Assembly: GCF_000024845.1 (NCBI RefSeq)
Contig: NC_013501.1
Coordinates: 2,398,874 to 2,462,873 of the forward strand
Direction: 5' to 3'
DNA length: 64,000 nt
Source: Rhodothermus marinus DSM 4252
GTDB taxonomy: Bacteria > Bacteroidota > Rhodothermia > Rhodothermales > Rhodothermaceae
Position numbers and translations under genes: made by a program. The notes below the pieces were generated by a model. That model worked only from the letters and a program-made list of their open reading frames with translations. It searched no databases and was not told the origin of the DNA. Within the stretch, counting starts at the first letter, position 1, and each line of letters opens with the position of its first letter. Positions 1 to 64,000 of the stretch are shown here, one piece after another.

Positions 1-53
1 GTTGCGGTACGCCCGTGCTTTCTCACATGCACGATGATTTCTCAGAAATCGTA

Positions 54-1382
<1,329 letters not shown>

Positions 1383-1543
1383 GGCTTAAAAGGGCACGCC
1401 GCAGGCTTGTTCGGTTACGTTTCCGGGAAAGCGTCGACATTTATCTCCAGACTGGCCGTCCGGGCCAACCGTTCCCGTGTCCGGATAATACAAAACGATG
1501 TCGCCGGAAATGGTTACAGCCCGGTAAAAGACCGACATGCCGC

Positions 1544-2992
1544 TCAGATCAGGGCCGGTTCTGTGTGGGCCGATTCGGCCAGCGTCGTGCGTCCCAGCGG
1601 CTCGCCGAAGAGCGTGGCCGACGTGCAGTCGGTGATGCGCACGCGCACATAGTCGCCGGGACGGAAGTCATGGCGGTCGAAGACCACCATTTTGTTCGTA
1701 TCGGTACGCCCGCAGAGCTGCTCCGGGCTTCGCTTGCTGGGGCCTTCCACCAGCACCGTGTGCACGCGGCCGATCTCCTTGCGGTTGTTCTCCAGCGAGA
1801 TGCGCGTCTGCAGTTCGATAATCTCCTGCAGCCGCCGCTTTTTCACCTCCAGCGGCACGTCGTCTTTGTACTTGCGGGCGGCATAGGTGCCGGGCCGCTC
1901 CGAGTACATGAACATGTAAGCGTGGTCGAAGCGGACTTCTTCCAGGAGCGAGAGCGTATCCCGGTGTTCCTCTTCGGTCTCCCCGCAGAAGCCTGCGATG
2001 ATGTCGGTCGAGAGCGAGATGCCCGGCACGATGCGACGCGCCCGCTCCACCAGCGCCAGGTACTGCTCGCGCGTGTAGGTGCGGCGCATGCGACGGAGCA
2101 CGTCGGTGTTGCCGTGCTGCACGGGCAGGTGGATGTAGTTGCACACGTTGTGCCGCTCGCGGTGCACGTGCAGCAACTCGTCGGAGCAGTCCTTGGGATG
2201 GCTCGTCGAGTAGCGCACGCGCAGTTCCGGCGAGATCAGACTGACGCGGTAGAGCAGTTCCGGGAAGGTGACAACGGTACCGTTTTCCGTGTAGCGGTAC
2301 GAGTTGACGTTCTGGCCCAGGACGGTCACCTCCCGGTAGCCTTCCTCCACCAGGCGGGCACATTCGTCCAGAATGCTCTGCACGGGGCGGCTGCGCTCAC
2401 GTCCGCGCGTGAAGGGCACCACGCAGAAGGCGCACATGTTATCGCAGCCGCGCATGATCGACACGTAGGCCGTCACCCCGTTCGAGTCGTAGCGCACCGG
2501 GGCGATGTCGGCGTAGGTCTCTTCGCGCGAGAGCTGGACGTTGACGGCCGCCTGGCCGGTCGTTTCGGCCTCTTCCAGCAGACGCGGCAGGTCGCGGTAG
2601 GCGTCGGGTCCTACGACCAGATCGACGAGCTGCTCCTCTTCCAGCAGCTTGTGCCGCAGGCGCTCGGCCATGCAGCCCAGCACGCCGATGCGCAGGCCGG
2701 GCCGCTGCTTCCGCTTATGCGCCCGGAAGATGTCGAGCCGGTGCCGGACCTTCTGCTCGGCGTTTTCCCGGATGGCGCACGTGTTGAGCAGCACGACGTC
2801 GGCCTGCTCCGGGTCGCGCGTCAGCCCGTAGCCGTGCGCGCGCAGAATGGCCGCTACGATCTCCGAGTCGGAGACGTTCATCTGGCAGCCGTACGTCTCG
2901 ATGTACACCTTGCGCGCTCCCTCCGCCTCCTCGGCCGTCAGCTTGGGCGCGTCCAGATCGTCGAGAATTTCCAGGTCCTGAATCAGGTTCAT
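1544..2992 (-). CDS. miaB: tRNA-2-methylthio-N6-isopentenyladenosine methylthiotransferase
   Basis: This radical SAM methylthiotransferase adds the 2-methylthio group to i6A37 of tRNAs that read codons starting with U. The N-terminal UPF0004 domain has its three cluster cysteines in YGCQMN, NTCAIR and LGCMAE. The radical SAM motif is [17 protein letters not shown] (CX3CX2C). A TRAM-like C-terminal domain completes a protein of 482 aa, a normal MiaB length. The motifs CNFCVVP-type and GQNVNSY point to MiaB rather than RimO or MtaB. Its start lies 13 bp after the ribE stop codon, so the two genes are probably cotranscribed. Confidence 0.95.
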
Positions 2993-3005
2993 AACCCACC
3001 GCGTC

Positions 3006-3644
3006 TTAAGCGCTTTCCAGCGGGGAAGATGAACGCAGGGCGACGGCCTTCGGGTCCCGGCCGTGCGTCAGCCAGCCGATCACATATTTGCCGATCATGT
3101 CGAATTCGAGATTGACCGGCGTGCCCGGCTGCCAGGTCGAAACGTTCGTCTTCCGGAACGTGTGGGGGATGATGGCCACCGTAAGTGTTTCCTCTTCGAG
3201 GCGGGCCACGGTCAGGCTGATGCCGTCGATCGCAATGGAGCCGGTGGGAATCAGGTACGGGCGAAACGCCCGGGGAAAGCGGATGCGGTAAAGGCGATCG
3301 GTTTCCTCCACCTCGACGGACACCACCTCGCCGGTGGTATCAACATGGCCCTGCACGAAGTGGCCGTCCAACCGGCCGTCGGCGGGCAGTGCCCGTTCCA
3401 GGTTGACGGGCATGCCGTCGGTCAGGCGTCCCAGCGTCGTCTTGCGCAGCGTCTCTTCCACCACTTCGACGGTGAACGTCTGCGCATCGGCCGCTACCAC
3501 GGTCAGACAGACCCCGTTGACGGCCACGCTCTGGTCAGGACGTAACGCGCCGGCAAAATTTGCCCGGATCGTCAGCCGTCGTCCGCCGCCCAGCGGATCA
3601 ATCCGGGCAATCTGCCCCACTTCTTCGATGATACCGGTAAACAT
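3006..3644 (-). CDS. ribE: riboflavin synthase, alpha chain
   Basis: Riboflavin synthase dismutates two molecules of 6,7-dimethyl-8-ribityllumazine to riboflavin. The 212-aa protein starts with the diagnostic [10 protein letters not shown] and has two lumazine-binding barrel repeats, the first ending near VNLERAL and the second near [12 protein letters not shown]. Conserved elements include [11 protein letters not shown] in repeat 1, GHFVQGHVD in the middle and [11 protein letters not shown] in repeat 2. It is first in a probable ribE-miaB transcript. The divergent HDOD gene starts 117 bp away. The upstream region shows no FMN riboswitch core. Confidence 0.95.
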
Positions 3645-3761
3645 TGCAATCCGGGCATATTTATTGTTTGCCCTACCCGTTGTAGCGTTGGGGTACCGTA
3701 AGCGGTGGGGGAAGTTTCGGGTGCATGTTTACCTGCCGGATAGATCAGTTTATCGTGCACG

Positions 3762-4955
3762 ATGTCGAACGCGATTCCTGAATATATCTACGAAAGTGTC
3801 CGTTCGTTGCCACCGCTACCGGCCGCCGTCGAACGCCTGCTGGCCATGTCGCGGGAGCCGGAGGTAGATTTTCGGAAAGTATCGCAGGTCATCGAGTCGG
3901 ATCCGGCGCTGACCGCCCGCATTCTTCGGGCGGCCAACTCGGCCTTCTATGGCGTTTCGCGGCGCGTGCAGACGGTGCGGCAGGCCGTCGTGCTACTGGG
4001 CCACGAAGTGGTGATCAACCTGGCGCTGGGCGTTTCGGTGCTCAACCTGAAGCGCAACCTGCTCAAGCAGTGGCCCGGAGATCCGGCCGCCTTCTGGCGC
4101 CATAGCCTGAGCGTAGCCCTGATGGCCCGCGAGCTGGCCCGCCAGCTCAAGCTGACCGACACCGAAGGCGCCTTCGTGGCGGGACTGCTGCACGACATCG
4201 GCAAACTGGTGCTGCTTTCCCACCACGGGGTCGTGTACGCGCAGACGCTGCTGGCCGCCCGCCAGAGTTCCGATCCGCTCTACCTGCTGGAACGCGAACT
4301 GTTTGAAGTGGACCACGCCGCCGCCGGCTATGCGCTGTGCCAGCACTGGAACCTGCCCGAAGCGCTGGCGCAGGCCGTCGCCGAACACCACGCCGACGAG
4401 CCGCCCGCCAGTGGCACCATTGCCGAACTCGTCTACGACGCCAACGAACTGATCAAACGGCTGGGACTGGGCGACAGCGGCAACGCCTTTACCACGCTTC
4501 GGACCGGTCCGCTACCGCCGCATCGCCGCCTCACGTTCGACCGCCTGCAGGAGCTTGTCCGGCAACTTATCTCCGAACTGGAACACACCGAAGCCATCCT
4601 GGAAGGCCCCTCCCACCGGGATACGCTCCCCACGCTTCCGGCCCGCTCGCGCGGAACGGTCCACCTGCATCTGCGCGATCCTCAGATGGTTGACCTGCTG
4701 CGCGTGGTGCTCTGGGCGATGGGTTACGAAGCCGTCGTGATCGGCGACGCCGAGTCTTCTCCGGCTTCCTCCCCCCGTCTGCTGGGACTGATCGCCGACA
4801 CGTCGATTCCGGCCACGCGGCGCTTTGCCTACGAGCAGCACGGCATTCCGGTGCTGACCGAGCTGTTTCCGCCGCATACGCCGCACGTGGACCTTGCTGC
4901 GCTGCGTCGGCGGCTGGTGCAGGCCTTCAATCACCAGACCACCGCAGCCTCCTGA
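3762..4955 (+). CDS. HDOD domain signalling protein
   Basis: This cytoplasmic protein has an HDOD domain (a degenerate HD phosphohydrolase-like fold) at about residues 12-210. It is recognised from LPPLPAAVERLL, the IESDPALTARILRAANSAFYG segment and LLHDIGKLVL, which retains HD. HDOD proteins usually act in signalling or stress control rather than as enzymes. The last 100 residues form a separate alpha/beta segment, resembling a receiver-like fold, that I cannot name. It stands between the two riboflavin genes but on the opposite strand, and converges on ribD with only 3 bp between stop codons, so no terminator fits there. Confidence 0.8.
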   Translation: MSNAIPEYIYESVRSLPPLPAAVERLLAMSREPEVDFRKVSQVIESDPALTARILRAANSAFYGVSRRVQTVRQAVVLLGHEVVINLALGVSVLNLKRNLLKQWPGDPAAFWRHSLSVALMARELARQLKLTDTEGAFVAGLLHDIGKLVLLSHHGVVYAQTLLAARQSSDPLYLLERELFEVDHAAAGYALCQHWNLPEALAQAVAEHHADEPPASGTIAELVYDANELIKRLGLGDSGNAFTTLRTGPLPPHRRLTFDRLQELVRQLISELEHTEAILEGPSHRDTLPTLPARSRGTVHLHLRDPQMVDLLRVVLWAMGYEAVVIGDAESSPASSPRLLGLIADTSIPATRRFAYEQHGIPVLTELFPPHTPHVDLAALRRRLVQAFNHQTTAAS

Positions 4956-4958
4956 GCA

Positions 4959-6065
4959 TCAGCCCGCGCGGCTATAGCCCAGAAACAGCAGGTCTTCGCC
5001 GACCTCCACCCATCGATGCGCCTCGAAGCGTGGTCCTTCGTCCACCGCGCGCACGCCCAGATCGTTCAGCAGCGGCACGCCCTCTCCGAAAAGACGCGGC
5101 GCGATGAACAGGAAAAAGCGATCGACCAGCCCCTGCCGGAACAGCGCCGTGGCCAGACGAGGACCGGCCTCGACGAGCAGGGATTGCAGGGGGCGGCCGT
5201 CAGGCCCGCCTTCGCGTCCCAGTCGTTCCAGCAGGGCCTCCAGATCGAGGTGTCCATCCCGAAGCGGGAGCGTCCAGACGCGACCGCCTGCCTGCTGCAG
5301 CAAAGCGGCATAGGCCGGTCGCGCACCGGGTCCGACGATGGCCAGCGTGCGGGCAGCCTGTTCGTCGGTGAACAGCCGGAGCGTCGGCGGCAGGCCGCCG
5401 GTCCGGTCCAGCACGATCCGCACCGGTTGGCGTCCTTCGACGTGCCGCACGGTCAGCGCCGGATCGTCGGCGGCCGCCGTGCCACTACCCACCAGCACCC
5501 CGTCGAGCACGGCCCGCCAGCAATGCACCAGCTTTCGCGCCCGCTCTCCCGAGATCCAGCGCGACTGGCCCGTGCGCGTGGCGACAAACCCGTCGAGCGT
5601 CTGTGCCATCTTGAGCGTGACCAGCGGCCGCCCGGTCTCCACATGGTGCACGAACGCCTCGTTGAATCGGCGGCAGGCCGCCTCCAGCACGCCCACTTCC
5701 ACCTGCACGCCATGCGCCCGCAGCCGGGCGATCCCCCGTCCGGCCACCTGCGGAAACGGATCGACCATGCCCACGACCACGCGGGGAATCCCGTGCGTGA
5801 TGATAAAATCGGCGCAGGGTGGCGTTTTGCCGTAATGGGCGCAGGGCTCCAGGTTGACGTACAGCGTGGCCCGGCGCAGTGCTTCGGGGCCGTGGCGCCG
5901 CAACGCTTCCTCGATGGCCACCCGCTCGGCATGCGGTCCCCCGTAACGGTCATGCCAGCCCTCGGCCAGCACCTGCCCGTCGGTGTCCACCAGCACGGCC
6001 CCCACCATGGGATTCGGGCTGACGCGGCCGGCTCCACGAAAAGCCAGCTCCAGACAGCGCACCAT
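4959..6065 (-). CDS. ribD: bifunctional riboflavin deaminase/reductase RibD
   Basis: RibD deaminates 2,5-diamino-6-ribosylamino-pyrimidinone 5'-phosphate and then reduces the ribosyl side chain. The N-terminal CMP/dCMP deaminase-like domain has the zinc motifs HAERVAIEEAL and NLEPCAHYGKTPPC. The C-terminal RibD reductase domain starts near RPLVTLKMAQTLDGFVA and includes the substrate and NADPH region DGVLVGSGTAAADDP. I chose the ATG at 6065 (MVRCLELAFRGAGRVSPNP), because the longer reading from 6140 overlaps the upstream gene by 49 bp. Homologues often start about 8 residues further upstream, where only a CTG is available, so the start is uncertain. It is the last gene of a three-gene operon. 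Confidence 0.92.
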   Translation of the reverse strand: MVRCLELAFRGAGRVSPNPMVGAVLVDTDGQVLAEGWHDRYGGPHAERVAIEEALRRHGPEALRRATLYVNLEPCAHYGKTPPCADFIITHGIPRVVVGMVDPFPQVAGRGIARLRAHGVQVEVGVLEAACRRFNEAFVHHVETGRPLVTLKMAQTLDGFVATRTGQSRWISGERARKLVHCWRAVLDGVLVGSGTAAADDPALTVRHVEGRQPVRIVLDRTGGLPPTLRLFTDEQAARTLAIVGPGARPAYAALLQQAGGRVWTLPLRDGHLDLEALLERLGREGGPDGRPLQSLLVEAGPRLATALFRQGLVDRFFLFIAPRLFGEGVPLLNDLGVRAVDEGPRFEAHRWVEVGEDLLFLGYSRAG

Positions 6066-6091
6066 GAAGCGCTCGGCCTCGGTGCGTGCCG

Positions 6092-6718
6092 TCAGATCTC
6101 CCGGATGTAGTCCGGCCGCGAGGGCCCATCCAGCATCCATTGCTCGAAATAGAAACGTTCTTCGCTGCGTGCTTTCTGATACGGCACCAGGAAACGCCGC
6201 ACGTCCGGCACAGGATGCGCCTGCAGTGCCGCCTTCAGTCGCTCCAGTAGCGGCTCCGGGGCAAACAGGTGCCAGTCGTACCCGTGATGGGCCGGCTCAC
6301 GCAGCGCCACCAGACAGCCGGCATCCAGCAGGCGGCGCAGCACCGGCAGCCGGCCCTGATCGTCCGCCGTGGCCAGCGGCGCCGGATCGACCGGCAACAG
6401 CTCCGAGGTAACGCCTACCAGCGCCGCCGTTTCGGCGGGCGCCTCGAGTACCGACGACAGCGCCTCGGCCGCAAGCGGCCGTATCGATCCCGACGGAGTC
6501 ACCTGCCACCGATGCGGCCAGCGCTGCAACAGCGAAAGGAGCGCCGGGAGAAAGGCGTCCGAGCGCAGGGCCGTCAGCCCGATGCGCAGCGTATCCAGAT
6601 CCGTTCCGGCCAGATAAAGGCGATAGTAGTAGGGGGTGTCGGGCGGCGCCGGCCAGACGAACGCGTCCGGTTCCAGCGCAGCCGGCTCCTCGTAGAATAC
6701 TTTGAGGATCTGCGTCAC
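6092..6718 (-). CDS. hypothetical protein, 208 aa
   Basis: I do not recognise this protein. It is soluble, with no signal peptide or membrane segment, and rich in Leu, Ala, Pro and Arg. Hydrophobic residues fall in an alternating pattern typical of an alpha/beta fold, and it ends in a charged aromatic stretch (EERFYFEQWMLDG). Its ATG overlaps the stop of the membrane-anchored gene before it by four bases, and its stop is 26 bp before the ribD start. The context suggests translation from one message with both, but gives no function. Confidence 0.7.
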   Translation of the reverse strand: MTQILKVFYEEPAALEPDAFVWPAPPDTPYYYRLYLAGTDLDTLRIGLTALRSDAFLPALLSLLQRWPHRWQVTPSGSIRPLAAEALSSVLEAPAETAALVGVTSELLPVDPAPLATADDQGRLPVLRRLLDAGCLVALREPAHHGYDWHLFAPEPLLERLKAALQAHPVPDVRRFLVPYQKARSEERFYFEQWMLDGPSRPDYIREI

Positions 6719-7809
6719 GACGTCGGTGTGGTGGTGATTTCGGACGATTCCGGTTTGCGATCGGCCTGCAACCGGGCCATTACGCTGCGGGCCAGCGCGG
6801 GCAGGTAGGCTTCGGAGCCGTCGGCGGCATGGCGCACGATAGCATGGCTGCGCGGAATGATCATATCCACGCGCTCGACGCTACAGAGCCACACGCGCAC
6901 CTGCGTCGGATCGATTTCGGGCGGCAAGAGCAGATCGGCCGTGAAGCCCGGCGGAATCACGCAGTCCATTGGCTGCTGCCAGTCGCCCGCCTCGATTTTC
7001 TGCACAAAAAGCATCTGGCGGCCTTCGTGGTGCACGCTCAGCCGACGGCCTTCGAGCCGGATCTGCAGGCCATCAAGGCGTGCCTCGTCCGGCCGGTAGG
7101 GCGCCAGTGGCAGCGGTGCGGCATCGTAAGGCTGCGCGTAGGCATCGACGATCTCCAGAAACTGGCTGGTGTAGTCCTTCAACCAGCCACAGTAGCTGAC
7201 CGTGCGTCCCTGACGGTTGACTTCGACCACCACCTGACGGAACAGGTGGGCTTCCAGCAGCGGATCGAACGCATGGCCCACCTGTCCGATCACCTCGCTG
7301 GAGAGCGCCCGCACCTGCGCCTCCGGCGAGCCGCTCAGGACGGCCGCGCCGGGGCGCCGTGCCCTGACCGCGCCGATGATCAGGCCAATTCCTTCCAGCA
7401 ACGCATCACGCACCATGCCCACCCAGTTGCGCAGCTGGCGTCCGATGCGCCGCCAGAGGCCGGGATTGACGGTTCGGGCGATGATGGCCTCCCGGCGCCG
7501 CTGCGCCTCGGGCGTCAGCCCTTCGGCATACCGGTAGAGCGCCTCCATCGCCTCGAATTGATCCCGGTAGAAGATGAAGGAGCGTTCCAGATGGCCGGCC
7601 GGTGCTACGACGGGCGTCTCGTATTCGATCTCGATGCCGGTGGGATAGACGCAGGCCCGTCCCCACACCAGATCGCCGCCCTGCTCGGCCAGCGTCACGG
7701 TAAAGCCGTCGAAGTCGCGCAGACAGCGATCGCGCCGCCGACTCCGGATCAGCGCCAGCACCGTGGCCAGCGCCAGCAACGTCAGCAACGTCCACAGCGT
7801 GGCATCCAT
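6715..7809 (-). CDS. membrane-anchored hypothetical protein, 364 aa
   Basis: The function is unknown. A single N-terminal transmembrane helix at about residues 3-21 is followed by RSRRRDR, so the positive-inside rule places the remaining 340 residues in the cytoplasm. That part has a possible beta-rich start (about 30-75), a helical middle with a second hydrophobic stretch (ALLEGIGLIIGAV, about 138-150) and a beta-rich C-terminal half. It is the first gene of the operon with the 208-aa protein (ATGA overlap) and ribD. It diverges from the small exported protein at 8012. Confidence 0.7.
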   Translation of the reverse strand: MDATLWTLLTLLALATVLALIRSRRRDRCLRDFDGFTVTLAEQGGDLVWGRACVYPTGIEIEYETPVVAPAGHLERSFIFYRDQFEAMEALYRYAEGLTPEAQRRREAIIARTVNPGLWRRIGRQLRNWVGMVRDALLEGIGLIIGAVRARRPGAAVLSGSPEAQVRALSSEVIGQVGHAFDPLLEAHLFRQVVVEVNRQGRTVSYCGWLKDYTSQFLEIVDAYAQPYDAAPLPLAPYRPDEARLDGLQIRLEGRRLSVHHEGRQMLFVQKIEAGDWQQPMDCVIPPGFTADLLLPPEIDPTQVRVWLCSVERVDMIIPRSHAIVRHAADGSEAYLPALARSVMARLQADRKPESSEITTTPTS

Positions 7810-8011
7810 GGCCTGCTCGGCTTATCCCGCGCGGCGCTGCACACGACACCCCGGGATCAAGGTTCCTCCTTTCCGGCAACCGATTCGTTACGAGACAGGT
7901 CGATACAACACCCTGCTGAAAAATATTCCGTTTTACTCTTGACAGTACTCGTTTTTTTTTAGCTTCCGCCATGTAACCTTTTGGAATCTTTCAACCAAAC
8001 CCGTCAGCGCC

Positions 8012-8230
8012 ATGGTGGGCAAACGTACACTCCGATGGGCCGGGCTTATCGCCACACTGATTTTGCTGCTCAGCTGGCTTCCACTGCCCATTCCTTCCCC
8101 CACGAGCAGCACCGTTCCTGACGCCTGTGCAGACGGTTCCTGCTGTCCACACGGCGGTGTTTGCAGTCTGGATGGTATTCATTACCTGAACCACGATTAC
8201 CATCCAGGCCCTTGTGAAAAAACCCAGTAA
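8012..8230 (+). CDS. small cysteine-containing exported protein
   Basis: This is a 72-aa protein with a basic N-terminus (MVGKRTLR), a hydrophobic helix WAGLIATLILLLSWLPL acting as signal peptide or anchor, and a short exported region with five cysteines (DACADGSCCPHGGVC and GPCEK). It lies 3 bp upstream of a beta-propeller lipoprotein gene. In Bacteroidota, short Cys-containing NVEAL-type secreted proteins are often found next to 6-bladed beta-propeller lipoproteins, and this pair has the same layout. I see no clear NVEAL sequence, so the resemblance is by size, cysteine pattern and neighbourhood only. Confidence 0.65.
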   Translation: MVGKRTLRWAGLIATLILLLSWLPLPIPSPTSSTVPDACADGSCCPHGGVCSLDGIHYLNHDYHPGPCEKTQ

Positions 8231-8233
8231 ACT

Positions 8234-9325
8234 ATGCGCTTCTGCAAATGGCTTCTGTTGATTACCAGTTTACTGGGATGCCGTACCGGGGTGCCGCAGG
8301 CGGTAGGTGAAGGGCAAACAGCGCCCCGGTCATTTGGCATACGTACCTTCACCTACCGCACCGACACCCTGGATACCCTGAAAGGGACCGTATGGTTTGA
8401 CGGCCCGACGCTGGGCCGCCCTGCCGATCTGTTATTTGTTGGATCCTTTCTGGTCGTAGGGGACCAGGCTCTGGCTCCAGCAATCCACCTGTTTCGTTGG
8501 CCAGAAGGTACCTACCTGCAGGGCATCGGCCAACCTGGCGAAGGGCCGGGCGAATTTCGAAGTGTGGCGAAACTCCTACGCGATCCGCAAACACCCAATC
8601 GCGCTTTCTGGGTATACGATCTAACCGCAATGCGTTTTACGCGCTATCTTTTGACCGATTCAGCGGCAGTTCTGGATCGCCAGATTACGCAACAGGAAGG
8701 CTTAGCGTTGTTCTCTCCGGAATGGGTGGGCGATTCCTTACTGGTCAGTCCGGCCATCATGGCCTATCGAGGCCGGCTAAGCGTATTGAACGCACAGGGT
8801 GCCCTGATCCGTACCATTGGCCCCACACCTCCTAACCCTAAGCGCCAGTTCGTTCCGCTGCCCGTGCTACAACATGCCTATCATGCCAGCCTGGCCTACG
8901 AACCCACTCGTCAGGCCCTGGTAGTGGCTGATTTTTACACGGATCGGATCGAAGTATACGATGTATCTGGCCGCACAATCGGTCAGATCAGTGGACCAGA
9001 ACACTTTCCCCCCGTCTTCGAAGTCGAGCAGGTGCGAGGCCAATTTGTCAAGGCTTCTACCGACGAAACCCGGCATGCTTACATTGATGTGATAACAACG
9101 CCGCAGTATATCTTCGCGCTTTATTCGGGAAAATTCTGGCCGGAGGAGCTCTCATGGCATGGTTTCTATATCCATGAGTTTGATTGGTCTGGCAAGCTGG
9201 TTCGAGCCTTTGCGCTCCCTGTCCCCACTTTGCAGATAGTTTTGACACCTGATGGTAAAGCGCTGCTGGGAAGTGTCGAAGAACCCGAACCGGCCCTTTA
9301 CTATTTTTCCCTTCCTGTAAAATGA
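8234..9325 (+). CDS. 6-bladed beta-propeller lipoprotein
   Basis: The 363-aa protein has a lipoprotein signal (MRFCKWLLLITSLLGC, lipobox LLGC), so it should be lipid-anchored outside the inner membrane. The rest alternates beta-strand stretches with propeller-like blade motifs: LFRWPEGTYLQGIGQPGEGPGEF, DPQTPNRAFWVYDLT, NAQGALIRTIG, DRIEVYDVSGRTIGQI and FDWSGKLVRAF. The G-x-G-x-GPGEF signature is typical of Bacteroidota 6-bladed beta-propeller proteins. It is translated together with the small Cys-containing protein upstream. Its binding partner or ligand is unknown. Local base composition is lower in GC than in the flanking genes, which may mean recent acquisition. Confidence 0.75.
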   Translation: MRFCKWLLLITSLLGCRTGVPQAVGEGQTAPRSFGIRTFTYRTDTLDTLKGTVWFDGPTLGRPADLLFVGSFLVVGDQALAPAIHLFRWPEGTYLQGIGQPGEGPGEFRSVAKLLRDPQTPNRAFWVYDLTAMRFTRYLLTDSAAVLDRQITQQEGLALFSPEWVGDSLLVSPAIMAYRGRLSVLNAQGALIRTIGPTPPNPKRQFVPLPVLQHAYHASLAYEPTRQALVVADFYTDRIEVYDVSGRTIGQISGPEHFPPVFEVEQVRGQFVKASTDETRHAYIDVITTPQYIFALYSGKFWPEELSWHGFYIHEFDWSGKLVRAFALPVPTLQIVLTPDGKALLGSVEEPEPALYYFSLPVK

Positions 9326-9408
9326 AATGCATTAAAAAGCCCGTGAGCGACGCTTTCCGAGGGGGAACCCGTAGGCGTTTCATTGCATTGTATGGCGTGC
9401 TTTGCCAC

Positions 9409-9481
9409 TGCCCGGTAGCTTAACTGGCAGAGCACCTGACTCTGGATCAGGGGGTTGGAGGTTCGAGTCCTCCCCGGGCAG
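9409..9481 (+). tRNA. tRNA-Gln (CTG)
   Basis: A full cloverleaf can be drawn. The acceptor stem TGCCCGG pairs with CCGGGCA, the D stem is GCTT/GAGC, and the anticodon stem CCTGA/TCAGG holds loop CTCTGGA with anticodon CTG. The T arm GGAGG-TTCGAGT-CCTCC is complete. The discriminator is G and the CCA end is not encoded. It reads the Gln codon CAG. A strong bidirectional terminator follows within 10 bp. Confidence 0.95.
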
Positions 9482-9490
9482 CCTGAAAAG

Positions 9491-9527
9491 AAAAAGGCGA
9501 CGCGCAATTTCGACGCGTCGCCTTTTT
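9491..9527. terminator. bidirectional rho-independent terminator
   Basis: A perfect 14-bp inverted repeat (AAAAAGGCGACGCG and its complement) surrounds a 9-base loop, with T-runs on both strands. It can end the tRNA-Gln transcript on the plus strand and the beta-glucosidase transcript on the minus strand. Confidence 0.9.
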
Positions 9528-9544
9528 CTTTTTCGGATTTCGTC

Positions 9545-12064
9545 CTACTGCACGTCGATTTCCGTCTGCAACCGCAGGTCGCGCGCCGAAGCGCCCACGT
9601 AAAGCGTCCGGCGTCCGGTGGCCTTCACCCAGGCATGGTCTTCGACCGACCAGTACGAAAGCGCGCGGCCGTCGATGCGCACGGTCACCTCCTGCGCCTC
9701 GCCGGGCGCGAGCGTCACGCGCCGGAAGCCCACCAGCTGACGCACGGCCATGGGCACGGGCGGATTTTCCGGCGGCCCCAGATAGACCTGGGGCACGTCG
9801 CTGCCGGCCCGATCACCCGTGTTGCGCACCACGAAGCGCACGACGAAGCCGTCGCCGTCGGGCTCGACGCGCAGGTTCTCGTAGGCGAAGGTCGTGTAGG
9901 AAAGTCCGTGGCCGAAGGGGAACAGCGGTTCGATCTGCTGCGCGTCGTACCAGCGGTACCCTACGAAGATGCCCTCATCGTAGCGCGCCGTCAGATCCAC
10001 GCCCGGGTAGCGCTCCGGCGAAGCCGTCGGCGCATCTTCGGCGCGACGCGGGAACGTGACGGGCAACCGTCCCGCCGGATTGGCGCGGCCGAGCAGCACG
10101 TCGGCCGTGGCCCATCCGCCTTCCTGTCCCGGATACCACATCAGCAGGATCGCACCGACGCGCTCGGCCCAGGGCATCAGCGTGGGCGCCCCTACGTTCA
10201 TCACCACCGTCGTTCGCGGATTGGCCGCCGCCACGGCCTCGACCAGCGCATCCTGGTCCGGGCGCAGGGCCAGCGTCTCCCGGTCGCGCCCCTCGGTTCC
10301 TTCTTCATAGACGAACACGATTGCCGCGTGCGCCGCGCGGGCGGCCTCTGCCGCTTCCTCCAGGAAGGCCGCCCGCCGCTCCGGCGTCACCCAGGCCAGC
10401 CGCACCTGCACCGGATTCTGTCCGGCCGGCAGGAACGGCAGCGACGGCACCTGGCCCGAGATCTGCACCGTCAGCGAGAGCTGCTGCCCGGCCTGCAGCT
10501 CGATTCGATAGGTGGCGTTTTCCAGGCTGTCGGCCGTCGGGATCAGGCTGGCATCGCTGAAGAACATGCCCGTACGCAACACCGGCTGGCCGTCGATCGA
10601 CAGCGTGCCGACGCCCCCGGCCGTCTGCAGTTTGAGTTCATAGACGCCGGCGGTCGGTGCCGTCAGCGTGCCGGTCCAGGTCCACTGCGAACCGGGTGGC
10701 AGCGCCCGCTCGCCGGTAAAGTCGAGCTGGGCGTCGACCTGCGTCGTACCGTCGGCGCCCTGGCGGAGGAGTCCCGGCTGCCCATCGGGCGTCCGGAGGG
10801 CCGAGGAGGGCACCGGCATGCCGTCGAGGTCGATGCCTGGCACGTAACGAATCTGTGCCTGTGGCCCGGCCAGTTCCTGAAGCGCCGCCAGCGTGGACGT
10901 GGTGCGGAAAGGCTGCACGCGGGAGCTACCACCCCCACCGATAAGCGGCCGCGTAGCCGTGGGGCCGATCACGACCAGGTGCTGCAGATCACGTTCGCTC
11001 AGCGGCAGCGTCTGGTTTTCGTTGCGGAGCAGCACGGCTCCGGCTTCGGCCACCTCGCGCGCGACGGCCGCATGCGCTTCGATGTTGATCTCCGGCGGAG
11101 TCGATTCGCCATCCAGCAACCCGAACTGCTCCATCTGCACCAGAATGCGTCGCACCGCCCGATCCACGTAGGCCTCGTCGATCCGCCCGGACTCGACGGC
11201 TGCCAGGAGTGAATCGGCGAAGACGGCCGGTGCCAGCGGCATGTCGGGCGAGCTGAACGGAATCGTGTAGCCCGGCATTTCCTGATCCAGCCCGCGCACG
11301 AGCGATTCCAGGCTGTGCCCGGCGAACCAGTCCGTCATTACCCAGCCCTCGAAGCCCCACTCGTCGCGCAGGATGTCCGTCAGCAGCATTTCATTATCGC
11401 AGGCGTAGGGGCCGTTCACCCGGTTGTAGGCGCACATGACGGCCGCCGCGCCTGCTTTGATGGCCGCCTCGAAGCCCGGCAGGTAGATCTCCCTGAGCGT
11501 GCGCTCGTCCACCACCACGTTCACCCGCATTCGATCGTTTTCAAAGTTGTTGGCCACGTAGTGCTTGACCGTGGCCATCATGCCGGCGTCCTGGATCCCC
11601 CGCACCTCGGCGGCCACCATCTCGGCCGAAAGCAGCGGGTCTTCGCTGAACGTCTCGAAATTGCGGCCCGCCTCGGGCACGCGCACGATGTTGACCATGG
11701 GGGAAAGCAGCACCTCATGCCGGCGTGCCCGGCCTTCAATGCCCATCACGTGGCCGTAGCGATAGGCCAGCTCGGGATCGAACGAAGCAGCCAGTGCGAC
11801 CGGGGCCGGAAGCGCCGTGGCCGGATGGCGCGTGCGAATGCCGGCCGGGCCGTCGGTCAGCCGCATCGCCGGAATGCCCAGGCGGGGTACGCCGGGCACA
11901 TACCCGGCGCCCGCCTCGCCGGTCGGGTCGATCGCCCCGTGCAGCAACGAGATTTTTTCGGCCAGCGTCATGGCCGCCAGCAACGAATCCACGCGGGACG
12001 ATTGCGCCCGCACGGCCGCGGCAAAAACCAGCCCGAAGAGCAGCGTCGTAACAAGGTGCTTCAT
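9545..12064 (-). CDS. secreted beta-glucosidase, glycoside hydrolase family 3 with PA14 domain
   Basis: This exported GH3 enzyme removes terminal beta-linked glucose (or xylose) from oligosaccharides. The start at 12064 gives the signal peptide MKHLVTTLLFGLVFAAAVRA; the ATG at 12097 adds 11 residues before it and is less likely. The GH3 TIM barrel contains GPAGIRTRHPATALP and the nucleophile region GWVMTDWFAG (Asp). The second GH3 domain contains GTEGRDRETLALRPDQ, where the acid/base Glu is expected. A PA14 domain is inserted at about 390-530 (QWTWTGTLTAPTAGVYEL). A fibronectin-III-like C-terminal domain follows. The length of 839 aa fits PA14-containing GH3 enzymes. It forms a single-gene unit with its own promoter and terminator. 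Confidence 0.93.
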   Translation of the reverse strand: MKHLVTTLLFGLVFAAAVRAQSSRVDSLLAAMTLAEKISLLHGAIDPTGEAGAGYVPGVPRLGIPAMRLTDGPAGIRTRHPATALPAPVALAASFDPELAYRYGHVMGIEGRARRHEVLLSPMVNIVRVPEAGRNFETFSEDPLLSAEMVAAEVRGIQDAGMMATVKHYVANNFENDRMRVNVVVDERTLREIYLPGFEAAIKAGAAAVMCAYNRVNGPYACDNEMLLTDILRDEWGFEGWVMTDWFAGHSLESLVRGLDQEMPGYTIPFSSPDMPLAPAVFADSLLAAVESGRIDEAYVDRAVRRILVQMEQFGLLDGESTPPEINIEAHAAVAREVAEAGAVLLRNENQTLPLSERDLQHLVVIGPTATRPLIGGGGSSRVQPFRTTSTLAALQELAGPQAQIRYVPGIDLDGMPVPSSALRTPDGQPGLLRQGADGTTQVDAQLDFTGERALPPGSQWTWTGTLTAPTAGVYELKLQTAGGVGTLSIDGQPVLRTGMFFSDASLIPTADSLENATYRIELQAGQQLSLTVQISGQVPSLPFLPAGQNPVQVRLAWVTPERRAAFLEEAAEAARAAHAAIVFVYEEGTEGRDRETLALRPDQDALVEAVAAANPRTTVVMNVGAPTLMPWAERVGAILLMWYPGQEGGWATADVLLGRANPAGRLPVTFPRRAEDAPTASPERYPGVDLTARYDEGIFVGYRWYDAQQIEPLFPFGHGLSYTTFAYENLRVEPDGDGFVVRFVVRNTGDRAGSDVPQVYLGPPENPPVPMAVRQLVGFRRVTLAPGEAQEVTVRIDGRALSYWSVEDHAWVKATGRRTLYVGASARDLRLQTEIDVQ

Positions 12065-12109
12065 GACCGTCCGCTGTTTGCTCAAATGGTTTGACACGGG
12101 TATAGCCTA

Positions 12110-12117
12110 CAAAGATA
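12110..12117 (-). promoter_or_regulatory. candidate Bacteroidota-type -7 box upstream of the beta-glucosidase
   Basis: On the minus strand this reads TATCTTTG, which matches the Bacteroidota -7 consensus TAnnTTTG. It sits 46 bp upstream of the chosen start codon, with a T-rich stretch near the -33 position. It was found by eye only. Confidence 0.4.
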
Positions 12118-12279
12118 CCGGTTAACCCGCAAGCCCGAAAAACATCCCTTTTCATGGACGGCACAATAAAGGCACGAGTGGCACCGGAGTCATGGCCTGG
12201 GCTTGCGTTTCGGGCGGGAAGGTTGTACCATTTCGGCAAAGTTGCTCCTTTTTTCACCAGACAACAGCCCTGTCCGGCG

Positions 12280-13605
12280 ATGATTCGTCCCCGGTACATC
12301 GAAGACGTGATCGATCTGACCGATCCGGCGCTGAATCACATTCTGAACATGAGCGTCGAGGAGGCCCGCGCACGTGTGCGCTCGGGCGACCCGAAGGCGG
12401 TGCGGGCCATCGAGGGATCGTTTGCACTGGTGGCCCGTGACGGCAAGACGGTACGCCTGGCCCGCTCGATGGACCGTCCCATGCGCTACTTTCTGGCCAA
12501 GCGCGAGGACGGCCCCGCGCTGGTCGTGGCCCATCGCATTGAGGAAATTCACCGCTGGCTGCAATCGGTCGGTTTTGCCGATCAGTTTCATCCGAGCTAC
12601 ACGCGCATGGTGCCCGCCCACTACGTGGTCACGCTGGAACTGATCGGCTGCCCGGATCCGGCGCCCGCCTACACGCGCTTTTTCGAAATCCCCACCGAAA
12701 CGCTGCCGCCCGACATTCCCACCATCGGACGCTACTACATCGGCGCGCTCAAGGAAGAAATCCGGCGCTGGTTGCTGAGCATTCCCGAAGACGAGCCCAT
12801 CGGCGTGACGTTTTCGGGCGGTATCGATAGCGGTTCGGTCTTCCTGGTCACCTACCACACGCTGCTGGAGCTGGGCATGAATCCCGGCCGACTCAAAGCC
12901 TTCACGCTGGACCTGGGCGACGGCCCCGACCGCAATCAGGCCTTTGCGTTTCTGCAACAACTCGGACTGGAGCTGTTCTGGGAGCCGGTAGAGGCGGGTC
13001 CGGAGCTGATTGACATCCGGGAGGTGGTGCGCATCGTCGAAGACTACAAGCCGCTCGACATCGAGTCGGCCGCCATGCACTATGCGCTGGCCCGCGCCCT
13101 GCGCCGGCGCTACCCGAACTGGAAGTACCTGCTCGACGGCGAGGGCGGCGACGAAAACCTCCGCGCCTATCCCATCGAGCACAATCCGGAGCTGACCGTC
13201 TACAGCATCATCAACAATCATCTGCTCTACCACGAGGGCTGGGGCGTGGACAAATTCAAGCACTCGATCACCTACACGGGCGGCCTCAGCCGCGCCTACA
13301 CGCGCACCTTCGCCATCAACCGGCACTTCGGCTTTGAGGGCTTCAGCCCCTACACGCGCCCGAACGTGATCGAAGTGGCCGAAAAGATTCCCTTTGCCGA
13401 GCTGACCGGCTACGACAAGGAAAGGCTCTATCGGCTCAAAGGCGAGGTGGTCTATCACGGCGTCCGAGCCGTCACCGGCTTCGAGATGCCCGTGTTCGAG
13501 AAGCGCCGCTTCCAGCACGGTGCCCTGCCCGAAGCGCGCCTGCGCGAACTGATTCCGCCCGAGCGCCAGCTCCGGCGCATGGTGGAGGACCTGTTCGTAT
13601 CATGA
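12280..13605 (+). CDS. asparagine-synthetase-like amidotransferase with degenerate glutaminase domain
   Basis: The C-terminal half is an AsnB-type ATP-pyrophosphatase domain: PP-loop TFSGGIDSGS at about 179-186 and the acceptor-side motif LLDGEGGDEN near 285. The N-terminal half keeps the outline of a glutamine amidotransferase (EGSFALVARDG, then ARSMDRPMRYF) but lacks the Cys2 nucleophile, because the protein begins MIRPRYIED. It would therefore use free ammonia or another amine, or only adenylate a carboxylate. An in-frame ATG at 12154 would add 42 residues with no family character, so I prefer 12280. Its stop overlaps the start of the radical SAM gene (ATGA). The substrate is unknown, and true asparagine synthesis is not the obvious role. 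Confidence 0.75.
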   Translation: MIRPRYIEDVIDLTDPALNHILNMSVEEARARVRSGDPKAVRAIEGSFALVARDGKTVRLARSMDRPMRYFLAKREDGPALVVAHRIEEIHRWLQSVGFADQFHPSYTRMVPAHYVVTLELIGCPDPAPAYTRFFEIPTETLPPDIPTIGRYYIGALKEEIRRWLLSIPEDEPIGVTFSGGIDSGSVFLVTYHTLLELGMNPGRLKAFTLDLGDGPDRNQAFAFLQQLGLELFWEPVEAGPELIDIREVVRIVEDYKPLDIESAAMHYALARALRRRYPNWKYLLDGEGGDENLRAYPIEHNPELTVYSIINNHLLYHEGWGVDKFKHSITYTGGLSRAYTRTFAINRHFGFEGFSPYTRPNVIEVAEKIPFAELTGYDKERLYRLKGEVVYHGVRAVTGFEMPVFEKRRFQHGALPEARLRELIPPERQLRRMVEDLFVS

Positions 13606-14570
13606 ACGAACTGACGCGCTGGGAAACGCTCACGCCGCTGGCTCGCACGCGGTTGATCCGACGGCTACGGCCGCCCCGAGCCCCGGTCGATCCGGAGTGT
13701 CCCTACGGCTTCCACCACGAGCAGGAGCGGGCGCCCGACGGCCGCCTGGAGCGCGTCAACGTGGTTTTTCTGACCAACCGGGAATGCCCGTGGACGTGCA
13801 CCATGTGCGACCTGTGGCGCCACACCACCACGGCGCCGGTCACGGCCGACCAGATCCTGCGCCAGCTCGACCACGCCCTGGAACGCCTGCCCGAAGCCGA
13901 CGCCGTCAAGCTCTACAACAGCGGAAGCTTCTTCGATCGACTGGCGATTCCGCCGGCGGCCTACCGGGGCATTGCCGAACGGCTGCGCGGCTATCGGCGC
14001 GTGATCGTCGAGTCGCATCCGGCCCTGCTGGGCCGTCGGACGCTCCAGTTCCGGGACCTGCTCGACGGCCGGCTCGAGGTGGCCATCGGGGTCGAGTGCG
14101 TTCATCCGGGCGTGCTCGATGCGCTCAACAAACGCCTGACCGTGGCCGACCTGGAGCGCGCCGTGGCCTGGCTGCACGAGCACGCGCTGCTCATCCGGGC
14201 GTTCATCCTGCTCCGGCCGCCGTTTCTACCGGACGAAGCCGCCCTCGACTGGACCTGCCGCACCGTGCAATGGGCCGTGGATCGGGACATCCAGACCATC
14301 GTGCTCATCCCGACCCGCACGGGCAACGGCGTCATGGAACGACTTGAGCAGGTTGGACGCTTCGCCCCGCCCACACCCGACGCGATTGAGGCGGCCGCCG
14401 CCTTTCTGTTTGCGCAACCGGCTCCGGTGCGGCTGCTGGATACCTGGGACCTGGCGCGCTTCTACCCGTGCCCGGACTGCGCCCGGCTCCAGCAGGAACG
14501 CTTCGAACGCATGAATCGGACGCAGACCTGGGAAGCTGCCGTCCGCTGTCCGAACTGCACCGCGCCATGA
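13602..14570 (+). CDS. radical SAM protein related to RaSEA (TIGR01210-like)
   Basis: The 322-aa protein has the radical SAM cluster motif ECPWTCTMCDLW (CX3CX2C) at about 62-73. It also has segments characteristic of the archaeosine enzyme RaSEA and its bacterial relatives: KLYNSGSFFD, VIVESHPALL, EVAIGVECVHP and AFILLRPPFL. Two CxxC pairs near the C-terminus (CPDC and CPNC) could bind zinc or a second cluster. RaSEA itself modifies tRNA with ArcS in archaea, which is not expected in a bacterium, so the target here must differ. It overlaps both neighbours by four bases, which ties it to the amidotransferase-like and flavoprotein genes in one pathway. Confidence 0.72.
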   Translation: MNELTRWETLTPLARTRLIRRLRPPRAPVDPECPYGFHHEQERAPDGRLERVNVVFLTNRECPWTCTMCDLWRHTTTAPVTADQILRQLDHALERLPEADAVKLYNSGSFFDRLAIPPAAYRGIAERLRGYRRVIVESHPALLGRRTLQFRDLLDGRLEVAIGVECVHPGVLDALNKRLTVADLERAVAWLHEHALLIRAFILLRPPFLPDEAALDWTCRTVQWAVDRDIQTIVLIPTRTGNGVMERLEQVGRFAPPTPDAIEAAAAFLFAQPAPVRLLDTWDLARFYPCPDCARLQQERFERMNRTQTWEAAVRCPNCTAP

Positions 14571-16102
14571 ACGACCGCTGCGACGTGGCCATCCTGGGCG
14601 CCGGCTTCGGTGGCGCGCTGCTGGCGCTGCTCCTGCGCCGCCGTGGCCTTTCGGTAACGCTAATTGAAAAAGGTCGCCCGCGCTTTGCCATCGGTGAATC
14701 CTCGACGCCGCTGGCGAACCTGTACCTGGAGCAGATCGCGCGGGCATTCGATCTGCCCGAACTGCTACCGCTTACCAAATACGGCCGCTGGAAAGCCACG
14801 CATCCCGAATTGCCGGTGGGCAAAAAGCGTGGCTTCACGTTCTTCTGGCACCGGCCCGGACGCACCTGGACGCCGCAGCTGGACGACTACCCTGCCTACC
14901 TGCTGGTGGCCGCCTCGCCGCACGACGCCATCGCCGACACGCACTGGTACCGTCCTGCCTTCGACGCCTACCTGACGGCCCTGGCGCTCCGCGCCGGCGT
15001 TCGCTACCTGGAGCCTGCCGTGCCCGTGGCGGCCGAAGTGGAGGCGTCCGGCGCGCGTCTCCGCCTCGAAACACCTGGCGGCCCGTACACGCTGGACGCC
15101 CGCTTCGTGGTGGACGCCACCGGTCCGGCCGCCTGGCTGGTCCGTCACCTGGGCCATCGCCCTGAGCCTCATCCCTACCTTCCGGAGCGCGTGGCCATTT
15201 TCGCCCATTTTCGCAACGTGGCCCGCGCCGACGCCTGGCTCGACGACCGGCGGGATCGCTGGCCCTATCGGCCCGACGATGCGGCCGTCCACCACCTGCT
15301 CGAAGAAGGCTGGGCCTGGGTGCTGCACTTCGACCATGGGATCACCAGCGCCGGCCTTTCGCTCCAGGCCGATCGCCTGCCCGCTCGCGATCCCGACACC
15401 TGCTGGCGGCACGTGCTCGCCCGCTACCCTTTGCTCCGGGCCCTGTTCGCCCGTGCCACCCCGCTCTATCCACTGCGCATGGTGCCCGAACGGCCGCTGT
15501 TTTTTCGAGAACTGGCCGGGCCGGGCTGGGCCATGCTCCCGAGCGGCGCAGGCATCCTCGATCCGCTGCTTTCCACCGGCAACCCGCTGACCTTGCTGGG
15601 CGTGTGGCGCCTGGCCGAACTGCTCACCCGATACCGGGCCATGCCGCCCGCCGATGCCCTGCAGAACTATCGGCGGCAAACGCTGCACGAACTCGACCAG
15701 ACGGCCCGTCTGCTGGGCGCGCTATGGCGCGTGCTGGACCGCCCGAACCGGTTCACGCTGCTTTCCAAGCTGTATTTCGCCGCGGCCAGCTTCCGCGAAA
15801 CGCGCATCCGGCTCGAAAAAGAAACCGGCATTCCGGGGTTTCTTCTCACCGACCACGCCGGCTTCTGCCGGGTGCAGGATCGGCTGCTGGCGGCCATCGA
15901 GCGGGGGCAGGAGCCCGACGATGCCGACGTGCGGGCGGCACTGGAGCCGTTCGACGTGGCCGGTCTCTGTGCGGAACGGGACGGGTTCTACCCGGCACGG
16001 GCCGAGGACGTGCTGAACGCCTGCCACAAGATCCCCGCCTCGCCCGAAGAGGTATGGGCCGGTCTGCAGCGAAGCGGATTCCTTTTGGCCGAGCCTGCCT
16101 GA
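14567..16102 (+). CDS. FAD-dependent oxidoreductase, flavin halogenase-like
   Basis: The 511-aa protein starts with a Rossmann FAD-binding motif (DVAILGAGFGGALLALLLRRRG) and then GESSTPL, the second signature of the tryptophan-halogenase/geranylgeranyl-reductase group. The segment GWAWVLHFDHGITSAGLS occupies the place of the WxWxIP halogenase motif, with WAWVL instead of the canonical residues, so halogenation is only one possibility. A later GILDPLLSTGNPLTL motif fits FAD contact. The start at 14567 overlaps the radical SAM stop (ATGA). It is the last gene of the trio, and its substrate is unknown. Confidence 0.72.
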   Translation: MNDRCDVAILGAGFGGALLALLLRRRGLSVTLIEKGRPRFAIGESSTPLANLYLEQIARAFDLPELLPLTKYGRWKATHPELPVGKKRGFTFFWHRPGRTWTPQLDDYPAYLLVAASPHDAIADTHWYRPAFDAYLTALALRAGVRYLEPAVPVAAEVEASGARLRLETPGGPYTLDARFVVDATGPAAWLVRHLGHRPEPHPYLPERVAIFAHFRNVARADAWLDDRRDRWPYRPDDAAVHHLLEEGWAWVLHFDHGITSAGLSLQADRLPARDPDTCWRHVLARYPLLRALFARATPLYPLRMVPERPLFFRELAGPGWAMLPSGAGILDPLLSTGNPLTLLGVWRLAELLTRYRAMPPADALQNYRRQTLHELDQTARLLGALWRVLDRPNRFTLLSKLYFAAASFRETRIRLEKETGIPGFLLTDHAGFCRVQDRLLAAIERGQEPDDADVRAALEPFDVAGLCAERDGFYPARAEDVLNACHKIPASPEEVWAGLQRSGFLLAEPA

Positions 16103-16105
16103 CAC

Positions 16106-16134
16106 AAAAAAACGGGCACCCGCTCAGGCGCCCG
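16106..16134 (-). terminator. rho-independent terminator of the 96-aa gene
   Basis: On the minus strand a GC hairpin (CGGGC/GCCCG plus inner pairs) is followed by seven T. Flanking GACACAA and TTGTGTC extend the stem, so it may also stop plus-strand transcription from the flavoprotein operon. Confidence 0.8.
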
Positions 16135-16158
16135 GTTGTGTCCTGAATTACGCTGGTT

Positions 16159-16449
16159 TCAGTTCACAAACAGTTTGGGTTTGTCCTCCTCGATCACTTC
16201 CAGGTCCTGAATGGCAAACCAGCCTTCGTTTTCCTCACCGGCGCTGTTCCGATAGGGCACGTTCGGGTCGCCCGTGGTGATGTCCACCACGTAGGCCAGG
16301 TCCTTCTTGATCTCGTTGCCGTTGGCGTCCTTCCCGACCGGCACGTCGGCCGCCACGTCGGCCACGCGGCCTTCGATGCTCCCCAGCAGCCAGCCTTCGC
16401 GCGTGTACAGATGCACCCGCACGCGTTTGCCGATCAGATCGTAGCGCAT
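16159..16449 (-). CDS. hypothetical protein, 96 aa
   Basis: This is a small acidic soluble protein without a signal peptide. It looks like an all-beta barrel: RYDLIGKRVRVHLYTREGWLLGSIEGRVADV suggests an SH3/KOW-like start, and WFAIQDLEVIEED a final strand. No family can be named with confidence. It is a single-gene unit with its own terminator, diverging from the UPF0489 gene. Confidence 0.65.
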   Translation of the reverse strand: MRYDLIGKRVRVHLYTREGWLLGSIEGRVADVAADVPVGKDANGNEIKKDLAYVVDITTGDPNVPYRNSAGEENEGWFAIQDLEVIEEDKPKLFVN

Positions 16450-16604
16450 GGCTTATGCTCGGCCCTTTATTTTCAGGTTCGGTGTAACGAAACGCAAAAT
16501 CCTGCGCTGGAGATTCCGAAAGCGCTGCAACATGGTTGGAAACCCGTCGGCATCTTTCGTAAAATTAAGCAGCTTGCAGGGCCGATGCATCCGGAGTCAT
16601 TCCC

Positions 16605-17384
16605 ATGGCGGTACGGATTCTGGACATCGACCTGGACTTCTTTCTCAACAAAGTGCAATTCTGGCCCGGTTTCGGGCGACCGGTCGATCCGGCATTGCGG
16701 CCCTGGTCGCCCGAAGCGGTACGCGACTTTCTGGAGAACCGCTGCGGCCTGCGGCGCGACCGGCCGCTGCCGGGATTGATCGTGGACGAGCACCACGAGA
16801 TCTTTTTCGACTGGCGGCGGCGCATTCAGGAGGGGTTGCTGCAACCGCCTTTCGAGGTGGTGCACATCGACGCGCACGCCGACCTGGGCTTCGGGGATGC
16901 AAGCGTGCCCTATGTGGTGACCGAACTGCTGAGTCTGCCGCCGGCCAAACGTGCCTTTCCGCGCGTGGGCGGCCGCGAAGGGCTGGGTCCCGGCAACTAC
17001 CTGCTCTTTGCCATCGCCTGCCGCTGGATCAGTCGCCTGACCTACGTCTATCATCCGGGGCGCTATCCGGACCTGCCCGAACGCATCGTGCAGCTGGACG
17101 CCCGCGGCGAGGGCTGCGTTCAGCTTCCCTGGTATGGCCCGCGTCCCCCCGAAGCGTTACAGCAGCGCTGGCCAGACGAACCGCTGGCCTGGGAGCCGTC
17201 GGTACCCTACCGCGAAGTGCCCGGCCCGACCTATCGCAACACCGAAGGCCCCTTCGACCTGCTCTACATCGCCCGCTCGCCCGCCTACACCCCCGCCGAA
17301 GCCGATCGGTTGCTGGAAATCTTCAGCGCGTATCTCCAAAGCCCCACCGTCTGCGCCTCCGTGCTATCAGGTCGGGCAGCCTGA
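16605..17384 (+). CDS. UPF0489 family protein
   Basis: The 259-aa protein matches the UPF0489 pattern. It starts RILDIDLDFFLN, has DEHHEIFFDW and the metal-site-like motif VVHIDAHADLGFGD at about 85-97, then GNYLLFAIA. HIDAHAD resembles the arginase/ureohydrolase metal site, so a binuclear metal hydrolase role is plausible, but no reaction is established for the family. It is transcribed alone and converges on the ECF sigma gene with 7 bp between them. Confidence 0.75.
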   Translation: MAVRILDIDLDFFLNKVQFWPGFGRPVDPALRPWSPEAVRDFLENRCGLRRDRPLPGLIVDEHHEIFFDWRRRIQEGLLQPPFEVVHIDAHADLGFGDASVPYVVTELLSLPPAKRAFPRVGGREGLGPGNYLLFAIACRWISRLTYVYHPGRYPDLPERIVQLDARGEGCVQLPWYGPRPPEALQQRWPDEPLAWEPSVPYREVPGPTYRNTEGPFDLLYIARSPAYTPAEADRLLEIFSAYLQSPTVCASVLSGRAA

Positions 17385-17391
17385 CCCGGCT

Positions 17392-17928
17392 TCAGGTCAA
17401 TGGATGCAGATACTGCGAGAGAAACCGGAGCGCACGTCCCATCTGCGTCTCAACGGTTTTTACCGAGATCCCCATCACCTCTGCGATCTCCCGGTACGAC
17501 AGCCCGTGATAGCGACTCAGTAGAAAAATGGTGCGTCGTGTCTCCGGTAGCTGCGCCAGGGCCCGTTCAATGGCCGCTGTCAGTTCTGCGGCCTGAACGG
17601 CCTGTTCCGGCGAAGGACTCCAACGTGCAGCCTGCTCATGGAATTGTTCCAACCGGCGGCGTTTCATTTTCTGATGGGCCAGGTAATTCAAGGCCGCATT
17701 GCGAACGGATCGATAAAGATACAGGCGCGCCCGCTCGGTGTCGTCCCAGTCGATCTCTCGTTCCCAGGCCCGCACAAAAGCGCCCTGTACCAGATCTTCC
17801 ACCTCATCCGGATCCTGCAGAAATCGTTGCGCAAAATCACACAGTTCGGCATAGTACTGCAAGAAAAACTGGCGAAAGAAACGATAGCGGCTATGTGCAG
17901 GCTCCAGCGGCATACACGTCGCGCTCAA
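17392..17928 (-). CDS. ECF RNA polymerase sigma factor
   Basis: This 178-aa extracytoplasmic-function sigma factor has region 2 at about 25-90 (FAQRFLQDPDEVEDLVQGAFVRAWE) and region 4 at about 120-172 (LPETRRTIFLLSRYHGLSYREIAEVMGISVKTVETQMGRAL). It resembles the Bacteroides-expansion sigma factors that work with FecR anti-sigma factors and SusC transducers. It is the last gene of the long minus-strand polysaccharide operon, 85 bp after the MFS transporter, while the FecR gene is the first gene 13 kb away. I infer that the two are partners. In most such loci sigma and FecR genes are adjacent. Confidence 0.9.
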   Translation of the reverse strand: MSATCMPLEPAHSRYRFFRQFFLQYYAELCDFAQRFLQDPDEVEDLVQGAFVRAWEREIDWDDTERARLYLYRSVRNAALNYLAHQKMKRRRLEQFHEQAARWSPSPEQAVQAAELTAAIERALAQLPETRRTIFLLSRYHGLSYREIAEVMGISVKTVETQMGRALRFLSQYLHPLT

Positions 17929-18013
17929 CCCGTTTCGTTACAACAAGGTCCAGGCACCTTTCCCCGACCTCCGGAAAGCATTGCTACATGGTTATGTGTT
18001 TGCCGGATAGCCT

Positions 18014-19273
18014 TCACAGGATCGTCTCGTCTTTTTGCCAGATCGTCTTGTTCGTAATTAGCGGGCGCGCCCAGAAGCTCACGCTCAGGATGTAGCCGAA
18101 CGTCAGGTACAGGAAGCACAGCCCACCCCGCAAGCCCAGCAGGTCGCCCAGCGTCCCGATGATCAGAGGCACGATGGCGCCTCCGGCAATGCCCGTCACC
18201 AGAATGCCCGAAAACGCCCCGTGGTGCGCCTCCACCGAGTTCAGCGCCAGCGAAAACACCACCGGCCACATCACCGACGCAAATAGCCCGATCAGCGGAA
18301 ACGCCCAGCGGGCCACCGGACCCGGACCAAAGAGCGCGGCCGTCAGGCAAACCAGCGCCGCCAGCGTGAAAAGCCGCAACACGATCCGGCTGTCGAGCAG
18401 CTTCAGCAGCACCAGCCCCAGCAACGTCCCGACCGTCATCAACCCCCAGAACGACGAAACCGCCCGTGCACCGACCGTCTGCGGATCGTAGCCGTGATAG
18501 CGCGCCAGAAACTCCGAAATCCAGTTGGCCACGCCCTGCTCCGAGCCCACGTAGGCGAAAATCCCCAGGAAAAACAGCCAGACGATCGGTTTCCGCAAAA
18601 GCTCCCGGTAGATCGCCAGCGTGCCGGCCTGTTCTTCGGCCGTGCGCTCCACGCGTGGCAGTCGCACCAGCGCCATCACACCCACCATCCCCAGCGAGAC
18701 GACCGCAAAAAGCCAGTACAGCGAAATCCAGGGCAGCTCGGGCGGCACCAGCCGATCCAGCAGCGCCAGCCAGAACGCTTCGGGCGGCTCCGGACGGCTC
18801 AGGTTCAGCACCAGATACGAATAGACCAGCGGACTCAGAAACGAGGCCAGGCCGAAGCAGAGCTGGCCCAGCGTCGAGTTGAAGGCGAAGTGTTCCTCGC
18901 CCCCGGCCACGCGCAGCAGCGGGTTGATCGCCACCTGCAGAAAGGCCATGCCCGAGCCGATCAGAAACAGCGAACCGACGGCCACCAGATAGTTCGGAAA
19001 CAGCGCCAGCAATTGTGCACCCAGGTAGGCCACGCCGAAAGCCCCCACCAGCACCGGCTTTTCGCCCACGCGCTCGATGAGAAACCCCGCCGGAATGGAA
19101 AACACGCCGTAGGCGATGAAAAACGCAAACGGCAACAGCGCCGCCAGCGTCAGGCTCAGCCCGAAGTCGTCGATGATTTCGGGGATAAGCGGCCCGATGA
19201 TGTTCGTCAGAAACGAAATGACGAAAAACGTAAAGAGAATCAGGCCCACCAGGGCGTAGCTGCGCTGTCGCAT
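18014..19273 (-). CDS. sugar MFS transporter (FucP/NagP-like)
   Basis: This is an inner-membrane permease of 419 aa with about 12 hydrophobic helices. The first ones (GLILFTFFVISFLTNIIGPLIPEI and AALLPFAFFIAYGVFSIPAGFLIERVGEKP) and the GSGMAFLQVAINPLLRVAGG motif are typical of the fucose/glucose:H+ symporter group. The gene is 3 bp after nagB, which favours N-acetylglucosamine or glucosamine as substrate. It ends with a region containing a repeated small-residue motif (LVTGIAGGAIVPLIIGTLGD). It belongs to the polysaccharide utilisation operon. Confidence 0.85.
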   Translation of the reverse strand: MRQRSYALVGLILFTFFVISFLTNIIGPLIPEIIDDFGLSLTLAALLPFAFFIAYGVFSIPAGFLIERVGEKPVLVGAFGVAYLGAQLLALFPNYLVAVGSLFLIGSGMAFLQVAINPLLRVAGGEEHFAFNSTLGQLCFGLASFLSPLVYSYLVLNLSRPEPPEAFWLALLDRLVPPELPWISLYWLFAVVSLGMVGVMALVRLPRVERTAEEQAGTLAIYRELLRKPIVWLFFLGIFAYVGSEQGVANWISEFLARYHGYDPQTVGARAVSSFWGLMTVGTLLGLVLLKLLDSRIVLRLFTLAALVCLTAALFGPGPVARWAFPLIGLFASVMWPVVFSLALNSVEAHHGAFSGILVTGIAGGAIVPLIIGTLGDLLGLRGGLCFLYLTFGYILSVSFWARPLITNKTIWQKDETIL

Positions 19274-19276
19274 CGC

Positions 19277-20047
19277 TCAGTGCACGTCGAAGGGTTCCGA
19301 GATGCCGTCGTGGTGGTTGTACTCCAGCTCCGAGGCCGCCTCTTCGTCGAGCAGCACGTGCGCGTAGCGGTGCAGTTGCGCGATCGTGGCCGGCACCATC
19401 GCCGAAATCGGCCCTTCGAGCATCGCCCGCACCGCGCGCGCTTTGGCCGCTCCACTGGCCAGCAGCAACAGCCGCCGCGCCTCCATGATCGTCCCGATGC
19501 CCATCGTGATCGCATGGCGGGGCACCGCCTCTTCGCTCCCGAAAAAGCGCGCGTTGGCCTTAAGCGTGGCCCGCGAGAGCGTCTTGATGCGCGTGCGCGA
19601 GCCCAGCGACGAGCCCGGCTCGTTGAAGGCCAGGTGGCCGTTGGGACCGATACCCAGAATCTGCAGGTCGATGCCGCCTGCGCGCCGGATCTGCTCCTCG
19701 TACCAGTCGCAGTGCGCCTCGATGTCGTCGACCATCCCGTTGGGAAGGTGCACGTTCGAGGGGTTGATGTTGATGTGTTGGAAGAGGTTTTCCCACATAA
19801 AGTGGTGATAGCTCTGGGGGTGGGAGGGCGGCAGGCCCACGTATTCGTCGAGGTTGAAGGTGACGACTTTGGAGAAGTCAAGCTGGCCGCGGCGGTAGCC
19901 TTCGACGAGGCGGCGGTAGAGGCCCAGCGGGGTGCTGCCGGTGGCGAAGCCCAGTACGCAGTTGGGTTTGCGGCGGATGAGCGTGGCGACGAGCTCGTAG
20001 GCGCGTTCGCTCAATGCCTCGTAGTCCGGAAAAATCTCAACCAGCAT
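19277..20047 (-). CDS. nagB: glucosamine-6-phosphate deaminase
   Basis: NagB converts glucosamine 6-phosphate to fructose 6-phosphate and ammonia, feeding amino sugars into glycolysis. The 256-aa protein shows the phosphate loop GFATGSTPLGLYRRL, the catalytic Asp in FNLDEYVGL, SYHHFMWENLF, and LGIGPNGHLAFNEPGS. All are typical of NagB rather than 6-phosphogluconolactonase. The protein is slightly short at the C-terminus (ends NHHDGISEPFDVH). It sits between the SLC13 transporter and the sugar MFS transporter. No nagA is seen nearby; the exported PIG-L deacetylase in the same operon may replace it. Confidence 0.95.
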   Translation of the reverse strand: MLVEIFPDYEALSERAYELVATLIRRKPNCVLGFATGSTPLGLYRRLVEGYRRGQLDFSKVVTFNLDEYVGLPPSHPQSYHHFMWENLFQHININPSNVHLPNGMVDDIEAHCDWYEEQIRRAGGIDLQILGIGPNGHLAFNEPGSSLGSRTRIKTLSRATLKANARFFGSEEAVPRHAITMGIGTIMEARRLLLLASGAAKARAVRAMLEGPISAMVPATIAQLHRYAHVLLDEEAASELEYNHHDGISEPFDVH

Positions 20048-20074
20048 TCTCTCTGTGTTGTTGCGTTATAACAT

Positions 20075-21535
20075 TCAGGGTTGAGCCCATGTCGGGAGGC
20101 GCCCCACCTCTACTCCCAGCGTGAACGGGAGCAGGAGGAAAGCCAGGGCGGTCAGGAGCACAATGAACAACAGATTCAACCAGAAGCCTGCACGCGCCAT
20201 CTCTGCCATGGTAATTCGCCCGGTGCTGTACACCACGGCGTTGGGCGGGGTAGCCACGGGCAACATGAACGCACAACTGGCGCCCAGCGTAGCCGGAATC
20301 GCCAGCAGCAGGGGATTTTGCCCCAGTCCCACGGCTGCCGAGGCCAGCACCGGTAGAAAAGCGGCGGCTACCGCCGTATTGCTGGTGATTTCGGTCAGAA
20401 AGACGATGGTGCCGGTCGCCAGCAGCACGATCAAAAGCGGTGGCCATCCGGCCAGCCCACCCACCTGCTGGCCGATCCAGCGCGCCAGCCCCGTATCGGT
20501 GATCGCGTCGGCCATGCTGAGGCCACCGCCAAAGAGCAGCAGGATGCCCCAGGGCAGATGTCGGGCCGACTCCCAGTCGAGCAACCGCCGCCCCTGCCCG
20601 GCTGGTAGCAGAAACAGCATCAGCGCCGCCCCTATGGCGATGCCCGCATCCGAAAGCCCCGGCACCCATCGGCTCAGCAGCGGACGCACGATCCACAGCA
20701 GCGCCGTTACGGCAAAGACCCAGGCCACGCGGCGCTCGGCCGGCTGCACAGGTCCCAGTGCCGACAGTTCCGCCTGAATCAGTCCTCTGGCTTCGACCCG
20801 AAGCCGCCGTCCTTCCGGGAACAGAACAAAGATCAGCAACAGGTAGGTCAGAAACAGACCTATCGCCACGATCGGCAGTCCCAGCGGCAGCCAGGCCGCG
20901 AAGCTCAGCTCATAGCCGTACGTTTCGCTCAGAAAACCTGCCAGCAGCGCATTGGGCGGTGTGCCGATGAGCGTACCCATGCCGCCGATGTTACAGCCGT
21001 AGGCGATGCTGAGCACCAGCGCCGCTTCGAAGGTGCGAAGGGTCGGTTGAACGGCCCCCCGTTCTTCCAGCAACTCCAGCACCGAGAGCGCAATCGGCAA
21101 CATCATCAGCGCCGTGGCCGTGTTGCTGACCCAGAGGCTCAGAAACGCCCCGGCCAGCAGAAAGCCCAGCACCAGCCGCGCCGGCCGCGTTCCAATGCGC
21201 CGGATGATGTGCAGCGCCAGCCGTCGGTGCAATCGCCAGCGCTGCATGGCCTGTGCCAGGAGGAATCCTCCCATAAACAGAAAGATGATGGGATGGGCAT
21301 AGGGGGCCGTCGCTTCGCCAATCGAGCGCACGCCCAGCACCGGAAACAGCACAATCGGCAAAAGCGCCGTGGCCGGAATCGGAAGGGCCTCCGTAATCCA
21401 CCAGACGGCCATCCAGAGACTGACGGCTCCGGCATGCCAGGCCTCCGGGGAAAGCGCCGCCGGTTTCGGCCCCAGCCAGAAACTCAGAAAAAACAGCGGT
21501 CCCAGCACCAGTCCCAGACGCTGCCTGCGTGTCAT
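20075..21535 (-). CDS. SLC13/DASS family anion symporter
   Basis: This 486-aa inner-membrane protein is of the divalent anion:Na+ symporter family. Recognisable segments are WWITEALPIPATALLPIVLFPVLGV, the SNT motif in LWVSNTATALMMLPIA, GTPPNALLAGFL in the first half and TSNTAVAAAFLPVL plus ATPPNAVVY in the second half. The duplicated SNT motifs form the substrate/Na+ sites. Usual substrates are C4-dicarboxylates, citrate or sulfate. In this operon an acidic sugar breakdown product or sulfate is possible (inference). Its start overlaps the stop of the lyase-like gene by four bases. Confidence 0.88.
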   Translation of the reverse strand: MTRRQRLGLVLGPLFFLSFWLGPKPAALSPEAWHAGAVSLWMAVWWITEALPIPATALLPIVLFPVLGVRSIGEATAPYAHPIIFLFMGGFLLAQAMQRWRLHRRLALHIIRRIGTRPARLVLGFLLAGAFLSLWVSNTATALMMLPIALSVLELLEERGAVQPTLRTFEAALVLSIAYGCNIGGMGTLIGTPPNALLAGFLSETYGYELSFAAWLPLGLPIVAIGLFLTYLLLIFVLFPEGRRLRVEARGLIQAELSALGPVQPAERRVAWVFAVTALLWIVRPLLSRWVPGLSDAGIAIGAALMLFLLPAGQGRRLLDWESARHLPWGILLLFGGGLSMADAITDTGLARWIGQQVGGLAGWPPLLIVLLATGTIVFLTEITSNTAVAAAFLPVLASAAVGLGQNPLLLAIPATLGASCAFMLPVATPPNAVVYSTGRITMAEMARAGFWLNLLFIVLLTALAFLLLPFTLGVEVGRLPTWAQP

Positions 21536-24159
21536 GGTTGTGTCGGGGTATGCTCCAGCCAGTATAACAACCAGGGCACATTATAGGCATGCGTCCAGCC
21601 AAAGACCCGCAGGCCGTTGGTGATCTTCCAGATGGCCGGCCGCCCGGTTGTGCTCTCGGGCAGGTGGCTGACCGCTTCGAGCGCCTCGGCCAGTTGCCGC
21701 TGGGTCATGCGCGCAAACGCATCCTCCGGCAACGCATCGGTCTTGAGCACCTCGGCCCGCCGCAGGGCTTCCTCCAGAAAGCTTTTCTCGCCGGTAAACT
21801 CGTAGCCCACCAGCAGGCTGTGAATGCTCGAAAGGTACGACTCCATCTCGTGGTTGAGCGGCGGCACGTCGCGCACGTAGCGGGCATGGCGAACGAGTGC
21901 CTGTCGCACCCGGGAATCGCCCGTCAGCTGCCAGTAGCGGTAGAGCCCGTGCGAGGCGTACACCTGAGCGTAGCCGTAGCGATCCACCACCAGATTGCCT
22001 CCCTGCTCCTCCTGCAGCTGCAGCATGAGCCGCACGCGATCGCGCAGCTCGGCCTCGTACCGGGGGTCTTTGGTGGCGTCCCAGAGTTCGGCCAGGTTCC
22101 AGACCGACAGATACAGCCGCCGCCCCCGCAGGTCGTGCTCGCCCCAGATGCGCTTCAGGTAGGTCTCGCCGGTCAGCCGCGCCACATCCAGCCCTCGATG
22201 GTAACCGGCCAGGTAATAGGCCGCCAGCCATCCGGGGAGCCACACATGCGCGCTGAGCAGCGCCGTCCAGTGCTGGCGGGCATGACGTCGTCCAATGCCC
22301 AGGTACGGCGTGCCCTTCGGCTGCTTTCGATAGCGCCAGTAGTCCAGGGCGCTGTTCGTCTCGCCGTGATAGACCGGATCGGCCGGCCAGTGGACGTTGT
22401 CCACGTCCATGGTATGGCGGCTGGCCGCCTCGGCCGTCAGATAGGCCGCGCGGGAGCCCGTCCGCATAAAATGCAGCCACCACATGAAGTCCACGGCCGG
22501 CTCGTTGTTGTTCCACATGAACCAGTCGTCCCGGAAGTAATAGGTCAGGCCGTCGCCGAAGTCGAACATGCCGTACCAGGGCTCCCAGTGCTGGTTGAAG
22601 CGCCACCAGGCGAACTTATAGGTCAGACCGCGTTCGAATTCCGGAAAGCGTTCAGACGCCGGCGCAAAGCGGCCGTACACCAGACTTCCGGCATACCAGG
22701 AAGGATCGGCATGCGCCACGGGTGGATCGAGCACGTAGCCAAGCACCTGCCGCACGGAATCGACAGGTACCGTGGGGCCATGGAAAAACAGCACCAGCTC
22801 GGTCGTCTTGGTCAGCCCCTGGGCAAAGTTGCCCAGCATCTCCCCATCGAACTCTTCGGCCGACCAGCGGGCAAACTGCATGGGTTCGACCGTCGGCGGC
22901 CACAGATAAGCGGTCAGGCGCGCTGTCGAGCCTTCGAGCGCCTTCGGGTATTCCTCGAAGAAAAAGCGGATGCCCCAGGCGATGCCGCCACGCGGGCCGC
23001 GCAGGTCCAGCCACCCCGCCGCACGCGCCACCGAACGGTCCAGACCGCTGAGCTGTGCCGTAAATCCTTCCAGGCGCAGGTCCGGTGTGCTGTTGGGAAG
23101 CGGCGGCATGCGCGTAGGGTCCGGTCCGTTCTGCAGCACACGGCACACCGGGGCGGGCGTGCTCTCCTGCAGTTGCTCCGGGCCGCGTTGCCACCAGGGT
23201 CCTTCGAAGTAGCCGGTCACGCAGCGCAGTGGCTCGCCCACGTGCGGCACAAGCGCCAGCCCGGCCCCGGCAATCCGGTCGTCCGGCTGCGTCCAGCCCG
23301 GATCGCCCCGGAGCTGCTGCTCGTCCAGGATGCTGTCGGACGACGTGGCAATCAGCGCATACTGGCCCGCAAGACGCCGGTGTTTGTCCGGATTGCCCGT
23401 ATAGGTGATCGTGTGCAGCAGGCGCACGTAGGACTGCCCGGCATAGGCGTGCAGGTAGGTAACGAACGGCGACGGGTTGTTGTCCGGCCGGTGGTAGCGG
23501 TATTCGCCTTCGATCTTCAGCACGGCATGGAGCGGTCCGGTCCCCCGTGCCTTCGTGATGCGAAGGATGACCGCCTCGGAGCTGTCCGGTCCCAGATCGT
23601 CGAGCAGATCCAGAAACGAGCCGCGCCCTTCGGGGCCCGTGGCGATCCGATCGTCTTCTTCGAAGCCGTCGCCCTCGGCGTCGAGCCAGACTTCTTTCAG
23701 AAAACCGCCCGTCCCCTTCGCCACCACGAAGCGCAGCGGACCGGTCGTCACTTCGGCCCCGCCTCCTTTCCGCTGATTGTTGACCACGGTCACGCGCGGC
23801 GTAAAAAGCAGCGTGCGTCGGACTTCCGGCCCGTACACCAGCCGGTACTGCGCCTCGCTTCCCGCAAAGAAAAAGACCCAGATCCACTTGAGGCTGCTGT
23901 CGGCCGGATCCCAGGTGGTGACCTCGGTCACCTGCGCCGGGACTTCGTGTCCTTCCCGGTCCTCCAAGCGGACATGGTCCGGGCTGTAGAGCGCACCCCG
24001 TGGAAAAGGCAACCCCACCAGCACGGGTGCGCCAGGCCGCGGCTCCTCCAGGTGGAGCGTCAGATGCGCTGCGGATTGTGCCTGGGCCAGTTCTCCGGCC
24101 CATGCGAATAGCACAAACCAGAACAACCAGCCTGTTACAGAACCGAAAAAGCGAGGCAT
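21532..24159 (-). CDS. exported YetA / exo-rhamnogalacturonan lyase-like protein
   Basis: This is an 875-aa secreted protein (signal peptide ending near LAQA). Its N-terminal barrel shows the family pattern: PVLVGLPFPRGAL, LEDREGHEVPAQVT and DSSLKWIWVFFFAG. A central beta-sandwich and a C-terminal alpha/alpha toroid follow (for example YYFRDDWFMWNNNEPAVDFMWWLHFM, then LSAHVWLPGWLAAYYLAGY). This matches the three-domain PcRGLX/YetA architecture, known from a PL26 exo-rhamnogalacturonan lyase. The exact glycan is unknown. The neighbours (PIG-L deacetylase, NagB) suggest a substrate with amino sugar and uronic acid or rhamnose. Confidence 0.65.
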   Translation of the reverse strand: MPRFFGSVTGWLFWFVLFAWAGELAQAQSAAHLTLHLEEPRPGAPVLVGLPFPRGALYSPDHVRLEDREGHEVPAQVTEVTTWDPADSSLKWIWVFFFAGSEAQYRLVYGPEVRRTLLFTPRVTVVNNQRKGGGAEVTTGPLRFVVAKGTGGFLKEVWLDAEGDGFEEDDRIATGPEGRGSFLDLLDDLGPDSSEAVILRITKARGTGPLHAVLKIEGEYRYHRPDNNPSPFVTYLHAYAGQSYVRLLHTITYTGNPDKHRRLAGQYALIATSSDSILDEQQLRGDPGWTQPDDRIAGAGLALVPHVGEPLRCVTGYFEGPWWQRGPEQLQESTPAPVCRVLQNGPDPTRMPPLPNSTPDLRLEGFTAQLSGLDRSVARAAGWLDLRGPRGGIAWGIRFFFEEYPKALEGSTARLTAYLWPPTVEPMQFARWSAEEFDGEMLGNFAQGLTKTTELVLFFHGPTVPVDSVRQVLGYVLDPPVAHADPSWYAGSLVYGRFAPASERFPEFERGLTYKFAWWRFNQHWEPWYGMFDFGDGLTYYFRDDWFMWNNNEPAVDFMWWLHFMRTGSRAAYLTAEAASRHTMDVDNVHWPADPVYHGETNSALDYWRYRKQPKGTPYLGIGRRHARQHWTALLSAHVWLPGWLAAYYLAGYHRGLDVARLTGETYLKRIWGEHDLRGRRLYLSVWNLAELWDATKDPRYEAELRDRVRLMLQLQEEQGGNLVVDRYGYAQVYASHGLYRYWQLTGDSRVRQALVRHARYVRDVPPLNHEMESYLSSIHSLLVGYEFTGEKSFLEEALRRAEVLKTDALPEDAFARMTQRQLAEALEAVSHLPESTTGRPAIWKITNGLRVFGWTHAYNVPWLLYWLEHTPTQP

Positions 24160-24174
24160 ATCAGCAAGCTCCTG

Positions 24175-25020
24175 TCATCGTCCGATTCCATCCGGAATGC
24201 CCCGGTAGTAGCGGAAGCACTCTACGGCGCGCCCGTCCTGATAGCGGATGCGTCGCCGGATGCGCTGCTCCATTTCCTGAAAGGCTTCCGGCGAAAGGGT
24301 CTCGGTGTACTTGTACCAGGCCGAGCTGAACTGGCTGATATACTGCGTGCCCGCCCGCACCTTCCGTTCGACGTAATCGTGGATGTCCACGCACACGTTC
24401 TGGTCCTCGGGCTCGTTGTCGAAAAAGAGGTATTCCTGAATCCAGTGGGCCTCCAGGCCGTCGTAGATGAGATGGCTTTCGAACAGGAGCGGCCACTCGG
24501 CGGCACGTGCCGCATCGACGGCCAGAAGCGACGCCGCTCGGTGGTCCGACTTGTGCCAGCGCTGCTCGCCCTTGCCCGGATCGAATGCGAACAGCACATC
24601 GGGCTTCAGTTTACGGATGTAGTACACGACCCGTCGAATGAGTTCTTCTCGATGGTTGGTCGCATAATATTCGAGCCGTCCATCGTCGTACCCCAGGTTA
24701 ATGTAGTGATCGGCCGGAATCCCGAGCGCAGCCAGCGCATTGATCTCCTCCTGCTTGCGAATCCGGGCCAGTTGCGTGCGGGAAAGCGTGGTATCCTTGG
24801 TGCCCACGTTACCCATCGTCAGCAACAGCACATACACTTCGTTACCCTGCGCGGCCAGCCGGGCCAGCGTCCCGTGCGCATAGGAGTCGTCATCGGGGTG
24901 GGCTCCGATGAGCAGGATGGTTTTTCCCTGCCACTGTTCTACGGGCACTTCGGGCTGACTCCAGGCCACCTGGGCACCAAACAGCAGGGCCACCAGGCCC
25001 CAACGAGCATAGCGTACCAT
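24175..25020 (-). CDS. exported PIG-L family N-deacetylase
   Basis: The 281-aa protein has a signal peptide (MVRYARWGLVALLFGAQVAWS) and a LmbE/PIG-L domain. The zinc motif is IGAHPDDDSYAHGTLA, where AHPDDE is usual, so the third acidic residue is Asp. Further markers are GYDDGRLEY and KSDHRAASLLAVDAA, with the downstream His. Such enzymes remove the acetyl group from N-acetylglucosamine-type groups. Export and the operon with nagB suggest that it deacetylates glycan fragments outside the cytoplasm. It lies between the SusD gene (20 bp) and the lyase-like gene (15 bp). Confidence 0.85.
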   Translation of the reverse strand: MVRYARWGLVALLFGAQVAWSQPEVPVEQWQGKTILLIGAHPDDDSYAHGTLARLAAQGNEVYVLLLTMGNVGTKDTTLSRTQLARIRKQEEINALAALGIPADHYINLGYDDGRLEYYATNHREELIRRVVYYIRKLKPDVLFAFDPGKGEQRWHKSDHRAASLLAVDAARAAEWPLLFESHLIYDGLEAHWIQEYLFFDNEPEDQNVCVDIHDYVERKVRAGTQYISQFSSAWYKYTETLSPEAFQEMEQRIRRRIRYQDGRAVECFRYYRGIPDGIGR

Positions 25021-25040
25021 GTCGACGATCCTCCTCCGGG

Positions 25041-26432
25041 TTATTCGTGTTCGGGATTCTGCTGAAGCACGCCGTGCGAGACGTCAATTTCACGCTGCGG
25101 GATGGGGAAGCACTGTTTGGGCCGGAATCCTTTCGCCTGCATGACGTCCATGGCCCGCCCGAAGCGGAGCAGATCGAACCAGCGGTGGTTTTCGAAAGCC
25201 AGCTCGACGCGACGTTCGTGCAGCAGCTTCTCTTCGAAGGTTCCGGGCGTATCCGGTCCGATAGGCGGAAGTCCGGCCCGCTGCCGTACCTGGTTGATCA
25301 GGGCGTAGGCCTCCGGGCTTTCACCCAGCGCTTCGGCCAGCATCAACAGCACATCCGCATAGCGAAAGACGATGAAGTTGTTTTCGGCGTCGAAGAGTGC
25401 AAAGGGCTGGCTGATGTACTTTTTGATGTACCGCGCCTGTTGTGTTTCGCCGTCGGCATCCACATAGCTGGTATCCATGGAAATCATGAAACGCAGATCT
25501 CCTTCCTCATACGCCTGCTGCATGTCGAGCGTCGGGCGGTTGCCCGTCTGTCCACCGGTTGCCGTACTCCAGGGAACGAACTGATCCACGAACGGGCTGC
25601 CTTCTCCGAATCCGCCCGCTTTGTACTGCACCTCGAAAATGGACTCGGGATTGTTTTCGTTTTCAGGTCCCCAGAGATCCGCATAATCAGGTACCAGCTG
25701 GTAGCCATAGTTGTCGATGATGCGGCGCAGCACGGTAGCGGCACGCCCCCGGTCGCCCACGATCAGATAGACCTTGGCCAGCAGCGTGGCGGCTGCTCCT
25801 TTCGTAGCACGCCCTTCCTGTCCCTGCGGATAGCGCACCGGCAACAGTTCTTCGGCGCGTGTCAGGTCTTGCATGAGCTGCGCATAGACCTCGCTGGCCG
25901 GCACCTGATTCACCGGCTGGTCGGGCGAGGTCGTTTCGTCGAGGATCAGGGGAATATTGCAGAAGATCTGCGCCAGATAGTAATAAAAGAGCGAGCGCAG
26001 GAAGAGAGCTTCCCCTTCATACAGGGCCTTCAGGTCGGCGGGCAGATCGGCCGCAGGCAGACGCGCCAGGATCACGTTGGCGCGGGCCACTCCCCGGTAC
26101 GAATCGGCCCAGATCGCCAGCGCATAGTCGTTCGTGGGCAACTCATCGAACGTGTCGAGCGCGGCCAGCTGTGCGGCCAACCCGGTCACGTCGTCGCCCG
26201 CATCCGTGTTGTCGGAGCGCATCTCGCCGGCGATCCAGTAGCCCATATTGAACGTTCCGCGCTGCTGCAGCGCATCGTAGACCCCGAAGATCGCCTGCTG
26301 GAAATCCTCGGGCGTCTGGTAAAAGTCGGCCGCATTCTTCTGCGAGGGAGGCGCCAGCATCGTGAAATCCTCGCCGCAGGCGCTCAGGCCGCCGACCAGC
26401 AGTAACAGCGCAACAAAATGAATCGGTCGCAT
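25041..26432 (-). CDS. SusD/RagB family outer-membrane glycan-binding lipoprotein
   Basis: This is a surface lipoprotein that captures glycan for the SusC channel. The start at 26432 gives MRPIHFVALLLLVGGLSAC with a lipobox Cys at 19; the longer start would overlap the SusC stop. SusD features include FYQTPEDFQQAIFGVYDALQQ, the TPR-like segment ALYEGEALFLRSLFYYYLAQIFCNIPL and GAAATLLAKVYLIVGD. The C-terminal part ends NHRWFDLLRFGRAMDVMQAKGF. At 463 aa the length is normal. It directly follows its SusC partner. Confidence 0.93.
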   Translation of the reverse strand: MRPIHFVALLLLVGGLSACGEDFTMLAPPSQKNAADFYQTPEDFQQAIFGVYDALQQRGTFNMGYWIAGEMRSDNTDAGDDVTGLAAQLAALDTFDELPTNDYALAIWADSYRGVARANVILARLPAADLPADLKALYEGEALFLRSLFYYYLAQIFCNIPLILDETTSPDQPVNQVPASEVYAQLMQDLTRAEELLPVRYPQGQEGRATKGAAATLLAKVYLIVGDRGRAATVLRRIIDNYGYQLVPDYADLWGPENENNPESIFEVQYKAGGFGEGSPFVDQFVPWSTATGGQTGNRPTLDMQQAYEEGDLRFMISMDTSYVDADGETQQARYIKKYISQPFALFDAENNFIVFRYADVLLMLAEALGESPEAYALINQVRQRAGLPPIGPDTPGTFEEKLLHERRVELAFENHRWFDLLRFGRAMDVMQAKGFRPKQCFPIPQREIDVSHGVLQQNPEHE

Positions 26433-26461
26433 GATTCCTACAGGTTTAATGGCAAGCAGCA

Positions 26462-29400
26462 TTAGAAAGTCAGGCTGACTCCCAGCGTGTAGGTTCGGGC
26501 CAGCGGATAGGTACCGTAGTCCAGACCGGGCGTCAACGCACTCTCGGCCCGCATGCTCACCTCCGGGTTGAAGCCCAGATAGTTGGTCCAGGTGAACAGG
26601 TTGGTGGCGCTCAGATAAATGCGGGCCTGTGAAAGGTGACGTCCCAGCAACCGCTCCGGCAGCGTGTAGCCCAGCGTCACGCTACGCAGCCGCACGTACG
26701 AGCCGTCCTCGACCTGGAAAGTGGAGGGGCGGTTGTTGTTGCCATGCAAATCGCTCTGCCGATCGGCACGCGGCACTTTGCCATTGCCGGGATTTTCTGG
26801 CGAACGCCACCGCTCGTTAAAGATGGCATAGCTGTTGAAATTAGCCTCGCCATTTTTCAGGTGGCGGCTGGTCAGGTTGAGAATCTCGTTGCCCTGCACG
26901 CCCTGGATAAAAATGGCCAGGTCGAAGTTTTTGTACCCGAACCGGTTGGTGATGCCAAAGGTATAGTCGGGGAAGTAGCTTCCGATGACGGTGCGATCGT
27001 CGTTGTCCACGTCGCCATCCCCATCGATGTCCTTGAAGCGAAAGTCACCGGGGCCCGGGTTGGGTGCCAGCCTATCGACCGGGGCCTGCGCAATTTCCTC
27101 TTCTGACTGATAGATGCCCTCCACCACGAAACCATAATAGCTACCGATCGGCGCCCCTACCTGGGTGACGTAGCGCAATCCGGCAATGTTGAGCGTATAG
27201 ATAGGCGCATCATCTGGCCCCAGCGCCAGCACTTTGTTACGGTTCACGCTGAGATTGAAGTCGGTCTCCCAGGTGAACGCCCCCACCAGATTCCGGGACG
27301 TGAGGGAAAATTCGAAGCCCCGATTCCGAACCTTGCCGATATTCGTCAGGGCCGACTCGTACCCCAGCGCCGTCGGCACGTTGACGTAGAGCAGCAGGTC
27401 TTCGGTGATGCTGTTGTAGAACTCCGCCGTGAAGTAGATCCGATCGGCCAGCAGCCCTACATCCAGGCCGAGGTTGAACTGGCGGGTAGTTTCCCAGGTC
27501 AGGTTTTCGTCACCCAGCGTGGCCGGGGCCGCCCCCAGCACTACCTGATTGCCTACCACGTAGTTGGCCTGGTCCAGCAGGCTGATCGACGCATAGTTGG
27601 GAATCTGGAAGTTGCCCGTCACCCCGTAGCTGGTCCGCAACTTCAGTTCGCTCAAAAATCCGCGCACCGGCTGCATGAAAGGCTCTTCCTGGATGCGCCA
27701 GCCTACCGACACGGACGGAAACACACCGGTCTGGCGATTCCGGCCGAAGCGAGAAGACCGATCCGAGCGAATCGAAGCCGTCAGCAGATAGCGGTCGCGA
27801 TAGCTGTAGCTGAGGCGCGCCAGCATCGACACCAGCGACCAGGCCTCCTGTACGCCGCTTCCTCCCGTGACCTGCCCGCCGCTGATGGTTTTCACCTTGT
27901 CGTCCGGGAAGTTACGGGCTTCCACCTGCGACAGGTCGATCGTCTCCTTCTGGGCCGTGTAGCCGGCCACTGCCGACAGATAGTGCGCGTCGTTCAGGCT
28001 CACCTCGTACGAAAGCGTGTGCTCGATGAGCCAGTTCAGGCTCTGCGAAGCGTTGGCCTGACCAAAGGGTTCGCCCGTGCGCGCCGTGCGGTAGAGCAGC
28101 GAGTTGGCCCGGTAAAACGTTCGTTGATAATTGTTCAGATCAACCCCGAGATTCACGCGATAGACCAGTCCCGGACGCAGCGTGTAGTCAGCGCTCAGCG
28201 TCCCGAAAGTCCGATGGTTGTCCAGCACGTCCGTTACCGCCGCAATGATGGCCAGCGGATTGCTGGCAGATGTCGTGCCTCCACCCAGATACGACTGATT
28301 GTCCAGCTGATTGATGGAGCCATCCTCGTTGTATGGCTTGATGACGGGCGAATGCACCATGGCGGAATAGATAATGCCGGGGGGCCGGGCAAAGTACGGC
28401 GCATTGGCCGGCAGGCGATTGGTGCGCGTGAAGGCGGTATTGAGATTCAGATTGAGATGCAAGCGCTCGTGCGGATCGGCGTCGAGGTTGACGCGCAGGC
28501 TGTAGCGGGTCAGGTCGTTGGTGCCGTCGATCAGGCCTTCCTGCATCAGATAGCTACCCGCCACATAATAGCCCAGCTTATCCACCCCACCCGAGACCGA
28601 AAGATGCTGGCTGACGGTCGGGGCCGTGCGAAAGATCAGATCCAGCCAGTCTGTATCCGTGCCGTCCCAGTTCACGTACTTTTCCGGAATCAACACGAAG
28701 TCGTCGTTGGGTCGGCCTTCATTGGTCCGCGGATTGGGCGGGTCCTGACCGTATTTTTCGCGATAATTGTTATTGCGCGCATCGATCGTGTATTCGATCA
28801 GTTCGCGTGCATTCATCAGATCGGGTTCGCGCGCGACCTCCTGGAGCCCGACGTAGCCATTGTAGCGCACCTGAATGCTTCCATCGCGCTGACCCTTCCG
28901 CGTTGTGATCAGAATGACGCCATTGGCTCCCCGCGAACCGTAAATCGCCGCCGCTGACGCATCCTTGAGCACTTCGACCGAAGCGATGTCGTCCGGATTC
29001 AGGCCAGCCAGTGGATTGATGGGGGGTGGCTGATAGAGTTCGTCGCGCAGCGCGATCGATCCCTGCAGGGCGGGATTGCTCGAGACCGGAAAACCATCGA
29101 TCACGTAAAGCGGATCGTTGCCGGCCGTAATGGATCGCGTCCCACGGATGCGAACGGTCGGAGCGGCGCCGGGCTCTCCACTGGTTTCCTGAATCTGCAC
29201 CCCCGGCAGGCGTCCCAGAATCGCATTCTCAAAGCTGAACGTCGGGAGCTCGGCCACCTCCTCCATCTGGAGCGAAGTAACCGAACCGGTCACACGCACA
29301 CGTTGCTGGGTGCCATAGCCGATCACGACAATTTCTTCCAGTTCCTCCACCGCCGGAAGAAGCCGCACATCGATACGCGTCCGTCCGTCGATGGGCACTT

Positions 29401-29983
29401 CCGCGCTCCGGTAACCCACGAACGAAAAGACCAGCGTGTCCTCAGGTGAAGGCGCTTCCAGCGCATAGTAGCCGTCCAGATCGGTCGTCGTCCCGATCAT
29501 GGTTCCCTTGACCACCACGTTGACGCCGGGAAGCGGGTCGTCCGTTTCCGCATCGAGCACCTGTCCCTGCACGGCGTGCTGAGGAGCCGGCGCCTTTTCC
29601 GGAGCCCGGGGCGTCGGAACCAGCACCAGTTGTCCGCTGGGCGAAGCCCACACCGTCAGGTTCGTCCCGACCAGCAGGCTGTCCAGCGCCACCTCCAGCG
29701 GTACCGCCTGCAGCGAAACCCGGACCTGACGATCCGGCACCTGTGCCGAATCGTAAGTCAGACGCCCGCCCACCTGCGCCACCAGACGCGCCAGCGCCTG
29801 CCGCAGCGACAGATTCTGTGCCTCGAGCGAAACCAGCCGCTCGTTGATTTTCTCGACGCTGTCACTGTACGCGTACCAGTGCAGCGGCGCGAAATGCCTC
29901 ACCGGCTGCGGACGCTCGGCCGCTACCGTAGTCTGAACGGCCAGCACGCCGATCAAAAACAGACCTCGTAGCATCTCCTTCAT
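26462..29983 (-). CDS. SusC/RagA TonB-dependent transporter with STN signalling domain
   Basis: This 1173-aa outer-membrane TonB-dependent transporter has a signal peptide (MKEMLRGLFLIGVLAVQTTVAA), then an STN domain at about 45-115, which receives the signal passed to FecR. A carboxypeptidase-like beta domain follows (VQGQVLDAETDDPLPGVNVVVKGT), then the plug (VIGYGTQQRVRVTGSVTSL and LYVIDGFPV), and a C-terminal 22-strand barrel ending GVSLTF. The STN domain shows that it is a transducer that controls its own operon through FecR and an ECF sigma factor. It sits 3 bp after fecR. Confidence 0.95.
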   Translation of the reverse strand: MKEMLRGLFLIGVLAVQTTVAAERPQPVRHFAPLHWYAYSDSVEKINERLVSLEAQNLSLRQALARLVAQVGGRLTYDSAQVPDRQVRVSLQAVPLEVALDSLLVGTNLTVWASPSGQLVLVPTPRAPEKAPAPQHAVQGQVLDAETDDPLPGVNVVVKGTMIGTTTDLDGYYALEAPSPEDTLVFSFVGYRSAEVPIDGRTRIDVRLLPAVEELEEIVVIGYGTQQRVRVTGSVTSLQMEEVAELPTFSFENAILGRLPGVQIQETSGEPGAAPTVRIRGTRSITAGNDPLYVIDGFPVSSNPALQGSIALRDELYQPPPINPLAGLNPDDIASVEVLKDASAAAIYGSRGANGVILITTRKGQRDGSIQVRYNGYVGLQEVAREPDLMNARELIEYTIDARNNNYREKYGQDPPNPRTNEGRPNDDFVLIPEKYVNWDGTDTDWLDLIFRTAPTVSQHLSVSGGVDKLGYYVAGSYLMQEGLIDGTNDLTRYSLRVNLDADPHERLHLNLNLNTAFTRTNRLPANAPYFARPPGIIYSAMVHSPVIKPYNEDGSINQLDNQSYLGGGTTSASNPLAIIAAVTDVLDNHRTFGTLSADYTLRPGLVYRVNLGVDLNNYQRTFYRANSLLYRTARTGEPFGQANASQSLNWLIEHTLSYEVSLNDAHYLSAVAGYTAQKETIDLSQVEARNFPDDKVKTISGGQVTGGSGVQEAWSLVSMLARLSYSYRDRYLLTASIRSDRSSRFGRNRQTGVFPSVSVGWRIQEEPFMQPVRGFLSELKLRTSYGVTGNFQIPNYASISLLDQANYVVGNQVVLGAAPATLGDENLTWETTRQFNLGLDVGLLADRIYFTAEFYNSITEDLLLYVNVPTALGYESALTNIGKVRNRGFEFSLTSRNLVGAFTWETDFNLSVNRNKVLALGPDDAPIYTLNIAGLRYVTQVGAPIGSYYGFVVEGIYQSEEEIAQAPVDRLAPNPGPGDFRFKDIDGDGDVDNDDRTVIGSYFPDYTFGITNRFGYKNFDLAIFIQGVQGNEILNLTSRHLKNGEANFNSYAIFNERWRSPENPGNGKVPRADRQSDLHGNNNRPSTFQVEDGSYVRLRSVTLGYTLPERLLGRHLSQARIYLSATNLFTWTNYLGFNPEVSMRAESALTPGLDYGTYPLARTYTLGVSLTF

Positions 29984-29986
29984 GGT

Positions 29987-31006
29987 TTACTCTGGTTGGG
30001 TCGGTTGAAAGATGATCGAATCTCCCCGGGCAAGTGGCCGCAGGTGAAGCGCCAGCCCTATTGCCTCGGCTATTTCCGCAATGGGTTGCCTGAGCTGAAA
30101 ACTCGCGGTTAGATGGGCCTGTCGATGCGTGGGCGGAAAAACGAAGTGTACGCCGAACCAGCGTAATAGCTGGCGCTGCACCTCCTCGAGCGAGGCCGTC
30201 TGAAACACCAGCGTCCCCTGCATCCAGGAGAAATACGCGCGCAAATCCTGGTCGGACAGACGAAGAACCCGCAGCCGCGATTGCTGCGCATCGTATCGCC
30301 CAAGCATACCCGCCGCAACCACCAGCGAGTCGGCCCTTGCAGCCGCCTGCATCGCTACCAATCCTTCCTCGACCACTACCTGCACCAACGCCTCCGGATG
30401 ATCGGCGCGGACCAGAAATCGGGTGCCAATATCCCGAATGGTTACCGGCCCGGCCAGCAGACGCACGCCGGACGCCTCGGCCACTTCCACGTAAACTTCC
30501 CCCCGCACCCGCAACGTGCGATGCTGCATATACGGTTGTTGCACCTCTACCTGACTTTCGGGCGCCATCCAGATCCGCGTGCCGTCCGCCAGCCGCAGAA
30601 TCTTCTGCTCGCCGGTGGTCGTCCGCCATGAATCCCAGGTAACCACTTCGGCGACCCGGGACGGCGCGGGCGAGGTCATCCGCCAGAGCAACACCCCCAG
30701 CGGAATCAGCAACAGCACCAGTACCAGCGCAACACGCACTCCATAAGGAAGCTTGCGACGCCGCGACCTGCGTGGTGGCCGCCCCGTCCCTGCTGCACGC
30801 ACCTGACGTGCGACTTGCAGCCAGGCAGCTTCGGCATCCCAGGCCCCTGGCCGAGCAGGCGGCGTCCGCCAGATCACCTCCAGACGCTTCAGCAGGGCAC
30901 GATGCGCAGGGTCGGCCGCACACCAGGCCTCCACACGCGCGCGCTCTTCTGGCGTAGTCGTTCCCTCCAGGTAACGGGCCAGCAGTGTCCAGTCAGGCTG
31001 TTGCAT
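29987..31006 (-). CDS. FecR family anti-sigma factor
   Basis: This inner-membrane regulator has a cytoplasmic N-terminal region (WTLLARYLEGTTTPEERARVEAW), one membrane helix at about 96-116 (VRVALVLVLLLIPLGVLLW) and a periplasmic FecR domain. Markers of the FecR domain are ILRLADGTRIWMAPESQVEV and LRVRGEVYVEVAEASGVRLLAGPVTIRDIGTRF. An STN-like C-terminal domain (DUF4974) ends FQPTQPE. I chose the ATG at 31006. It is the first gene of the operon, with no sigma gene before it. The only ECF gene in the window is at the far end of the same operon. Confidence 0.92.
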   Translation of the reverse strand: MQQPDWTLLARYLEGTTTPEERARVEAWCAADPAHRALLKRLEVIWRTPPARPGAWDAEAAWLQVARQVRAAGTGRPPRRSRRRKLPYGVRVALVLVLLLIPLGVLLWRMTSPAPSRVAEVVTWDSWRTTTGEQKILRLADGTRIWMAPESQVEVQQPYMQHRTLRVRGEVYVEVAEASGVRLLAGPVTIRDIGTRFLVRADHPEALVQVVVEEGLVAMQAAARADSLVVAAGMLGRYDAQQSRLRVLRLSDQDLRAYFSWMQGTLVFQTASLEEVQRQLLRWFGVHFVFPPTHRQAHLTASFQLRQPIAEIAEAIGLALHLRPLARGDSIIFQPTQPE

Positions 31007-31074
31007 AAAAATCCAAGCTTTCAACAATTCTATATGGAATACAGATGAACCTGCGCCTACCCTGACAGCCGTTC

Positions 31075-31116
31075 AAAAAAAAAAGCAGGCCCCCGCCTGG
31101 GGACCTGCTTTTCTGA
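31075..31116 (-). terminator. rho-independent terminator after aconitase
   Basis: A hairpin (AAAAGCAGG...CCTGCTTTT with inner CCCC/GGGG) stands 20 bp after the aconitase stop codon. On the minus strand it is followed by a run of ten T. It also separates the aconitase gene from the FecR operon. Confidence 0.88.
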
Positions 31117-31138
31117 TCCGGATAATTCGCGCGGCGGA

Positions 31139-33886
31139 CTACGCCTCGACGCGCTCGGGCTGGCTGCGCAGGAAGTCGCGGAGCACGTAGTGGAGGATAC
31201 CACCGTGCCGGTAGTATTCCACCTCAACGGGCGTGTCGAGCCGCACCAGTACCTCGAAGGTCACCTTCGAGCCGTCGGCCTTCGTGGCCGTGACGGTCAG
31301 CGTCTGGCGCGGTTTGACGTCATTGGTCACCGGAATGTCGTAGACTTCCGAGCCGTCCAGCCCCAGCGACTCGGCGTTTTCGCCTTCCCTGAACTGGAGC
31401 GGAAGCACACCCATGCCGATCAGGTTCGAGCGGTGGATGCGCTCGAAGCTCTCGGCCAGTACGGCCCGCACACCGAGCAGCGCCGTTCCCTTGGCGGCCC
31501 AGTCGCGGCTGGAGCCCATGCCGTAATCCTTGCCGCCGATGACGATCAGCGGGATACCCTGCTCCTTGTAGCGCATGGCGGCATCGTAGATCGGCATGAT
31601 CTCGCCGGTCGGGAAGTAGCGCGTGATGCCGCCCTCGGTGCCCGGCACGAGCAGGTTCTTGAAGCGGATGTTCGCGAACGTGCCGCGCATCATCACCTCG
31701 TGGTTGCCGCGCCGCGAACCGTACGAGTTGAAGTCGATGGGCTTGACGCCTCGTTCGATCAGATAGCGGCCGGCCGGGCTGTCGGGCGGAATGGAACCGG
31801 CCGGCGAGATGTGGTCGGTCGTGGTCGAATCGCCGGCCCGCACCAGCACACGCGCCCCCAGAATCGGCTGGATTTCCGGCACGTCGGGCGTCAGGTTCTC
31901 GAAGAACGGCGGCTCCTGGATGTAGGTCGAGTTCGGATCCCACTCGTAGAGCGCGCCGCCTGAGACCCGGATCTGATTCCACATCTCGTTCGAGGTTTCG
32001 ATGCCCTCGTATTCCTTCCGGAACATCTCGGGCTTGATGGCCTCGTTGATCAGATCCAGGATCTCCCGGCTGCTGGGCCAGATGTCTTTCAGGTACACAT
32101 CGTTGCCGTCGGCATCTTTGCCCAGCGGCTCGTTCATCAAGTCGATGTTCACGGTGCCAGCCAGCGCATAGGCGATCACCAGCGGCGGCGAGGCCAGGAA
32201 GTTCGCCTGCACGAGCGGGTGAATGCGCCCTTCAAAGTTCCGGTTGCCCGAAAGCACGCCGGCCACCACCAGATTACCTTCTTTGATCGCCCGGGCCACC
32301 GGCTCGGGAAGCGGCCCCGAGTTGCCGATGCAGGTCGTGCAGCCGTAGCCGACCACGTCAAAGCCCAGCTTTTCGAGGTAGGGCAACAGCCCCGACTCGA
32401 TCAGGTAGTCGGTCACCACCTTGGAGCCGGGTGCCAGGCTGGTCTTGACGTAAGGCGGCACCTTCAATCCTTTTTCGACGGCCTTCTTCGCCAGCAGACC
32501 GGCCCCCAGCATCACCGAGGGGTTGCTCGTGTTCGTGCAGCTCGTGATGGCCGCGATCACCACGTCACCATGGCGGAGCTGCACTTCGTTCCCCTGCTCG
32601 TCCCGGTAGGTGGCCGTCTGCTCGAATTCTTCCGGCTTGCGGCCGAAGCCTTTGGGTCCGACCGGCGCCGTGAAGGCCGTCCGGAAGGCCTGCTTGAGCG
32701 CAGGCACGTCGATGCGGTCCTGCGGCCGCTTCGGGCCGGCCACACTGGGCACCACGGTGCCCAGGTCCAGCTCGATGACGTCCAGGAATTCCGGATCGGG
32801 CGTTTCGTCCGTGCGGAACAGCCCCTGCTCTTTTGTATAGCGCTCGACCAGGTCGATCAGCTCCTGCGGGCGGCCGGTGCGCCGCAGGTAATCGAGCGTT
32901 TCCTGGTCGACCGGGAAGAAGCCCATTGTGGCACCGTACTCGGGCGCCATGTTGGCGATCGTGGCGCGGTCGGGTACCGAAAGCTTACTCAGGCCCGGCC
33001 CGAAGAATTCCACGAAGCGGCCCACGACGCCGTACTGACGCAGGATCTGCGTGACGGTCAGCACCAGGTCGGTGGCCGTGGCGCCTTCGGGGAGCTCGCC
33101 GGTGAGCCGGAAGCCGATCACCTCCGGCATGAGCATGTAGATGGGCTGGCCCAGCATGACCGCCTCGGCCTCGATACCGCCGACGCCCCAGCCCAGCACG
33201 CCCAGGCCGTTGACCATGGTCGTGTGGCTGTCGGTGCCGACCAGGCTGTCGGGATAGGCGACCGGTACACCGTCGTCCTCCGGCCGGCTCCAGACCACCC
33301 GCGAGATGTACTCCAGGTTGACCTGGTGACAGATGCCACTGGCCGGCGGGATGACCGAAAAGTTCTCAAAAGCCTTTTGGCCCCAGCGCAGAAATTCGTA
33401 GCGTTCCCGATTGCGCTTGAACTCCAGTTCGGCGTTGAGACGCAGCGCTTCCGGCGTGCCGAAGTAATCGACCTGCACGGAGTGGTCGATCACCAGATGC
33501 ACCGGCACCCGCGGGTTGATCACTTCCGGGTCGCCGCCCAGGCGGGCCATGGCCGAGCGCATGGCGGCCAGGTCCACCACGGCCGGCACGCCCGTGAAGT
33601 CCTGCAACAGCACCCGCGCCGGCATGAACGGGATCTCTTCGGCGGCCGGCGCCTTCGGATTGTAGCGAGCCAGCCGCTCCACGTCCTCCTGCGTCACCAG
33701 ATAGCCGTCGCAGGTGCGCAGCAGTCCTTCCAGCAGGACCTTGATCGAGAACGGCAGGCGATCCAGTCCCGAAAAGCCCAGTTTTTCCAGCCGATCGAGC
33801 CGGTAGATGTAGGCAGTGCCGTGTCCGGTGTCGAACGTGTCGCGCGTGCCGAGCAGATCGCGGGGTTTTTCCGAAGCCTGACTCAT
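31139..33886 (-). CDS. acnA: aconitate hydratase
   Basis: Aconitase isomerises citrate to isocitrate in the TCA cycle using a [4Fe-4S] cluster. The 915-aa protein is of the AcnA/IRP1 type. Cluster cysteines lie in [14 protein letters not shown] and [40 protein letters not shown] is the substrate region of domain 1-3. The swivel domain carries [19 protein letters not shown] and [16 protein letters not shown]. It is a single-gene unit between tRNA-Ala and the PUL. Confidence 0.97.
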
Positions 33887-34151
33887 GTGACCCTCGCCAA
33901 TTGATTCCGTTGCCTGTTACAGTTATGACCGGCCTTCGCCACCACTCCACCCACGCCGGTCTGAAGGGAGAAAATGTACGGTGGAGGCCAGCTTTTTGTT
34001 TTCAGAAAGCCGAAACGTCACCGGGCAAGGCCGTGAAAAACCTGTAAACGAACGCATTAAAGCCGGCAAATCCGGACGGTAGTTTGCCAGCTTATGGAAC
34101 AGCAAGACAGAAACGCTCGTTGATTGGACCGCTTGCGCACGCAGGCAACGT

Positions 34152-34224
34152 GGGGACATAGCTCAGTTGGTAGAGCGCTGCGATCGCACCGCAGAGGTCA
34201 GGGGTTCGAATCCCCTTGTCTCCA
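34152..34224 (+). tRNA. tRNA-Ala (CGC), integration target
   Basis: The cloverleaf is complete: acceptor GGGGACA/TGTCTCC including the G3-U70 pair that defines Ala identity, D arm GCTC/GAGC, anticodon stem CTGCG/CGCAG with loop ATCGCAC (anticodon CGC), and T arm AGGGG-TTCGAAT-CCCCT. The discriminator is A and CCA is not encoded. Its last 13 bases belong to a 17-bp direct repeat found again at 40408, so the gene is the attachment site of the integrative element that follows it. The tRNA itself stays intact. Confidence 0.96.
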
Positions 34225-34228
34225 CAAC
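34212..34228 (+). repeat. attL, left direct repeat of integrative element
   Basis: The 17-bp sequence CCCCTTGTCTCCACAAC spans the 3' end of tRNA-Ala and four following bases. It recurs exactly at 40408-40424. The two copies enclose the integrase-bearing region. Confidence 0.9.
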
Positions 34229-34287
34229 AGTTGTGTCGCAAGTCTTTGATTTGCAGCGTTTTATAGAGAGGCTAAAAAGACCTCTCT

Positions 34288-34305
34288 CAAGCTTTCCGCA
34301 AGAAA
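34288..34305 (+). repeat. left copy of an 18-bp element-end repeat (possible integrase arm site)
   Basis: CAAGCTTTCCGCAAGAAA occurs here, 60 bp inside attL. It recurs with one mismatch at 40277-40294, 113 bp inside attR and in the same orientation. Paired repeats near both ends of an element are typical arm-type integrase or excisionase sites. Confidence 0.6.
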
Positions 34306-34336
34306 AGCCGGTAGGTTCACCCGCCTACCGGCTTTT
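34303..34336. terminator. element-borne terminator downstream of tRNA-Ala
   Basis: A perfect 13-bp inverted repeat (AAAAGCCGGTAGG and complement) surrounds an 8-base loop with T-runs on both sides. It can end tRNA-Ala transcription, replacing the original terminator displaced to 40433, and can also stop minus-strand transcription of the TerS-like gene. Confidence 0.88.
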
Positions 34337-34544
34337 CGAATTTTTGGCAGGGGTACCCCCAATTTTCGACATCGCGTGCCTCGAGCCGCCGCGCCGGTCT
34401 CCAGGCGGACGGTGGTGGAAGTGCTCACGCCCCTATGGTCGATTTGCCACCGCCACGGTCGGCAGCGGGCGGCCGATCATCAGGCCGGCCGTCGCAGAGC
34501 ACCTTCCAGAGCTCTTCGCTGATCCGGTCGGCCTCGGCGGCTGC

Positions 34545-34564
34545 GGCCGGTCTGATGACCGGCC
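34545..34564. repeat. GC-rich palindrome, copy 1
   Basis: GGCCGGTCTGATGACCGGCC forms a perfect 8-bp stem with a 4-base loop just after the TerS-like gene. A near-identical palindrome lies at 35130-35149. Confidence 0.6.
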
Positions 34565-34574
34565 GTGCGCATCT

Positions 34575-34931
34575 TCACGCGCGCACCACCTCGATCTTCA
34601 CGGCCGACGGCATTTCGGCCTTGTGCTCGAGCGCGATCGATTGCCGCTGGCTCCAGCCGTAGCGTGCGCCGAGCGACCGCAACACGAAACGCGCAGCCTC
34701 GAAGTCGCCTTTGCGGAGCGCCTCGAAAACGACCTGCTCGGCCATGAGCACGGCTAAGCGGCGGAAGGTCTCCAGCTCCTCTTGCAGCCTTCGGTCGCGC
34801 AACAGGTGGTAGTAGACCGTCCGCCGGTCGACGCCGAGCCTCCTGGCCGCAAGGCTTACGATGCCGCCAGCAGCCTCGAGCGCCTCGCGGAGCGCGCGCT
34901 TCGTAATCCGTTTGGGACCGCGTTTCGCCAT
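34575..34931 (-). CDS. terminase small subunit-like HTH protein
   Basis: The 118-aa basic protein starts MAKRGPKRITKRALREALEAAGG. It has a helix-turn-helix (IVSLAARRLGVDRRTVYYHLLRD), a helical region (LAVLMAEQVVFEALRKGDFEAARFVLRSLG) and the end GARYGWSQRQSIALEHKAEMPSAVKIEVV. This closely follows the pattern of phage TerS-like proteins (AARxLGVxRxTVY, KGDxxAAxFxLKxxG, RYGWxER, then an acidic and VKIxVV tail). TerS recognises the DNA to be packaged. A satellite uses its own TerS to redirect a helper phage's packaging motor. No large terminase is present. I chose the ATG at 34931; the reading frame is open upstream but without family character. Confidence 0.6.
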   Translation of the reverse strand: MAKRGPKRITKRALREALEAAGGIVSLAARRLGVDRRTVYYHLLRDRRLQEELETFRRLAVLMAEQVVFEALRKGDFEAARFVLRSLGARYGWSQRQSIALEHKAEMPSAVKIEVVRA

Positions 34932-35044
34932 CGTCTTCCACACCTTACGTGAAAATACGGCCGTGCGGCGCGAAAGCTCCGGCCTTAGCCTCCGGCGGAT
35001 CACCGAGATTCTGGGCGTGAGCGAGTTTACAGTACACCGCGAGC

Positions 35045-35074
35045 TTTCAGGTGTTAGATTTATAACACCTGAAA
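35045..35074. repeat. 12-bp inverted repeat, possible operator
   Basis: TTTCAGGTGTTA and its exact complement are separated by six bases. It lies 114 bp upstream of the TerS-like start and within the HTH remnant. It lacks the GC-rich stem of a terminator, so a regulator binding site is more likely. Confidence 0.5.
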
Positions 35075-35129
35075 ATACACCAGAGGCTACCGGCGCCGAC
35101 GGCAAGACGTATCCGGCACGCCAGCGCAC

Positions 35130-35149
35130 GGCCGGTCTGGTGGCCGGCC
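35130..35149. repeat. GC-rich palindrome, copy 2
   Basis: GGCCGGTCTGGTGGCCGGCC differs from copy 1 at 34545 by two bases and folds with one G-T pair. It coincides with the frame change in the HTH remnant. Confidence 0.55.
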
Positions 35150-35360
35150 GAAGCCGAACGCCAGGAGCTGGCCGAGCGCGCGCAGGCGCTTCGGAGCGAA
35201 GGTGCTACGTTTCCGGAGATCGCCGAGCCGCTGGCGCAGCGCGGCCTGTGCAGTTTGGCTTCAGAGGCACCGAACGGCTTGTGGCCTCGCGCTCGCGACG
35301 CGGCCGCCTTCGTTGCCGCTGCGTCGCCGGCGGGCGTGGCCTTGATCTTCAGCTTGCCGC

Positions 35361-35663
35361 TCATTTCAGCGCGCGCGGACTGATTGAAACGTCCTCGTAT
35401 GGCAAGGCGCCCTCAGGCCGTACCACGACGCGCCAGCCCCAGTCTGGCGGCCCCAGGCCGTAGCAGCTATGCCGCAAGACTTCCTGGACAATGCCGGTGC
35501 GGCCGTCGGGAAGGCGTACGCGGTCGCCCGGCCGTGGAAGCCGGAGTAGCAGCCGAAGGTAGGCCCGCACCTGGCGTTCGGCCTCAGGTTCGAGGCCTTC
35601 CAGGCGAAGCCGCAGGCGGCCACGTGCCGCGGCTATAGGGTCAGAAAGGCGCTTCGTCTTCAT
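35361..35663 (-). CDS. small hypothetical protein of the integrative element, 100 aa
   Basis: From the ATG at 35663 the protein reads MKTKRLSDPIAAARGRLRLRLEG and is strongly basic in its first half, with helical character to about residue 45. Then it turns into a beta-rich segment (PGDRVRLPDGRTGIVQEVLRHSCYGLGPPDWGWRVVV) that resembles a small SH3/KOW-like barrel, as in nucleic-acid-binding proteins. The start overlaps the end of the ATPase gene by 23 bp, so it is in the same transcript. No family can be named. Confidence 0.6.
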   Translation of the reverse strand: MKTKRLSDPIAAARGRLRLRLEGLEPEAERQVRAYLRLLLRLPRPGDRVRLPDGRTGIVQEVLRHSCYGLGPPDWGWRVVVRPEGALPYEDVSISPRALK

Positions 35664-37698
35664 CGTCTTCGAAGGGGTCCCACCAGCCATCACCATCACC
35701 CTCCTTTGTCTCCATACGGTCGGCCACGCCGGCGCCAGCACCATCCCAAAAAATTTCGAAAAGGTTGTCCGCCTCGTCCGCCGTTGTCCGCCCCTTCGAA
35801 AATGGCCTATTTTGGCCGATTTCAGGCGATCGGTGGCGGACAACAGGCGGACAACTGTTGAAAAGGTCGTCCGCCACTTGTCCGCCTGCCGGAGCTGCAG
35901 AATCGGCCAGATTTTGCTGTTTTGAGCCATTTTTACCGTTGGCGGACAAGGCGGACAAGGCGGACGTTTGATTCGCAACTTTTTGGATTCGGATAAGTCG
36001 CGTCCTGGCCTTGCCTGCTCTCACGCGCTCCAGCTTCACCCCTACTTGCAACATCACCGGCTCAAGACGTGCCAGCGTCGAGCCGACGCTTTGCGCCGTC
36101 TTTGGCCATCCCCGCGGCGGACGTTCATGCTGGCCGCGCTGCAGCATGGCCTCCAGAAGCTCCGAGGCCATGCCCTCCCAGGTCTCGACGGCCTCGGCAA
36201 ACGACAGCAGGGCCTCGGCGAAGCTGTCCTCAAGCAGCGAGGCCGCCAGCTCGGCCTGACCGGCGCCGCACGCCTCAAGGAATTCCTCCTCGGTGAAAGG
36301 CAGTGCCTCCGCCGCCGCCAGAACGAAGGCGGCGAAGTCGGCCATTCGGGGTAACTGCTTTGCTTCTACCTCGCCCTTGCGCCGAAGGCCGGTGCTGACG
36401 GCATCGAGCAGCAGGCCCAGCAGGCCAGGCGCCGCCTCGCGGAAGGCCGCCTCCACCTCCTCGGCCGTGCGGCGGCGCTCCGGCGGCATCAGCGCCAGGC
36501 GCACCGGCAGCGTTCGATCGGCCAGGTCCGCCTGGCGCACGAAATCTGGAATGCCGTTGGCCACGATCGGCCGCACGGCTTCGAAAACGACCTCGTCGCT
36601 ATCGGTGTAGAGGCGGCGCGTCCGAAAGCCGCTCCCCGTCGCCAGCCGGCACAGGCCATCGGAAAGCCAGACCGGCAGGCTGGAGACGTTGTCCAATACC
36701 ACCACGTAGGCATTTTGTGCGTAGATGGCCAGGTCGCGCAGCTCGCGCGGCGCGGCATTCAGCGGCGCCTGGCGCGGATCGATCAGAGACGCCAACAGGC
36801 GGCAGGCCGTCGATTTTCCGCTTCCCTGGGGCCCGGTAAGCACCAGAACGGGATAGGCCGGTAACACAGCGAGCGTGCCGACAAGCCAGGCGGTAGCCAG
36901 GATGAAACCGGCGCGGTCGGTGTTCAGCAGCTCGCGAAGTACATTCCAGTCGCCTCCACGCACCGGTTCCGGTAGCGGTCTGGTGCCCGGCGGCCGCTCG
37001 AAGCGGACCGGAAGTTCGGCAATCGGCCGAAGGCGCCAGCCCTCGGCGTCGATCTCGGCGGCCCGAGCCGTTTCATCGCCTAAATCGAGATAAATGCGAT
37101 CGCCCTCGCGGGCCACGCGCACGGAAACCGGATGGCACGGACCGTCGAAGCGTGCGACGGCCTCCAGCGTAGGCAGTGCTTCGGAAATCGCGCTGCTGGA
37201 GGCGCCCTTCCCCTCGCGCGCGTAGAACGCCCGGGCCAGTAGCGACCGCCCCTGAGCCGAGGCAAGCCGGTAGCAGAGGCCGTCCGACGCGCGCAGGTAG
37301 GTCGTGCCTTCAGGCGCATGGAATAATTCGAAGTCGGCGCGCGCATACTCGATCAAGCGGTCGATCGCGGAGCGCCGCTCTTGTTTTTTCTCTTTTCCGG
37401 TCTCCGTCTCGGCCCGGGCCGCCTCCTCCAGGCGCGCACGCTCGGCCTCGACGGCCTGGCCGAGCAGGGCCTGACGAAAGGCCGCGTCCGCCACCTCGAC
37501 AATGTGTTCGTCGATAGCCCGGGCGCCGACGAAGTGGCCAGCGAGGACCTTCGCCGTGCAAGGCCGCTCGGCTATGCAGCGCAGCCGGACCGGGCCGAGC
37601 GCGGGTGCATGTACGAGGAGCGTCTGACGTTCACAGGCGGGGCAGCGGCTCAGGCGGCCGCCTGGAACGTCCACGGGGGGAAAGCCGTTGTTTCCCAT
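35641..37698 (-). CDS. zinc-ribbon P-loop ATPase, candidate satellite replication protein with SSB-like tail
   Basis: The 685-aa protein begins with a zinc-ribbon (CPAC near residue 18 and CIAERPC near 40), as in primase/helicase proteins, followed by a charged helical region. A central ATPase has Walker A LTGPQGSGKSTACRLL at about 285-300 and a Walker B-like segment AYVVVLDNVSSLP about 45 residues later. A helical region follows. The final tail is acidic (DPFEDDEDEAPF), like the C-terminal tip of single-stranded DNA-binding proteins. The family resembles phage and plasmid DUF3987-like replication ATPases; primase activity is not shown. It is downstream of the AlpA-like gene in the same direction. 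Confidence 0.7.
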   Translation of the reverse strand: MGNNGFPPVDVPGGRLSRCPACERQTLLVHAPALGPVRLRCIAERPCTAKVLAGHFVGARAIDEHIVEVADAAFRQALLGQAVEAERARLEEAARAETETGKEKKQERRSAIDRLIEYARADFELFHAPEGTTYLRASDGLCYRLASAQGRSLLARAFYAREGKGASSSAISEALPTLEAVARFDGPCHPVSVRVAREGDRIYLDLGDETARAAEIDAEGWRLRPIAELPVRFERPPGTRPLPEPVRGGDWNVLRELLNTDRAGFILATAWLVGTLAVLPAYPVLVLTGPQGSGKSTACRLLASLIDPRQAPLNAAPRELRDLAIYAQNAYVVVLDNVSSLPVWLSDGLCRLATGSGFRTRRLYTDSDEVVFEAVRPIVANGIPDFVRQADLADRTLPVRLALMPPERRRTAEEVEAAFREAAPGLLGLLLDAVSTGLRRKGEVEAKQLPRMADFAAFVLAAAEALPFTEEEFLEACGAGQAELAASLLEDSFAEALLSFAEAVETWEGMASELLEAMLQRGQHERPPRGWPKTAQSVGSTLARLEPVMLQVGVKLERVRAGKARTRLIRIQKVANQTSALSALSANGKNGSKQQNLADSAAPAGGQVADDLFNSCPPVVRHRSPEIGQNRPFSKGRTTADEADNLFEIFWDGAGAGVADRMETKEGDGDGWWDPFEDDEDEAPF

Positions 37699-37761
37699 GG
37701 CAATTCGTCAGGTTTTGGCCGCCAGCCGCCGAGCAGCGCCCAGCAGCCGGCGGCTTGTTTT

Positions 37762-37959
37762 TTATCGCTGGAGCGTGTCGGCGGCCTTTTGCTCAAGCCA
37801 GGCTTCCAGATCAGAGAGGCGAAAGCGCACGGCCCGCCCCAGATACACGGCCCGGAGTTCTCCGCGCTTTCGGGCTTTCCAGAGGAGCGAACGAGAGACG
37901 TTCAGCAGGCGACAGGCCTCTTTGACGGTAAGCAGGCGGAGATCACTACGTGCTTCCAT
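37762..37959 (-). CDS. AlpA/excisionase-like MerR-type HTH regulator
   Basis: This is a 65-aa protein with a single winged helix-turn-helix: LLTVKEACRLLNVSRSLLWKARKRGELRAVYLGRAVRFRLSDLEAWLEQ in outline (helix_turn_helix_17/AlpA group). Such proteins act as excisionases or activate satellite/prophage gene expression. It precedes the replication ATPase by 63 bp, and its upstream region holds repeated GTAC boxes that may be its operator. In gram-negative PICIs an AlpA protein occupies the same place between integrase and replication genes. Confidence 0.82.
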   Translation of the reverse strand: MEARSDLRLLTVKEACRLLNVSRSLLWKARKRGELRAVYLGRAVRFRLSDLEAWLEQKAADTLQR

Positions 37960-38027
37960 AATTTCTGCGTGTTTGGCCGTTGTTCAGTGTTTTCCGGCCA
38001 CACGCACAGGGGCGATGTGTAGTTTGC

Positions 38028-38056
38028 GTACTTCAGAAAAAGTACACAGAGTACAC
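38028..38056. promoter_or_regulatory. cluster of GTAC boxes upstream of the AlpA-like gene
   Basis: An inverted repeat GTACTT-N6-AAGTAC (38028-38045) overlaps a 9-base-spaced direct repeat AGTACAC (38041 and 38050). It lies in the 107-bp gap between the 340-aa gene and the AlpA-like gene and may bind that regulator. Confidence 0.45.
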
Positions 38057-38066
38057 GCCCGAGCTC

Positions 38067-39089
38067 TCAGGAAAGGTTGCTCTTAAAATGATCGAGTGCC
38101 TGTTTCAGGCTTTCCAGTCGATAGGTGCGCGCATTTTGAACGCCGGCCTCCTTTAGCACTTTATTCAGTCGTTTTCGTACTCCTTCAGGGGTTATAAGGT
38201 CGCCTTCCTTTGTGAGCTGCTCAGAAAGGCGTTTATAAAGTGGTCGATTTTTAATGGTAGGCTCTTTTTGTTTGATTTCAATTGCCATCTCCAACGTTCG
38301 AATGTAAGCCTCACGCACCGGATCAGACCTCTGTGTCGCCAGCCAGGCGTGCGCACCCCATACCACCTGACGCATCTCCTCCTCGATTTCCCACCAGTAG
38401 CGCAGGCATATGGCCGCTTGCCTGGCTTGAAAAAGCGCCTCGCGCACGACGCGATGATCGGGAAGAACCGGCAGGTGCTCTTCTTCCAGATTGAGCTGAA
38501 TTGACAACAGCTCGTTTTCTCCGCTCTGCAGATTCTTATTAAGCTCGCTACCCGGCACCAGCTCTTTTCCGTTGAAGTGCATGCTCCGCAATGAGATAAG
38601 CGGCCTTAGTTCGGCGGCCGTAAGCATTTCAATCTGCTCTCGGGGCGGCCAGTTCGGTTCCTTCAAATCGAACGTGCGAAGCACGTGGTAGTGCAGTTTG
38701 CAGTAGGCCAGCCGCCGGAGACCGGCGGCCAGTGCCTGCCTTACGCGCTGGCTCAAAAGCTCCAGCGAGGCGAGCCCGCACCGGCGCTGCTCGTCGATCG
38801 TCTTGCGAAACGTCTTTTCCGGATATTTCAGCGGGAAACTGATCTCCAGACTTGCCGGGAACCCCTGGAAAAGCTCGGCCAGATCGAGCCGGTCGTGGCG
38901 AAACCCTACGCCGACTTCTTGCAGGCCGCTTCGTTCGTCTGGCATATCGAGCGAAAGGCCCCAGGCGGCGGCATACGTGTAATGAACCGGCTGGCCCTTT
39001 GCGTCGAACCCTATGATCGTTGTGCGAATGTATCGCGCGACGTTGTCAGCGCTCAGCAGGTCAGCCCAGCGAAAGAAGAACGTGTCCAT
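38067..39089 (-). CDS. unknown 340-aa protein of the integrative element
   Basis: I do not recognise this protein. It is soluble, with a mixed N-terminal half (FFFRWADLLSADNVARYIRTTIIGF, then SLEISFPLKYPEKTFRKTIDEQ) and a strongly helical second half with Arg/Lys/Glu-rich helices. Near the C-terminus LYKRLSEQLTKEGDLITPEGVRKRLNKVLKEAG could be an HTH. The gene starts 3 bp after the integrase stop, so it is cotranscribed with the integrase. In phage satellites this position can hold accessory or phage-interference genes, but nothing in the sequence proves that. Confidence 0.65.
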   Translation of the reverse strand: MDTFFFRWADLLSADNVARYIRTTIIGFDAKGQPVHYTYAAAWGLSLDMPDERSGLQEVGVGFRHDRLDLAELFQGFPASLEISFPLKYPEKTFRKTIDEQRRCGLASLELLSQRVRQALAAGLRRLAYCKLHYHVLRTFDLKEPNWPPREQIEMLTAAELRPLISLRSMHFNGKELVPGSELNKNLQSGENELLSIQLNLEEEHLPVLPDHRVVREALFQARQAAICLRYWWEIEEEMRQVVWGAHAWLATQRSDPVREAYIRTLEMAIEIKQKEPTIKNRPLYKRLSEQLTKEGDLITPEGVRKRLNKVLKEAGVQNARTYRLESLKQALDHFKSNLS

Positions 39090-39092
39090 TGT

Positions 39093-40271
39093 TCAAAGCC
39101 CTCGAAAAGCCTTCTCCAGCGCCCGGCGGCGGGACTCGTCCCAGGCGCCCAGGTACTTCTGCAGCGTGTCCAGGTCGGCATGCGTCAGACCCACCAGCGG
39201 CGCCGTGCCCGAAGTGTGGGCCACCAGGCTGACGAATGTCCGCCGTCCGGCGTGCAGGCTCAACACCTGGCATTTGGGCACTTCGCGCCCGTCGCCCAGC
39301 CGCACCGGCGCCACAATCCCGGCGCGTTCGGCAATCTCCTTGACATAGATGTTCACCTTCTGCTCGGAAAGCTTCGGAACGGGCGTCGGCGCGCCGGCCT
39401 CCAGCCGTCGCCGGAGAATGCGTCGGGCAGGCTCCACCAGCGGCACGCGGCGGAAGATGCCGGTCTTCTGCTCCCTGAGGTGCCACACCCCGGCCTCCAT
39501 GTCGATCGTGTCCCAGGCCTCGGGTCGCATGCCAGCCTTCAGGTCCGAGGCGCGAAGGCCCGTGAAGCAGGCCAGCAGGAAGATCGTGCGGGCGCGCTCG
39601 TAGCCCTCCGGAAGGCCGGAAAGATCGACTTCCTGGAAGGCGCGCAATTCCTCAGGCGTCAGAAAGATGATCTCGCGCTTTGCTTCGGGGAGGGGAAGCG
39701 GCTTCGGGGCCTTTTCGAGGAGGCCGCGTTCCTCAAGCCATAGGAAGAAGGTCCGGACGTACTTGGCCAGGCGGTTGGCCGTAGCAGCCGACTGGCCCCG
39801 CTCGGTTGTCAGAAAGGCCTGAAACCGCTCCAGAAAGGCGCGATCGACGCGCTCGATGGTCAGGTCTTCGGCGAAGGCTTCCAGATACTTGCGCACGCGC
39901 GCAAGCACCTGAAGCGAAGAAGACTTGAGCACGAGCCGCTTGACGGCCAGCCATTCGTCGAAGAGCGGAAGCAGGCGGTGCTCCTGAGGCACGAGGCCCA
40001 GATCGGCTTTCAACCGGTCGCGCACGGCCTCCAGCGACTGGCCGGTGAGCAGCAGCGCCTCGGCCCGGGCCACGATGGCTTCCAGGCGTGCGTTGATCTC
40101 GGCGGCCGCCGGTGCCGAAGGCCGCAGGCGCTGGCGGCGCCGGTTCCAGTCGGCAGGGCGCACGCGCACGGGAAGGCTCAGCCAGCACTGGCGACGTGCG
40201 CGAAGGAGGGCCAGTCGGAGCGGCGCGCGGCCGTCAGGCCCTGGACGGTCGAGATAGATTCGAACTCCCAT
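39093..40271 (-). CDS. tyrosine recombinase (integrase)
   Basis: This site-specific integrase would move the element into and out of tRNA-Ala. The start at 40271 gives 392 aa. It begins with an arm-binding segment (VRIYLDRPGPDGRAPLRLALLRARR), then a SAM-like core-binding domain (about 110-200). The catalytic domain has Arg in CFTGLRASDL, the His-x-x-Arg box in SLHAGRRTF and the expected Tyr in DTLQKYLGAWDE. The gene lies 136 bp from attR, the usual placement, with its 3' end pointing into the element. Confidence 0.93.
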   Translation of the reverse strand: MGVRIYLDRPGPDGRAPLRLALLRARRQCWLSLPVRVRPADWNRRRQRLRPSAPAAAEINARLEAIVARAEALLLTGQSLEAVRDRLKADLGLVPQEHRLLPLFDEWLAVKRLVLKSSSLQVLARVRKYLEAFAEDLTIERVDRAFLERFQAFLTTERGQSAATANRLAKYVRTFFLWLEERGLLEKAPKPLPLPEAKREIIFLTPEELRAFQEVDLSGLPEGYERARTIFLLACFTGLRASDLKAGMRPEAWDTIDMEAGVWHLREQKTGIFRRVPLVEPARRILRRRLEAGAPTPVPKLSEQKVNIYVKEIAERAGIVAPVRLGDGREVPKCQVLSLHAGRRTFVSLVAHTSGTAPLVGLTHADLDTLQKYLGAWDESRRRALEKAFRGL

Positions 40272-40276
40272 GTGCG

Positions 40277-40294
40277 CAAGTTTTCCGCAAGAAA
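40277..40294 (+). repeat. right copy of an 18-bp element-end repeat (possible integrase arm site)
   Basis: CAAGTTTTCCGCAAGAAA is the near-identical partner (17 of 18) of the sequence at 34288-34305. It lies immediately upstream of the integrase start codon. Confidence 0.6.
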
Positions 40295-40407
40295 CCTGGC
40301 AACTTTCACGCACAACCGGCGACATTGGTTCACAAAAACCCCTCCAGAATGGCAAATTTTTGGCGTTTGTTGTTGCCGGTCGTTGTCAAAGGTTTTAGAG
40401 ATTTAGA

Positions 40408-40424
40408 CCCCTTGTCTCCACAAC
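40408..40424 (+). repeat. attR, right direct repeat of integrative element
   Basis: This is an exact 17-bp copy of the tRNA-Ala 3' end at 34212. The displaced tRNA terminator follows 9 bp later, as expected after integration. Confidence 0.9.
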
Positions 40425-40432
40425 CTGACTTT

Positions 40433-40470
40433 AAACAGCCAACCGCAACTGACGGTTGGCTGTTTTATTT
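40433..40470. terminator. displaced original tRNA-Ala terminator
   Basis: A perfect 13-bp hairpin (AAACAGCCAACCG and complement, 7-base loop) is followed by TTTTATTTT. It stands 9 bp after attR, where the tRNA terminator would have been before integration. Confidence 0.85.
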
Positions 40471-40538
40471 TGGGCAATTCTCTGGCCACCGAGCGCGGCA
40501 GATACATTCAAGCCCGCTCTGAGAGCCAGCATAGCTTC

Positions 40539-40791
40539 TAGAACTTATCCGAAAAACAAGGGAAGATCTGGTAAGCCGGCGCTTTGCGCTGCGTGTCGAA
40601 GCACGGGTTTGTAGTAAGCCACGAAGGCGCCAGCCGAAGTGGTGTCACCCGAGACGACACTTCGCTGCGCTCCATGCCTGACTACGAGCGCGTTGGTCGT
40701 GCTTCAAACGGCCGGCTATAAATCTCGTCGAAACGCTATAAACAAACCGAAATTGCGAACTTCTTCGACACTATTTTTCGGATGACTTCTA
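40539..40791. mobile_element. MITE-like fold-back element
   Basis: The 253-bp segment has terminal inverted repeats: 40539-40556 reads TAGAACTTATCCGAAAAA, and the complement of 40774-40791 matches it at 16 of 18 positions, with TA at both ends. Inside, AGCCGGC/GCCGGCT (40574, 40711), GAAGCACG/CGTGCTTC (40598, 40698), TAGT/ACTA (40612, 40681) and CGAAGTG/CACTTCG (40635, 40658) are nested in order. The whole segment can therefore fold into one long hairpin. It has no ORF and ends two bases before the hydrolase stop codon. TA flanks suggest mobilisation by an IS630/Tc1-type transposase (inference). Confidence 0.6.
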
Positions 40792-40792
40792 A

Positions 40793-42154
40793 TCACCGTA
40801 CCCATGGCGCTTCATCCAGGCGCAGCAGGGCGTGGAGCAGGACGTTGGCGCCGTTGGCAATGTCTTCAGGCCGGGAATATTCCTTCGGGGAATGGCTGAT
40901 GCCGTCGACGCTGGGGATGAAAATCATGCCGGTGGGGCCGAGTTGCGCCATGTCCTGGGCATCGTGTCCCGCTCCGCTGGGCATGCGCTTCGTGGATAGT
41001 CCCAGATCCTGCGCGGCCGCTTCGATCACATCGCGTACACGGGGATCCGTCGGTGCCGGTTTATTGACGTTGATGGGCTCGAAGCGGACCGCTACCCCGC
41101 TCTCCTGCGCAATGGCCCGGGCCTCTTCTTCGATGGCGGCATACAGACGCTGGATCTTCGCATCGTCCAGATCACGCAACTCCAGACTGCAGACTACCCG
41201 ACCCGGGATTACATTGGGTGCCCCGGGATATGCTTCGATCTGGCCGACGGTGCCGACCTGACGGCCCGGCTCCGAAGTGACAATGCGATTTACGGCCTGA
41301 ATAAAACGAGCTGCTGCCAGCAGGGCATCTCGGCGGCGATCCATCGGCGTCGTGCCGGCATGATTGGCCGTGCCTTCCCAGGTAACGCGCCACCAGCGAA
41401 TGCCTACGATCCCCTCCACCACGCCGATGTCGATCTGTTCCTCGTAAAGCACCGGTCCCTGTTCGATGTGCAGTTCCAGATAAGCGGCAATGTCGCCGGG
41501 TTTTCGAATCACTTCGTCGAGCCGATCCGGATCGCCGCCGAGGAAGCGAATCCCCTCCCGGATGGTCTTACCGCTGTGACTGACGTGGTCCAGCTCTTCC
41601 GGAGGAAGCTTTCCAATCCACGCCCGACTCCCGATCAACCCGCCCTCCTCGTTCTGGAAGATCACCACCTCCAGCGGGTGTCGGAGCACGATCCCCTGCT
41701 CGTGCAGCGTCTGGGCCACTTCAATGGCGCCCAGGGAGCCTACCGTGCCGTCGTAGTTGCCTCCGTTGGGCACCGTGTCGATGTGCGAGCCGATTACCAG
41801 CGGCGGCCGGTCAGGCTCTCGGCCAGGTCGCCGTCCCACGATGTTGGCGGCCGCGTCAATCTCGACGTCCAGCCCGGCTGCCTGCATCCACTGGATCACC
41901 TGAGCCCGTGCCTGACGATCCGCTTCGCTGTAAGCTACCCGGTTGGTACCACCCGGTCCACGGCCGAATGTCGCCAGTTGCTCCAGGTGTCCCAGCAAAC
42001 GGTCGGCATTAATATGCGGCGCGGACTGTCCTGCTTCCATCGCCGCATCCGCCCAGGATGCAGGTCCCAGCATGCCCAGGGCACCGGTGGCCATCAGCGT
42101 CGTGCGCAGAAAATCACGTCGGGATTGCTTCGGCAAACCAGAAGGCGTCTTCAT
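40793..42154 (-). CDS. Tat-exported M20-family hydantoinase/carbamoylase-type amidohydrolase
   Basis: This zinc-dependent hydrolase belongs to the N-carbamoyl-L-amino-acid hydrolase/allantoate amidohydrolase group. The start at 42154 gives a twin-arginine signal (QSRRDFLRTTLMATGALGML), so the folded enzyme is exported. Metal-site motifs are IGSHIDTVPNGGNYDGTVG, FQNEEGGLIGSRAW and ELHIEQGPVLYE, plus GAGHDAQDMAQLGPTGMIF near the end. Export is unusual for a family that mostly works in the cytoplasm. The substrate is unknown. It diverges from the M28 peptidase gene. Confidence 0.85.
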   Translation of the reverse strand: MKTPSGLPKQSRRDFLRTTLMATGALGMLGPASWADAAMEAGQSAPHINADRLLGHLEQLATFGRGPGGTNRVAYSEADRQARAQVIQWMQAAGLDVEIDAAANIVGRRPGREPDRPPLVIGSHIDTVPNGGNYDGTVGSLGAIEVAQTLHEQGIVLRHPLEVVIFQNEEGGLIGSRAWIGKLPPEELDHVSHSGKTIREGIRFLGGDPDRLDEVIRKPGDIAAYLELHIEQGPVLYEEQIDIGVVEGIVGIRWWRVTWEGTANHAGTTPMDRRRDALLAAARFIQAVNRIVTSEPGRQVGTVGQIEAYPGAPNVIPGRVVCSLELRDLDDAKIQRLYAAIEEEARAIAQESGVAVRFEPINVNKPAPTDPRVRDVIEAAAQDLGLSTKRMPSGAGHDAQDMAQLGPTGMIFIPSVDGISHSPKEYSRPEDIANGANVLLHALLRLDEAPWVR

Positions 42155-42267
42155 GGCGCAAAGGAGGGCTGCTTTCACGGAACGTCTGGCATTCTTGCGA
42201 GAATTTTTGAAATTTTGTATTCACAGTCAAACAGGTGCTGGACAACCCAACCCTTTCAAAGTCAGCC

Positions 42268-44451
42268 ATGTATCGCGGCCTCGGAGCGTTCCTGATTGCC
42301 CTGTTCCTCTGGTCAGGCTGGTCCGGCAAGCCAGCTCAGGATGCAGCGCTGCAGACCATCTCGCCCGACTCCCAGTTGATCGGCTTCACCCGGGAGCGGG
42401 CGCGTCAGCAATGGGCATTGGAGTCCCGCATTCCGTCGCTGATCTCGACAGAACGCATGCGCACCTACCATCGGGCGCTGACGGCCGAACCCCACCATGC
42501 CGGCACGAAGGCCAATGAACGCACGGCCGAATACCTCGCCGAACGGTTACGAGAATTTGGCTTCGACAGCGTGGCGTTCTATCGGTACGAAGTACTGCTC
42601 CCCCGGCCAGTCGAGCGTCGCGTGGAGCTCGTTGCCCCGGAACGCTACCGGCTGCGCTTGAGCGAGCCGCCGCTGCCGCCCGATCCGGACACACGTAAGT
42701 CCGGCGTGTTGCCGCCGTTCAATGCCTACTCGGCCGACGGGAGTGTCGAGGCCGAGGTGGTCTATGTGAACTACGGCATTCCGGAAGATTACCGGGTGCT
42801 CGACTCGCTGGGCATCAGGGTCGAAGGCAAGATCGTTCTGGCCCGCTACGGCCGTAGCTGGCGCGGCATCAAGCCCAAGGTGGCCGCCGAGCGTGGCGCC
42901 GTAGCCGTGCTGCTGTACTCCGATCCGGCCGATGACGGGTACGTGCGCGGCGATGTGATGCCCGACGGCAAGTGGCGTCCGGAATGGGGCGTGCAGCGCG
43001 GCTCGGTCATGGATATGCCGATCTACCCGGGTGATCCCCAGACGCCGGGCTATCCTTCGAAGCCGGGGGCGCAACGGCTGCCGCTGTCCGAGGTGCCCAC
43101 GCTCCAGAAAATCCCGATCCTTCCGATTTCCTACGGCGATGCCCTTCCCATCCTGCGCAATCTGAAAGGACCGGTAGCGCCGGAGTCATGGCGCGGCGGC
43201 CTCCCCGTTACCTATCACATCGGCCCGGGCCCGGCCCGCGTGCGTATGACGGTACGCCAGGACTGGTCGGTACGCCCCATCGTCAACGTGATCGGCTACC
43301 TGTGGGGTAGCGAAGAGCGCGATAAGTTGATCATGACCGGGGGACACCGGGATGCCTGGACGTTCGGTGGACGTGACCCGATCAGCGGGGCCGTTTCGCT
43401 GCTCGAATCGGCACGCGCCCTGGCACAACTGGCCCGTGAAGGCCACCGCCCGCGCCGCACCATCGCCATTGCCTCCTGGGATGCCGAAGAGTACGGCCTG
43501 ATCGGCTCCACAGAATACGCCGAGGAATTTGCAGCCCAGCTCCAGCAACGGCTCATTCTGTACCTGAACCGTGAAAGCTACACAGCCGGCGACTTTGAGG
43601 CCGGCGGCTCCCATGCACTGGAGCCGTTCATCAACGAAGTGACGCGGGCGGTGCCGGCTCCGGAAGGGACGGGTACCGTGTGGAACTTCTGGAAAGCCCA
43701 CACCGCCGCGCATCGCGTCGTCCACACCGAGGCGGGCGAGCGCATTCGCATCACCGCGCTGGGTTCGGGAAGCGACTACACCGCTTTTCTGGACCACCTG
43801 GGCATTCCGTCGGTCAATCTGGGATTCGATTCCGGAAATGGCATCTACCATTCCCGCTACGACACACACTGGTTCTTCACCACCTATGGCGATCCCGGCT
43901 TTCGCTATGGCGAGCGGCTGGCCGACCTGGTGGCCCGTTTCCTCCTGCGCCTAGCCAACGCCGACGTCCTTCCCTTTGACTATGCCGTCACGGCCGAGAC
44001 CGTGCAGCGATATCTCGACGAGCTGGAGGCGCTACAATCCCGCTATCTGAAAGAACCCATCGACTTGCGTCCTGTCCACCGGGCCGCGCGCATGCTGGAA
44101 GCAACGGCCATTGCTTTTCGGGCAGAGCGCGACCGAATTCTGCAGCTCCCGGCCGCCACGCTGGAGGCTCACCGGTCGGCGCTGGTCACCATCAACGACC
44201 ACCTGCACCGGGCCGAGCAGGGCTTCCTGCACCCGGAAGGGCTGCCCGGCCGCCCCTGGTTCCGACACACGCTCTATGCGCCCGGGCTCTACACAGGCTA
44301 TGGCGTCAAGACGCTGCCCGGCATCCGAGAGGCGATCGAACAGGGCAATGCAGCCGAGGCTCAGGCCATGGCCGAAGCCACAGCCGCCGCGCTGGAGCGC
44401 GTCCGGCAACATCTGGTGGCCGCGATCGCAGCGGCCAGCACGATCCGATAA
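42268..44451 (+). CDS. exported M28 peptidase, glutamate carboxypeptidase II (PSMA)-like
   Basis: The 727-aa protein (start 42268, signal peptide or anchor YRGLGAFLIALFLWSGWSG) has the three-part PSMA layout: protease domain, PA insert at about 120-300 and a C-terminal transferrin-receptor-like dimerisation domain. Zinc-site segments are MTGGHRDAWTFGGRDPISG, SWDAEEYGLIGSTEYAEE and GIYHSRYDTHW. The Asp ligand of NADS in human PSMA is replaced by Glu in LNRESYT. It probably trims C-terminal Glu/Asp or other residues from peptides outside the cytoplasm. The next gene follows after 25 bp. Confidence 0.9.
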   Translation: MYRGLGAFLIALFLWSGWSGKPAQDAALQTISPDSQLIGFTRERARQQWALESRIPSLISTERMRTYHRALTAEPHHAGTKANERTAEYLAERLREFGFDSVAFYRYEVLLPRPVERRVELVAPERYRLRLSEPPLPPDPDTRKSGVLPPFNAYSADGSVEAEVVYVNYGIPEDYRVLDSLGIRVEGKIVLARYGRSWRGIKPKVAAERGAVAVLLYSDPADDGYVRGDVMPDGKWRPEWGVQRGSVMDMPIYPGDPQTPGYPSKPGAQRLPLSEVPTLQKIPILPISYGDALPILRNLKGPVAPESWRGGLPVTYHIGPGPARVRMTVRQDWSVRPIVNVIGYLWGSEERDKLIMTGGHRDAWTFGGRDPISGAVSLLESARALAQLAREGHRPRRTIAIASWDAEEYGLIGSTEYAEEFAAQLQQRLILYLNRESYTAGDFEAGGSHALEPFINEVTRAVPAPEGTGTVWNFWKAHTAAHRVVHTEAGERIRITALGSGSDYTAFLDHLGIPSVNLGFDSGNGIYHSRYDTHWFFTTYGDPGFRYGERLADLVARFLLRLANADVLPFDYAVTAETVQRYLDELEALQSRYLKEPIDLRPVHRAARMLEATAIAFRAERDRILQLPAATLEAHRSALVTINDHLHRAEQGFLHPEGLPGRPWFRHTLYAPGLYTGYGVKTLPGIREAIEQGNAAEAQAMAEATAAALERVRQHLVAAIAAASTIR

Positions 44452-44476
44452 TCCCAGCACCAGCCGCAAAAAGACG

Positions 44477-46183
44477 ATGCGAACGTTATCTGCAGCCTGC
44501 CTCCTCCTGCTGAGCGTTTCCTTCGCCGGGGCCCAGCCCAATCGGCTGGCCCTGGTCGGCGCCCATGTTGTCAATCCGACAGGGTATCCCTCTCTGGAAA
44601 ATGCCACTGTGCTGATTGAAGGAGCGCGCATCGTGGCCGTAGGCCCTGCCGACCAGGTGGTCGTTCCAGAAGGGACCCGGAGGGTGGATGTGACCGGCAA
44701 GTGGATCATTCCGGGGCTGATTGATGCCCACATCCACTTCTTTCAGTCCGGAGGGCTGTATACCCGACCGGACATCATCGATCGGCGCCACATCGTCCCC
44801 TATGAGCAGGAGCTGCAGCAAATCCGACAGCGCCTGCCCGACACCTTTGCGCGCTACCTGCGCTGCGGCGTCACCGGCGTGGTCGACGTGGGTGGTCCCT
44901 TCTGGAATTTTGAGGTGCGTGCACAGGCCTGTCAGACGCTACGCGCGCCCCGCGTGGCCGTGGCGGGTCCTTTGATTTCCACCTATCAGCCGGAAGCGCT
45001 CACCACGGACGATCCGCCCATTATCAAGGTCAACACGCCGGAAGAGGCCCGGGCGCTGGTGCAACGTGAACTGGCCTACCAACCCGACCTGATCAAGATC
45101 TGGTACATTGTACGCCCCGGTGAAACGCCGGCCCAGCATCTCCCCCTCGTCCGGGCGGCCATCGAAGAAGCCCACGCCCACGGGGTACGGGTGGCCGTCC
45201 ACGCTACCCAGTTGGAGACGGCCCGGCTGGCCGTTCAGGCCGGGGCCGACATCCTAGTCCACAGCGTCTACGACCGAGCGGTCGACAAAGACTTCATTCG
45301 CCTGCTGAAAGAACGCCGCACTCTTTACATTCCGACGCTGATCGTATGGGAGGGGTATCGCGAGGTGCTGAGCCGACAGGTGCAGCTCTCCCGGGCCGAA
45401 CTGGAATGGGCCAATCTTTATGTGGTAGCCACGCTGTTTGACCTGTATGCGGACACCAGCTACCGGCCACCGTCGGCCGCATGGATTGAAGCGCGGATGG
45501 AGCGGCTGCGTACGGCCCAGCACAATCTGAAGCGCCTTCAGGAAGGCGGGGTCCTCATTGCAGCCGGCACCGACGCCGGCAACATCGGCACCCTGCACGG
45601 TCCGGCCATCTTTCGCGAATTTGAATTGATGGCAGAAGCCGGCCTGACTCCGCAACAGATTCTGACCAGCGCCACGCTACACGGTGCCATGGTGCTGGGC
45701 AGACCGGAGGAGCTTGGCGTCGTTGAAGCTGGCCGCCTGGCCGATCTGGTGGTGCTCGACGCCAATCCTCTGGAAGACGTTCGCCACTTCACTTCGATTC
45801 GCTTTGTGATCAAAGACGGGCACCTGTTCCACCCGGAAGATCTGATCCAGGAGTCTCCGGCCGATCTGGTCCAGCGACAGCTGAACGCCTACAATGCCCG
45901 CCATCTGGAAGCTTTTGCGGCCACCTACGCGCCCGACGTGATTCTGTACGATTTCCCCAGTACCGTCCGGCTGTCCGGCCTGCAGGCCCTGAAAGCACGC
46001 TATGGCCGTCTGTTTGCCGAAAACCCGCACCTGCACGCCCGGTTGCTGGGACGCATTACCCTGGGGCCCTACGTGATCGACCGCGAACACGTCATCGGAC
46101 GGGCCGACGGACGGGTCATCCATGCCGTGGCCATTTATCAGGTTGTGCAGCATAAAATTCAGCGCGTGTGGTTCATCCGGTAA
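44477..46183 (+). CDS. exported amidohydrolase with C-terminal NTF2/SnoaL-like domain
   Basis: The 568-aa protein starts at 44477 with signal peptide MRTLSAACLLLLSVSFAGA. The amidohydrolase domain has the metal motif PGLIDAHIHFFQ, the region DLIKIWYIVRPGE (Lys), AVHATQLETARLAV (His) and the final Asp in AAGTDAGNIG. From about residue 460 (LVQRQLNAYNARHLEAFAATYAPDVILYDF) there is an NTF2/SnoaL-like domain ending VQHKIQRVWFIR. This fusion is uncommon. It is in the M28 peptidase operon, so it may cleave dipeptides or cyclic peptide products, but the substrate is not visible. Confidence 0.85.
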   Translation: MRTLSAACLLLLSVSFAGAQPNRLALVGAHVVNPTGYPSLENATVLIEGARIVAVGPADQVVVPEGTRRVDVTGKWIIPGLIDAHIHFFQSGGLYTRPDIIDRRHIVPYEQELQQIRQRLPDTFARYLRCGVTGVVDVGGPFWNFEVRAQACQTLRAPRVAVAGPLISTYQPEALTTDDPPIIKVNTPEEARALVQRELAYQPDLIKIWYIVRPGETPAQHLPLVRAAIEEAHAHGVRVAVHATQLETARLAVQAGADILVHSVYDRAVDKDFIRLLKERRTLYIPTLIVWEGYREVLSRQVQLSRAELEWANLYVVATLFDLYADTSYRPPSAAWIEARMERLRTAQHNLKRLQEGGVLIAAGTDAGNIGTLHGPAIFREFELMAEAGLTPQQILTSATLHGAMVLGRPEELGVVEAGRLADLVVLDANPLEDVRHFTSIRFVIKDGHLFHPEDLIQESPADLVQRQLNAYNARHLEAFAATYAPDVILYDFPSTVRLSGLQALKARYGRLFAENPHLHARLLGRITLGPYVIDREHVIGRADGRVIHAVAIYQVVQHKIQRVWFIR

Positions 46184-46253
46184 ACCGGATCGACAGGTTG
46201 GCTCCCCGAAGCGCAAATCCAGCGTCGGATCCTCTGTCGCCCGCGCTGTCCCT

Positions 46254-48275
46254 TCAACAAAAGAAACGGGTCACCTCGTCGATGCGCTGCACGCGGCGGG
46301 CCGGCGGCAATGCGTCAAGGATCCAGCGGCCGTAGTACTTGGTCTGAAGCCGGCCGTCCAGCAGCGCCACCACGCCCCGATCGGTGCGCGTGCGGATCAG
46401 TCGTCCGAACCCCTGTTTGAGCGTCAGCAGCGCCTGGGGAAGTGCCTCCAGCTCAAACCAGTCGTCGCCTGCCTGTTCGTAGCGGGCCTGCCAGTAGGGA
46501 TCTTCCCGCCCCGGAAAAGGCAACCGATCGATGACCACCAGCGAGAGCGCTTCGCCGGGCACATCGACCCCCTCCCAGAAGGCGCGCGTGGCCACCAGCA
46601 CCGAAGCCTGCGCTTTGAGCTGGCGCACCAGTCTGGCACGCGGCGCACTCCCCTGCACCAGTACCGGATAGCCGCACTCCTGCAGCGCTTCGGCCAGACG
46701 CTCCATCATGCGAAGGCTGGTGGTCAGCACCAGGGCCCGTCCCCGTGAGGCAGCCACCAGCGCCTGCACTTCGCCGATGAGCGCCTCCTCGTAAGCCTGT
46801 TGCGTTCGGGCATCTCGAATCCGCGTGGGATCCAGCCGGGCCGGATCGGGTGGCAGGTACAGCAACGCCTGCCGTCGGTAGTCAAACGGCGCCGGCACGA
46901 TCAGCTCCAGACCTTCTTCCGGAAAGCCGGTGCGACGTCGGAAGTAGGCGAACGGTCCGTCGGACGCCTCGCCCGCCGCCGCGCGTCGACGGAGCGGCTG
47001 CGCCAGCGTGGTCAGCGTGGCACTCGTACAGACGACCGTGGGAAACGCCTCGAACAGCACCTGCTGAAGCGTGCCGCCGGCATCCAGCGGCTGGCAGATC
47101 ACGACCGGATGGCGGCGCTCGCGCTGCACGTAGAGCACGTGCTCGGCCGCCTGCGCACGCCAGCGTTCGGTGATCACACCGGCATCGGCCGCCAGCCGCT
47201 GCAACCCGCGCAGCACCGCCTCGTACCGAGCCTGCAACTCCTGCTGCGCGCTTCCGCCGAAGCGCTGGAGCTGCAGGCGCATCGTCTGTCCAACGAGGTC
47301 CCCCAGCACGCCGGCCCGGTCACGCAGGTTCAGCAGCACCACACTCAGCGCTTCGGTCAGCGGCGCGGCCGGACGTCCCGCCAGCGCCGTATCGGCCTGG
47401 CGCTTCAGTTCGTCGGCCACCAGGCCCAGCGCCTCCAGTTCGGCCCGCGTGCGGTGATCGATCCCGGGCAGCCGCAGCGCCTGCCGCCGCAGGCGCTCCA
47501 CCCGATAGGGCGAGATGTAAACGCTCAGCGCCCCCAGCGCCATCTCCTCGAGCCGATGCGCCTCGTCGATCACCAGCACTTCCGCCTCAGGCAGCAGGTA
47601 GAGCGCCCCGCCGCTCCGCGCCCGTAACATCAGGTCCTGCAACAATAGCGCATGGTTGACTACCACCACGTCGACCCGCTCGGCCCGGCGTCGGGCTTCC
47701 ATCAGAAAACAGGTATCGTAGAACGGACACTGTCGGCCGCCGCAGCCGTCCGCGTCCATCGTGACCAGTTCCCGCAATGCGGGCGTCACACGCCCCGGGA
47801 ATTGCTCCAGATCGCCATCGGTATCCGACCGGCGCGCCCATTCCAGCAAACGCCGAAACGCCTCGGCTTCGTCCCGCGTTTCGAAAACCGGCCGCTCCTC
47901 CTGAGCGCCGGACTCTATTTTGAGCCGGCACAGATAATTCTGTCGCCCCTTGAGCAACGCCCAGGAGATCGGCCGATCCAGTAGCTTGCCCAGCAGCGGC
48001 AGATCCTTGTGAACGAGCTGTTCCTGAAGAGCCTTTGTGCTGGTGGAGACGAGCACCCGCGCCTCTGCGCAGAGCGCCGGAATCAGGTAGCCGAACGTCT
48101 TACCCGTGCCGGTTCCGGCCTCGATTGCCGCGGGAAGCCCCTCGGCGATCGCCCGGACGACCGTCTCGGCCATCTGGCGCTGGCCGGGCCGCAGCTCAAA
48201 ACCGGGTTGCTGCTCCAGACGGGCCAGCAACTCCCGTACGCGCCCCCACAGCGCTCGGAGTGAAAGGCTCTCCAC
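46254..48275 (-). CDS. dinG: DinG/XPD-family ATP-dependent DNA helicase
   Basis: This is a superfamily 2 iron-sulfur helicase of 673 aa. Walker A is AIEAGTGTGKTFGYLIP at about 52-68 and Walker B is VLVIDEAHRLEE. Cysteines for the [4Fe-4S] cluster lie in QNYLCRL, DGCGGRQCPFYDTC. The C-terminal motifs include RAFWEGVDVPGEALSLVVIDRLPF and QGFGRLIRTRTDRG. DinG-type helicases resolve R-loops and forked DNA and help in DNA repair. It converges on the amidohydrolase gene with 70 bp between. Confidence 0.9.
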   Translation of the reverse strand: MESLSLRALWGRVRELLARLEQQPGFELRPGQRQMAETVVRAIAEGLPAAIEAGTGTGKTFGYLIPALCAEARVLVSTSTKALQEQLVHKDLPLLGKLLDRPISWALLKGRQNYLCRLKIESGAQEERPVFETRDEAEAFRRLLEWARRSDTDGDLEQFPGRVTPALRELVTMDADGCGGRQCPFYDTCFLMEARRRAERVDVVVVNHALLLQDLMLRARSGGALYLLPEAEVLVIDEAHRLEEMALGALSVYISPYRVERLRRQALRLPGIDHRTRAELEALGLVADELKRQADTALAGRPAAPLTEALSVVLLNLRDRAGVLGDLVGQTMRLQLQRFGGSAQQELQARYEAVLRGLQRLAADAGVITERWRAQAAEHVLYVQRERRHPVVICQPLDAGGTLQQVLFEAFPTVVCTSATLTTLAQPLRRRAAAGEASDGPFAYFRRRTGFPEEGLELIVPAPFDYRRQALLYLPPDPARLDPTRIRDARTQQAYEEALIGEVQALVAASRGRALVLTTSLRMMERLAEALQECGYPVLVQGSAPRARLVRQLKAQASVLVATRAFWEGVDVPGEALSLVVIDRLPFPGREDPYWQARYEQAGDDWFELEALPQALLTLKQGFGRLIRTRTDRGVVALLDGRLQTKYYGRWILDALPPARRVQRIDEVTRFFC

Positions 48276-48298
48276 GCAGGCTCACTGGTTTCTAACAG

Positions 48299-48326
48299 AA
48301 AAGCCCGCACCGTGGAAGGTGCGGGC
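48299..48326 (-). terminator. terminator after tRNA-Arg
   Basis: On the minus strand a 9-bp hairpin (GCCCGCACC/GGTGCGGGC, 6-base loop) ends in TTTT, 5 bases after the tRNA CCA end. It separates tRNA-Arg from the helicase gene. Confidence 0.85.
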
Positions 48327-48330
48327 CAGG

Positions 48331-48407
<77 letters not shown>

Positions 48408-48477
48408 GCTTACTGCGGCTGGCTAAGATAAGGATGCGTCGCTTCGGACGCAAGCGCCAACCTTGGAAAGCATCCGC

Positions 48478-49335
48478 TTATACGCCGGCCGTTTTTTCGG
48501 GTTCTTCGGCGCCGATGGGAAATCCTTTGAAGGATTCCAGAAAATAGAAGTGGTGCGTGGGGCCGTGGCCGCCGCCGATGGGCAATGCATGGCGGATCGC
48601 CTCGGTCACGTACCGCTTGGCGCGACGCACGGCCTCGACCAGCGAAAATCCCCGCGCCAGGTTGGCGGCGATGGCCGAAGCGTAGGTGCAGCCGGTACCG
48701 TGCGTGTGCGGCGTGTCGATCCGGGGCGCGCGGAATTCCTCGAAGCGCTCGCCGTCGAAAAGCACATCGACCGCCACGGCCTCACGGCTCAGGTGCCCGC
48801 CCTTCACCAGCACGGCCTGCGGCCCCATGGCTTTGATGCGCCGGGCCGCCTCGTAGAGATCTTCGACCGTTTCGATCTTCAGGCCGGTCAGATGAGCGGC
48901 CTCGTGCGCATTGGGCGTCACCAGCGTGGCGAGCGGCAACAGCGCCTCGCGCAACGTGGCAACGGCGTCGGGCTTCAGCAGCGGATAGCCACTTTTGGAA
49001 ATCATCACCGGATCGACCACGAGCGGTCGCATCTGCCATTGTTCGGCCTTACGCGCCACCAGTTCGATGATGGCCGCCGACGAAAGCATGCCCGTCTTGA
49101 CGGCCGCCACCGGCAGGTCTTCAAAAACCGCGTCGATCTGTGCTTCGATCAGCTCCAGCGGTAGCTCGAAGGCGGCCGTCACGGCCCGCGTGTTCTGCGC
49201 CGTCACGGCCGTGATGACCGAGGCGGCAAAAACGCCGTTGGCCTGCATCGCCTTGATGTCGGCCTGGATGCCGGCGCCCCCGCCCGAGTCGCTTCCGGCG
49301 ATCGTCAGTGCCACCGGTGGAATCTGTCGGTTCAT
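48478..49335 (-). CDS. thiD: hydroxymethylpyrimidine/phosphomethylpyrimidine kinase
   Basis: ThiD phosphorylates HMP to HMP-P and HMP-PP, the pyrimidine half of thiamine. The 285-aa protein has the ribokinase-like start [55 protein letters not shown] and the anion hole/catalytic segment [18 protein letters not shown]. It is the last gene of the thi operon, 6 bp after thiE. Confidence 0.96.
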
Positions 49336-49341
49336 GGCCGC

Positions 49342-49968
49342 TTATCGATGGTGCAATGCGTTTTCGGTACGTGCTAAAAACTGCCGAACGGCCCCTTCAG
49401 GATCCGAAGCGTCCAGAATGGCCGAGACGACGGCCACGCCGTGGGCACCCTGCTGCAGGCAGGCCGAGACGCGCTCGGGCGTGATGCCGCCCAGCGCCAG
49501 TACGGGAATGGGAACCGCTCGACAGACCGCCGCCAGCGCCTCCAGACCGACTGCCGGTACGCCGGGCTTGCTGGCCGTGGGAAAAACCGGGCTGAAGAGC
49601 AGATAATCGGCCCCTTCATCAGCAGCCCGACGGGCCGCGTCCAGATCGTGCGCCGAGTAGCCCAGCAACGTCCCGGACCCGAGTCGCCGCCGGGCTTCGG
49701 CCACCGAGGGACCGCGTCGCCCGACGTGCAGTCCCAGCCCCAGACGCTGCGCCACTTCCAGGTGCGTGTTGACCGAGAGCAGCAGGTTTGGATTTTCGGC
49801 CTGCAGGACCGGCACGAGCGCTTCGGCCGCACGGGCGAACGTGTCGGGATCGACCCGGTGGTCACGGAGCTGCACCCAGGGCACGCCGGCGGTTACTGCC
49901 CGGCGCACTACCCTGGCCCGATGCGGATCGGTAAAGCGATCGGCGATCAGCAGCAAACGGGGCAGCAT
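49342..49968 (-). CDS. thiE: thiamine-phosphate synthase
   Basis: ThiE joins HMP-PP to thiazole phosphate to give thiamine phosphate. The 208-aa TIM barrel has [66 protein letters not shown] and [29 protein letters not shown]. ThiE enzymes usually have QLR-K; here the basic residue is replaced by His, and NTHLEVA stands in place of NDR/NDHADVA. These changes resemble the TenI regulator/tautomerase group as well. Since it is the only ThiE-like gene in the operon, either role is possible. Confidence 0.85.
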
Positions 49969-49971
49969 GCC

Positions 49972-50796
49972 TCAGTGTCCGACGCGCCCTTCCATCGGCG
50001 AGGACGGCCGTGCGTAGAAGCGCCGCGGCATGCGTCCGGCCCTGAAGGCCAGGCGGCCGGCCTCGACCGCATGGCGGACGGCGCGGGCCATCAGCACCGG
50101 ATGCTCCGCCTGCGAGATGGCCGAGTTGACCAGCACGCCGTCGTAGCCCAGCTCCATGGCCATTGCCGCGTCGCTGGCCGTCCCGATCCCGGCATCCACG
50201 ATGAGCGGCACGTCGTCGATCATTTCCCGGATCAGGTGCAGGTTGTAGGGATTGACCAGTCCCATGCCGCTTCCGATTGGTGAGGCCAGCGGCATGACGG
50301 CCGCACAACCCAGATCGGCCAGCTTGCGGCAGGTGATCGGATCGTCGTTCGTGTAGGCCAGCACTACGAAGCCGTCGTTAATCAGCTCCCGCGCGGCCTT
50401 CAGCAGTTGCTCCACGTCGGGCAACAGCGTCTCGTCGTCGCCGATGACCTCCAGCTTGATCAGGTTCGTTTCGAGCGCCTCGCGGGCCAGTTGCGCCACG
50501 AGCACAGCTTCGCGGGCCGTGTAGCAGCCAGCCGTGTTAGGCAGCACCCGATAGCCGTGCCGTTCGAGCAGCGCCAGCAGGCTCTCCTCGGAACGATCCT
50601 TCAGGTTGATGCGCCGGATGGCCACCGTCACCAGCTCGGCCCCGGCCGCCTCCAGCGCATCGAGCATGGTCTGCACGTTCGGATAGCCGCTCGAACCCAT
50701 CAGCAGCCGCGTGTGCAGTTCCAGCGGCCCGATGCGCAGCGGCTCGTCGTCCACCTGCACCTGCCAGCCCTTGCCGTCAACCACCTGCATGCTCAT
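49972..50796 (-). CDS. thiG: thiazole synthase
   Basis: ThiG builds the thiazole ring from deoxyxylulose phosphate, dehydroglycine and ThiS-thiocarboxylate. The 274-aa barrel has [68 protein letters not shown], and the phosphate site [32 protein letters not shown] second ATG two codons later is an equally good start. It directly follows thiS. Confidence 0.95.
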
Positions 50797-50814
50797 AGCC
50801 TCTCGTGTGCGTTT

Positions 50815-51045
50815 TTATCCGCCCTGACGGGCCGTTACCACTTCCACGCGATCGCCTGCCTGGAGCCGGAGTTCGGCCCATTGCGAACGGCGCACGACCT
50901 CCTCGTTTACCGCCACGGCAATGCCGCGCGCCGTTTCCGGATCGATCTCCAGGCGGCGCAACAGCTCGGCCACCGTGGTGCCGGCGGGCACCTCGTAGGG
51001 CTCGCCGTTCAGCACAATCGCCAGGGTCTGGGTAGTTTCGGCCAT
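50815..51045 (-). CDS. thiS: sulfur carrier protein ThiS
   Basis: The 76-aa ubiquitin-like protein ends in the Gly-Gly tail (TARQGG) that becomes the thiocarboxylate sulfur donor. The fold is recognised from IVLNGEPYEVPAGTTVAELLRRL, IAVAVNEEVVRRSQWAE and LQAGDRVEVV. It lies 4 bp after thiO and upstream of thiG. The ThiF adenylating enzyme is not in this window. Confidence 0.96.
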   Translation of the reverse strand: MAETTQTLAIVLNGEPYEVPAGTTVAELLRRLEIDPETARGIAVAVNEEVVRRSQWAELRLQAGDRVEVVTARQGG

Positions 51046-51049
51046 CGTT

Positions 51050-52174
51050 TTACGAAGGGGTCGAAGCCGTCAGGAATCGCTCGGGTGAAAACGGAGCCAG
51101 CCACGGGGAAGTTTCTCCGGTGAGGATCAGGCGGGCCACCTCCTGCGCCGTGATGGGCGTCAGCAGAATGCCATGGCGATAGTGTCCAGTAGCCAGCACG
51201 ATGCCGGGCGCCCCGTAGCCCAGAATGGGCCGATTATCGCGCGTGCCCGGACGCAACCCGGCCCCGATCTCCTGCACGGGCAGATCGTAAATGCCGGGCA
51301 CCAGCTCCCAGGCCCCTTCGAGCAGCTTGTAGAGTCCGCCGGCCGTCACGCGCGTGTCGAAGCCCATCTCCTCCATGGTGGCGCCCACGATCAGACGGCC
51401 GTCGCTTTTGGGCACCAGATAGGCATCAGGGCCGCGTACCACGTAGCGCAGGCCAAACGGCGGCTCCATCGTGAGCAGAATCACCTGGCCCTTGATGGGA
51501 CGCATGGGCGGCTTCCAGCCCAGCCCCTCGATCTGTCCGGACCAGGCACCCGCGGCAATCACCACCGTTTCAGCCTCGATGCGCTCGCCTTCGGCCGTAC
51601 GCACGGCCGGTCGCACCTCGTCGGGCTCGACGGCCACGACGGCCACCTGCTCGCGAATCTCACCGCCAGCCTTTTCCAGTGCCACACGCAGCGCCTCGAT
51701 CAGCCGCCGGTTGTCCACCTGATAGGTCTCCGGCGCATGCATGGCACCCGCCAGTCGGGGCGCCAGGAACGGTTCCAGCTCCAGTGCCTCGTCGCCCGTG
51801 AGCCACTCGACGTTCAGCCCCTGTTCTTTTGCGAAACGATAGATGCGGCGATAGGCTTCGGCGCTGTCGCGGTCGGGCGCGACCATGAGTGCCCCTTCGG
51901 TACGCAGGTCCACCGAAACGCCGCTGGCGGCTTCCAGCGCCTGCGCATAGTCCGGCCAGCGTCGCAGGCTTTCTTTGCTGAACTGATAGAGCTCGGGTTC
52001 TTCGAACTGAATTTCGGCATCGGGCGCCAGCATGCCGGCCGACACCCACGAAGCGGCGCGTCCGACCCGATCCCGCTCGAGCAGTAGCACCCGCTTGCCG
52101 GCACGAGCCAGCTCCCAGCCCAGCGCCAGCCCGATCACGCCGCCGCCGACAATGCAAACCGGCCGTGTGTTCAT
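51050..52174 (-). CDS. thiO: glycine oxidase
   Basis: ThiO oxidises glycine to dehydroglycine with oxygen, feeding ThiG in aerobic thiamine synthesis. The 374-aa flavoprotein starts with a FAD motif (VCIVGGGVIGLALGWELARAGKRVLLLER), then GRAASWVSAGMLAPDAE, typical of ThiO. Near the end it has AGLRPGTRDNRPILGYGAPGIVLATGHYRHGILL. As first gene of the operon it marks an oxygen-dependent pathway rather than ThiH. I find no TPP riboswitch in the 86 bp upstream. Confidence 0.95.
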   Translation of the reverse strand: MNTRPVCIVGGGVIGLALGWELARAGKRVLLLERDRVGRAASWVSAGMLAPDAEIQFEEPELYQFSKESLRRWPDYAQALEAASGVSVDLRTEGALMVAPDRDSAEAYRRIYRFAKEQGLNVEWLTGDEALELEPFLAPRLAGAMHAPETYQVDNRRLIEALRVALEKAGGEIREQVAVVAVEPDEVRPAVRTAEGERIEAETVVIAAGAWSGQIEGLGWKPPMRPIKGQVILLTMEPPFGLRYVVRGPDAYLVPKSDGRLIVGATMEEMGFDTRVTAGGLYKLLEGAWELVPGIYDLPVQEIGAGLRPGTRDNRPILGYGAPGIVLATGHYRHGILLTPITAQEVARLILTGETSPWLAPFSPERFLTASTPS

Positions 52175-52260
52175 GGCGTTAAGGTGTGTTTTTGCGGACT
52201 GAGGACGCTTTAAAGCTAAAACGTCCCCTTCGGGAAGGGTTCGATCGCTACAGGAAAATC

Positions 52261-53307
52261 ATGCAACCTTCATCCAGAATTGCCATCGTCGGGGCCGGTC
52301 TGGCCGGTGCCTGCGCGGCGTTCGCGTTGCACCGACACGCTCACGTAGAGGTGTTCGAGGCCACCGAGGCAGCCGACCAGGCCTTTCGGGCGGCCGGGGG
52401 CTTGTTTCATCCGCTTATGACGCGTCGGGCGCGCCCCAACTGGCAGCATGACGCGGCGCTGGAAGCGCTGGAGCGGCTGCTGGCCGCCGTGGGCGACCGG
52501 GTGCCCGTCCGCCGGGGACTGCTGCGCGTGGCCTTTTCCGAAAAGCAGGCGCAGGACTTCCGGGAGGCTGCCCGCACCTATCCGCACTTCGTGCAGTGGC
52601 TGGCACCCGAGGAGGCGAAGGAACGCTTCCCGCAGGTGCAGGCCCCTTATGGGGCACTCTGGATTCCGCAGGGCGGTGCCGTTTCGGCTGCCCGGCTCAT
52701 CGAAGTGCTGCTGGAACAAAGCGGCGTACCGATACACCGACCGGTCCGCGTCGTGGACTGGAAAGAGGAGCCCGACGGCGTGCGCCTGCATACCGATCGG
52801 GGCGCAGTGCACCGGTTCGACTATGCGATCCTGGCGCCCGGCTACGGCTACCAGGCGCATCCCGAGCTGGCCCGGCTGCCATTTCAGGCCGTCAAAGGAC
52901 AGGTGATCTGTCTGCAGCGGCCTCCTTCGCTCGATACCCTGCCGCTGGTGCTGGCCAATGTGCACCTGGCACCTTACGGCGATCAGGTTTTCGTGGGGAG
53001 CACCTACGAGCCGGCGTTCACAGACCTGGCGCCTTCCGAGGCGCAGACCCGCTGGCTGCTGGATGAAGCCGCCCGCTGGGTGCCGGAAGTTTCCCGAAGC
53101 ACCGTCGTCGCGGCGCTGACGGGCGTGCGCGTGATTCGTCCGCATCGTCCATTGCCCGTACTCAGCCCGCTGCCCGGCCGACGGCGCCTCTGGTTGTTCT
53201 CGGCGCTGGGTTCGCGGGGGTTGCTCTATGCGCCGCTGCTGGCTTCCTGGTTGCCGGAAGTGCTCGAACGCCCGGAACGTCTGCCCGAGGCGGTACGTCT
53301 GGACTGA
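52261..53307 (+). CDS. DAO-family FAD-dependent oxidoreductase
   Basis: The 348-aa protein (start at 52261) has the Rossmann FAD motif RIAIVGAGLAGACAAFALHRHA and AAGGLFHPLMTRRARPNWQHD, which resembles the C-terminal oxidase domain of MnmC or other D-amino-acid-oxidase-fold enzymes. Its end, GVRVIRPHRPLPVLSPLPG and ALGSRGLLYAPLLASWL, fits the same group. There is no methyltransferase domain, so it is not a full MnmC. It is divergent from thiO. The substrate is unknown; a glycine or tRNA-wobble role is speculation. Confidence 0.8.
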   Translation: MQPSSRIAIVGAGLAGACAAFALHRHAHVEVFEATEAADQAFRAAGGLFHPLMTRRARPNWQHDAALEALERLLAAVGDRVPVRRGLLRVAFSEKQAQDFREAARTYPHFVQWLAPEEAKERFPQVQAPYGALWIPQGGAVSAARLIEVLLEQSGVPIHRPVRVVDWKEEPDGVRLHTDRGAVHRFDYAILAPGYGYQAHPELARLPFQAVKGQVICLQRPPSLDTLPLVLANVHLAPYGDQVFVGSTYEPAFTDLAPSEAQTRWLLDEAARWVPEVSRSTVVAALTGVRVIRPHRPLPVLSPLPGRRRLWLFSALGSRGLLYAPLLASWLPEVLERPERLPEAVRLD

Positions 53308-53389
53308 GTTTCCTCCGGAAGCGCCTTCCTTCATAATGGATTTGTAAAAAAGCGCTTCCATAGAATCGTTTTTATCTCTCCGAGCGTAT

Positions 53390-53397
53390 TATGTTTG
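53390..53397 (+). promoter_or_regulatory. candidate -7 box upstream of aldolase
   Basis: TATGTTTG matches the Bacteroidota -7 consensus TAnnTTTG and stands 41 bp before the aldolase start. The -33 region shows only a T-rich stretch. Confidence 0.35.
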
Positions 53398-53437
53398 AGC
53401 TTATCTTCAAGATCTCAAACCAAACCGGAAAAAGATC

Positions 53438-54520
53438 ATGGCAGAAGTTACCATTTCGCGCATCGCCGAACTCCTGGGCGACGAAGCCGAGTACCTGCTC
53501 GAACACAAGTGTACCACGATTCCCAAAGAGTTGCTGCACCTGCCGGGTCCGGATTTCGTCGATCGCGTCTGGAAGGACTCGGACCGTAACCCGCGGGTGC
53601 TGCGCGCCATGCAGGAACTGTTCAACACGGGACGGCTGGCCGGAACGGGCTATCTGTCCATCCTGCCGGTCGATCAGGGCATCGAGCACAGCGCCGGTGC
53701 CAGCTTTGCGCCGAACCCGATCTACTTCGATCCGGAAAACATCGTCAAACTGGCCATTGAGGGCGGCTGCAACGCGGTGGCCACCACGTTCGGCGTGCTG
53801 GGAGCCGTCGCCCGCAAATATGCCCACAAGATTCCGTTCATTCTCAAGCTCAATCACAACGAGCTGCTCTCCTACCCGAACACGTACGACCAGGTCCTGT
53901 TTGCCCGCGTCAAGGATGCCTGGAACATGGGCTGCGTGGGCGTCGGGGCCACTATCTACTGGGGCTCGCCGGAGTCGCGACGCCAGTTGCAGGAGATCAG
54001 TGAAGCGTTCTCCTACGCCCACGAGCTGGGCATGGTGACGATCCTGTGGTGCTATCTTCGCAATAATGCCTTCAAAGTCAACGGCGTCAACCACGAGACG
54101 GCCGCCGATCTGACAGGCCAGGCCAATCATCTGGGCGTAACGATTGAGGCCGACATCATCAAGCAGAAGCTGCCCACCCACAACGGCGGCTACAAGGCAC
54201 TCAACACGGGCAGCAGCAGCTACGGTAAGCTGGACGAACGCATTTACACGGAGCTGAGCACCGACCATCCGATTGACCTGACGCGCTATCAGGTGGCCAA
54301 CTGCTACATGGGACGCTGCGGTCTGATCAACTCGGGCGGTGCCTCGAAGGGCAAAGACGACCTGCGGGATGCCGTGCGTACGGCCGTCATCAACAAGCGG
54401 GCCGGCGGGATGGGCCTGATCTCCGGCCGCAAGGCGTTCCAGCGTCCCATGAAGGAAGGCGTCGAGCTGCTGCATGCCATCCAGGACGTGTATCTGAATC
54501 CGGAAGTCACCATCGCCTGA
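53438..54520 (+). CDS. fbaB: class I fructose-bisphosphate aldolase (DhnA type)
   Basis: This glycolytic/gluconeogenic aldolase uses a Schiff-base lysine. The 360-aa protein matches the archaeal-type/DhnA class I family: [77 protein letters not shown] and [10 protein letters not shown]. The C-terminal phosphate site is [14 protein letters not shown] followed by [16 protein letters not shown]. It is a single-gene unit followed by a strong terminator. Confidence 0.93.
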
Positions 54521-54541
54521 GCAGCCTCCGCCGCATGCAGG

Positions 54542-54575
54542 AAGCCCGGACGAGCTCTCGTCCGGGCTTTTATTT
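54542..54575 (+). terminator. terminator after aldolase
   Basis: A 12-bp hairpin (AAGCCCGGACGA and complement, 4-base loop) is followed by TTTATTTTTT, 22 bp after the aldolase stop. Confidence 0.92.
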
Positions 54576-54636
54576 TTTGCATCTCTGAAAAGAAACCGGC
54601 GTACCAGTTTTCAAAGCACGCAAGCCCCTGCTACCA

Positions 54637-56391
54637 ATGGCGCTGCCCAACACCACACCCGCCGACGCCTCGGTCGTTTATCCCGACTGGGTACGTGAAC
54701 TGGCCCGCCGCTACTTTACGAAAACTGTCAACCAGTTCATCCTCCACGGCAACGTGCGGGATCTGGTCCCGCTGGTCGAGGCCGATCAGGTGCGCTACGT
54801 GCCACTGCGCGACTTTCTGCGGGACGATCTGTTTGCGCCGCGCGATCTGGTGCTCTTCTACGACCGCTCGGCCGGATTGCAGTTCGCCCGTCCGGACATG
54901 CGCCAGGATTTCCTCCGGGCGCTGGAAGGCTTCGACCACCTGCACGGCACGAACTACACGCGCCAGATTCCACGCGATCCGGTGCGCGTCTTTGCGTTGC
55001 TGGAACGCTACTTCCGCCTGCGCCTGGCCGAAGGCCGACGCATCGCCTGCGTGATCGACTACGCCGAGACGATCGTCCCCATGGCCGAAGGCGCCTTCTC
55101 CAGCAGCGAAGACCGCGACGCGCTGGTCTTCTTGCTCAAGTGGTCCCACGATCCGCTGTTTCTGAAAAGCGACTTCACGATCTGCCTGATCACGGAGAAT
55201 CTGACCGATCTGCACCGTCAGCTCGTGCAGAATCCCTACACGGCGGCCATTCGGATTCCGCTGCCCGACGAAGCCGAGCGGCGTCGGTTCATCGAAGCGT
55301 ATCTGGGCGATCAGACCGAGACGTTCCGCGCGCGCTCCGAGATGTCGCCGGCCGTGCTGGCCCATCATACGGCCGGGCTGAACCTGGTGCAACTGCGGAC
55401 CATCCTGGCCGACGTGCTGGAAAACCACACGCGGCTGACCTTCGAACGCCTTTCGGCCACCAAAAAGGCCTTTATCGAAGCCGAGGCCTACGGCCTGCTG
55501 GAATTCATCGAAACCAATTACAACCTGGACATGGTGGCGGGGCACCGGCAGGCCAAAGCGCTGCTGCGGGCCGCCGCCGAAGCGCTGCGCCAGGGGCGCT
55601 ACGACGTGCTTCCCATGGGCTATCTGGTGACCGGTCCGGTCGGCACCGGCAAGACGTTCCTGATCACCTGCTTCGCCGGAGAGATCGGCATCCCCATGGT
55701 CCGCTTCAAGAACTTTCGTTCTCAGTGGCAGGGCGTGACCGAGGGCAACCTGGAAAAAATCCTGAACCTGCTGGAAGCCATGACGCCGGTGGCTGTCATG
55801 ATCGACGAAGCCGATGCGGCGCTGGGCCATCGGGAAGCCGAGGGCGACTCGGGCGTCTCGAAGCGCGTATTTGCCCAGATTGCCTCGTTCATGAGCAATC
55901 CGGCCCATCGGGGACGCATCCTGTTCTTCCTGCTGACGGCTCGCCCCGATCTGATGCCGGTCGACCTGAAACGCCAGGGCCGCGCCGAAGAACATATCGC
56001 CCTGTTCTACCCCGACACCCGGGAAGAGCGCGACGAACTGCTGCAGGTGATGCTCCGACGTACGGGCATCGAGCTGTCGCTGGACGAAGTGCCGGACGTG
56101 CTGCGCAACGGCGAGCGGTCGTTCAGCGGTGCCGAGTTGGAAGCGCTGCTGACACGGGCCAGATTCCGGGCGGCCGCCCGGGGACTGGCACAGGTCACGC
56201 CGGAATTGCTCCAGGAGGTGGTGGACGACTTTCTGCCGCCCACCTACCCCCTGGAGATCGAACTGCAGACGCTGGTTGCCGCACTGGAATGCACCAGCCG
56301 CACCCTGCTTCCCGAATCCCTGCGCACTATGGACCGGGAAGCCATGGCCGCACGCGTAGAGACGCTCAAGCAGCTGCTGCAAATGCGCTGA
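54637..56391 (+). CDS. tandem AAA ATPase with degenerate first domain
   Basis: The 584-aa cytoplasmic protein has two AAA-like domains. The first (about 25-250) has no Walker A but keeps an AAA-like outline: VNQFILHGNVRDLVPL, RIACVIDYAETIVP, and DFTICLITENLTDLH. The second (about 295-500) is intact: Walker A VTGPVGTGKTFLI, Walker B VAVMIDEADAALG, sensor FFLLTARPDLMP, then a lid domain. This resembles Ycf46-type and other remodelling AAA proteins with one dead domain. Its partner is unknown. It meets the Phd-like gene end to end with no spacer. Confidence 0.8.
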   Translation: MALPNTTPADASVVYPDWVRELARRYFTKTVNQFILHGNVRDLVPLVEADQVRYVPLRDFLRDDLFAPRDLVLFYDRSAGLQFARPDMRQDFLRALEGFDHLHGTNYTRQIPRDPVRVFALLERYFRLRLAEGRRIACVIDYAETIVPMAEGAFSSSEDRDALVFLLKWSHDPLFLKSDFTICLITENLTDLHRQLVQNPYTAAIRIPLPDEAERRRFIEAYLGDQTETFRARSEMSPAVLAHHTAGLNLVQLRTILADVLENHTRLTFERLSATKKAFIEAEAYGLLEFIETNYNLDMVAGHRQAKALLRAAAEALRQGRYDVLPMGYLVTGPVGTGKTFLITCFAGEIGIPMVRFKNFRSQWQGVTEGNLEKILNLLEAMTPVAVMIDEADAALGHREAEGDSGVSKRVFAQIASFMSNPAHRGRILFFLLTARPDLMPVDLKRQGRAEEHIALFYPDTREERDELLQVMLRRTGIELSLDEVPDVLRNGERSFSGAELEALLTRARFRAAARGLAQVTPELLQEVVDDFLPPTYPLEIELQTLVAALECTSRTLLPESLRTMDREAMAARVETLKQLLQMR

Positions 56392-56649
56392 TTATTGCTG
56401 CTGCCCTTCGCTGCCGTTCGTGCTCTCCTTCTTCCGACCGCGGCGACGGCGCGTCGTCTGCACAGGCTCCACCTGTTCGCCCAGCAGCTTCAGATACAGG
56501 TCGTAGCTGATGAGCACCGCATAGGGTTCGTTGTTCTTCTGAATCAGAATCCCCCGCTCGATATTTTTGGCGTGCTCCACCAGCTCGGATGTCTTCGAGC
56601 GCAGTTCCGTGATCGTAGCAACCGCCTCAATTCCTTTCGTGCTATACAT
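56392..56649 (-). CDS. Phd/YefM-like antitoxin, orphan
   Basis: The 85-aa protein has the antitoxin N-terminal fold: ATITELRSKTSELVEHAKNIERGILIQKNNEPYAVLISYDLYLKLL. A basic tail follows (TTRRRRGRKKES) in place of the usual toxin-neutralising helix. No toxin gene is adjacent on either side. It may be a DNA-binding regulator derived from an antitoxin. Its stop codon directly abuts that of the AAA ATPase. Confidence 0.82.
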   Translation of the reverse strand: MYSTKGIEAVATITELRSKTSELVEHAKNIERGILIQKNNEPYAVLISYDLYLKLLGEQVEPVQTTRRRRGRKKESTNGSEGQQQ

Positions 56650-56874
56650 GGCACACTCCTGTTGGTTTGTTTAAATAAAGAAGACGCAACGCTAACGAGT
56701 CAGAAATTCAGAAGTTTCTCATCAAATTCTCTCCTTTACCGAGAACACCAAAGCGCACAATTTTACGAAGGTAAAAAATTGCCTTTGCCTGTTATTTTGG
56801 CGGCATGCCATACAAATTTTCACGCACAAGCACCGAAGTTTTTCGCTGCTATGGAAAAAAAGAAGGACGGACAT

Positions 56875-56882
56875 TATCTTTG
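56875..56882 (+). promoter_or_regulatory. candidate -7 box of the amidohydrolase operon
   Basis: TATCTTTG matches TAnnTTTG, 32 bp upstream of the first amidohydrolase gene, in an AT-rich 264-bp intergenic region that otherwise shows nothing recognisable. Confidence 0.4.
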
Positions 56883-56913
56883 ACCCAACAGTGTTCACGG
56901 ACAGTCTGGACCG

Positions 56914-58662
56914 ATGGAACCCCGACCTCTGTTTCTGTTTGCCCTCCTATTGGTGACGCTTCCCGTTAACCTCAACGCGCAACAGCCTTCCGGGCAACAG
57001 GCCTCCAACCAAAATGACATCCCGACCATCACCCGGACCTACGCCATCACCAACGCCCGCATCGTGGTGGCGCCGGGCCAGGAAATTCCCCGGGGCACGG
57101 TGGTGCTCCGCAACGGCGTGATCGAGGCGGTCGGCCCGGACGTGCCGGTGCCCACCGACGCCTGGGTGCTGGAAGGCGACTCGCTGGTGGTCTACGCCGG
57201 CTTCATCGACGGCCTCTCCCACGCAGGCGTGCCGGCACCACGCCGCGACGAAAACCAGCAGGAAGAGCGCCGTCGCGTACAGAATCCGGGCGATCCTCCC
57301 CCCGAACTGGCCGGACTGACGCCGGAGCGCGACGTGCGCATGTTGCTGAAGCCCGATGACGCCTCCGTGGAAAAACTGCGCCGCGTGGGCTTCACCATGG
57401 CCCATGTTGTGCCCCGTGGCCGCATGCTGCCGGGCCAGGGTGCCCTGATCTTTCTGCGCGGCCAGACCCCGGCCGAAATGGTCTACCGGGGCGAGGTCTC
57501 GCTGTTCGCTCAGCTTGAGCCGGCCCAGGGCGTCTATCCGGCCACCGACATGGCCGTACTGGCCCGCTTCCGCCAGCTCTACCGCGAAGCGGCCCGCCGC
57601 CGGCAACACACCACGCTCTACGCCAGCGATCCGCGCGGCCTGGAGCCACCGCCCTACGATCCGGTCCACGCCGCCTTCTTCCCGGTGCTGGAAAAACGAC
57701 AGCCGGTTTTCTTCTACACCGAAGATGCCCTGGACATTCACCGGGTGCTGGCCCTGCAACAGCAGCTCGACTTTCCGCTGCGGCTGGCCGGACTTGCCCA
57801 GAGTTTCGACGTGCTGGAAAAACTCAAACAGGCAAATATTCCGCTATTTCTGACGCTGGATTTGCCGGAGGCCCCCAAAGACACCAGCAAACTCGGCAAA
57901 CTGTCGGACGATTCGCTGGCTGCTCGGTATCATACGTATTTGCACGTATCCAGCTATCGTGATGTGCCGGCGGAAATCGAGAATCTGAAAGCACGTCAGG
58001 CAAAAGAACGCATCAAATACTATGAAACTGCGGCGCGCCTGCACGAAGCCGGTCTGCGCTTTGGCTTCAGCACGCGCGATGCCGATCCGGACAAAATTCT
58101 GGGCAACCTGCGCACCATGATCAAATACGGGCTGCCCGAAGAAGCGGCGCTGGCGGCGTTGACGATCGATGCGGCCCGCCTGCTCGGGATCGAGCGCGCT
58201 GCGGGCACGGTCGAGGTCGGCAAACTGGCCAACCTGGTGGTAACGACCGGACCGCTCTTCGACGAAAAGACGCGCATCCGCTACGTGTTCGTGGCCGGCG
58301 AGCTGTTCGAAATCAAGGAACCGGCCCGGCGTCCGCGTGCGCGAGAGGAGGGTGCCCCCCCGGCCCGCGCCGACGGCACCTGGTCCTGCACGGTGGACTC
58401 GCCGGAAGGCGCTATCGACACGACGCTACGCATCGAGGGGCAATCCGGTACACTCTCCAGCAGCGCCATTCCTCAGGAACTCCCGCTGGAGAACCTGACG
58501 CTGGAGGGCTCGCAGCTTTCCTTCAGTGTCATGACCAACGCCTACGGACGCGTTGATGCGCGGCTGACACTGAGCGGCGATGCGGCCGAGGGCACCATCG
58601 ACGTGCCCGGCGTCGGCGGCCTGCCCATGCGCTGCACCCGTACTTCCGGACCTGAACGCTAA
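56914..58662 (+). CDS. exported amidohydrolase-fold protein with incomplete metal site
   Basis: The 582-aa protein has a signal peptide (LFLFALLLVTLPVNLNA), an amidohydrolase N-terminal barrel (ITNARIVVAPGQEIPRGTVVLRNGVIEAVGPD) and the C-terminal composite domain (AALTIDAARLLGIERAAGTVEVGKLANLVVT). The first metal motif, normally DxHxH, reads DGLSHAG, so the first His is missing, and the final Asp region is FSTRDADP. After about 470 there is an added beta-rich domain (WSCTVDSPEGAIDTTLRIEGQ) like a lipocalin- or NTF2-type extension. It is the first of three such genes. It may be inactive or act as a partner of the next protein. Confidence 0.8.
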   Translation: MEPRPLFLFALLLVTLPVNLNAQQPSGQQASNQNDIPTITRTYAITNARIVVAPGQEIPRGTVVLRNGVIEAVGPDVPVPTDAWVLEGDSLVVYAGFIDGLSHAGVPAPRRDENQQEERRRVQNPGDPPPELAGLTPERDVRMLLKPDDASVEKLRRVGFTMAHVVPRGRMLPGQGALIFLRGQTPAEMVYRGEVSLFAQLEPAQGVYPATDMAVLARFRQLYREAARRRQHTTLYASDPRGLEPPPYDPVHAAFFPVLEKRQPVFFYTEDALDIHRVLALQQQLDFPLRLAGLAQSFDVLEKLKQANIPLFLTLDLPEAPKDTSKLGKLSDDSLAARYHTYLHVSSYRDVPAEIENLKARQAKERIKYYETAARLHEAGLRFGFSTRDADPDKILGNLRTMIKYGLPEEAALAALTIDAARLLGIERAAGTVEVGKLANLVVTTGPLFDEKTRIRYVFVAGELFEIKEPARRPRAREEGAPPARADGTWSCTVDSPEGAIDTTLRIEGQSGTLSSSAIPQELPLENLTLEGSQLSFSVMTNAYGRVDARLTLSGDAAEGTIDVPGVGGLPMRCTRTSGPER

Positions 58663-58676
58663 CCCTGCCTGTGGCC

Positions 58677-60062
58677 ATGTTTCGCGCGTATCTACTTGCC
58701 TGCTGTCTGCTGCTGGGCCTGATCACAACGGCCCACGCCCAGCGGAAAGGCGATCTGTTCATCCGCAACGGGACGGTACTGACCGTCACCAACGGCACGC
58801 TGGAAAACACGGATATCCTGATCCGCAACGGCAAGATTGCAGCCATCGGACAGAATCTGAAAGTGCCCGAGGGCGTCGAGGTGATCGATGCGACCGGTAT
58901 GTACGTCATGCCGGGCATCATCGACGCCCACTCGCACATCGCCATCTCCAACGTGAACGAGGCCACCAACCCGGTAACGGCCGAAGTCAGCGTAGGCGAT
59001 GTGCTGAACCCCTACGACATCCGCCTCTACCGGGCGCTGGCCGGCGGCGTGACCATCTCACACGTCATGCATGGCTCGGCCAACGTCATCGGTGGTCAGA
59101 ACGAAACGATCAGGCACCGCTACGGCGAAACCGATCCGGACGCCCTCCGCATGGAAGGCGCCCCCCGGACCATCAAGTTCGCCCTCGGCGAAAACCCCAC
59201 GCGCGTGCACGGACGCGGGCACAACGTTCCTCCCCTGTCTCGCATGGGCGTGGAGTTCATCATCCGGGACGCCTTCCACAAAGCCCGGCGCTACATGGAG
59301 GCCTGGGATCGCTACGAGCAGGAACGCAAGCGCAACCCGCGCGCCGTGCCGCCGCCCTACAACGAACGCCTGGAGGTGCTGGCCGACATCCTTCGCGGTA
59401 ACATTCTCATTCACTGCCACTCTTACCGCGCCGACGAAATCCTCATGCTGATGCGCGTGCTGAAAGACTTCGGCATCCAGCGCGTGGTCTTCCAGCACGC
59501 CAACGAAGCCTTCAAGGTGGCGCCCGAGCTGGCCGCCTTCGGGGCCATGGCTTCGGTCTTTTCGGACTGGTGGGCCTACAAGTTCGAGGTGTACTACTCC
59601 ACGGCCTATAACGCGGCCATCCTGACCCGCAATGGCGTGATCACCTCGATCAATTCGGACTCGCCGGAACTGAACCGGCACCTGTACCACGAGGCGGCCA
59701 AGACCATGAAATACGGCGGGCTGACCGAAGATGAGGCGCTGGCGCTCATCACGATCAACCCGGCCCGCCAGCTCGGCATCGAAGACCGCGTCGGCTCCAT
59801 CGAGGTGGGCAAAGACGCCGATCTGGCCATCTTCAGCGCCCACCCGCTCTCAATCTACGCGGTCTGCAAGAAAACCATCGTGGACGGGATCGTCCGGTTC
59901 GATGCCGACCGCGACCCCGACGATATGCGCCTCCAGGTGGATCCCGAACGCCCTGTGGAGCTGGCCATCCACTGGGGCGACCACCAGCACGGCCATCGCT
60001 GCCTGGAAGGCATTGATCTGATCGAGTTTCTCACCGAAACGCTACAGTCCGAGTGGCAATGA
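58677..60062 (+). CDS. exported amidohydrolase with complete metal motif
   Basis: The 461-aa protein starts at ATG 58677 (a GTG 6 bases earlier is possible) with signal peptide MFRAYLLACCLLLGLITTAHA. The amidohydrolase motif MPGIIDAHSHIAISN is complete. The probable carboxylated Lys is in TIKFALGENP, with His residues in ILIHCHSYRADE and VVFQHANEAFK and Asp in SINSDSPELNRH. It is the only one of the three tandem proteins that appears catalytically complete. Relatives include imidazolonepropionase-like peptidases of unknown substrate. Its stop overlaps the next start (ATGA). Confidence 0.88.
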   Translation: MFRAYLLACCLLLGLITTAHAQRKGDLFIRNGTVLTVTNGTLENTDILIRNGKIAAIGQNLKVPEGVEVIDATGMYVMPGIIDAHSHIAISNVNEATNPVTAEVSVGDVLNPYDIRLYRALAGGVTISHVMHGSANVIGGQNETIRHRYGETDPDALRMEGAPRTIKFALGENPTRVHGRGHNVPPLSRMGVEFIIRDAFHKARRYMEAWDRYEQERKRNPRAVPPPYNERLEVLADILRGNILIHCHSYRADEILMLMRVLKDFGIQRVVFQHANEAFKVAPELAAFGAMASVFSDWWAYKFEVYYSTAYNAAILTRNGVITSINSDSPELNRHLYHEAAKTMKYGGLTEDEALALITINPARQLGIEDRVGSIEVGKDADLAIFSAHPLSIYAVCKKTIVDGIVRFDADRDPDDMRLQVDPERPVELAIHWGDHQHGHRCLEGIDLIEFLTETLQSEWQ

Positions 60063-61390
60063 AACGCTTGCTTTTGTTCTGGATCATCGGCTGGCTGTTG
60101 AGCCTGCCGGCCGCACAGGCTACCGACGTGCCGAAAGCTCGCCGGGGCGTCTTCGCCCTGACGAACGCCCGCATCGTCACCGTCACACAGGGCGTCATCG
60201 AACGCGGCACGCTGATCATTCGCGAGGACCGCATCGTGGCCATCGGAACGGACGTAGCAATCCCGCCCGACGCGGAAGTCATCGACTGCACCGGGCTGGA
60301 GATCTATCCCGGCTTCATCGACAGCGGTACCCATCTGGGGCTGATTGAGGTCGGCTCCCTGCCGGAAACGCGCGACTATCGGGAGCTGGGCGACCTGACG
60401 CCTCAGGTGGATGCGTTGACGGCCGTCAACCCGAACTCGGTGCTCATTCCCGTCAACCGCGTCAACGGCGTCACCACGGTCATCACCGAGCCCGAAGGCG
60501 GTCTGTTGCCGGGCAAGGCCGCCCTGATCAACCTGTTCGGCTACACGCCCGAGCAGATGCACGTGGGCGGCGTGCGCCTGATGGTGCTCGACTTCCCGTC
60601 CAAAGGACGGCGCGGTCCCTGGGATCGGCGCAAGCCGGAAGACATCGAAAAAGCCTTCCGCGAGGCGATGGACAAATTGAACGAAGTCTGGGACCGCGCC
60701 GAACGCTACGCCCGGATCGATTCGGCCTACCGCGCCAATCCGGAGAAAAATCCGAAGCCCCTTTACGTACCGGAAATGCAGGCGCTGCTGCCCGTCATCC
60801 GGGGCGAAATGCCGCTCATGATCAAGGTAGACCTGGCGCCCGACATTCTGGAAGCCATCCAGTGGGTCAAAAAACGCGGTCTGAAGCGCGTCATCTTCAG
60901 TGGAGTGGCCGAGGGCTGGCGCGTGGCCGACAAGATCGCCGAGGCCGGCATTCCCTGTCTAGTCGGTCCCGTGCTCTCGCTGCCCACGCGGGAGTCCGAC
61001 CGCTACGACAAAGCCTACGCCAATGCAGGCCTGCTGCACGCGGCCGGCGTCAAGATCGCCATCCGCACAGGCGAGGCCGAAAACGTGCGCAACCTGCCCT
61101 ACCATGCCGGCTTTGCGGCCGCCTACGGACTGGGTCGCGAGGCCGCGCTCCGCGCCGTCACCATCAACCCGGCCGAAATTTTCGGGGTGGACGATCTGAT
61201 CGGCTCGCTGGAAGTGGGTAAAAAGGCCAACCTGTTCGTGACCGACGGGGATCCGTTTGAACCGAAGACGCAGGTGCGGTACGTGTTTATCGACGGGTAT
61301 CTGATTCCGATGGACAATCGCCAGCTCAGGCTCTATCAAGAATTCCTCCACCGGCAGCCGGGCCTCGAACTGCACCCGGCTACCCACTGA
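60059..61390 (+). CDS. exported amidohydrolase-fold protein lacking metal ligands
   Basis: The 443-aa protein starts at 60059, overlapping the previous stop by four bases, with signal peptide KRLLLFWIIGWLLSLPAAQA. It has the family frame (LTNARIVTVTQGVIERGTLIIRED, YPGFIDSGTHLGLIE, AVTINPAEIFGVDDLIGSLEVGKKANLFVTDGDPF). However, the DxHxH motif is DSGTH, and the last Asp region reads IRTGEAENV, so at least two metal ligands are absent. It seems to be a non-catalytic or differently acting paralogue translated together with the intact enzyme. Confidence 0.82.
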   Translation: MKRLLLFWIIGWLLSLPAAQATDVPKARRGVFALTNARIVTVTQGVIERGTLIIREDRIVAIGTDVAIPPDAEVIDCTGLEIYPGFIDSGTHLGLIEVGSLPETRDYRELGDLTPQVDALTAVNPNSVLIPVNRVNGVTTVITEPEGGLLPGKAALINLFGYTPEQMHVGGVRLMVLDFPSKGRRGPWDRRKPEDIEKAFREAMDKLNEVWDRAERYARIDSAYRANPEKNPKPLYVPEMQALLPVIRGEMPLMIKVDLAPDILEAIQWVKKRGLKRVIFSGVAEGWRVADKIAEAGIPCLVGPVLSLPTRESDRYDKAYANAGLLHAAGVKIAIRTGEAENVRNLPYHAGFAAAYGLGREAALRAVTINPAEIFGVDDLIGSLEVGKKANLFVTDGDPFEPKTQVRYVFIDGYLIPMDNRQLRLYQEFLHRQPGLELHPATH

Positions 61391-61426
61391 CGGGCGTTCC
61401 GAAAAAAGCAGCGAGCTTACCTGCGC

Positions 61427-61519
61427 TCACAGCAGGTGGAAGACCGCATACACCAGCAGGCCCACCAGCCCGGCACTGATCGTCAGAAACCGGATGGCCT
61501 GGTCGATACGGTACCGCAT
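61427..61519 (-). CDS. 30-aa single-helix membrane peptide (candidate)
   Basis: A short minus-strand ORF reads MRYRIDQAIRFLTISAGLVG and continues LLVYAVFHLL before the stop. A basic, amphipathic start leads to one transmembrane helix (LTISAGLVGLLVYAVFHLL). AGGGAG precedes the ATG by 2-3 bases, a possible but tightly spaced ribosome site. Size and form are those of small membrane subunits or regulators. The 284-bp gap between the amidohydrolase and GGT genes has no other coding signal. Confidence 0.45.
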   Translation of the reverse strand: MRYRIDQAIRFLTISAGLVGLLVYAVFHLL

Positions 61520-61674
61520 AACTCCCTGTTTTTTAATCACACATGGCAGAGCAAGGCGGGGCAAGGAATATACCGGGGTTCGCCATGAAATTTCACCGGT
61601 TCAAAAGGAAACAAAAGCGCTTTCATTTTGCGCTTCTGGCGCATCTGTTACGATTTGATTCATCCAGAGGTAAC

Positions 61675-63438
61675 ATGGGGTTCCAAATTACCCGTTATTT
61701 TCGTGCAAAGAAAAACAACTGGTGCTGGTCGCTTGCGCTGATCCTGCTGGTCCAGGTAGTCCGGGCGCAGGTGGGCGACATCCCCCGCCCCTACCGGGCC
61801 TATCACGGGCTGGTGGTTTCGGCACGCCCGGAGGCCTCCGAGGCCGGGCTGGAGATGCTCCGACGTGGCGGCAATGCCATCGACGCAGCGGTGGCCACCG
61901 GCTTTGCGCTGGCCGTGGTGCACCCCGTGGCCGGCAACATCGGGGGCGGTGGCTTCATGGTGATCCGCTTCGCCGACGGCCGCACCACCACAATCGACTT
62001 CCGCGAGACGGCCCCGCAGGCAGCCACCCGTGATATGTTTCTGGACGAGCAGGGCCGGTTCGTGCCGGAACGCAGCCAGCAGGGCTACCTGGCTTCGGGC
62101 GTGCCCGGCTCGGTGGCCGGCCTGCTGCTGGCCCACGAAAAGTACGGCCGCCTTTCCCGCGCCGAAGTGCTGGAACCGGCCATCCGCCTGGCCGAAGAGG
62201 GCTTCCGCCTCACCCGCGAGCAGGCCGCCCGCTTCAACGCCTTCCGTGAAGCCTTCTCACGCTACCCCTCCACCCGGAAGTATTTCGTAAAAGACACGCC
62301 TTTCCGGGAAGGCGAGCGGTTCGTGCAGAAGGACCTGGCCCGCACGCTCCGGCGCATCCAGCAATACGGTGCCGACGACTTCTACCGGGGCGAGACGGCC
62401 GATCTGATCGTGGCCGAAATGCAGCGGGGTGGCGGTCTGATTACGCACGAAGACCTGGCGTCCTATCGGGCCATCGAACGCCCACCGGTCGTCGGTACCT
62501 ATCGGGGGTACCGGATCATTTCGATGGGGCCGCCATCTTCCGGTGGAATCGGCCTGATCCAGCTTCTCAATGCCGTCGAGCCCTACGACATTGCGGAGAT
62601 GGGCTTCGGCAGCAGCGCCACCATTCACCTGATGGCCGAGGCCATGCGCCGCGTCTATGCCGACCGTGCGCAGTGGCTGGGCGATCCAGACTTTGTGAAG
62701 GTCCCCGTGCAGGGGCTGATCAGCAAGGAATACATGCGCCGGCGCATGGCCGACTTCAACCCCTATCGCGCCGACACCAGCCAGCGCATCACGCACGGCG
62801 ACCCGTGGGCCTTCGAGTCGCAGGAGACCACGCACTATTCGGTGGTCGACGACGAAGGCAATGCGGTCAGCGTGACCACCACGATCAATGGCGCCTACGG
62901 CTCGCTCGTGGTGGTCGATGGCGCCGGATTTTTCCTGAACAACGAGATGGACGACTTCAGCGCCGCGCCCGGCGTGCCCAACATGTACGGGCTGGTGGGT
63001 TCCGAGGCCAACGCCATTGCGCCGGGCAAGCGCATGCTCTCGTCCATGACGCCCACCATCGTCGAAGATCCGGAAGGCCGGCTCTTTCTGGTACTGGGGA
63101 CGCCGGGCGGTTCGACGATCATCACGACGGTCTTTCAGCTCGTACTGAACGTGATCGATCACGGGATGAACATCCAGCAGGCCGTGCTGGCCCCGCGCAT
63201 CCACCACCAGTGGCTCCCCGATGTGCTCTATTACGAACGCCGGGGCCTGCCGCGCGATGTGGTCGAAAACCTGAAGCGACGGGGCTGGAAGGTAGTCGAG
63301 CGCAGCGGCACCAGCGGACGGGCACACGCCATCCAGGTCGTCTATGGACCGGACGAACTGGCACCCCTGCCCGGCGTGACCCGGGTCTATCTGGCGGGCG
63401 TCGATCCGCGCGGCGAAGGGGGCGCAGCTGGCTACTGA
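61675..63438 (+). CDS. ggt: gamma-glutamyltransferase
   Basis: GGT cleaves glutathione and other gamma-glutamyl compounds outside the cytoplasm. I chose the ATG at 61675, which has AGAGGT 5 bases before it and gives a signal-anchor (WCWSLALILLVQVVRAQ) followed by mature protein; the longer frame from 61543 has no support. The proenzyme self-cleaves before the nucleophile Thr in SQETTHYSVVD. Other markers are GGNAIDAAVATGFALAVVHP, GNIGGGGFMV and GTPGGSTIITTVFQLVLN. The 587-aa length is normal. It converges on purF with one base between. Confidence 0.95.
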   Translation: MGFQITRYFRAKKNNWCWSLALILLVQVVRAQVGDIPRPYRAYHGLVVSARPEASEAGLEMLRRGGNAIDAAVATGFALAVVHPVAGNIGGGGFMVIRFADGRTTTIDFRETAPQAATRDMFLDEQGRFVPERSQQGYLASGVPGSVAGLLLAHEKYGRLSRAEVLEPAIRLAEEGFRLTREQAARFNAFREAFSRYPSTRKYFVKDTPFREGERFVQKDLARTLRRIQQYGADDFYRGETADLIVAEMQRGGGLITHEDLASYRAIERPPVVGTYRGYRIISMGPPSSGGIGLIQLLNAVEPYDIAEMGFGSSATIHLMAEAMRRVYADRAQWLGDPDFVKVPVQGLISKEYMRRRMADFNPYRADTSQRITHGDPWAFESQETTHYSVVDDEGNAVSVTTTINGAYGSLVVVDGAGFFLNNEMDDFSAAPGVPNMYGLVGSEANAIAPGKRMLSSMTPTIVEDPEGRLFLVLGTPGGSTIITTVFQLVLNVIDHGMNIQQAVLAPRIHHQWLPDVLYYERRGLPRDVVENLKRRGWKVVERSGTSGRAHAIQVVYGPDELAPLPGVTRVYLAGVDPRGEGGAAGY

Positions 63439-63439
63439 G

Positions 63440-64000
63440 CTACCACTCGTTCTCCTCCTTCGTCACGCCCATCTCGACGGGCACCGGATAGTCGGCCGTG
63501 AAGCAGGCGTTGCAGTAGTCCAGCCCGTCAGGATGGGCCGAGCGAACAGCTTGCATCAGCCCCTCGACCGACAGGTAGGCCAGCGAATCCACGCCCAGCC
63601 ACCGACGCATTTCTTCGATGCTGGCAAACTTGTTGGCCAGCAGTTCCTCGGCACTCGGGAAGTCCATCCCGTAGAAGCACGGGCTGATCACCGGTGGCGA
63701 GGCGATCCGGAGATGCACTTCGCGCGCGCCCGCCTGCCGGATCATGTTGACCAGAAAACGCGAAGTCGTACCGCGCACGATGGAATCGTCCACCACCACC
63801 ACGATACGATCGCGCAGCACACCCTCGACCGTATTGAACTTGCACCGGACGCGCATTTCGCGACGGTCCTGGCCCGGCGCGATGAAGGTACGTCCGACGT
63901 AATGGTTGCGGATCAGGCCGATCTCGTAGCGGCAGCGGTAGCCCAGCTTCTGGCACTCGGTGGTGTAGCCCAGCGCGATCGTATTGGAGGAGTCGGGGAC
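63440..64000 (-). CDS. purF: amidophosphoribosyltransferase, C-terminal part (cut by window edge)
   Basis: PurF makes phosphoribosylamine, the first step of purine synthesis. The visible C-terminal 186 residues begin VPDSSNTIALGYTTECQ and continue GLIRNHYVGRTFIAPGQDRRE, then VRCKFNTVEG. The PRPP-binding loop is VVVVDDSIVRGTTSRFLV. The protein ends with LDYCNACFTADYPVPV. The N-terminal glutaminase domain lies beyond position 64000. Confidence 0.96.
   Translation of the reverse strand, partial: VPDSSNTIALGYTTECQKLGYRCRYEIGLIRNHYVGRTFIAPGQDRREMRVRCKFNTVEGVLRDRIVVVVDDSIVRGTTSRFLVNMIRQAGAREVHLRIASPPVISPCFYGMDFPSAEELLANKFASIEEMRRWLGVDSLAYLSVEGLMQAVRSAHPDGLDYCNACFTADYPVPVEMGVTKEENEW

Follow-up and report, generated by a model that had tools for sequence, protein, structure and literature searches.

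A candidate minimal phage satellite within a tRNA-Ala gene of Rhodothermus marinus DSM 4252 and its relatives

We identified a 6.2-kb mobile island (element I) within a tRNA-Ala gene of Rhodothermus marinus DSM 4252, in a window of 64 kb that comprises the whole stretch of DNA analyzed (Table 1). The 17-bp att core, CCCCTTGTCTCCACAAC, consists of the last 14 bases of the tRNA gene plus AAC, and a perfect second copy closes a unit of 6,196 bp. The core occurs exactly twice in the window, and there is no third copy there even with three mismatches allowed (shuffled sequence gave a mean of 0.12 such matches). The original prediction, that a 17-bp direct repeat of the tRNA 3' end bounds the 6.2 kb, is therefore correct. 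The 13-bp direct repeat TTTCCGCAAGAAA lies inside both ends, at the positions expected of integrase arm sites. TTCCGCA or its complement is found at similar distances from the cores of element III and of an element in genome G172 (both described below); this placement fits integrase arm sites but is only suggestive, and its orientation varies among elements. Immediately right of attR (40539-40792) is a repeat, about 250 bp long, that is dispersed in many partial copies through this genome and genomes G168 and G170.

Table 1. Features of element I (window coordinates) and positions of related elements (locus coordinates)
Feature	Position	Strand	Basis or remark
tRNA-Ala (CGC), integration target	34152..34225	+	ARAGORN
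attL core, 17 bp	34212..34228	+	exact repeat; tRNA 3' end + AAC
Direct repeat TTTCCGCAAGAAA, putative left integrase arm site	34293..34305	+	
TerS-like HTH protein (P0007), 118 aa	34575..34931	-	phrog_4044 3.6e-4; homologues before TerL
Small HTH gene, motif DGKTYPARQRT, GTG start	34963..35463	+	read from sequence
Conserved 100-aa protein (P0005)	35361..35663	-	85% identical in element II, 54% in G172
Zinc-ribbon P-loop ATPase (P0004), 685 aa, putative replicase	35641..37698	-	homologues' N-termini
37-nt hairpin between alpA and replicase	37718..37754	-	identical in element III
AlpA/excisionase-type HTH protein (P0003), 65 aa	37762..37959	-	HTH_17, TIGR01764, phrog_66
ORF340 (P0002), 340 aa	38067..39089	-	3 nt after int stop; iolg-like position
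Tyrosine integrase, 392 aa from ATG	39093..40271	-	Pfam, phrog_1; ORF open to 40355
Direct repeat TTTCCGCAAGAAA, putative right integrase arm site	40282..40294	+	
attR core, 17 bp	40408..40424	+	exact repeat
Element II	L022:6945-16630 (G000:C1 about 1,164,945-1,174,630)		tRNA-Asp, 15-bp repeat, 9.7 kb
Element III	L175:2320-8583 (G000:C1 about 60,319-66,582)		tRNA-Ser, 16-bp repeat, 6.2 kb
Lone-capsid element with int and AlpA	L027:6046-14677		tRNA-Leu
Lone-capsid element with int and AlpA	L028:7067-15828		start of dnaJ
Lone-capsid element with int and AlpA	L217:292-8722		tRNA-Asn

Most of the genes run leftward, in the order integrase, ORF340, AlpA/Xis, a 37-nt hairpin, the 685-aa ATPase, the 100-aa protein and the TerS-like protein. 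The 6.2 kb contain no capsid, lysis or conjugation gene, in line with the original observation. The integrase matches the Pfam families SAM_5, Phage_integrase and Arm_5, each above cut-off, and it probably starts at the ATG at 40271 because the copy in genome G170 has a stop just upstream. P0003 matches HTH_17 (1.1e-15), TIGR01764 (2.7e-14) and phrog_66 (2.6e-12). The integrase and the AlpA-like regulator of the original prediction are both present. ORF340 has no family match above cut-off and no match among GenBank phages, and a single-sequence search of viral contigs recovered no relatives; its AF2 model, built from the single sequence, was unusable (pLDDT 36). Homologues adjoining int are 54% identical in G172 and 34% identical in G171, and the C-terminus resembles that of ORF325 in element III. 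The hairpin between alpA and the replicase gene may be an opposite-strand terminator, a replication origin or a recombination joint. The same strong hairpin is identical in element III (L175, around 5777-5806) and near-identical in G170 (C37:3059-3094).

The zinc-ribbon ATPase is a P-loop protein, and we assign it as a putative replicase through its homologues. Its core aligns with proteins that carry an N-terminal CHC2 zinc finger and TOPRIM domain (L023, L024) or a Prim-Pol domain (L065), whereas in elements I and II a short zinc ribbon alone is left at the N-terminus. The family, which is replicative, ranges over Acidobacteria, Proteobacteria, Chloroflexi, Meiothermus and others, and at 20 of its 49 genome loci an integrase gene and an AlpA-type gene are both found close by. 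It also occurs in viral contigs and in plasmids of Streptomyces, Methylobacterium and Methanothrix; a single-sequence search of viral contigs with P0004 found no relatives. The 100-aa protein P0005 has no family match above cut-off. Values of dN/dS are 0.26 for the integrase (element I against III), 0.19 for ORF340 (I against G172, with dS near saturation), 0.35 for the replicase and 0.23 for P0005 (both I against II). Because these values lie between 0.19 and 0.35, all four genes are under purifying selection. On the plus strand lies a small HTH gene that resembles a gene of element II, with which it shares DNA and the motif DGKTYPARQRT; it is likely the real gene in place of a previously read minus-strand ORF, and it is possibly decayed downstream of the motif. 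That 105-aa ORF (35047-35364) looks spurious and was rejected.

P0007 taken on its own gives a weak match to a PHROG family, and its Pfam match is a generic Fis-type HTH. However, its homologues in phage contigs (L190, L191, L193/L094 and L194) stand directly before TerL (PF17289/PF03237) and portal genes. These homologues are 27–30% identical (E about 1e-8) and align over most of the length. In three of these contigs (L190, L191 and L193) the TerS homologue has a divergently oriented neighbor that is related to the ATPase. Another homologue, in a small element of genome G174 that also encodes an integrase, an overlapping gene, AlpA and a DnaB-like helicase, has weak matches to three TerS families. 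The AF2 model of P0007 (pLDDT 65) finds several viral models named TerS, all above 1e-3; Foldseek found no match below 1e-3 in the PDB, and GenBank phages gave none. Although remote from the curated TerS families, P0007 is likely a TerS, not a proven one; the original reading of it as TerS-like gains from the position of its homologues, and the protein was not assigned to any unrelated family.

Two further related elements were found in the same genome (3,386,737 b in two contigs), element II in tRNA-Asp and element III in tRNA-Ser. Elements I and II have a 2-kb block in common at 95% identity. Element II encodes a lone HK97 major capsid protein (PF05065, 4.6e-73), with a small HExxH (M50B/M41-like) protein ahead of it, and also a late-activator-like protein; no TerL, portal, connectors, HNH or recognized protease was found in it. 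The integrase of element III is 76% identical to that of element I, its ORF325 (325 aa) overlaps int by 4 nt, and it encodes AlpA and a CHC2/TOPRIM/DUF3987 primase (PF13148, 1.4e-47). No packaging gene was seen in element III or in the G172 element. Since element I matches element III in its integrase and element II in its replicase, the three elements form a mosaic as judged from these comparisons.

Related elements occupy the same tRNA-Ala, with the same att core, in three other Rhodothermus genomes. In G172 the relative is 6.6 kb long and equally gene-poor, and in G170 the two element ends lie on two contigs. In the metagenome-assembled genome G171, one contig carries int, ORF340 and attR and a second one carries an empty tRNA-Ala junction; the right flanks of the two are identical for about 100 bp. 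This pairing is the best evidence for mobility, although the assembly is fragmented and may be mixed or faulty. The closest relative, G168, lacks the element at its tRNA-Ala, but we rejected it as a clean empty site because of a rearranged right flank. Short matches to element DNA in congeners were also considered as CRISPR spacers and rejected, as no arrays surround the eight places inspected. The comparison of genomes with and without the insert that the prediction had called for thus yields both states. Because relatives lie in the same tRNA-Ala in three genomes and one MAG holds empty and occupied sites, we read the region as a mobile integrative element and not a prophage remnant. No longer prophage with capsid or tail genes was found at this tRNA-Ala in the relatives, with G170 and G171 covering only the element ends.

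In anatomy, the closest described counterparts are the phage-inducible chromosomal minimalist islands (PICMI) of Vibrionaceae (PMC10803314). PICMI115 is 6,110 bp long, has 17-bp repeats and carries int, iolg, alpA, up1, prim and up2. Its excision requires iolg, which overlaps int, and can be set off by alpA alone; its replication depends on prim (PMC10803314). Element I has a similar size (about 6.1–6.2 kb in both), direct repeats of the same length and the order int, a gene contiguous with or overlapping int, alpA, replicase and a variable gene next to the attachment site; it too has no capsid remodelling gene. ORF340 occupies the place of a gene contiguous with int before alpA, and because element I shares the gene plan of PICMI115, the position of ORF340, though not its sequence, suggests a partner of the integrase in excision as the best reading. 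However, the att core of element I is in tRNA-Ala and not next to fis, it has a TerS-like gene where PICMI has no terS, its genome holds three related elements whereas PICMI occurs once per genome, and its host is Rhodothermus, not Vibrio. PICMI is further defined by co-located int, alpA and prim, the last recognized by PF13148 or PF19263. P0004 matches neither model and is not a DUF3987/DUF5906 protein, and element I fails the strict definition. Element III, which like PICMI has a DUF3987 primase, carries all three genes and fits the PICMI gene model apart from its integration site.

Element I resembles Gram-negative phage-inducible chromosomal islands (PICI) in having int, alpA, a primase/helicase-type replication gene (assigned through homologues) and a candidate packaging-type gene. 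However, P0007 is TerS-like by remote homology and by the synteny of its homologues, and the element has no recognized gene for capsid size or another form of interference. Its gene order is closer to that of PICMI than to that of the classical PICI. The prediction of a PICI-like satellite is partly borne out: an integrative, satellite-like element is well founded, given the att sites, genes and relatives, with PICMI a closer model than the classical PICI. In cf-PICIs the head and packaging module is complete (PMC10690885); element I has no such module, and element II has only a capsid gene. An HK97 capsid gene is likewise present in three further elements of 8.4–8.7 kb, of the same class as element II (L217, L027 and L028). 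However, all four carry the capsid gene alone: portal, recognized protease, connectors, TerL and HNH were not found, nor was any recognized portal or terminase in those three. Charybdis elements were considered and rejected as unrelated. A literature search, its scope excluding the non-Vibrio elements tabulated in the supplement to the PICMI paper, found no phage satellite in Rhodothermus, which fits the original view that none had been described in this lineage.

At a probability of about 0.65, we favor an intact integrative element whose most likely way of life is that of a minimal phage satellite of the PICMI/PICI type. The sequence itself shows the site-specific insertion in tRNA-Ala, the conserved genes, the relatives at this and other tRNAs and the occupied and empty sites; the satellite behavior is inferred. 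AlpA, with the integrase and an ORF340 acting like PICMI iolg, would excise the element upon phage infection, and the excised circle would begin to replicate through the zinc-ribbon ATPase. The large terminase of the helper would be guided to the element by the TerS-like protein; packed in helper virions, the element DNA would re-integrate at tRNA-Ala in a new host cell. Neither of two TerL families searched for occurs in any of the seven Rhodothermus genomes, which points to no resident helper of those types; the helper, if any, is therefore probably an infecting phage, and by analogy with PICMI a lytic one would fit.

An integrative plasmid-like element, able to excise and replicate, moving by natural transformation, vesicles or chance transduction and with P0007 only an HTH regulator, is an unlikely alternative. 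The plasmid-borne ATPases, the generic Fis-type match and the lack of a packaging gene in element III and G172 are in its favor, but P0007 homologues align over most of the length and stand directly before TerL, a sister element encodes a phage capsid protein, and no partition or relaxase gene was recognized. We consider it improbable that the region is what remains of a larger prophage that kept its integrase, excisionase, replicase and TerS. Every gene has phage relatives, element II has a capsid gene and the replicase and TerS homologues are neighbors in phage contigs; yet G172 has at this site a relative of 6.6 kb that is as gene-poor, similar small elements recur in other genera, and the genes are under purifying selection between intact att sites. 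Least probable is a dead, immobile island that owes its shared place in tRNA-Ala to ancient vertical inheritance: possible decay of the plus-strand HTH gene speaks for it, but presence varies among congeners, the block shared with element II is 95% identical, and G171 has both site states.

Across the genus, a search for the capsid family gave, besides element II, nothing but a fragment at the edge of a contig in G172. Taken with P0007 and locus L212, the three other lone-capsid elements suggest that the slot beside the attachment site holds a TerS, a capsid gene or nothing. We tentatively raise the doubtful possibility of an undescribed minimal-satellite family in the Rhodothermus class, with a shared core (int, the int-coupled gene, alpA and replicase) and a slot that alternates between a TerS redirecting packaging and a lone HK97 capsid replacing or poisoning the helper's shell, the other head genes being borrowed.

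Element I and the two related islands suggest an undescribed family of phage hitch-hikers in the Rhodothermus lineage. If this is true, minimal phage satellites would extend to Rhodothermus, a thermophile for which few phages have been described. Elements with no packaging gene, with TerS only and with the capsid only would offer a natural comparison of the smallest gene set that can hijack a virion, and the three elements in one genome would allow mutual exclusion or help among satellites to be tested. If the lone capsid genes are functional, they would open a new route of hijacking.
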